This document shows, in pieces, positions 1 to 25,850 of a stretch of 25,850 nucleotides of DNA. The notes below the pieces were generated by a model. It had not been told where the DNA came from. It made no database searches and saw only the letters and a list, made by a program, of their open reading frames with translations. Positions within the stretch are counted from its first letter, which is position 1, and every line of letters starts with the position of its first letter. This DNA comes from a virus. The translations under genes were made by a program, and so were the position numbers. The stretch spans positions 1 to 25,850 of IMG/VR virus record IMGVR_UViG_3300028394_000284; one strand, given 5' to 3'.

Positions 1-1
1 T

Positions 2-83
2 CGCTACGCCCGCCCGAAGAACTGGTACACGCCAAAAAATGTAACTAAACCAAAACGTAACAAAGCCCTAACAAATTGTTAGG
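2..83 (+). CDS. Possible C-terminal end of a rightward gene (partial)
   Basis: One open frame enters from the left edge and ends at a TAG within the hairpin at 64-86. It reads RYARPKNWYTPKN followed by a basic tail, which looks protein-like, but about 27 codons are too few for identification. A second frame (1-48) also ends in a stop just before the hairpin, so the true frame is unsure. It does not continue the gene cut at the right edge of the window: joining the two ends gives no sensible peptidase sequence. Confidence 0.2.
68..82. repeat. Palindrome copy 1 (CTAACA-AAT-TGTTAG)
   Basis: This is a perfect 6-bp inverted repeat around a 3-bp AT spacer. It extends outward to AGCCCTAACA/TGTTAGGGCT (64-86), a 10-bp arm in which only the spacer is unpaired. 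The longer arms could form an RNA hairpin, but no U-tract follows on the plus strand. It is one of four similar sites in the first 1.25 kb. Confidence 0.7.
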
Positions 84-106
84 GCTCAGCAAAATGTAAC
101 AGACGC

Positions 107-131
107 AAAAAAGCCCGCATAAAGCGGGCTT
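107..131 (-). terminator. Intrinsic terminator of the leftward operon
   Basis: On the minus strand, AAGCCCGC pairs with GCGGGCTT across a TTTAT loop, and the 3' arm runs into a stretch of six T (complement of 107-112). It lies 20 bases after the stop of the last leftward gene (151). A GC-rich 8-bp stem plus U-tract is a textbook intrinsic terminator. Confidence 0.88.
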
Positions 132-150
132 AGGGTTAAGAGGGTAAAGG

Positions 151-285
151 TTAGACTTTTTCGACAATGACTTTGACGTCATTCGATATGCAGACTTCAA
201 CCCACTTCATTGCATCAGTATAGTTATCAAAGGTTTTTTCGATAACGCCGAAAATCGTTTCGGGACAGGTAACAATTATTTTCAT
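151..285 (-). CDS. Small hypothetical protein (44 aa), leftward operon gene 3
   Basis: I do not recognise this protein. The start at 285 is chosen because GGGAG sits 8 bases upstream on the minus strand; a longer frame to 339 exists but has no better site and would overlap the upstream gene. The product begins MKIIVTCPETIFGVIEK and reads like a small alpha/beta fold (a beta strand, a helix around YTDAMKWVEVC, then a final VKVIVEKV strand). It follows the previous gene with one base between them, so the two are probably translated from one message. The strong terminator lies just downstream. Confidence 0.6.
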   Translation of the reverse strand: MKIIVTCPETIFGVIEKTFDNYTDAMKWVEVCISNDVKVIVEKV

Positions 286-286
286 T

Positions 287-442
287 TTAAATTCTCCCAA
301 AAGTAACACGGACAAAATCGGTAGTGTTGTTTCCAACACGGCATTGCTCCATTCGCATAGGTAAGAGCGAGGGCAACCAAGGAACAGGGTTTGCCACTAC
401 TAGCAGAGCACGAACTAAAAAAGAATCTTCACGCAAAACCAT
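287..442 (-). CDS. Small hypothetical protein (51 aa), leftward operon gene 2
   Basis: I do not recognise this protein. The start at 442 is supported by GGAG six bases upstream on the minus strand. The product begins MVLREDSFLVRALLVVANPVP and has a moderately hydrophobic, proline-containing first half, not clearly a membrane segment, then a Cys and a polar tail. It lies between tandem hairpins (463-496) and the next gene. Its 3' end contains the ribosome binding site of that gene. Opposite-strand open frames exist here but lack a good binding site. Confidence 0.45.
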   Translation of the reverse strand: MVLREDSFLVRALLVVANPVPWLPSLLPMRMEQCRVGNNTTDFVRVTFGRI

Positions 443-462
443 TTCATTCTCCAAATTAAGGG

Positions 463-477
463 CTAACATTTTGTTAG
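463..477. repeat. Palindrome copy 2 (CTAACA-TTT-TGTTAG)
   Basis: This perfect 6-bp inverted repeat with a 3-bp spacer lies in the gap between two leftward genes. Its last base is shared with the adjacent GGGGAGGG hairpin. It is followed by GGG on the plus strand, as three of the four copies are in their own orientation. Confidence 0.7.
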
Positions 478-496
478 GGGAGGGTTTCCCCTCCCC
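477..496 (-). promoter_or_regulatory. GC-rich hairpin between leftward genes
   Basis: On the minus strand GGGGAGGG pairs perfectly with CCCTCCCC around a GAAA tetraloop, six bases after the stop codon at 503. There is no U-tract, so it is not a standard terminator. GAAA loops on GC stems are very stable, so it may protect or stall the message, or reduce read-through into the two small downstream genes. It directly abuts palindrome copy 2, giving two tandem hairpins. Confidence 0.5.
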
Positions 497-502
497 TCCC
501 GA

Positions 503-1084
503 TTACTTCTTGCTTGCTTCAATCATTGCAAGGTTGACACCAAATTCTGTCAAGCCATTAGCAAGGTATGTCAAAAACTTGCCCTGCTTTTCGTTCAAAC
601 CTTCCTGACGCTTTAAGAACATATAAAGAGCAGTAGATTCCATAATACGCTCATCTACTGATTTATTGTGCTTTGCTTTGCCCTTTGGTGTGCCATCCTC
701 GTTCAATTCCTGAACATCAGGCACTTCGCCGAATAAGCCCAATTCCTTGGCATTATCTTCCGCATACTTGCGAATACGTGCTTTGACAGTGGAGAAATTA
801 GAGTACTTTTTGCCGTGCTTAGCCATATACGCCTTGTCATACTCTGCTTTGAGTAACTTCCATTCGGCATTGACGATTTTGCCCTCGTCTGTCACATCGT
901 CATGATTGAATACATACCACTTTTCAACCCCTAACAATTTGTTAGCCTGCTCTGCATAAAACTGCTCACTGCTCTCACCTATCATCGTGCCATTCGCCGC
1001 ACCCTTGCGAGCTTCGGCTAATAAGTCCTCCCGTGATAATGGTGCAATTACTTGGATGTCTGTTACTGATTGTGTTGCGTTCAT
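503..1084 (-). CDS. Hypothetical protein (193 aa), first gene of the leftward operon
   Basis: This is a solid open frame with GAGG seven bases before the ATG at 1084 on the minus strand. The product is hydrophilic, probably mostly helical and soluble, with many Lys/Glu/Asp and no signal peptide or membrane segment. Residues around 75-110 (KLLKAEYDKAYMAKHGKKY, then KARIRKYAED) are basic and could touch nucleic acid, but no known motif is visible. Palindrome copy 3 lies inside the gene. Its position, divergent from the late genes, suggests an early or regulatory role, which is inference from context only. Confidence 0.75.
   Translation of the reverse strand: MNATQSVTDIQVIAPLSREDLLAEARKGAANGTMIGESSEQFYAEQANKLLGVEKWYVFNHDDVTDEGKIVNAEWKLLKAEYDKAYMAKHGKKYSNFSTVKARIRKYAEDNAKELGLFGEVPDVQELNEDGTPKGKAKHNKSVDERIMESTALYMFLKRQEGLNEKQGKFLTYLANGLTEFGVNLAMIEASKK
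931..945. repeat. Palindrome copy 3 (CTAACA-ATT-TGTTAG), inside a gene
   Basis: This is a perfect copy inside the 193-aa leftward gene, in its N-K-L-L-G codons. In the opposite orientation to the others it is followed by GGGG on the minus strand. A copy inside a reading frame argues against a simple terminator role for the family. Confidence 0.65.
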
Positions 1085-1107
1085 TCTGATACCTCATTAC
1101 ATCTAAC

Positions 1108-1127
1108 ACCTAGAAACCCTGCTAGGT
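1108..1127. promoter_or_regulatory. Operator-like inverted repeat upstream of the leftward operon
   Basis: ACCTAG and CTAGGT form a perfect 6-bp inverted repeat around 8 bases. It lies 24-43 bases upstream of the leftward start codon and downstream of the candidate promoter at 1161-1190. This would be a suitable place for a repressor site or a leader hairpin. Confidence 0.35.
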
Positions 1128-1160
1128 CAGGATACATAGCATTTTGCTTTGTATGATTGG

Positions 1161-1190
1161 ATTTTACCTCAAATCGTACCACAAAATCAA
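1161..1190 (-). promoter_or_regulatory. Candidate sigma70 promoter for the leftward operon
   Basis: On the minus strand TTGATT (complement of 1185-1190) and TAAAAT (complement of 1161-1166) are separated by 18 bases. They match four and five of six consensus positions. It would start transcription near 1154, giving a leader of about 70 bases that includes the ACCTAG inverted repeat. Confidence 0.4.
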
Positions 1191-1224
1191 GTCTATGAGA
1201 AACAAAATTTAATAGGGGCAGGAT

Positions 1225-1239
1225 ATAACAAAATGTTAG
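1225..1239. repeat. Palindrome copy 4 (ATAACA-AAA-TGTTAG), one mismatch
   Basis: This has the same architecture as the other three sites with a single mismatch in the left arm, and is followed by GGGG. It lies in the divergent control region upstream of both the leftward promoter candidate and the terminase genes. Confidence 0.6.
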
Positions 1240-1467
1240 GGGTACTAGGGTTTACCCCCACCACCCCAAAAAATAAAATAGGGGAGGTAGGGGCCCTTAC
1301 ACACTGTGTTGCACGAACGATACCCAGCTACATAATTTTCATAACAATACCCCCCTCCCCCTTCATTTTTCTGAGGTATTTCTAGCCGTTGGCATTTACG
1401 CCAACACCCCCCGTCACTTTTTATTTTGCCTAGCCCCCCACCCCTATATATAAAAAATTCCGTTTTC

Positions 1468-1493
1468 TATACATGAAAGACTTGGCATGTATA
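1468..1493. promoter_or_regulatory. 8-bp inverted repeat upstream of the small terminase gene
   Basis: TATACATG (1468-1475) and CATGTATA (1486-1493) are perfect inverted repeats separated by 10 bases, ending 45 bases before the preferred terminase start. The right arm overlaps a TATAAA (1490-1495) that could be a -10 box. A dimeric DNA-binding protein here could control late transcription. An alternative ATG at 1487 lies within the right arm, which is one reason to prefer the later start. Confidence 0.45.
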
Positions 1494-1537
1494 AATTTTT
1501 TCTGTTACATTTCGGCTATCCCTTCTACCGAAGTGCC

Positions 1538-2161
1538 ATGATTCAACTTGTGCCTACTACGGAACATCCTGTTCCTTTTGATTTGTCCGATGAGCAACCT
1601 AAGACTCATGCGGATAGCATAGCTGTCGCTGTAAACACTATTGATCTTATAAATGAGCTTGGGGCCAGCGTAGATTTTGATGACGATGATCTGCATAAAG
1701 CTGCGGATCTGCTCACGGGTGCAACCAAACCAAATGCGCCTAAGACTATATCTAAGTCACACGAAGCGGCGGCGGCCCACCATCTGGTAAAGAAGTTTGA
1801 CTTCCAAGCGTTTGCCGATGCACTACAAGCCAGAAATTTCATAACAAACAAACTCGTGTTGCTTGCGGACAACGGCGACCCGAAGATTGAATTAAAAGCA
1901 CTTGAGCTTTTGGGCAAGCATTCGGACATCGGCCTCTTTACAGAACGCAGCGAGATCACTATCCACCACACAACTTCTGCATCTCTTGAGAATTCCATCA
2001 GAGAAAGAGTTAAACGCTTGCTCAACACCGACGTGTCAGACATCACTCCCTTGGATGATCTGGATGCTCAGTTAGGCGCAGTAAAAACGGAAGAGATACT
2101 TATTGCCGGTTCTGAAATGGAAGACGAAATCCCGGAATCCGAGGTACAAGATAATGAGTGA
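1538..2161 (+). CDS. Terminase small subunit (probable)
   Basis: The small terminase recognises phage DNA and recruits the large subunit for packaging. The call rests on position directly before the large terminase and on the C-terminal half. There GDPKIELKALELLGKHSDIG resembles the helical region of many small terminases, followed by a charged coiled stretch (SLENSIRERVKRLL). At 207 aa the length is normal. The N-terminal 60 residues are acidic (VDFDDDDLH). The frame is open from 1487, but those 17 extra residues are hydrophobic and overlap an inverted repeat; neither start has a strong binding site. The gene overlaps the next by 8 bases. Confidence 0.7.
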   Translation: MIQLVPTTEHPVPFDLSDEQPKTHADSIAVAVNTIDLINELGASVDFDDDDLHKAADLLTGATKPNAPKTISKSHEAAAAHHLVKKFDFQAFADALQARNFITNKLVLLADNGDPKIELKALELLGKHSDIGLFTERSEITIHHTTSASLENSIRERVKRLLNTDVSDITPLDDLDAQLGAVKTEEILIAGSEMEDEIPESEVQDNE

Positions 2162-3674
2162 GATTACTCTAAAAGACATAGAAACACTAATTAACTCGGG
2201 TAAGCTGAGCGAGTCGGACTTACGGGTACTAGAGACACAGCTAACTAAGTTAGAGAAGCTCAAAGAGCGTGAGCTTGCGCAAGAGAAGTTCATTAAGTTT
2301 GTGGAAAGGGTCTGGCCTACCTTCATTTCTGGGGCGCATCACAAAAGAATGGCCAATGCGTTTGAGCGAGTGGCTCGTGGAGAGTGCAAACGACTCATAA
2401 TTAACATGCCACCCCGCCATACTAAGTCAGAATTCGCGTCATACCTGCTTCCTGCATGGTTTTTAGGGCAGTTTCCGGGCAAAAAAGTGATTCAAGCGTC
2501 ACATACTGCTGAATTAGCGGTGGGTTTTGGTCGAAAAGTGCGAAATTTGGTGGATTCTGAGGTCTACCACGAGATTTTTCCTGATTTACACCTGCAAAGT
2601 GATTCAAAAGCTGCCGGGCGGTGGAATACCAGCAAGGGTGGCGACTACTTTGCGATTGGTGTAGGCGGTGCAGTGACCGGTAAAGGTGCTGACGTACTAA
2701 TAATAGATGATCCACACTCAGAACAAGAGGCTGCAATGGCGGCTACCAACCCTGATGTGTATGACAAGGTGTATGAGTGGTACACATCTGGCCCAAGACA
2801 GCGTTTACAGCCGGGCGGGGCTATTGTTATAGTTATGACTCGGTGGTCTCAGCGAGATTTGACCGGTCAAGTGATTAAAGCTGCCGCTTCAAGGAGCGGT
2901 GAAGAGTGGGAAGTCATCGAGTTCCCTGCAATCCTACCAAGTGGCAACCCTCTTTGGCCTCAGTTCTGGTCGATGGAGGAGTTGGATGCGCTTAGGAACG
3001 AACTGCCTAATGCCAAGTGGCAAGCGCAGTACCAACAGAATCCCGTAGGTAATGAGTCAGCTATTGTGAAGCGCGACTGGTGGAAATGGTGGGAACCCAA
3101 TCGTCCCCCCGAGTGTGAGTATGTACTTCAGACATGGGACACGGCGTTTGAGAAAAACAACAGGGCTGACTATTCCGCAGGTACGACGTGGGGGATATTT
3201 ACCAACCAAGAAGATATGACAAAAAATATCATTCTTCTAAACACATATAAGAAGCGTGTTGAGTACCCTGACCTGAAACGAGATGTGCTGGCTGAGTACA
3301 ACATGTTTGAACCAGACGGAGTGCTTATAGAGAAGAAGGCATCCGGAGCGCCGTTGATCTATGACCTAAGAGCAATGGGCATACCTGTGCAGGAGTACAC
3401 GCCGGGTAAGGGCCAAGACAAAATTGCCCGTCTTAACGCAGTCTCAGACATAATCGCGTCTGGGAAAGTATGGGTTCCACAGACTAGGTGGGCTGAAGAA
3501 TTGGTAGATGAAGTTGCGGAGTTCCCATCCGGCGAACACGATGACTTGGTTGACGCAACAACTTTAGCGCTTATGAGGTTTAGACAAGGTGGGTTCTTAC
3601 GCTTACCAAGCGACGAGCCTGAAGACGTTCAGTATTTCAAAGGTAACCGCAACGAGCGGTACTACACAGTGTAA
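2154..3674 (+). CDS. terL: Terminase large subunit (packaging ATPase and nuclease)
   Basis: This motor protein drives DNA into the prohead and cuts it. The ATPase domain shows a non-canonical Walker A (NMPPRHTKSE, about 84-93), a Walker B (VLIIDDP, 181-187) and the coupling motif MTRW (228-231). The nuclease domain shows the expected acidic residues: TWDTAF (D329), LIEKKASG (E393) and HDDLVDAT (about 462-469). At 506 aa it is full length. This architecture matches the phage terminase C-terminal family TIGR01630, by recall. The start at 2154 has GAGG nine bases upstream and overlaps the small-subunit stop. Confidence 0.95.
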   Translation: MSEITLKDIETLINSGKLSESDLRVLETQLTKLEKLKERELAQEKFIKFVERVWPTFISGAHHKRMANAFERVARGECKRLIINMPPRHTKSEFASYLLPAWFLGQFPGKKVIQASHTAELAVGFGRKVRNLVDSEVYHEIFPDLHLQSDSKAAGRWNTSKGGDYFAIGVGGAVTGKGADVLIIDDPHSEQEAAMAATNPDVYDKVYEWYTSGPRQRLQPGGAIVIVMTRWSQRDLTGQVIKAAASRSGEEWEVIEFPAILPSGNPLWPQFWSMEELDALRNELPNAKWQAQYQQNPVGNESAIVKRDWWKWWEPNRPPECEYVLQTWDTAFEKNNRADYSAGTTWGIFTNQEDMTKNIILLNTYKKRVEYPDLKRDVLAEYNMFEPDGVLIEKKASGAPLIYDLRAMGIPVQEYTPGKGQDKIARLNAVSDIIASGKVWVPQTRWAEELVDEVAEFPSGEHDDLVDATTLALMRFRQGGFLRLPSDEPEDVQYFKGNRNERYYTV

Positions 3675-3683
3675 GGACACAAA

Positions 3684-6176
3684 ATGGCAACAAGTTCAAT
3701 GGACAAAGCACTTTATCAAGCACCTATGGGTCTCTCCGACTTAGCAGAACAGCCCGATATTGAAATTGAGATTGAAGACCCCGAGTCAGTTAGCCTGCAA
3801 ATGGGCGACATTGAGATTGACTTAAAACCAAAAAAAGAAACGGCGCAAGACTTTGACGCTAACTTAGCTGAGTACATGGACGAAGCAGAGTTGGACTCGC
3901 TTGGAGCAGACTTAATTGAGGACTTTGGCAAAGACGTAATGGATCGCAAAGATTGGATCAAGACTTATGTTGATGGTCTGAAGTTGCTGGGTTTGAACTA
4001 CGAAGAGCGAACAGAACCTTGGCAGGGCGCTTGTGGTGTATTCCACCCCATGTTGACAGAGTCCGTCGTGCGGTTCCAGTCCGAAGCAATGATGGAGACG
4101 TTCCCAGCAATGGGGCCAGTCAAGACCCAGATTGTTGGCGCAATTAACTTACTTAAAGAAGAAGCTGCCGCCCGCGTGCGCGAGGACATGAACTATCAGT
4201 TAACTGAAGTGATGGTGGAGTATCGCCCCGAGCACGAGAAGATGTTGTGGTCACTGCCCCTCGCAGGTTCAGCGTTTAAGAAGGTGTACTACGACCCAGC
4301 TAAGGGTCGTCAAGTAGCAGTGTTTATTCCCGCTGAAGACATCGTCGTTCCCTACGGGGCTAGTAATCTTGAGTCAGCCGAGCGGGTTGCACATGTTATG
4401 CGTAAGACTGAAAACGAGATCAAGAAGTTGCAAGAAGCCGGGTTCTACATCGACGTGGACTTAGGCGAGCCGACACATGAGTTGGATGATATTGAGAAGC
4501 AAAAAGCTGAAGAGCAGGGTATGTCAGCTATCAACGATGATCGCTTCCGTATCTTGGAGATGCACGTTGACTTGGACTTGGCTGGGTTTGAGCATGAGGA
4601 CAAGAAGGGTAAGAAGACTGGGATTGCGTTACCCTATGTAGTTACTATTGAAAAAGGCACAGGTAAAGTTTTAGCCGTAAGGAGAAATTGGTATGAAGAC
4701 GACGAACTGCACACCAAGCGACAACACTTTGTCCACTACCAATACATCCCCGGATTTGGGTTCTATGGATATGGTCTTATCCACCTTATCGGGGGCTACG
4801 CCAAGTCCGCCACCATGCTCATCCGACAGTTGGTGGATGCTGGCACGCTATCTAACTTACCCGGAGGTCTTAAATCTCGCGGCTTACGCATTAAGGGAGA
4901 CGACACCCCCATCCAGCCCGGAGAGTTTAGAGACGTAGATGTACCAAGCGGATCAATCAGAGACAACATACTACCCCTACCGTATAAAGAACCTAGTCAG
5001 GTTCTGTTTGCACTATTCCAGAACATAGTTCAAGAAGGCCGTGCGTTTGCGTCCAGTGGCGACATGAACGTGTCTGATATGAGTACTAATGCACCGGTAG
5101 GCACAACACTAGCTCTCTTGGAGCGCACTCTTAAAGTGATGACGGCAGTGCAAGCGCGTTTGCACTACACCATGAAACAGGAGTTCAAGCTTCTCAAGAC
5201 CATCATTGCTGACTATACGCCCGAGGAGTACGACTATGAGCCAGAAGATGCAGGTCGTAAGGCCAAGAAATCAGATTACGACAGCACAGAAGTTATTCCT
5301 GTTAGTGATCCAAATGCAGCAACAATGGCACAGAAAATCGTGCAGTATCAAGCAGTTCTTCAGTTGGCTCAGTCTGCACCACAACTCTATAACTTACCTC
5401 TGTTGCATCGTCAGATGATTGAGGTGTTGGGTATCAAGAATGCTAACAAGTTAGTACCGGTGGAAGATGACCAAGTACCTACTGACCCAGTACAGGAGAA
5501 CCAGAATATCCTGATTATGAAGCCGGTCAAGGCGTTTATTGAGCAGAACCACGAAGCTCATATTCAGGCGCACATGGCAGCTATTCAGAATCCAAAGATT
5601 CAACAGTTGATGCAGATGAACCCACAAGCTCAAGCGATCATGGCAGCAGCTATGGCGCACATCAACGAACACATTGCGTTCGAGTATCGCAAGCAAATTG
5701 AGATGTCAATAGGTATGCCGCTACCCACTGAAGAGCAAAACAAACAAGTGGCTCCAGAGTTGGCGGATCGAATTGCAATGATGACCGCGCAAGCGTCACA
5801 GCAGTTGACTCAGCAGGCACAACAGCAAACTCAGCAACAACAGGCTCAACAACAAATGCAGGACCCGATTGTTCAGATGCAGATGCAAGAGTTGCAGATC
5901 AAGCAAGGCGAGTTGCAACTTAAACAGCAGAAGCAACAGATTGACGCTGCGGCAAAAGCAGACCAGATTCGTATTGAGGAGTCCCGTATTGAGGCTCAAA
6001 AAGAAATCGCTGCTATGCAGGTTGGCGCACAGACAGCCGCAAAACGAGATCAGTTAAACAAAAAAATGGAATCCGAAGGGGTTCGTATGGGTATTGATGC
6101 GGCAAAACACAAAGCGCAGATGGCTATGCAGCAAGCGCAACGAAATCAGTCTAACAACAAAGGGGGGAATAAATGA
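3684..6176 (+). CDS. Portal protein with long Gln-rich C-terminal barrel region
   Basis: The portal is the dodecameric ring at one capsid vertex through which DNA enters and leaves. Order after the large terminase, the 830-aa length and the sequence support it. An acidic N-terminus (1-80) is followed by the core (RFQSEAMMETFPAMGPVKTQ; GSAFKKVYYDP; a helix-rich clip/stem section near GFGFYGYGLIHLIGGYAKSA). The C-terminal third is predicted helical and very Gln-rich (about 695-765), as in P22-like portals that carry a long internal barrel. AAGGA precedes the ATG by six bases, and the stop overlaps the next start (ATGA). Confidence 0.9.
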   Translation: MATSSMDKALYQAPMGLSDLAEQPDIEIEIEDPESVSLQMGDIEIDLKPKKETAQDFDANLAEYMDEAELDSLGADLIEDFGKDVMDRKDWIKTYVDGLKLLGLNYEERTEPWQGACGVFHPMLTESVVRFQSEAMMETFPAMGPVKTQIVGAINLLKEEAAARVREDMNYQLTEVMVEYRPEHEKMLWSLPLAGSAFKKVYYDPAKGRQVAVFIPAEDIVVPYGASNLESAERVAHVMRKTENEIKKLQEAGFYIDVDLGEPTHELDDIEKQKAEEQGMSAINDDRFRILEMHVDLDLAGFEHEDKKGKKTGIALPYVVTIEKGTGKVLAVRRNWYEDDELHTKRQHFVHYQYIPGFGFYGYGLIHLIGGYAKSATMLIRQLVDAGTLSNLPGGLKSRGLRIKGDDTPIQPGEFRDVDVPSGSIRDNILPLPYKEPSQVLFALFQNIVQEGRAFASSGDMNVSDMSTNAPVGTTLALLERTLKVMTAVQARLHYTMKQEFKLLKTIIADYTPEEYDYEPEDAGRKAKKSDYDSTEVIPVSDPNAATMAQKIVQYQAVLQLAQSAPQLYNLPLLHRQMIEVLGIKNANKLVPVEDDQVPTDPVQENQNILIMKPVKAFIEQNHEAHIQAHMAAIQNPKIQQLMQMNPQAQAIMAAAMAHINEHIAFEYRKQIEMSIGMPLPTEEQNKQVAPELADRIAMMTAQASQQLTQQAQQQTQQQQAQQQMQDPIVQMQMQELQIKQGELQLKQQKQQIDAAAKADQIRIEESRIEAQKEIAAMQVGAQTAAKRDQLNKKMESEGVRMGIDAAKHKAQMAMQQAQRNQSNNKGGNK

Positions 6177-6367
6177 ATTCACAAGCGCTTACATACCTTT
6201 TCAAAGAAATTGACAAGTTACGCGAGGATCAAGCTATTTTTTTAAGTGGCGGTGGCGCAAAAGATTTCGCCGAGTATCGGCACGTCTGCGGAGTTATTCG
6301 GGGTCTAACTCATGCAGATCAAATTGTCAAAGACCTTGCGAAAAAAATGGAGTATTCCGATGACTGA
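6173..6367 (+). CDS. Small hypothetical protein (64 aa) between portal and co-chaperonin
   Basis: I cannot assign a function. The protein is helical (ALTYLFKEIDKLREDQ, then a helix ending in DLAKKMEYSDD) with one Cys. A purine-rich AGGGGGG lies five bases before the ATG, and both ends overlap the neighbours by a few bases, so it is translationally coupled in the head operon. Its middle, GGGAKDFAEYRHVCGVIRGL, resembles small phage head-region proteins I have seen unnamed. A role in head assembly is inferred only from position. Confidence 0.7.
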   Translation: MNSQALTYLFKEIDKLREDQAIFLSGGGAKDFAEYRHVCGVIRGLTHADQIVKDLAKKMEYSDD

Positions 6368-6770
6368 ATTTGACGTCGCTGCGGTAGATTTGTCCGGCAT
6401 TCTTAACACGAGTGCAGAGGATAAAGCGAAGCAGTTGCCCGATCCTAAAACGTTCCACCTTCTGTGCGTTGTTCCTGAAGCAATGGAAGAGTTTGCGGAT
6501 AGTGAAATTGGTATTGTTAAATCAAATCAATCTATGCACTATGAAGAAGTACTAACCCCAGTATTATTTGTAGTCAAGCTTGGCCCCGATGCTTATACAG
6601 ATATCGCCCGGTTCCCTAGTGGGCCGTCGTGCAAGGAAGGTGACTTTGTCATCGTCCGACCCAATTCAGGCACCCGTCTGAAGATTCATGGCCGCGAATT
6701 CCGCATCATTAACGATGATTCGGTTGAGGCTGTTGTGGAAGATCCGCGCGGAATTACCCGTGCTGCATAA
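6360..6770 (+). CDS. GroES-like co-chaperonin (viral Cpn10)
   Basis: GroES caps GroEL and helps fold proteins; T4 gp31 shows that a phage can supply its own version to fold its capsid protein. The C-terminal 70 residues carry the Cpn10 pattern: a glycine-proline turn (KLGPDAY, 73-79), CKEGDFVIV (91-99), then GTRLKIHGREFRIINDDSVEAVVED, equivalent to GTEVKIDGEEYLILREDDILAIIE in GroES. Residues 47-56 (DSEIGIVKSN) sit where GroES has its mobile loop and keep an I-V pair. The N-terminal 30 residues are extra. It starts at 6360 with GGAG upstream. No GroEL is visible, so it would work with the host one. Confidence 0.82.
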   Translation: MTEFDVAAVDLSGILNTSAEDKAKQLPDPKTFHLLCVVPEAMEEFADSEIGIVKSNQSMHYEEVLTPVLFVVKLGPDAYTDIARFPSGPSCKEGDFVIVRPNSGTRLKIHGREFRIINDDSVEAVVEDPRGITRAA

Positions 6771-6780
6771 GGAGTAATAC

Positions 6781-7773
6781 ATGGCAACACAAAAGTTTGA
6801 AGACTCTTATGAGTTTCCCGATGAGAAAGCAGAGAAAGCTGCTGCTGAAGAAAAGTTTGAAGTAGAAATTGAGGACGATACCCCCGCTCAAGATCGTGGC
6901 CGCAAGCCCATGAAAGAGCCAGTAGAAGACCCAACCGAAGACGAATTGGCAACGTACGACGAGAAGGTTCAAGCCCGTATCAAGAAGTTCACCCGTGGCT
7001 ACCACGACGAACGCCGCGCCAAAGAAGAAGCCCTACGCGAACGCGAAGCGGCGGAAAACTTCGCCAAACAAGTCTATAGCGAGAACAAAAGACTTCAACA
7101 ACAGCTTTCTAACGGAAGTAAAGTATACATTGAGCAGTCTCAATCTACCGCCCAATTAGAGCTTGATTCTGCAAAGAAGCGCTATAAAGAAGCCTACGAG
7201 TCTGGCGATGTTGACGCTATTACCGATGCCCAAGCAGAAATTGCTAAGGCTACTCTTAGGATAGACAAAGCTTCTGGACTAAGACCCATTGAGGTTGAAG
7301 AACGTGAGTTTCAAACCGCACAACCAGAAAAACCTAACCTTACCCCCCGCACTAAAAAATGGGTTGAACGTAACAATGATTGGTGGGGGGTTGACGAAGA
7401 AATGACAATGTCTGCTATGGGCATTGACAGGAAGTTACAGAAAGAGTATGGTGCGGACTATGTAGGTACTGAAGAGTACTTTCAAACCATTGATAAAACA
7501 ATGCGCAAAAGATTTCCTGAACACTTTGAAAGTGAACAGAGCTACGAGGAAGACGATCCGCCTCCTAAGAAAAGGGCGTCAGAACCGGAAGAGGAGTATG
7601 AAGATACCCCACGCCGTGCACCAAGAATTACTTCGCCTGTGGCACCAGCCTCACGAAGTACTCCACCTAGTCGTATTCGTTTAAAAGCATCAGAAGCCGC
7701 CACTGCGCGTCGCCTTGGGGTGCCCATCGAAGAATATGCAAGACAGGTTGCTCTACTTAGAAAAGGAACATAA
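6781..7773 (+). CDS. Scaffolding protein (probable)
   Basis: Scaffolds guide capsid assembly and leave the prohead before packaging. This 330-aa protein sits between portal and capsid genes and has the usual composition. It has an acidic low-complexity N-terminus (1-65), a long charged coiled coil (about 75-175, with ENFAKQVYSENKRLQQQLS) and an acidic/proline linker. It ends in a short basic amphipathic helix (RRLGVPIEEYARQVALLRKG) of the sort that binds capsid subunits. AAGGAG precedes the start. I see no protease motif. Confidence rests on context and architecture, not on a diagnostic motif. Confidence 0.75.
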   Translation: MATQKFEDSYEFPDEKAEKAAAEEKFEVEIEDDTPAQDRGRKPMKEPVEDPTEDELATYDEKVQARIKKFTRGYHDERRAKEEALREREAAENFAKQVYSENKRLQQQLSNGSKVYIEQSQSTAQLELDSAKKRYKEAYESGDVDAITDAQAEIAKATLRIDKASGLRPIEVEEREFQTAQPEKPNLTPRTKKWVERNNDWWGVDEEMTMSAMGIDRKLQKEYGADYVGTEEYFQTIDKTMRKRFPEHFESEQSYEEDDPPPKKRASEPEEEYEDTPRRAPRITSPVAPASRSTPPSRIRLKASEAATARRLGVPIEEYARQVALLRKGT

Positions 7774-7775
7774 AA

Positions 7776-8255
7776 ATGGAAAACACTGAAGTCACTAAAG
7801 CTGGAAAACCGCAAATTCGCTTAGATCGTGCGTTGGATACTCGTCAAGAGATGCAACGACCAACGGCGTGGCGTGCACCAGAATCTTTACCTTCACCCGA
7901 CGATAGGCCCGGTTGGTCGCATCGTTGGATCCGTATTAGCGTACTGGGTAATAGTGATCCATCTAATATCTCCTCTAAGTTACGTGAGGGATACGAACCC
8001 TGCAAAGCAGAAGACTATCCAGAACTCATGATGCACGCTTCCGTTGACGGACGCTTTAAAGGTAATATTGAAATAGGCGGGTTAGTACTTTGCCGCATTC
8101 CAGCCGAGTTTATGCAACAACGTGACGCTCACTTTGCCAAGATAAACAAAGCGCAAATGGATTCGGTAGACAACACCTACATGAAAGACAATGATCCACG
8201 GATGCAAAAATTCGCGGAAAGATCGTCAAAAGTAACATTTGGCACAGGTTCTTAA
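7776..8255 (+). CDS. Head-associated hypothetical protein (159 aa)
   Basis: I recall similar proteins next to capsid genes of uncultured aquatic phages but know no function. Features are a Trp-rich stretch (GWSHRWIRISVLG, 46-58), SSKLREGYEPCKAEDYPEL, and a beta-like GNIEIGGLVLCRIPAEFMQQRDA followed by a polar helix and tail. AAGGA precedes the ATG and only two bases separate it from the scaffold gene. Position suggests a minor head component or assembly factor. Confidence 0.7.
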   Translation: MENTEVTKAGKPQIRLDRALDTRQEMQRPTAWRAPESLPSPDDRPGWSHRWIRISVLGNSDPSNISSKLREGYEPCKAEDYPELMMHASVDGRFKGNIEIGGLVLCRIPAEFMQQRDAHFAKINKAQMDSVDNTYMKDNDPRMQKFAERSSKVTFGTGS

Positions 8256-8276
8256 ATTTTTTTAAAGGAGTCTTAA

Positions 8277-9119
8277 ATGGCTTATCCAGTAGTTGACGCC
8301 CCTTACGGGCTAAAACCATTGAACTTGATTGGTGGTCAAGTATTTGCTGGGAGTACTCGTATGTACCCCATCCAATACGGTTATGCCACTGACATTTTCT
8401 ATGGCGATTTCGTTGTACTATCGCGTGGTAATGTAACCCGTGCTTCAGTTTCTACTGGCACTGGTTTAAACCAAACGGTTGGTATTTTCTTGGGCTGTAC
8501 TTACACAAACCCTTTAACCAAGCAAAAGCAATTTGCCCAATACTGGCCCGCAAGCACCCTCGCAGGTGATTGCCAAGCTTATATATCGGACGATCCTGAT
8601 GCTGTGTTTAAAGCGGTTGTATGTTCCGCCACTACCGCTATTGCTTCCGCTGCTATGGCTATGATTGGTACTAACCTATCTGCCATTAACAATACGGGTA
8701 GCACAACCACCGGCAATTCTGCTAACGCAGTTTTAGCCCCCTCAGCTACTCCTGTAACAACCACCTTACCTTTGCGTTTGGTTGGCTTGGTACAAGAATC
8801 TGCTATTTCAGTAAGCGCAACTGGCTCTTCATCTTCTACAACTATTACCTTAACTGGTTCTGGTTTGCCTAGCGCAATCCCTGTTGGAACAGATGTGGCT
8901 TATGTTGCAGCAAACGGACAAATCATTCAAACAGGTTCTTTTGTAACCACCGCTGCCGCAGCCGCTGCAACGTCAGTTACGATTAACGCTGCGATTGCAG
9001 TCCCCGGCAGTGTTACCGCTATTCCTAGCGCATCCACTATTGTGTTTACCCAGTATCCCGAAGTTTTGGTTAAGTTGAACCAAGGCTTGCATGGTTACTA
9101 CTCTGCCACTGGCGCTTAA
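8277..9119 (+). CDS. Putative head decoration protein
   Basis: This 280-aa protein directly precedes the major capsid gene. Its N-terminal half (APYGLKPLNLIGGQVFAGST, GDFVVLSRG, VGIFLGCTYTNPLTKQKQFAQYWPA) matches a family often found in that position. The second half is Ala/Thr/Ser-rich with beta-strand patterns and one TITLTGSGLP segment, suggesting an extra beta domain. A strong AAAGGAG lies upstream. Capsid cementing or surface decoration is inferred from position and the beta-rich composition. Confidence 0.65.
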   Translation: MAYPVVDAPYGLKPLNLIGGQVFAGSTRMYPIQYGYATDIFYGDFVVLSRGNVTRASVSTGTGLNQTVGIFLGCTYTNPLTKQKQFAQYWPASTLAGDCQAYISDDPDAVFKAVVCSATTAIASAAMAMIGTNLSAINNTGSTTTGNSANAVLAPSATPVTTTLPLRLVGLVQESAISVSATGSSSSTTITLTGSGLPSAIPVGTDVAYVAANGQIIQTGSFVTTAAAAAATSVTINAAIAVPGSVTAIPSASTIVFTQYPEVLVKLNQGLHGYYSATGA

Positions 9120-9131
9120 GGAGTTACTTAA

Positions 9132-10043
9132 ATGGCTATTTCACGTGCACAACTACTTAAGGAACTCTTGCCCGGCTTGAATGCTTTGTTTGGCATGGAG
9201 TACGCTCGCTACGGTGAGCAACACAAAGAGATCTACGAAACAGAGACCTCTGAGCGTTCCTTTGAAGAAGAGACCAAACTGTCCGGCTTCTCAGCCGCAC
9301 CTGTCAAAAACGAGGGTTCCGCCATCGCTTATGACAATGCTCAAGAGGCATGGACTACCCGCTACAACCACGAAACCATTGCTTTGGGTTTTTCAATCAC
9401 TGAAGAAGCGATTGAAGATAACTTGTATGACAGCTTGTCTGCTCGTTACACCAAAGGTCTGGCTCGTGCTATGGCGTATACCAAGCAGGTTAAAGCTGCC
9501 GCTACTCTTAACAACGGTTTCTCTGCCGCTTATGTCGGTGGTGATGGCGTTGCTCTGTTTAGCACTGCTCACCCCTTGGTTTCTGGTGGAACCAACTCCA
9601 ACCGTCCTTCCACTGCTGCTGACTTGAATGAAACTTCGTTGGAAAACGCTGTTATTCAGATCGCCGCATGGACAGACGAGCGTGGTTTGTTGATTGCCGC
9701 CAAGCCCAAGAAGCTGATTGTTCCCCCTGCATTGCAGTTCGTGGCTACCCGCCTGTTGGAAACCAACCTCCGTGTTGGCACTACCGACAACGACATCAAC
9801 GCACTGAAGAACAATGGCTCTATCCCTGAAGGCTACACCATTAACAACTACTTGACCGACACAAACGGCTGGTATTTGACTACTGATGTACCTAACGGTC
9901 TGAAGCATTTCGTTCGTTCACCCCTTGCTAACAGCATGGACGGCGACTTTGATACCGGCAACGTCCGTTACAAAGCCCGCGAGCGTTATTCGTTCGGTTG
10001 GTCTGACCCATTGGGAATGTTTGGTTCTCCCGGTTCGTCCTGA
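9132..10043 (+). CDS. Major capsid protein (Mu gpT-like)
   Basis: This protein forms the icosahedral shell. The 303-aa sequence has features of the Mu gpT-like major head family as I recall it: LLPGLNALFGMEYARYGEQ at the N-terminus, a loop region ERSFEEETKLSGF, the helix HETIALGFSITEEAIEDNLYD, STAHPLVSGG, a KLIVPPALQF strand and a C-terminal KARERYSFGWSDPLG. Codons are GC-richer and more uniform (many GCC, GGC, AAG) than in flanking genes, as expected of the most expressed gene. AAGGAG lies upstream, and a strong terminator lies 26 bases downstream. Confidence 0.93.
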   Translation: MAISRAQLLKELLPGLNALFGMEYARYGEQHKEIYETETSERSFEEETKLSGFSAAPVKNEGSAIAYDNAQEAWTTRYNHETIALGFSITEEAIEDNLYDSLSARYTKGLARAMAYTKQVKAAATLNNGFSAAYVGGDGVALFSTAHPLVSGGTNSNRPSTAADLNETSLENAVIQIAAWTDERGLLIAAKPKKLIVPPALQFVATRLLETNLRVGTTDNDINALKNNGSIPEGYTINNYLTDTNGWYLTTDVPNGLKHFVRSPLANSMDGDFDTGNVRYKARERYSFGWSDPLGMFGSPGSS

Positions 10044-10068
10044 TAATTTGGTTTTAAATAACCAGATG

Positions 10069-10094
10069 AAGGCCCCCTTTTGGGGGCCTTTTTA
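10069..10094 (+). terminator. Intrinsic terminator after the major capsid gene
   Basis: AAGGCCCCC pairs with GGGGGCCTT around a TTTT loop, and the 3' arm continues into TTTTT then AATT. The GC-rich 9-bp stem and U-tract make this a strong rightward terminator closing the head operon. Confidence 0.92.
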
Positions 10095-10101
10095 ATTAGC
10101 C

Positions 10102-10130
10102 TTGCAAAAGTCATATAGGTTCCGTAGGAT
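10102..10130 (+). promoter_or_regulatory. Candidate promoter for the acidic protein gene
   Basis: TTGCAA (10102-10107) and TAGGAT (10125-10130) are separated by exactly 17 bases and each match four of six sigma70 positions. The site lies just after the capsid terminator and 42 bases before the next start, where a promoter would be needed. A TGCGGC/GCCGCA hairpin (10136-10152) would lie in the leader. Confidence 0.45.
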
Positions 10131-10171
10131 TGTTTTGCGGCATAGGGCCGCACCAAATTAAAGGAGTTTTT

Positions 10172-10564
10172 ATGTACAAGGTTCAGATTAATATTGCCGA
10201 CTGGGATTTCATGGACGATGAAATTTTGACCATCGAGACCAGCGATTTTGAAAAAGTGCAGATCATTCAAGAGTTTATCGAGCTCCAAAAAGATCACGGT
10301 TGGACTGCTGACTACGACATAGTTACAGAATTTGACGATGAAGACGAAGAATACGTTTACGACGAAGATACTGATAGCTGGTATTGGTACGACGAAGACG
10401 CAGACACTTGGTATGTGCACGACGAAGAGTCCGATGATTGGGTTGAGTACGTTGAAGAAGAGTCAGAAGACGAAGAGTCAGAAGACGAAGAGTCAGAAGA
10501 CGAAGAGTCAGAAGACGAAGCTACTACTGTTACTTCATACGTAATTACCCGTATTGAAGAGTGA
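10172..10564 (+). CDS. Highly acidic aromatic-repeat protein
   Basis: I recognise no family. The first 55 residues look like a small folded domain (MYKVQINIADWDFMDDEIL, then KVQIIQEFIELQKDHGW). The rest is extremely acidic. Three imperfect units of about 11 residues follow (YDEDTDSWYW, YDEDADTWYV, HDEESDDWVEY), then four exact ESEDE units encoded by perfect 15-bp DNA repeats, then VTSYVITRIEE. AAAGGAG sits four bases before the ATG at 10172. The gene stands alone between two strong terminators with its own promoter candidate. DNA mimicry, ion binding or a capsid-surface role are possible and unproven. Confidence 0.8.
   Translation: MYKVQINIADWDFMDDEILTIETSDFEKVQIIQEFIELQKDHGWTADYDIVTEFDDEDEEYVYDEDTDSWYWYDEDADTWYVHDEESDDWVEYVEEESEDEESEDEESEDEESEDEATTVTSYVITRIEE
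10457..10516 (+). repeat. Four perfect tandem 15-bp repeats encoding ESEDE
   Basis: The unit GAAGAGTCAGAAGAC occurs four times with no substitution. Perfect nucleotide identity implies recent expansion or frequent slippage, so copy number probably varies between relatives. Confidence 0.92.
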
Positions 10565-10572
10565 ACGGAAAG

Positions 10573-10959
10573 TTACACTTCTTGTAACTTGATGGGGGCT
10601 TCGGCCTCCATTTTTTTTGCATGGCGTTCGTTATAGTGGAAAACCCTATGGCAGTTCGCACACAGCACTAAACACTGCTCAACTTCTTCCAACGCTTTTC
10701 TGTAGCTTTTGGCCCGTACAAGTCGATGAACACTCTCGTTCTTCATTTCGGGGTCTATGTGGTGAAAATCTAAAGTTGCTGGGTGGCTAGTTCCGCATTC
10801 AAGACAAGATAGCGTGTCCTTGAAGTCCTTCCACTTTTGTTTGAAGCAACCCTTTGTTTTCTTGGTCGCGGCTTTGACCTTATTCACGTTTCCATCGTAG
10901 TGCTTCTTGGAGTAGCCCTGTTGCTTTTCTTTCTTTTTTAATGGGTCTTTGTAAGGCAT
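10573..10959 (-). CDS. HNH endonuclease (leftward, free-standing)
   Basis: HNH enzymes cut or nick DNA; free-standing ones in phages are often homing endonucleases. The 128-aa protein has a basic N-terminal half (KKKEKQQGYSKKHYDG), a zinc-binding CLEC (C52, C55), the DFHHIDP core (64-70) and a CANCHRVFH closing motif (C100, C103, H104, H108). It is complete. It is transcribed against the late genes, has no clear ribosome binding site, and its start abuts the -35 box of the next rightward promoter, all consistent with an inserted selfish gene. No split gene or intron is evident around it. Confidence 0.9.
   Translation of the reverse strand: MPYKDPLKKKEKQQGYSKKHYDGNVNKVKAATKKTKGCFKQKWKDFKDTLSCLECGTSHPATLDFHHIDPEMKNESVHRLVRAKSYRKALEEVEQCLVLCANCHRVFHYNERHAKKMEAEAPIKLQEV
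10593..10618 (+). terminator. Rightward terminator with UUCG loop inside the HNH gene
   Basis: GGGGGC pairs with GCCTCC (one G-U) around a TTCG tetraloop, extended by a T-A pair, and is followed by eight T. It ends transcription of the acidic protein gene. It lies within the last codons of the convergent HNH gene, so the same bases encode the peptide MEAEAP on the other strand. A second inverted repeat, AAGTTACA/TGTAACTT (10570-10590), lies just before it. Confidence 0.88.
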
Positions 10960-10960
10960 G

Positions 10961-10988
10961 TTGACATTCTACACAGATCGTGTATATT
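10961..10988 (+). promoter_or_regulatory. Near-consensus sigma70 promoter
   Basis: TTGACA (10961-10966, perfect) and TATATT (10983-10988, five of six) are separated by 16 bases. Transcription would start near 10995 and run into the gene at 11077 with a structured leader of about 80 bases. It is the best promoter in the window and restarts transcription after two terminators. Confidence 0.8.
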
Positions 10989-10997
10989 GAACGCATT

Positions 10998-11054
10998 CCG
11001 GGAAACCCGGCGTATCAAACAGTCCCGGCTGACTGACATGCAAGATTGATACGC
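10998..11054 (+). promoter_or_regulatory. Structured leader RNA element
   Basis: The leader contains CCGGG-AAA-CCCGG (10998-11010), an outer 9-bp perfect pairing GCGTATCAA (11010-11018) with TTGATACGC (11046-11054), and a nested CAGTC/GACTG hairpin (11020-11035). CATGC (11037-11041) could also pair with GCATG (11061-11065) next to the GGAG ribosome binding site. This resembles a cis-acting leader or a small RNA, but no known riboswitch class is recognised. Confidence 0.5.
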
Positions 11055-11076
11055 TATAACGCATGGAGATATAAAC

Positions 11077-11574
11077 ATGGGATTCGCAACTCACCTTGGC
11101 CCTTGGTTGTTGGGCACTGTTAAAAACACCACCGGCACTACTGCTGGTACTATCCGCAATATGGGCGCAACTACTGTTGCTCAAACTTATACGGCTCCTG
11201 CTTCCGTCATTTTGGCAAGTCCCACAGCACAACAAATGTTTGTGTTACCCGCTGGCGCTAAGATTCTTCGCTTCGGACTTGAAGTTAATGTTGCCCTGAC
11301 TGGCGCAACTAACTGCGGCGTTACTATTGGTAGTTCTGGCACAGCTAACCTGTACATGACCTCGGTTAACACTGGTGCTACTGCTGTTCAAACTTCTCCA
11401 GCTACCATCGCAGCGGCGACTTCAGGTTTTTACGACAGCATCGGCACAACAGACGCAATCATCTTTGGCACGTTTACCGCAGCTACTGCTGATGCTACTG
11501 CCGGTACGATCACTGTTACTGTTGAGTACATCGTTCGCGACTCCGACGGCTCTGCCAATCCTTCACAGGTCTAA
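11077..11574 (+). CDS. Putative structural protein (165 aa)
   Basis: The first gene after the strong promoter. The product begins MGFATHLGPWLLGTVKNTTG, then is Thr/Ala/Gly-rich with alternating beta patterns (TYTAPASVILASPTAQQMFVLPAGAKILRFGLEV, TITVTVEYIVRD). No signal peptide or catalytic motif is visible. Such compositions are typical of virion surface or decoration proteins, and I recall unnamed relatives in similar places. GGAG lies eight bases before the ATG. Its stop codon falls in the left arm of a hairpin that may couple it to the next gene. Confidence 0.7.
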   Translation: MGFATHLGPWLLGTVKNTTGTTAGTIRNMGATTVAQTYTAPASVILASPTAQQMFVLPAGAKILRFGLEVNVALTGATNCGVTIGSSGTANLYMTSVNTGATAVQTSPATIAAATSGFYDSIGTTDAIIFGTFTAATADATAGTITVTVEYIVRDSDGSANPSQV

Positions 11575-11618
11575 TTAATCACGGGGGCTTCGGCCCCCTC
11601 ATAACAGGGGATTAATTA
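11572..11618 (+). promoter_or_regulatory. UUCG hairpin between two structural genes
   Basis: GGGGGC and GCCCCC pair around TTCG (11583-11598). Outside that, TAATTAATC (11572-11580) and GATTAATTA (11610-11618) form a 9-bp lower stem across an internal loop. The left arm contains the upstream stop codon, and the right arm covers the spacer up to the A of the next ATG, next to the GGGG binding site. There is no U-tract, so it is more likely a translation-coupling or stability element than a terminator. Confidence 0.5.
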
Positions 11619-11911
11619 TGCAACAGACAGACGTAAAGGCGGCGCACTTAACTGCCGCTGGATCTTTTATATTGGGACGCACACGCCTCAAAGGTATTGT
11701 GGTCAGTCCTAAAGCAAGCACAGCCGCAACATTTGAGATTCGTGATGGCAGCGCTACTGGCGCTGTTTTGTTTACGATGGATATTGCCAGTGTTAGCACT
11801 CCTGTGAACTTCAACATCACGATACCCGGTGAAGGTATTTTGGCAACTACAGGACTGCACCTGACAACCAGCGTTGGTACTGTTGTGGGCATTGAAGTGT
11901 TCTATGGCTAA
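11618..11911 (+). CDS. Small beta-rich structural protein (97 aa)
   Basis: The 97-aa product is Ala/Thr/Val/Gly-rich with regular strand patterns (RLKGIVVSPKASTAATFEIRDG, FNITIPGEGILATTGLHL, VVGIEVFYG). It reads like a single small beta-sandwich, as in phage decoration or fibre-associated domains. GGGG lies seven bases before the ATG, partly within the hairpin described at 11572-11618. The stop overlaps the next gene start. A virion role is inferred from neighbours. Confidence 0.7.
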   Translation: MQQTDVKAAHLTAAGSFILGRTRLKGIVVSPKASTAATFEIRDGSATGAVLFTMDIASVSTPVNFNITIPGEGILATTGLHLTTSVGTVVGIEVFYG

Positions 11912-12227
11912 GTCCCCAGCATGGACGCGCAAGGAAGGGAAGAATCCGAGCGGAGGCTTAAACGCCAAAGGTCGGGCTTCCTACAACGCAGCGAATCCCG
12001 GGAAGCCGGGGCTAAAAGCTCCTCAACCCAAGGGCGGCAGCAGGCGAGACTCTTTCTGCGCCCGTATGAAAGGGATGAAAGCGAAATTGACGAGCGCAGA
12101 AACCGCAAGGGATCCCGATTCGAGGATTAACAAGAGTCTACGGGCTTGGAATTGCGCTGATGGCGGGTATGTAACGGACGCTGATGGTTGTGCTACCAGC
12201 GGCAGAACGAAGGGTAGGTTTGTATGA
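11904..12227 (+). CDS. Basic small protein with KSPAWTRKEGKNPSGG motif and C-terminal tag
   Basis: The 107-aa protein starts at 11904, overlapping the previous stop. It has a strongly patterned sequence: KSPAWTRKEGKNPSGGLNAKGRASYN, then GGSRRDSFCARMKGMK, then DPDSRINKSLRAWNCADGG. I recall this as a conserved phage domain of unknown function (possibly DUF6321; name not certain). It is Arg/Lys/Gly-rich and probably binds nucleic acid or an acidic surface. The last residues, ADGCATSGRTKGRFV, are the first of four related tails in this region. The binding site is weak, so translation is likely coupled. Confidence 0.75.
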   Translation: MAKSPAWTRKEGKNPSGGLNAKGRASYNAANPGKPGLKAPQPKGGSRRDSFCARMKGMKAKLTSAETARDPDSRINKSLRAWNCADGGYVTDADGCATSGRTKGRFV

Positions 12228-12430
12228 CTGAGCAAACAGACACCGTAAAAAATATGTTAGACATCGTGGCAGTTTTTACCACCCTCGGTACATTCTTAAA
12301 TTTGCTTACTCCTGTATTTGGCTTGATTGGCGCAATAGTGGGTGTCATGCGTATTTACGAGATGGCTACAGGCAAAGAGTTTTCCGCACTGTGGCGCAAA
12401 AAGAAGGCAGACGATGCCAGCGACAAGTAA
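12224..12430 (+). CDS. Small membrane protein (holin candidate)
   Basis: This 68-aa protein overlaps the previous stop as ATGA. Residues 10-46 are hydrophobic (MLDIVAVFTTLGTFLNLLTPVFGLIGAIVGVM, given here only as position and composition plus the end motif MRIYEMATGK), enough for one long or two short membrane helices. A basic tail (WRKKKADDASDK) follows. Size and layout fit a small holin, but a clear three-helix holin lies near 25224. It may instead be a membrane-acting virion or ejection protein. The gene overlaps the next by 17 bases. Confidence 0.6.
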   Translation: MTEQTDTVKNMLDIVAVFTTLGTFLNLLTPVFGLIGAIVGVMRIYEMATGKEFSALWRKKKADDASDK

Positions 12431-13076
12431 AAAGCAAAAAACCTTTATGGATGCTGTGGCTCATAACCCAGCATTTGCAAAGAAAGTTGGAGTCCCTAAA
12501 GCTGTAGGCAAGGACTTTAGCGAGGCCAGCAAAGGCATGAAGTTTGGTAAGGGTTCCACAACCCGTGCTGATCGACAAACAATCAACAATCCTAAAACCA
12601 ATCAAGGTAAACAGGAACTTTTTAAAGAAGGTGGCAGCATGGCAACGAAAATGAACCCCGGTTTTATGGCAATGATGGCTAAGAAAAAAGCTGGAAGCGG
12701 CAAAATGGCTGCTTTTGAAAAGTCCGGCAAAGACGTTGAAATGAAGGGCGTTAAAGAAGGCTCTCCTAAAGACCGCGCAATGGACAAAAAGCAAATGGCA
12801 ATGAAAAAAGGCGGCATGGCTGGCGGTGGTATGCCCATGAAAGACGGTAAACCCGCTTTTATTGGTGACGGTAAGGGCGCAATGAAAAAAGGTGGCATGG
12901 CTAGTGGAATGCATAAGATGCCTGATGGCAAGATGATGAAAGATTCCGCCATGAAGAAAATAAACATGGGTGGTATGGCTAAAGGCGGTTCAGTCTCTGC
13001 TCGTGCCGACGGTGTTGCCACTAAAGGCAAGACAAAGGGCAAAATGCTCGCTAAGGGCGGCAAAGCGTATTGTTAA
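12414..13076 (+). CDS. Met/Lys/Gly-rich basic protein with C-terminal RADG tag
   Basis: The start at 12414 (AAGG six bases upstream) gives MPATSKKQKTFMDAVAHNP, an N-terminal module I recall from aquatic phages. Residues 1-60 look folded (AFAKKVGVPKAVGKDFSEA). From about 75 the protein is low-complexity: about 26 Met in 220 residues and repeated KKGGM/GGMA motifs (MKKGGMAGG, MKKGGMASG). The tail is SARADGVATKGKTKGKM followed by a short AKGGKAYC. It is very basic and probably disordered or DNA-associated. Function unknown; a virion-internal, ejected or DNA-condensing protein is the inference. Confidence 0.75.
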   Translation: MPATSKKQKTFMDAVAHNPAFAKKVGVPKAVGKDFSEASKGMKFGKGSTTRADRQTINNPKTNQGKQELFKEGGSMATKMNPGFMAMMAKKKAGSGKMAAFEKSGKDVEMKGVKEGSPKDRAMDKKQMAMKKGGMAGGGMPMKDGKPAFIGDGKGAMKKGGMASGMHKMPDGKMMKDSAMKKINMGGMAKGGSVSARADGVATKGKTKGKMLAKGGKAYC

Positions 13077-13091
13077 TTTAAGGAGTAAATC

Positions 13092-13754
13092 ATGGCAAAA
13101 GCAAGAGATTTAGCAGCATTGGCGGGTTTAGCGGGTCTAGCTTATGCCATGCGCAATAAGGGTGAAAGCAAAACCGACACGGGCGACGAAACAGATCGTT
13201 TGGCGGCGCGTAAACCCGCCCCTATTACTGACACCGGGGATGAAACAGATCGTCTTTTGGCCCGTTCGCCAACTCCCGATTACAGCAACGAAGGGCGCAA
13301 CAAACCATTAAAAGTTTCCCCTCCTGTTGCTCCGCCAAAACCCACCGTTGCCGAAGATGTTATTCCTACCAAACCTTTGGCTACTTCCACACAGCGTACT
13401 GACCAGCTTGCTAATCTTTCACGTGCAGTAAAACGCGAAGATAAGACAAAGAATTATGCCAAAGGCGAGTTTGAGGATCTCACCCGAGATGCAGGAGATG
13501 ATAGCCCAACGGCTATAAAAGCCAAGAAACTTTATGACACCTTAGATAAAAAAGCCGGGGCCCCGACATCAAGCGCTCAAAAAACTGACGCACTTGCAGT
13601 AGCGTCCCGAGCAGCAGCAGCAGCCGATAGGCAACGCAAAATGGCTAAACAAGGCGCATATAAATCTGGCGGGATGGTGTCTAAAGTTTCGTCTGCCTCT
13701 AGCCGCGCTGACGGGATTGCCACCAAAGGCAAAACACGCGGCAAAATTTGTTAA
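13092..13754 (+). CDS. Basic linker protein with hydrophobic N-terminus and RADG tag
   Basis: AAGGAG precedes the ATG by six bases. Residues 5-20 are hydrophobic and small (DLAALAGLAGLAYAM), perhaps a membrane or helix-packing segment. Two copies of TDTGDETDRL-x-AR follow (about 28-60), then a proline-rich stretch (VSPPVAPPKPTV) and a polar helical region. The protein ends SSRADGIATKGKTRGKIC, nearly identical in type to the next gene. No enzyme motif is visible. It is 220 aa long and likely mostly disordered. A virion role is inferred from location. Confidence 0.72.
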   Translation: MAKARDLAALAGLAGLAYAMRNKGESKTDTGDETDRLAARKPAPITDTGDETDRLLARSPTPDYSNEGRNKPLKVSPPVAPPKPTVAEDVIPTKPLATSTQRTDQLANLSRAVKREDKTKNYAKGEFEDLTRDAGDDSPTAIKAKKLYDTLDKKAGAPTSSAQKTDALAVASRAAAAADRQRKMAKQGAYKSGGMVSKVSSASSRADGIATKGKTRGKIC

Positions 13755-13764
13755 GGGGTAAATC

Positions 13765-14307
13765 ATGGCAACAAGCAGTTTTGGAAAAGCATTTAAAGCG
13801 GCTCGCGACGCAGGCGAAAAAGAATTTGAGTTTGGCGGGAAAAAGTACAACACAAAAATAAAGGACGAAGATTCAGAGAAATCTGAACGTACTGCCGAGC
13901 AGCGGAAAAAAAGCGACACGATGACCTCTCTAATGTCGGCTGAGCGAAACATGCCAGAAGGCACTTCAGATTTGGCAAAACAAAAAATTAAGGAAGCTGT
14001 TGGTAATGCGCAGCGCAACTATGCAGGAAACCCGCCTAAAGGCGTAAACGCAATTGATAAGGGCGGCGCAAGTCGTTCTTTAAAAGTTTTAGAAGATCGT
14101 GATAAAGATACAGAGCGTTCAAACATTAAAGCTGCCGCAGATGATATGCGCGGTAGAAAAATGGAAGGTGAAATTCTGAACAACATGATTACCAACCCCC
14201 CAATGAAAAAAGGCGGAATGGTAAAGATGGCTTCCGGCGGTATGACAGCTTCCAGTCGTGCTGATGGCTGTTGCGTCAAGGGCAAAACTCGCGGAAAGAT
14301 GGTGTAA
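13765..14307 (+). CDS. Basic protein with SFGKAFKAARDAG module and RADG tag
   Basis: AAGGGG lies six bases upstream. The N-terminus SFGKAFKAARDAGEKEFEF plus GGKKYNTKIK is a compact module that I recall from many phage virion or lysis-associated proteins, of unknown role. The middle (45-140) is charged and helical. The C-terminus has MKKGGMVKMASGG and ends SSRADGCCVKGKTRGKMV. It shares its tail with the two preceding large basic genes although the bodies are unrelated. At 180 aa it appears complete. Confidence 0.74.
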   Translation: MATSSFGKAFKAARDAGEKEFEFGGKKYNTKIKDEDSEKSERTAEQRKKSDTMTSLMSAERNMPEGTSDLAKQKIKEAVGNAQRNYAGNPPKGVNAIDKGGASRSLKVLEDRDKDTERSNIKAAADDMRGRKMEGEILNNMITNPPMKKGGMVKMASGGMTASSRADGCCVKGKTRGKMV

Positions 14308-14309
14308 TC

Positions 14310-14486
14310 ATGGCAACCGCAAAACCCAATAGCGCTGTAGCTAAGTCTTTAAAAAAGGCTGGGTTTTACGGCGCAAGTAAACCTAAGCGGTTGGGTATTA
14401 TCAACAAAGTTACAACAAAACCTCAGCGGATAGAGATGGTTGATAAACTGTTTTTAGCCAAAAAAGTTAAAGGTGGTAAAAAATGA
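14310..14486 (+). CDS. Very basic small protein (58 aa)
   Basis: The start at 14310 lies two bases after the previous stop; an in-frame ATG at 14271 would run into the previous gene and is less likely. The product is rich in Lys (MATAKPNSAVAKSLKKAGFY, then KPKRLGIINK and LFLAKKVKGGKK) with no acidic cluster. It probably contacts DNA or the acidic inner face of a capsid. I do not recognise a family. It ends in ATGA overlap with the next gene. Confidence 0.62.
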   Translation: MATAKPNSAVAKSLKKAGFYGASKPKRLGIINKVTTKPQRIEMVDKLFLAKKVKGGKK

Positions 14487-15127
14487 TGTCCTCTCGCGGT
14501 ATGGGCGCAATCAGCCCTTCTAAGATGCCCAAGGGTAAAAAAGAAGCCCGAAGGGATGACACCGACTTCACTGAGTACAAAAAAGGTGGGTTGGCAAAAC
14601 AAGCTGCTACCGCCATAGCCATGAAAGAAGCAGGCAAGAAGCCTAAGAAAATGGCTGAAGGTGGGAAAACCTTAGCCGAACAAGCCAAAGAAAAGATTGC
14701 GGAGTACAACAATTCAAATAGTGGCGGTTCATCTAACGATGTTGTTCCGTATGTGCAAGCAATGGGCGGCAAGGATAAGTACGGCATTGGTGGCGGCGGG
14801 AAAGCTGGCTTTAGAAAAAAACTGGATGAAGATACGGACATAAGCGCATACCTTGAGGCTGGCGGGTTTAAACCCAAAAAAGGCGAGTTTCAAGGAAAAA
14901 TTATGGGCGGCGGTGTAACGTACAACAAGAGATTTTCTGAAGGCGGTAAAACAAAATCCAAGGTAAACGAGGCGGGCAATTACACCAAGCCAGAGTTACG
15001 CAAACGAATTTTCAACAGCGTCAAAGCTGCGGCAATTGTGGGTACAGGCGCAGGACAGTGGAGTGCAAGAAAAGCGCAGGTAATGGCTAAACGATACAAG
15101 GCTGCTGGCGGGGGATACAGAGATTGA
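14483..15127 (+). CDS. Basic Gly-rich protein with conserved C-terminal domain (214 aa)
   Basis: The N-terminal 80 residues have the low-complexity Lys/Gly style of the neighbours (KKGGLAKQ, EGGKTLAEQ). The centre is glycine-rich (YGIGGGGKAGFRKKLDEDTD). The last 55 residues form a clear conserved domain: VNEAGNYTKPELRKRIFNSV, then GQWSARKAQVMAKRYKAAGGGY, which I recall from phage and giant-virus proteins of unknown function. AAGG is upstream. The TGA stop overlaps a TTG start (TTGA) of the following gene. A nucleic-acid or capsid-interior role is plausible. Confidence 0.75.
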   Translation: MMSSRGMGAISPSKMPKGKKEARRDDTDFTEYKKGGLAKQAATAIAMKEAGKKPKKMAEGGKTLAEQAKEKIAEYNNSNSGGSSNDVVPYVQAMGGKDKYGIGGGGKAGFRKKLDEDTDISAYLEAGGFKPKKGEFQGKIMGGGVTYNKRFSEGGKTKSKVNEAGNYTKPELRKRIFNSVKAAAIVGTGAGQWSARKAQVMAKRYKAAGGGYRD

Positions 15128-15357
15128 AAGCGCCACAGCAATCCCTTAAAAATTGGGGCGATCAAAAATGGAGAACCAAAAGTGGTAAAAAATCTTCTGA
15201 CACAGGTGAAAGATACCTTCCTGAAGCTGCAATTAAAAGCCTTAGCCCTGCTGAGTACGCTGCAACAACGCGTGCAAAACGTGCTGGCAAAGCTAAAGGG
15301 CAGCAGTTCGTAAAGCAACCGCCTAAAGTGGCAAAGAAAACGGCAGGATTTAGATAA
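15124..15357 (+). CDS. Basic conserved domain protein (77 aa), TTG start
   Basis: Translation appears to start at TTG (15124) overlapping the previous stop, with GGGGG seven bases upstream; no ATG is available. The product begins KAPQQSLKNWGDQKWRTKSG and continues GERYLPEAAIKSLSPAEYAATTRAKRAG, ending KQPPKVAKKTAGFR. This is a recognisable phage family (possibly DUF5872; the name is from memory). The Trp-rich basic start followed by a helical pair suggests a small nucleic-acid-binding or virion protein. It overlaps the next gene by one base. Confidence 0.72.
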   Translation: MKAPQQSLKNWGDQKWRTKSGKKSSDTGERYLPEAAIKSLSPAEYAATTRAKRAGKAKGQQFVKQPPKVAKKTAGFR

Positions 15358-15560
15358 TGGTTAATTTCATTCAAAAGCAAATTGAGATGTCTGAGCGCAT
15401 GTTTGAACTCATGCACAGGGATCATAAACAGCGTATGGAACAAATTGTTATGTGGGCTGATATGAATGACAGCCTTATGCGTAAGCTTGAAGAGCGAGAC
15501 AAAGAAATTAGTCGTCTGAACTTACTTTTAAAAGCGCATGAAACTGCGGAAAAAATATAA
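15357..15560 (+). CDS. Small coiled-coil protein (67 aa)
   Basis: TAATG overlap with the previous gene. Nearly the whole protein looks helical with heptad-like spacing (MSERMFELMHRDHKQRMEQI, then LMRKLEERDKEISRLNLLLK). It is Met-rich and lacks Cys, signal or membrane segments. It directly precedes the first adaptor gene, again with one shared base, so it may be an assembly partner or oligomerisation factor. No family recognised. Confidence 0.68.
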   Translation: MVNFIQKQIEMSERMFELMHRDHKQRMEQIVMWADMNDSLMRKLEERDKEISRLNLLLKAHETAEKI

Positions 15561-16504
15561 TGGCACAAACATCCGGCGCATCAGCATTTAACCTTGACCT
15601 CACAGAGTTGGTCGAGGAGGCGTTTGAACGCGCTGGTGGTGAGCTTCGCACCGGATATGACCTGCGTACAGCCAGACGCAGTTTAAACATCATGTTTGCT
15701 GACTGGGCAAACCGTGGTATTAACCTTTGGACTATCGAAACCGGCACGATTAATCTGGTTCAAGGACAAAATACCTACGCCCTACCTGACGACACCATTG
15801 ATTTGCTTGAGCATGTCATCAGAACACAGGCAAATGTTGCCGCAACTCAGGCCGATTTGAGCATCACTAGGATTAGCGTTTCTACCTACGCTACGATCCC
15901 CAACAAGATTACTCAAGCCAGACCTATTCAAGTTTGGATTCAACGATATAACGGACAGACTAGTCCTATATCCGCTACGTTAACTACAACAATTACGTCT
16001 ACGAGTACATCTATTGTGTTGAGTGATGTTACGGGTTTACCCGCATCTGGGTTTGTAAAGATTGATAACGAAATTATCAATTACAGTTACATCACGCAGA
16101 ATACAAACGCTGTATCTGGGACTTTGAATAACTGTTTCCGTGGTCAACAAAACACAATTGCAGCGGCACACACCTCTGCGGCTACCGTCTATTGGCAGCA
16201 AGTCCCCGCGTTCACCGTTTGGCCTACACCAGACAATGTACAGACTTATCAATTTGTATATTGGCGTTTGCGACGTACCCAAGACGCAGGCGGCGGTGTC
16301 AACATCATGGACGTACCTTTCAGGTTTATCCCTTGTATGGCGGCTGGCCTGTCGTACTACATCGCCGCAAAGATTCCAACTGGCGCAGAGCGCATCCCAT
16401 TCCTTAAGTCCCAGTATGACGAGGCGTGGGAACTAGCAGCATACGAAGATCATGAGAAAGCAGCATTACGTTTGGTTCCTAGACAGACCTACATTGGGAG
16501 GTAA
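15560..16504 (+). CDS. Head-tail adaptor, P22 gp4-like, with inserted beta domain
   Basis: Adaptors of this type bind below the portal and start the short tail. The N-terminal part (ELVEEAFERAGGELRTGYDL, then LNIMFADWANRGINLWTIE, YALPDDTIDLLEHVI) and C-terminal helix region (FRFIPCMAAGLSYYIAAK, YDEAWELAAYEDHE) form the gp4-like frame. Residues about 136-212 interrupt it with a Ser/Thr-rich beta module (TSIVLSDVTGLPASGFVKID, then CFRGQQNTIAAAHTSAATVYW) familiar from many phage tail proteins. At 314 aa it is much longer than P22 gp4 (166 aa), which fits an insertion. The gp4 link is from memory of the family. Confidence 0.78.
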   Translation: MAQTSGASAFNLDLTELVEEAFERAGGELRTGYDLRTARRSLNIMFADWANRGINLWTIETGTINLVQGQNTYALPDDTIDLLEHVIRTQANVAATQADLSITRISVSTYATIPNKITQARPIQVWIQRYNGQTSPISATLTTTITSTSTSIVLSDVTGLPASGFVKIDNEIINYSYITQNTNAVSGTLNNCFRGQQNTIAAAHTSAATVYWQQVPAFTVWPTPDNVQTYQFVYWRLRRTQDAGGGVNIMDVPFRFIPCMAAGLSYYIAAKIPTGAERIPFLKSQYDEAWELAAYEDHEKAALRLVPRQTYIGR

Positions 16505-16506
16505 GC

Positions 16507-16896
16507 GTGGGTAATCGTTACGCCTCTGGCAAGAATGCAATTGCTGAGTGTGACCGGTGTGGGCAGCGGTTTAAACTGAAGATTCTGAAGACCGAGATCA
16601 TTAAGACAAAACAATATAACTTGTTGGTTTGTCCTGAGTGTTGGGATCCAGATCACCCTCAGTTGCAATTGGGGATGTATCCTGTGGATGACCCACAGGC
16701 TTTGAGAAATCCTAGACCTGACCGCAGTTATGTGATTTCAGGTTTGTTGGCGGATGGCGAGTTGGGTGGTGGTAGTCGGGTATTTCAGTGGGGTTGGAAC
16801 CCTGTTGGTGGAGCAAGTGGGTTTGACACTCTTTTAACACCAAATAACTTGGTTTTGGTGGTAGAAATTGGTACAGTAACGGTAAGCGTAACTTAG
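16507..16896 (+). CDS. Zinc-ribbon protein (129 aa), GTG start
   Basis: A GTG start at 16507 follows GGGAGG by five bases, and that site lies in the end of the previous gene. Two Cys pairs, CDRC (15, 18) and CPEC (42, 45), form a likely zinc ribbon separated by RFKLKILKTEIIKTKQYN. WDPDHPQLQLGMYPVDDPQA and NPRPD follow, a stretch I recall from other phages. The C-terminus is Gly/Trp-rich (SRVFQWGWNPVGG) and beta-like, so it may be a zinc-stabilised tail or connector component. Function unknown. Confidence 0.78.
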   Translation: MGNRYASGKNAIAECDRCGQRFKLKILKTEIIKTKQYNLLVCPECWDPDHPQLQLGMYPVDDPQALRNPRPDRSYVISGLLADGELGGGSRVFQWGWNPVGGASGFDTLLTPNNLVLVVEIGTVTVSVT

Positions 16897-16905
16897 GAGT
16901 TAATC

Positions 16906-17085
16906 GTGGACAAAAAAGATTTAAAGCAAGACAAAAAGATGATTGCTGGCGCAGTGCACAAGCATGAGAAAAAGCTTCACCCCGGCAAGCCTATGACTAA
17001 ACTAGCCAAAGGCGGCAAGACCAACGAGATGATGCTAAGTATGGGCCGTGGTATGGCTAAAGTTGCAAATCAGCGAGGTAAATAA
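16906..17085 (+). CDS. Small basic protein (59 aa), GTG start
   Basis: This gene is easy to miss because it starts with GTG; AGGAG lies six bases upstream. It reads MDKKDLKQDKKMIAGAVHKH, then KLHPGKPMTKLAKGGKTNEMM and MGRGMAKVANQRGK, strongly basic. I recall similar short proteins in related phages. The AKGGKT segment matches the Lys/Gly motifs of the basic cluster upstream. The stop overlaps the next ATG (TAATG). It is most likely a small virion or DNA-associated protein. Confidence 0.75.
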   Translation: MDKKDLKQDKKMIAGAVHKHEKKLHPGKPMTKLAKGGKTNEMMLSMGRGMAKVANQRGK

Positions 17086-17351
17086 TGGCTAAATTCAGCG
17101 ACAAACGAATGGGTAAAGAGGTTGGTAACGCTATGGTGTACGCCGAGCCACACACCATGTCTGGTAAGGCTGTGGGCATTTCTTCTACTCCCGGCAAAGA
17201 GCCAAATCACAGTAAAGCCGACACGGTCAACATGAGCATTGGCGCTATCAGCAAAGCTGCTGGCGACAAACAGGTCAAAACTAGCGGTATTAAAGTTCGT
17301 GGCACTGGCGCGGCTACTAAAGGTCTGATGGCACGAGGCCCGATGGCATGA
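17085..17351 (+). CDS. Small basic protein ending in GTGAATKG tail (88 aa)
   Basis: TAATG overlap with the preceding gene. The N-terminus MAKFSDKRMGKEVGNAMVYAE leads to a Ser/Gly/Lys-rich middle, and the protein ends VRGTGAATKGLMARGPMA. That tail differs from the RADG tail of the upstream cluster but has the same KG style (AATKG versus ATKGKT). No enzyme motif is visible. GAGG near its end serves the next gene, which overlaps it by four bases. Confidence 0.68.
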   Translation: MAKFSDKRMGKEVGNAMVYAEPHTMSGKAVGISSTPGKEPNHSKADTVNMSIGAISKAAGDKQVKTSGIKVRGTGAATKGLMARGPMA

Positions 17352-18271
17352 ATTACACCGAACTCAGTAACGCTATTCAAGCGTATACAGAGAACACGGA
17401 GACTAGCTTCGTGGCGGAGATTCCTGTCTTTGTGGAACAGGCTGAGCAACGTATTTATAACTCGTTGCAGTTCCCCTCGATTCGTAAGAACGTGACAAGT
17501 ACTGTTGCGATAAACACAAAGTATTTAGACTGCCCTCTTGACTTTTTAGCCGTGTACTCTATGGCTGTGATATTGCCATCAGGGGAGTACAAATACTTGC
17601 TGAACAAAGATGTCAACTTTATTCGTCAGGCATATCCATCCCCTAGCGATAAGGGGGAGCCAACGTATTACGCACTATTTGGCCCCACGGTATTAAATTC
17701 TGTAATTTACGACGAACTCTCGTTCATCATTGGCCCAACCGCCGATGCAAATTACGGCGTTGAGCTGCACTATTACCACTACCCAGAGTCAATTGTGCAA
17801 AGCCCTGTTGCTATTTTGGGCGCAATTACTGGTGGCAGCGCATATACGGCGGGTACTTATTTTAATGTACCCTTGACTGGCGGTACAGGTAGCGGAGCGT
17901 TAGCAACGGTTACTGTTTCTGGCGGCGCGGTAACAGCGGTAACTATTACGAATGGTGGGCTGTACTATACGGCTGGCGGGTCTTTGTCAGCTTCCGCCGC
18001 AAATATTGGTGGAACAGGTTCTGGCTTTTCAGTGTTAATTAGTACTGTAACTAATTCTGATGGACGGTCATGGCTGGGGGACAACTTTGACACCGTGTTG
18101 TTGTATGGCTCGTTGCTTGAAGCTTACACTTACATGAAGGGTGAAGCCGACATGATGGCGCTGTACAACCAGAAGTTCATGGAAGCTCTTGCGTTGGCTA
18201 AGCGTTTGGGTGATGGTATGGAGCGCCAAGACGCTTACCGTTCTGGTCAATTTAGACAGGCGGTGACCTGA
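17348..18271 (+). CDS. Second adaptor (phage SU10 adaptor-like) with inserted beta domain
   Basis: The N-terminus MNYTELSNAIQAYTENTETS plus FVAEIPVFVEQAEQRIYNSL, RKNVTSTVAI and DFLAVYSMAV matches adaptor proteins of short-tailed phages such as SU10, by recall. The fold resumes at WLGDNFDTVLLYGSLLEAYT with a C-terminal helix. Residues about 154-233 are a Gly/Thr/Val-rich beta insert (GGSAYTAGTYFNVPLTGGTG, GGAVTAVTITNGGLYYTAGG) that repeats the style of tail-fibre modules. At 307 aa it is longer than the usual adaptor for that reason. It overlaps both neighbours. Confidence 0.78.
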   Translation: MNYTELSNAIQAYTENTETSFVAEIPVFVEQAEQRIYNSLQFPSIRKNVTSTVAINTKYLDCPLDFLAVYSMAVILPSGEYKYLLNKDVNFIRQAYPSPSDKGEPTYYALFGPTVLNSVIYDELSFIIGPTADANYGVELHYYHYPESIVQSPVAILGAITGGSAYTAGTYFNVPLTGGTGSGALATVTVSGGAVTAVTITNGGLYYTAGGSLSASAANIGGTGSGFSVLISTVTNSDGRSWLGDNFDTVLLYGSLLEAYTYMKGEADMMALYNQKFMEALALAKRLGDGMERQDAYRSGQFRQAVT

Positions 18272-18693
18272 TGGCGTTTACCGGCAACTTCTCCTGCGAT
18301 GTTTTTAAGACTGGGCTGATGAACGGCACGTTCAACTTCACTTCGGGGACGTTTTATATTGCACTCTATACCAATGCAGCCACGCTTGATGCGTCTACCA
18401 CGGCTTATACGGCTACGGGCGAGGTTGTGGCTTCTGGGTACACGGCTGGTGGGCTGGCACTTACGATTGCGCAAACCCCCACGGTAGGTACAGGCAACAC
18501 CGCTTATATCTCATTTAACAACGCGGCTTGGACTTCGGCACTAACCGCTCGCGGTGCTTTAATTTACCAAAGTGGTAGTGGAAACCCCGCAGTTTGTGTA
18601 CTTGATTTTGGCGCAGATAAGACTTCAACTTCAACATTCACGGTACAGTTTCCCGCTGTATCAAATACTTCAGCAATCATAAGGATAGCGTAA
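18271..18693 (+). CDS. Tail/fibre-associated structural protein A (140 aa)
   Basis: A beta-rich protein with the pattern CDVFKTGLMNG, TFYIALYTNAATLDASTTAY, EVVASGYTAGG, then strands to the end (FTVQFPAVSNTSAIIRIA). It is clearly paralogous to the product at 18897. I recall this family from many uncultured phages as a virion protein without known role. TGATG overlap with the adaptor gene suggests coupled translation. Confidence 0.72.
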   Translation: MAFTGNFSCDVFKTGLMNGTFNFTSGTFYIALYTNAATLDASTTAYTATGEVVASGYTAGGLALTIAQTPTVGTGNTAYISFNNAAWTSALTARGALIYQSGSGNPAVCVLDFGADKTSTSTFTVQFPAVSNTSAIIRIA

Positions 18694-18887
18694 TGGCACT
18701 TGTAAATACAACTAAAGGCAAAATGGATGAATCTTTGCTTGAAAAGAAAGAAGGTTCAGTCGATAATGATAACGAATACACAACTTGGCTTGAGTATTGG
18801 TTAGATGGAGAACTTGTCCACCGTTCGGCGCATGTTCAGTTAAAGAAAACGCCCCCAATTGCTGCTGAAGCAGCGTCTCTTACATAA
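18693..18887 (+). CDS. Small acidic hypothetical protein (64 aa)
   Basis: AAGGA lies seven bases before the ATG, and the start shares one base with the previous stop. The sequence MALVNTTKGKMDESLLEKKE is followed by NEYTTWLEYWLDGELVHRSA and ends in an Ala-rich tail. It resembles a small beta-hairpin protein. It separates the two paralogous structural genes and may be a partner of both. No family recognised. Confidence 0.7.
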   Translation: MALVNTTKGKMDESLLEKKEGSVDNDNEYTTWLEYWLDGELVHRSAHVQLKKTPPIAAEAASLT

Positions 18888-18896
18888 GGAAACATC

Positions 18897-19382
18897 ATGG
18901 CAAATACCCAAGCAATGTGTACTTCGTTTCTAGGCGAAATTCTCACTGCCACACACAATTTTGGAACTGCCCCTATTCGTGCAGTTACAACTCCCGACGT
19001 TTTTAAAGCAGCTTTGTATCTTACATCTGCTACGGTAAACGCGAGCACTACAGCATACAGCGCTACCAATGAGGTGTCGGGTACTAACTATACTGCTGGC
19101 GGCGTAACGATTACAGGCTCACCTGCATGGAATGCCCCAACAGCAACCAATAGCTCTGCAACCGCTGGCACTGCATTTACGACACCCACGGCTTCGATCA
19201 CGTACACAACCGTGACTTTGGCAACGGCGTTTGACTCAGTGTTGATTTATAACTCTACTCAGAGTAATAAAGCTGTCAGCGTACACACCTTCGGTTCTCA
19301 AACAATCACTGCTGGTACGTTTACATTGACTATGCCTGCTAACACCACTGCTGCTGCATTGTTGCGTATCGCTACAACTTAA
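18897..19382 (+). CDS. Tail/fibre-associated structural protein B (161 aa), paralogue of A
   Basis: Shares with the gene at 18271 the block FKAALYLTSATVNASTTAYS plus EVSGTNYTAGG, at the same relative position, and the same strand-rich ending (GTFTLTMPANTTAAALLRIA). It has a slightly longer N-terminus and central Thr/Ser-rich segment. AAGGA lies six bases upstream. Probably a virion component related by duplication to protein A. Confidence 0.74.
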   Translation: MANTQAMCTSFLGEILTATHNFGTAPIRAVTTPDVFKAALYLTSATVNASTTAYSATNEVSGTNYTAGGVTITGSPAWNAPTATNSSATAGTAFTTPTASITYTTVTLATAFDSVLIYNSTQSNKAVSVHTFGSQTITAGTFTLTMPANTTAAALLRIATT

Positions 19383-19391
19383 GGGTAGTGT

Positions 19392-20198
19392 ATGGCTCTC
19401 GGGTGGGGCGGCGACACGTGGGGTGACAATGGTTGGGGCGGCGCAATTCCTACTACGGGTAATGTGGCTGTTTCAACTGTTGGTACGGCCACGCCTATTG
19501 TTTCTGTAGCGATTACGGGTGTAGACGCTTCGGGGGCAGTTGGTACAGTTGTTCAAAGTCAGTTAGTCGCAGTGGCTGGTAATTTAGTAAATGCGTCGGC
19601 TGGTACGGCTGGGGCCTCTGTTACGTTTGCTTTGACAGGTGTCAGTGCAACAAGTTTAGTTGGATTCGGCTGGGGCCAAGGGGCTTGGGGTGATAATCCG
19701 TGGGGCGGCTCTAGTCTAGGTTTTGCTGAGGAATACAGCGGTGCGGGCGTTAGCGCCACTGGCGCTGTAGGTAGTGTCACTGTTGCCGAGCGCTCCATTG
19801 CTATAACAGGTGTTAGCGCTTCTGGTGTAGCGGGCACAGTGGTTAGCGTAAATGCTATGGCGCTGACAGGCGCTGGGAGTGCAGGCGGTGTAGGTACGGT
19901 TGCGGTTACAAGTACTCTTGGTTTAACGGGCAACGAGGCTTTTGGTCAAGCGAGCCAAGTTATTGTGCCGGTGAATTCCAACCAAGCGTTGGCTTTTGTG
20001 GGGACTGTACTCAATGTAACAACCGTGGGATTGACCGGTATATCTGCTTCGGGCGCTTTAGGGACTATGGGGTTGATTAGGACACATAGTTTGACAGGTA
20101 ATTTGGCAAGAGGCAGTGCTGGGGATGTGGTAGCTGTTTACTGGAAATTAATTGATGACAACCAGTCAACAATTTGGCAAAATATAAACACTTCGTAA
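19392..20198 (+). CDS. Repetitive tail/fibre protein with WG motifs (268 aa)
   Basis: The protein is built from repeats. GWG-x-G/D-x-WGDN-x-WGG occurs at residues 4-17 and again near 93-107. Around them are about eight units of roughly 25 residues based on TGVSASGxxGTV (examples: ITGVDASGAVGTVV, ITGVSASGVAGTVV, LTGISASGALGTMG). The C-terminus, WKLIDDNQSTIWQNIN, is different and may attach to another tail protein. AAGGG precedes the start. Such regular beta-type repeats are typical of fibre shafts. No catalytic motif. Confidence 0.72.
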   Translation: MALGWGGDTWGDNGWGGAIPTTGNVAVSTVGTATPIVSVAITGVDASGAVGTVVQSQLVAVAGNLVNASAGTAGASVTFALTGVSATSLVGFGWGQGAWGDNPWGGSSLGFAEEYSGAGVSATGAVGSVTVAERSIAITGVSASGVAGTVVSVNAMALTGAGSAGGVGTVAVTSTLGLTGNEAFGQASQVIVPVNSNQALAFVGTVLNVTTVGLTGISASGALGTMGLIRTHSLTGNLARGSAGDVVAVYWKLIDDNQSTIWQNINTS

Positions 20199-20207
20199 GG
20201 AACGGAC

Positions 20208-21200
20208 ATGGCAGCAACAACAACTCTTTTGAGCTTGGTCACCCCCACACAGGGTACGCTCTCTGGTACGTGGGGCGACACAGTCAACTACGGTATTACT
20301 GATTACCTTGACATTGCCATTGCGGGCACATTGTCCTTTGCGGGGGACGGCGCTATCACACTGGCAAACACCACAGGCAGCGCGTCAGGAAACGCGATAA
20401 CTACTACAACAGCCCAGTACATGGTGATCCGTATCACCGGCACACAAACTGTTACCAAGGTTATTACAGGCCCAAGCTACAGCAAGCTGTACATGGTGGA
20501 TCACGCAGGCGCTACCAGCGCGGTAACATTCAAAGCCTCCGGTCAAACAGGTGTCTCTGTCGCTGTAGGTGAGAAGTGTTTTGTGTATTACAACGGCACT
20601 GACTATGTAAAAGTTGCTACTAGCACAGGTACAGGATCAGTGACAAGTGCAAGCGTAGTGTCCGCCAACGGCTTTGCAGGCACAGTAGCAACCGCTACAA
20701 CAACACCAGCCATCACCCTTACAACATCTATTACGGGTGTTTTAAAAGGTAACGGCACGGCAATTTCTGCTGCTACTGCTGGTACTGACTATATAGCTCC
20801 ATCGGGAGCTTTAGGTACACCATCAAGCGGCACACTGTCTTCTTGTACGGTTGATGGCACAGATGCTGTTGGTTTTAGAAATATTCCTGTTAACAGCCAA
20901 AGTGCGGCATATACAGCAGTATTAGCAGATTCGGGGAAAGTAATTTTTCACCCGTCAACTGATGCTAATGCTCGAACATTTACGATTCCGGCAAATAGTT
21001 CCGTAGCTTATCCAGTTGGCACTGCAATTACATTCATAAACATGACAAGCCAAGTGGTAACTATCGCAATTACTACCGATACAATGTATTTAAGCAGTGC
21101 TGGTACAACTGGCTCACGTAGTCTTGCTCAATATGGCTCAGCTACAGCAATTAAAATGACTACAACAACTTGGTTAATTTCAGGGAGTGGACTGACATGA
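20208..21200 (+). CDS. Tail fibre protein (330 aa)
   Basis: The N-terminus has the phage fibre pattern LVTPTQGTLSGTWGDTVNYG plus ITDYLDIAIAG. The centre carries VVSANGFAGTVATATTTPAI and GVLKGNGTAISAATAGTDY, a module widely seen in phage fibres. The C-terminal domain (AAYTAVLADSGKVIFHPST, then FTIPANSSVAYPVGTAITFIN) is a common fibre-tip module. AAGGA lies six bases upstream. It likely contributes to host recognition. The stop overlaps the start of the glycine-rich adhesin. Confidence 0.85.
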   Translation: MAATTTLLSLVTPTQGTLSGTWGDTVNYGITDYLDIAIAGTLSFAGDGAITLANTTGSASGNAITTTTAQYMVIRITGTQTVTKVITGPSYSKLYMVDHAGATSAVTFKASGQTGVSVAVGEKCFVYYNGTDYVKVATSTGTGSVTSASVVSANGFAGTVATATTTPAITLTTSITGVLKGNGTAISAATAGTDYIAPSGALGTPSSGTLSSCTVDGTDAVGFRNIPVNSQSAAYTAVLADSGKVIFHPSTDANARTFTIPANSSVAYPVGTAITFINMTSQVVTIAITTDTMYLSSAGTTGSRSLAQYGSATAIKMTTTTWLISGSGLT

Positions 21201-22738
21201 GTGGAGCACTACAAGCTGTTTTTCAAAACCAAAGAAGTTTTGGTGCGCCTCCTTTAGATAGTATTTTTGGAGGGCCGGGCACCTTCACTTGGGTTGCTCC
21301 AACAGGTGTAACTTCAATTTCCGTTGTGGCTATTGGCGGTGGCGGGGGCGGTGGCGCATCCGTTACGGCGGCTGGTGGCGGAGGTTTAGGTTATAAAAAC
21401 AACATTACGGTAGTTCCCGGATGTTCCTATACAGTTTTTGTTGGGCCGGGCGGTAATCCACAACAAGGCGGTTCAGCTAGTTATTTCAACGCCAATACCT
21501 CTGACAACGTAAATCCTGTGGGGCGCGGCGGTGTTTCCGGGGGCTCAGCAACCGGAGGCGTGTATTACGGTGATGGTGGTGGTAACGGCGGTCAAGGTGG
21601 TATTTACCAAGGTTGTAGTCCTCAAGGTGCTGGTGGTGGTGGCGCTGGTGGATACTCGGGTACAGGCGGTGCAGGTGGTAACGACACATCTTCTTCTGGC
21701 TCTGCGGGTTCTGGAGGCGGCGGCGGCGGCGGAAACTTTGCCTATGGCTCAGGTGGCGGAACAGGTCTGTTTGGTCAAGGCTCAAATGGCACTGCTGGCG
21801 GCGGTGGTGGTAGTGGCGGCGCTGCTGGCGGTACTGGAAGCGGGAGTAATGGCGGTGTGTTTGGCGGCGGAGCAGCAGGCAATAGCCCGGGAACGCCCGG
21901 TTCAGGCGGCTCTGGCGCGGTGCGTATTGTAGCTCCGGGTACTACGCGTCAATTCCCATCTACTTGTGTAAGTACATCTGCCGCTAAAGGATCTTTCCTC
22001 TTTGGCGCTCCGGGTACTTATTCTTGGCTCGCACCCGCTGGTGTTACTTCAGTCTCAGTTGTAGCTGTTGGAGCCGGTGGTGGCTCAGCAGGGGGAGGGT
22101 CAGGCGGTGGCGGCGGGTTAGGTTACAAAAATAATATTACTGTGATCCCCGCAAATTCTTATACCGTCATTGTTGGCGCTGGACTTCTCTCCAATCAAGG
22201 TAACGGCGGGTCCTCTAGTTTCTGTACAGTCTGTGTTGTTCGTGGAGGCGGTGGCACGGGCGCTACCAGCGGCGCAGCTGGCGGTGCTGGCGGTACATAT
22301 ACTGGTGACGGTGGCGGTAACGGTGGGGCTGGCTCAAAAGCACAGTGTACTTATGGCTCTGGCGGCGGTGCTGGTGGGTACTCAGGTACTGGGGGCGCTG
22401 GCGCATTTAACGGCTCTCCATATAGCGGCGGCGGCGTACTTGGTTTAGCGGGTTCTGGCGGCGGTGGAGGCGGCGGTTCTTCAGGCACCGTCTGCTATTT
22501 TGATGGTGGCGGCGGCGGCGGTGTTGGTCTGTTTGGCCAAGGAGCTAACGGCGCTGCTCGTGGCGGTGGTGGTTCTGGCGGTGCAAACGGACGTGCTTGT
22601 AATGGCGCGGGCGGTAATTTTGGTGGTGGCGCTGGCGGTTATGGCGGAGCTAATAGGTCAAGCGGTAGTGGAGCAGTTCGTATTATCTGGCCCGGAAATG
22701 CCCGTAGTTTCCCATCAACGTGCGCAGGCACACCTTAA
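21197..22738 (+). CDS. Glycine-rich tail adhesin with duplicated module (513 aa)
   Basis: GGGAG precedes the ATG at 21197. After a 22-residue start, two modules of about 240 residues follow, the second beginning near 22001. Each opens with GTFTWVAPTGVTS or GTYSWLAPAGVTS plus a VVA-I/V-GGGG strand, continues with GLGYKNNITV and a long glycine-rich region, and closes with GAVRI and FPSTC. Runs of five to eight Gly suggest a packed polyglycine-II core, as in the phage S16 adhesin, with variable loops at the tip. Several Cys residues lie at loop positions, especially in module 2. It probably binds the host surface. Confidence 0.85.
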   Translation: MSGALQAVFQNQRSFGAPPLDSIFGGPGTFTWVAPTGVTSISVVAIGGGGGGGASVTAAGGGGLGYKNNITVVPGCSYTVFVGPGGNPQQGGSASYFNANTSDNVNPVGRGGVSGGSATGGVYYGDGGGNGGQGGIYQGCSPQGAGGGGAGGYSGTGGAGGNDTSSSGSAGSGGGGGGGNFAYGSGGGTGLFGQGSNGTAGGGGGSGGAAGGTGSGSNGGVFGGGAAGNSPGTPGSGGSGAVRIVAPGTTRQFPSTCVSTSAAKGSFLFGAPGTYSWLAPAGVTSVSVVAVGAGGGSAGGGSGGGGGLGYKNNITVIPANSYTVIVGAGLLSNQGNGGSSSFCTVCVVRGGGGTGATSGAAGGAGGTYTGDGGGNGGAGSKAQCTYGSGGGAGGYSGTGGAGAFNGSPYSGGGVLGLAGSGGGGGGGSSGTVCYFDGGGGGGVGLFGQGANGAARGGGGSGGANGRACNGAGGNFGGGAGGYGGANRSSGSGAVRIIWPGNARSFPSTCAGTP

Positions 22739-22753
22739 TTTTTAGGAGAGATT

Positions 22754-23242
22754 ATGAATTTGTATATTGAAACAGAAAACGGCGTAACAAAAAATCACCC
22801 TGCGTTTGAGGACAACCTCATTCAAGCATTTGGCGTAATCCCAGCACGTTGGGAGCCATTTACTCGTGTTGATCGCCCTACGCCCAACGTTTACCAAACA
22901 ATGGACTCCGATGAACCTGTATATACAAAAGTAAATGGCGTGTGGACTGACGTATGGTCGGTGCGTGAAATGACTACGGAGGAGAAAACAGCTAAACAGC
23001 AAGCAACTCGCGATGCATTTAATACTCGCCCACAAGCTGAAAATTGGTCAGCTTGGACGCTAGATGAGGCTACTTGCACAATGGTTCCGCCAATCCCCCG
23101 CCCCGCCGTAGACGAGGCAAAAATTGCCGCCGGTATCATGACCGTCTGGTGCGGCGCGGATGCAAATTGGAAAGACACGCCAGCGCGTCCAGAAGGTGAA
23201 TACAAGTTTGACTTTATCGCATGGGCTTGGATAGCCGCATGA
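22754..23242 (+). CDS. Probable tail-fibre assembly protein (162 aa)
   Basis: AGGAGA lies just before the ATG. The sequence MNLYIETENGVTKNHPAFED plus NLIQAFGVIPARWEPFTRV, GVWTDVWSVREMTTEEKTAK and a C-terminal WKDTPARPEGEYKFDFIAWAW fits the loose family of fibre-assembly and fibre-tip accessory proteins found right after phage adhesins. It may fold or cap the glycine-rich adhesin. The call depends on context and general resemblance. Confidence 0.6.
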   Translation: MNLYIETENGVTKNHPAFEDNLIQAFGVIPARWEPFTRVDRPTPNVYQTMDSDEPVYTKVNGVWTDVWSVREMTTEEKTAKQQATRDAFNTRPQAENWSAWTLDEATCTMVPPIPRPAVDEAKIAAGIMTVWCGADANWKDTPARPEGEYKFDFIAWAWIAA

Positions 23243-23952
23243 GCAAAGTAACAAAAAAGCCAAAACAAAAAGTATGCAAAGCCGCTGAGTCAGTAGCCGA
23301 AGTTGTACTTCAAACGCAACTTCAAGTTGCACACCACTTTCCATGCCCAATCTATTTAATTGAACGCCCTGACTTTTTAGAAGCGGTTAAAACTGTCTCT
23401 GAAGAGGGTTTGGCTGAAGCCCGTAAGACGCAATCGCTTAACGAGATCTACCCCCTCTACATGACGGGCAATTATTTTGGCGACCCACGCATGGCTAAGT
23501 TTTCCGAGTTTGTAGGCGCAACTGCTTGGAACATCTTAAATGAGCAGGGCTATGACATGCAAGACAAGGCCGTGCAGTTTACAGAAATGTGGACACAAGA
23601 GCATCACAAACATTCTGCAATGGACGCTCACGTTCATGGCTTTGGTTCACAGATCGTGGGCTTCTACTTCCTTGAAACCCCAGAAGACGGCTCTCGCGTA
23701 GTGTTTCACGACCCTCGCGCAGCCAAGGTGCAGATTGATTTACCTGAGCAAGACATGGGTATGGCGACCCCTGCCAGCAAGATGATTAACTTTACACCCA
23801 AGCCCGGCATGATGATCTTTGCCAATTCATGGTTGTCTCATTCATTTACACGCCATGCAGCGGATAAGCCAATCAAGTTTGTACACTTTAACTTGACCGT
23901 GATTCACCAGCCACAAACTTGCGCGGTTCCGCCAGCGGCTGAGATTGTATGA
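23239..23952 (+). CDS. 2-oxoglutarate/Fe(II)-dependent oxygenase
   Basis: Such enzymes use 2-oxoglutarate and O2 to hydroxylate a substrate. The core shows HVHGFGSQIVGFYFLETPED (131-150), HDPR (157-160), then FTPKPGMMIFANSWLSHSF with H201 and KFVHFNLTV. By recall this matches the 2OG-FeII_Oxy_5 family (PF13759). H131/H133 and H201 are the likely metal ligands; a Lys (214) stands where many relatives have the 2-oxoglutarate-binding Arg. The first 30 residues are basic and variable. Substrate unknown; a virion protein, the host surface or nucleic acid are options. ATGA overlaps at both ends couple it to its neighbours. Confidence 0.85.
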   Translation: MSKVTKKPKQKVCKAAESVAEVVLQTQLQVAHHFPCPIYLIERPDFLEAVKTVSEEGLAEARKTQSLNEIYPLYMTGNYFGDPRMAKFSEFVGATAWNILNEQGYDMQDKAVQFTEMWTQEHHKHSAMDAHVHGFGSQIVGFYFLETPEDGSRVVFHDPRAAKVQIDLPEQDMGMATPASKMINFTPKPGMMIFANSWLSHSFTRHAADKPIKFVHFNLTVIHQPQTCAVPPAAEIV

Positions 23953-24197
23953 ACACATACCAGATTCGGTTCAACAAATCGAGAGGCCAAGCAGGGCGCG
24001 GTTCAATGGATCACGTCTGGCGCGTTTTTGAAAACGGCAAAGAGTTTCTGTTTAAGAACATTGACATTACGACCCCGATCAAAAGCGAGAAAGACGCTAA
24101 CGGCGTGGACTACAACATTGTGTGTCAAGGTTTCTTGTCTATTGACCGGGAGACTTCAACTGCTTGTATTACTGCGGATGTAATGGCAGAAGTCTAA
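23949..24197 (+). CDS. Small partner of the oxygenase (82 aa)
   Basis: I do not recognise a functional family, though I recall similar short proteins beside phage oxygenases. It opens MNTYQIRFNKSRGQAGRGSM and continues DHVWRVFENGKEFLFKNIDI, beta-rich with two Cys (C119-equivalents near the end: NIVCQGFL and STACITAD). Start overlaps the oxygenase stop (ATGA). It may be an accessory subunit or a separate small virion protein. Confidence 0.68.
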   Translation: MNTYQIRFNKSRGQAGRGSMDHVWRVFENGKEFLFKNIDITTPIKSEKDANGVDYNIVCQGFLSIDRETSTACITADVMAEV

Positions 24198-24198
24198 T

Positions 24199-24867
24199 GT
24201 GGACCCTCTCAGCATCCTCTTTGCAGCTAACGCTTGCGTTGCCGCCATTAAGCAGGGGTGCAAACTCTACAAAGACGCTAAAACGTCTTTCATGGAGATC
24301 AAGAAGACTGTTGATGAGGTGGCTTCAGATGTCAAGGCAGTCAGAGGATTCTGGGCAAAGCTCTTCGGAACAGCGCCCGCCTCAAGCCCCAAGCCTGTGG
24401 CGAAAAAGAAGGAAGCCTACGTTGCCGTTGACGAAACCCAAGTCATGGCGGATATCGTTACTCAGCTTTCAGCGTTCTTTAAGCTACAAGAGCAGCTTGC
24501 CGAGCACATAAGGGAAGAGGAAGAGAAGAGTAAAACTGTCTACGACCCCGACGCTAACCTGATGGAAGCCGCCCTGAAGCGGGTAATGGCTCAAGACCAG
24601 ATGGCACTGTTGGAGACGGAGATCAGAGAGGCAATGGTGTATGGCGCACCTAAAGAAATGGGGGCTTTGTACTCAAAAGTGTTTGATATGCGGGATGTCA
24701 TCAAGATAGAGCAGGACAGGGCAAGGAAGAAACGGGATGATGAGTCATGGCAACGCAAAGAGGAGGAGCGGCTCCTAAAAGAAAGGCAGGCATACCTGCT
24801 GGCGACTATCCTATTCCTCCTGTATATGTGGTTGCTCCTCGGCCTCTTGTACAGGATTGGGAGATAG
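24199..24867 (+). CDS. Coiled-coil protein with C-terminal membrane segment, GTG start (222 aa)
   Basis: GTG at 24199 follows the previous stop by one base. The N-terminus MDPLSILFAANACVAAIKQG is helical, followed by a KDAKTSFMEIKKTVDEV coil, a Pro/Lys linker, and a long charged region (EEEEKSKTVYDP, then QDRARKKRDDESWQRKEEER). The last 25 residues form a hydrophobic helix (AYLLATILFLLYMWLLLGLL) and a basic end. A C-terminal anchor after coiled coils fits a lysis or membrane-associated virion protein. Its last 121 bases overlap the next gene in another frame. Confidence 0.74.
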   Translation: MDPLSILFAANACVAAIKQGCKLYKDAKTSFMEIKKTVDEVASDVKAVRGFWAKLFGTAPASSPKPVAKKKEAYVAVDETQVMADIVTQLSAFFKLQEQLAEHIREEEEKSKTVYDPDANLMEAALKRVMAQDQMALLETEIREAMVYGAPKEMGALYSKVFDMRDVIKIEQDRARKKRDDESWQRKEEERLLKERQAYLLATILFLLYMWLLLGLLYRIGR

Positions 24868-25034
24868 TTGTGGGCTGGATTGCCGCTTGTTTGCTTGTAG
24901 TCATGCTGCTTCCGCTCCTTGGGATGTTGTACTTGGATGTGCTGGAAACAAAGCACGAGGCCAAACAGCAGATTGAAAAGATGGAGAAGCTCAGGCGGCA
25001 AGTTGAGCAAAAGGAACGTGAGGATAAGAAATGA
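24747..25034 (+). CDS. Membrane protein with proline-rich start and coiled-coil tail (95 aa), overlapping gene
   Basis: ATG at 24747 gives MATQRGGAAPKRKAGIPAGD plus YPIPPVYVVAPRPLV, then a hydrophobic helix (about 40-66, VGWIAACLLVVMLLPLLGML) and a charged coil (KQQIEKMEKLRRQVEQKERE). The first 121 bases are shared with the preceding gene in a different frame. The binding site is weak; GTG at 24870 would avoid the overlap but would cut the protein-like N-terminus. Membrane helix plus coil resembles an i-spanin, so a lysis role is possible. Confidence 0.6.
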   Translation: MATQRGGAAPKRKAGIPAGDYPIPPVYVVAPRPLVQDWEIVVGWIAACLLVVMLLPLLGMLYLDVLETKHEAKQQIEKMEKLRRQVEQKEREDKK

Positions 25035-25255
25035 TGATTTATATCCCCGTGCTGTATATTTGCATTGGACTGGATTGTGCATTTTTTCAGTCAGAGATTT
25101 ACACGCTAAACGAGCAAAAGTGCGAGCAAGAAATTGCACAACAGAAAAGTGAACTTATTAAGCAAGGCAGAACGGTTGAAGCAATTTGTGTAGATGTAAA
25201 AATTAACTTGGAGAAAAAATCAGATGTTACCTATCGTAGCCTCCCTCCTCGGTAG
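25031..25255 (+). CDS. Small Cys-containing protein, possibly exported (74 aa)
   Basis: ATGA overlap with the previous gene. The N-terminus MMIYIPVLYICIGLDCAFFQ is hydrophobic but short and not a convincing signal peptide or lipobox. The rest is polar with two more Cys (EQKCEQEIAQQ, VEAICVDVKINLEKK). A small secreted or membrane-linked protein of the lysis cluster is likely. Its last 32 bases overlap the holin gene. No family recognised. Confidence 0.62.
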   Translation: MMIYIPVLYICIGLDCAFFQSEIYTLNEQKCEQEIAQQKSELIKQGRTVEAICVDVKINLEKKSDVTYRSLPPR

Positions 25256-25736
25256 CCTAGCCCAAAACGGGCTTACGCTGCTATCTAGCGCAATCCAAGC
25301 CAAGGGCAAGGAAGTGGTAGAGAACACACTTGGCGTAAAGATTCCCGACAACCCAACCGCAGAAGACGTCAGCAACCTGCGCCAGCTTCAGTTTGAGCAT
25401 GAAGAAAAGCTCCTTGAACTGGGTATTGAGAAAGCCAAGCTGGAGTTAGCTGAGCTAGAAATGTTTGCCAAAGCCGCACAGAACGAGGACGACAACGTCA
25501 CAGATCGCTGGAAGTCTGACATGAACAGCGATTCTTGGCTGTCCAAGAACATTCGCCCCATGAGCCTAATTGCCATTTTTCTAGGCTACTTCTTGTTTGC
25601 GATGATGTCTGCCTATGGGTACAACGCCAACGAGTCCTATGTCACCTTGCTGGGTAACTGGGGGATGCTGATAATGGGTGCATACTTTGGCGGCAGAACC
25701 ATTGAGAAACTAGCAGACATGAAAGGCAAAAAATGA
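25224..25736 (+). CDS. Three-helix phage holin
   Basis: Holins open the inner membrane to start lysis. This 170-aa protein matches the three-transmembrane holin family (GTA/3TM holin, PF11351, by recall). An N-terminal hydrophobic helix (1-24) is followed by a long amphipathic coil (45-100), then two membrane helices (112-132 and 138-156) in the C-terminus, after the DRWKSDMNSDSWLSKNIRP linker. GGAG lies 10 bases before the ATG. It directly precedes the endolysin gene with ATGA overlap, the usual holin-endolysin order. Confidence 0.87.
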   Translation: MLPIVASLLGSLAQNGLTLLSSAIQAKGKEVVENTLGVKIPDNPTAEDVSNLRQLQFEHEEKLLELGIEKAKLELAELEMFAKAAQNEDDNVTDRWKSDMNSDSWLSKNIRPMSLIAIFLGYFLFAMMSAYGYNANESYVTLLGNWGMLIMGAYFGGRTIEKLADMKGKK

Positions 25737-25850
25737 GTTTAAGCACCGAACAAGCTGCGTTTTTGCTGGACATGTGTAAACTAATCCAGTACGCTACAGA
25801 CCAAGGATTCGTGGTGACTGGCGGGGAACTGGCTCGTACGCCCGAACAGC
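25733..25850 (+). CDS. Endolysin N-terminus, probable M15-family peptidase (partial)
   Basis: Start overlaps the holin stop. The 39 visible residues, MSLSTEQAAFLLDMCKLIQY then VVTGGELARTPEQ, match the opening of phage M15 peptidase endolysins (D-Ala-D-Ala carboxypeptidase type), in which TGG-x-x-RT-x-EQ precedes the metal-binding motif. The zinc ligands and the end lie beyond the window edge. It cleaves peptidoglycan cross-links in characterised relatives. Position after the holin supports this. Confidence 0.75.
   Translation, partial: MSLSTEQAAFLLDMCKLIQYATDQGFVVTGGELARTPEQ

Follow-up and report, generated by a model that had tools for sequence, protein, structure and literature searches.

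Dispersed TAACA palindromes with lineage-specific spacers in the early region of an uncultured phage group, and a 193-aa candidate cognate protein

Organization of the locus

The window, by which we mean the whole stretch of DNA analysed, is a 25,850-bp fragment of an uncultured virus. This virus is a tailed phage, as terminase and portal genes are present, and no near match to it was found among 50,697 phage records. The left end of the window is organized as follows:

68..82, no strand: site 1, CTAACAAATTGTTAG, a perfect CTAACA-N3-TGTTAG
111..131, minus strand: hairpin with T-tail resembling an intrinsic terminator, at the downstream end of the leftward transcription unit
463..477, no strand: site 2, CTAACATTTTGTTAG, a perfect CTAACA-N3-TGTTAG immediately downstream of the 193-aa gene
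503..1084, minus strand: gene of the 193-aa candidate cognate regulator, the first early gene, transcribed away from the terminase
931..945, no strand: site 3, CTAACAATTTGTTAG, a perfect CTAACA-N3-TGTTAG within the candidate regulator gene, in the codons for ..NKLL..
1161..1190, minus strand: promoter-like TTGATT-18-TAAAAT for the candidate regulator gene, with site 4 about 35 bp upstream of it; a consensus match only, of a kind found no more often than expected by chance
1225..1239, no strand: site 4, ATAACAAAATGTTAG, with one mismatch (left arm ATAACA)
1487..2161, plus strand: ORF without a database match, placed where a small terminase gene would be expected; it opens the divergent late/structural unit
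2157..3674, plus strand: gene of the terminase large subunit, which served as anchor in the retrieval of relatives

Several genes of the structural region can also be mentioned. An acidic ORF with DEDADTWY-type and ESEDE repeats (10130-10564) comes directly after a 303-aa ORF at the capsid-gene position, and an HNH-endonuclease-like gene (10573-10959, minus strand) is surrounded by structural genes on the plus strand, an arrangement that would fit a mobile, homing-type insertion. Four small ORFs (11874-12227, 12342-13076, 13092-13754 and 13765-14307) have in common a C-terminal RADGxxxKGKT(R/K)GK-type motif, which is looser in the first of them, and look like tandemly arranged members of one family of small, lysine-rich proteins of the structural region. 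A 2OG-Fe(II) oxygenase-like gene (PF13759; 23221-23952) is found close to the right end of this region.

The four palindromes had been noticed in a sequence-only reading of the window, and a rescan confirmed their positions, the three perfect copies and the single mismatch of the fourth, as well as the 3-bp spacers made of A and T only. Over the 13-bp core, TAACA-N3-TGTTA, the four sites have no mismatch. Shuffling of the sequence gave a mean of 0.06 core matches and none of the 100 shuffles reached four, by which a chance origin of the sites was rejected. The absence of any further core copy from the remaining 24.6 kb was likewise borne out; the next best match, at 8722, has two mismatches, and from the ORF at 1487..2161 onward the window is free of sites. 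The GGGG flank that had been described for three sites is indeed there, these sites reading TTAGGGG if the last G of the palindrome is counted. Nevertheless the flank is missing at most sites of the relatives and therefore has to be considered as lying outside the motif.

Site 1 is nested in a longer palindrome, AGCCCTAACA-AAT-TGTTAGGGCT, which also resembles a minus-strand terminator. The relatives G010 and G005 have a similarly extended palindrome whose spacer is 1 bp. The palindrome of site 2 contains a minus-strand ATG. Site 3 has a counterpart at 31596 in the relative G001, and site 4 occupies the divergent control region between the candidate regulator gene and the small-terminase-like ORF, with a matching G001 site at 31294. 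The intragenic position of one copy (931-945, inside the 193-aa ORF) had been taken as a sign that the palindromes are not simply terminators. This holds also for the relatives, where sites are found within genes and promoters, and a role as terminators only was rejected: one extended site is terminator-like, but others lie in genes or promoters.

Site arrays and spacer classes in related phages

When the scan for the motif was extended to related genomes, as the sequence-only reading had advised, the sites were found to be conserved in close relatives and absent from the structural half of their genomes. The nearest long relative, G001 (61,390 bp, with a terminase 95% identical to that of the window), has 16 TAACA-N3-TGTTA sites. 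All of them are located between 31.3 and 42.9 kb, in 11.6 kb of an early region which begins with the counterpart of the 193-aa gene, and the structural half has none. The window shows, then, only the edge of a site array. Two fragments, G002 and G003, have 4 and 14 sites of the same form.

Twenty other relatives seemed to be devoid of TAACA-N3-TGTTA. An unbiased scan for over-represented palindromes revealed in them TAACA-N1-TGTTA (19 copies in G010, 12 in G016 and 16 in G005) and TAACA-N2-TGTTA (18 in G008, 14 in G009, 11 in G011 and 17 in G004), with less than 0.1 copies expected in each case. The N3 form is therefore missing from most of these genomes because the same half-site has a different gap there. 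Across the relatives the half-site (C)TAACA is kept, about 12-20 sites are present in each, and the spacer, almost always composed of A or T, has a lineage-specific length of 1, 2 or 3 bp. Two-fold symmetry is seen in all the spacer classes, and in spacer-1 and spacer-2 relatives the sites are likewise on the early side. The spacing is not absolute, since several spacer-2 genomes also carry spacer-1 or spacer-3 sites; G011, for instance, is mixed, with 11 spacer-2 and 6 spacer-1 sites. Rare variants of the half-site were found as well, namely CTCACA with spacer 1 (nine copies in locus L107), CTGACA with spacer 2 (three copies in L065) and GTAACA/GGAACA-type palindromes with spacer 1 (L090 and L095). 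RNA hairpins were rejected as an explanation of the repeats, because the 1-bp spacer class could not close a loop.

One relative, G013 (loci L143, L144, L130 and L131), has no TAACA sites; its regulator slot is taken by an unrelated 169-aa protein, present twice (49338-50908 and elsewhere). It has an over-represented palindrome of its own, GGGTTAACCC, in four copies at 7234, 48385, 52140 and 54714. Protein and palindrome may form another regulator/operator pair that occupies this position.

Among cultured phages neither a near match to the window nor a match to the candidate regulator was found. The cultured terminase relatives, DSL-LC04 and HTVC027P (54-58%), have no obvious common early layout, as judged from annotation only. 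A lookup of genome contigs for a prophage or host yielded nothing beyond six relatives on MAG contigs, all more distant (59-73% identity).

Position of the sites

The positions of 123 early-region sites were surveyed in eight genomes. A start codon, formed by the last spacer base and TG, is inside the palindrome in 35 of them, where 1.3 would be expected by chance, and in 27 the TAA of the palindrome is the stop codon of the upstream gene. About 39 sites, roughly a third, are intragenic. The start-codon site of an early gene of about 400 aa is kept, across three different spacers, in G001, G004, G005, G008, G009 and G011. Upstream of the start of the candidate regulator, the control region holds a site, judging by position, in seven of the eight genomes. 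Moreover, two G001 promoters of the form TTGATT-17-TATAAT have the palindrome within the promoter spacer. Only 3 of the 66 strong promoter-like sites in the examined genomes overlap a palindrome, which along with the large intragenic share means that control of initiation alone would be insufficient. The sites have no fixed orientation and are dispersed over about 7-15 kb instead of being clustered, tight clustering at an initiator-bound origin being the mark of replication iterons.

The frequent start and stop codons could be explained if the sites were translation-initiation elements working at the mRNA level, in the manner of the start-associated sequences of cluster K mycobacteriophages. 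Those are non-palindromic and lie on the non-structural side, close upstream of starts (PMC3203893); the inverted repeats of Microbacterium cluster EG phages are also on the non-structural side and often near start codons (PMC7302621). The sites described here resemble both in being on that side and often near starts. However, the repeats of clusters K and EG precede starts by a few to about 20 bp (PMC3203893, PMC7302621), whereas here the start codon is within the palindrome and many sites are elsewhere, and unlike those of cluster K they are palindromic. A role in translation is very unlikely, as 88 of the 123 sites are away from start codons, some being in promoters or inside genes, the two-fold symmetry persists where there is no start codon, and no hairpin can form in the 1-bp spacer class.

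Coupling between the sites and the 193-aa gene

The 193-aa protein belongs to a fast-evolving family with 85 distinct members, and the sequence of the family tracks the spacing of the sites. Of the loci anchored by the terminase, 54 offered 1.8 kb or more of upstream DNA, some of these loci being related to each other; 38 have both the family and the sites, 12 have neither, 3 have the gene only and 1 has the sites only. Two of the three gene-only loci, L090 and L095, are those carrying the variant GTAACA/GGAACA-type palindrome. In L070 the regulator slot holds an unrelated protein, and three spacer-1 sites are nonetheless present. As an independent test of the coupling, 46 contigs unused before were fetched by the regulator sequence alone, with single proteins as queries, and in a tally by hand two or more sites with a common spacing were present in 44 of them. 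A separate contig, encoding a protein of the L107 (CTCACA-class) type at 85% identity, again has eight CTCACA sites. The regulator tree requires 8 changes of spacer class and the terminase tree of the same phages 13; for the 85 regulators the number is 11, against 30 with shuffled labels; these changes, like the locus counts above, are not fully independent since related sequences are included.

Locus L051 has two diverged copies of the family (3292-3783 and 4467-5042) about 0.7 kb apart, and eleven spacer-1 sites. A duplication toward a new specificity is a possible explanation for this pair.

The comparison of G001 (spacer 3) with G004 (spacer 2) is the most direct. Their core and early genes are 52-91% identical whereas the candidate regulators are only 14% identical, and the sites at matching positions, e.g. 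TAACAAAATGTTA in one and TAAC-AAATGTTA in the other, are one spacer base apart. Two other early proteins, a ribbon-helix-helix-like one of 70 aa and an HTH-like one of 79 aa, resemble DNA-binding proteins and are kept in almost every genome. One of them might thus be the binder, the 193-aa protein being merely linked to the sites or a partner. This is improbable, because each is 86% identical between G001 and G004 and so does not follow the spacing. Moreover G013 encodes both and G015 the 79-aa protein, although neither genome has the sites.

Operators for a host transcription factor, which the sequence-only reading had allowed for, are hardly credible, given that near relatives with terminases up to 95% identical differ in spacer (3 in the window and 2 in L032) and that the spacer follows the phage gene. 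Operators for a phage regulator, proposed in the same reading, are the best-supported interpretation. Taken together, the co-occurrence, the contigs fetched by the regulator, the trees and the G001/G004 pair make the family of the 193-aa protein (503-1084) the best candidate for the binder.

The 193-aa protein

AlphaFold models of the window protein (pLDDT 86) and of a spacer-2 member (pLDDT 82) are all-helical or nearly so. Neither model matched any fold in the PDB, and the model of the window protein had no match in a viral structure library. Sequence and fold searches of the family against Pfam, PHROGs and PDB gave no recognisable DNA-binding domain and no consistent family. Weak matches to integrase SAM-like and XerC-like domains were obtained, which can serve as a lead only. 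As no such domain is recognisable, DNA binding by this protein is inferred from the coupling described above.

Comparison with known dispersed repeats

The nearest known form is the 17-bp palindrome of the cluster O mycobacteriophages (Corndog), TGTTCGG-NNN-CCGAACA, of which more than 30 dispersed copies exist, also in structural genes (PMC4351075). Its arms are 3 A/T-rich bp apart, mostly AAA/TTT; five phages with one common consensus were described, no spacer-length classes were reported and the cognate protein was not identified (PMC4351075). The repeats of the present phages are likewise dispersed inverted arms, with a 3-bp A/T-rich spacer in the lineage of the window (1 or 2 bp in relatives). 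They too are a mix of intergenic, gene-5'-end and intragenic copies without clear orientation, and their two-fold symmetry suggests a dimeric binder. They differ in having (C)TAACA arms, rarely CTCACA or CTGACA, instead of TGTTCGG, in being confined to early genes, in their lineage-specific spacer length and in that a cognate gene can be proposed.

Cluster A stoperators are asymmetric 13-mers oriented with transcription, to which a monomeric two-domain HTH repressor of temperate phages binds (PMC6550527, PMC9283540). The two systems are alike in their many dispersed short sites (here 12-20 per genome) at promoters and gene junctions, in a consensus which evolves with the repressor or its candidate, and in the proposed roadblock to elongation. 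On the other hand, here the sites are two-fold symmetric in all classes and the 193-aa candidate has no HTH match (Pfam, PHROG, PDB). A further difference is that no tyrosine integrase (PF00589) was found in nine relatives, whose records may be incomplete; nor was a ParA-type ATPase (PF13614) found in these same, possibly incomplete, records. Given these two negative results, lysogenic immunity as the main role is unsupported. Partition sites, another suggestion of the sequence-only reading, are disfavoured by the missing ATPase. Replication sites, named in the same reading, may be considered, although no positive evidence for them was obtained.

Proposed role of the sites

The four repeats of the window are probably operators of a dispersed early-region regulon, to which a dimer of the 193-aa protein would most likely bind, damping early transcription. 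A dimer with one subunit per TAACA half-site fits the symmetry of the sites. It may occupy about 12-20 sites in an early-gene stretch of roughly 7-15 kb, with positions close to its own promoter region, at the two strong-looking early promoters of G001, at start/stop codon junctions and in gene interiors. The bound protein is expected to repress rather than activate, damping or blocking transcription at initiation and, at the intragenic sites, as a roadblock to elongation. It could thereby control its own synthesis as the infection leaves the early phase. The confinement to the early region and the sites at junctions, at promoters and near the regulator gene fit such an autoregulated silencing of early transcription.

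The 193-aa protein might instead bind the sites as a factor for genome organization, replication or DNA marking (compaction, origin handling or nuclease protection), as palindromic sites without fixed orientation, many of them intragenic, would permit. The authors describing the cluster O palindrome also thought transcriptional regulation unlikely for similar repeats (PMC4351075). We consider such a function unlikely, though it deserves some weight: the sites avoid the structural half, fall at start/stop junctions far above chance and in two cases are in promoter spacers, and a ParA-type partner was not found in the nine relatives.

If the 193-aa family is the repressor, the same kind of protein would recognize an unchanged half-site in other lineages, with the halves 1, 2 or 3 bp apart, so that the protein and all its sites change together. 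We suggest tentatively that it has an undescribed DNA-binding fold whose specificity shifts mainly through the distance between half-sites, all 12-20 operators following. The spacer may then define cross-regulation groups, similar to immunity groups, among close relatives.

In several phages dispersed short palindromes have been seen for which neither binder nor role is known, and no paper on spacer-length variants of phage operators was found. What is new here is the polymorphism in spacer length and a candidate cognate protein without recognisable family or fold. Here the comparison of genomes allows a putative binder to be named, and this in a widespread group of uncultured phages. The natural regulator-site pairs with 1-, 2- and 3-bp spacers would allow a direct test of how the spacing specificity of a dimer evolves, and of how a dozen or more sites can change together.
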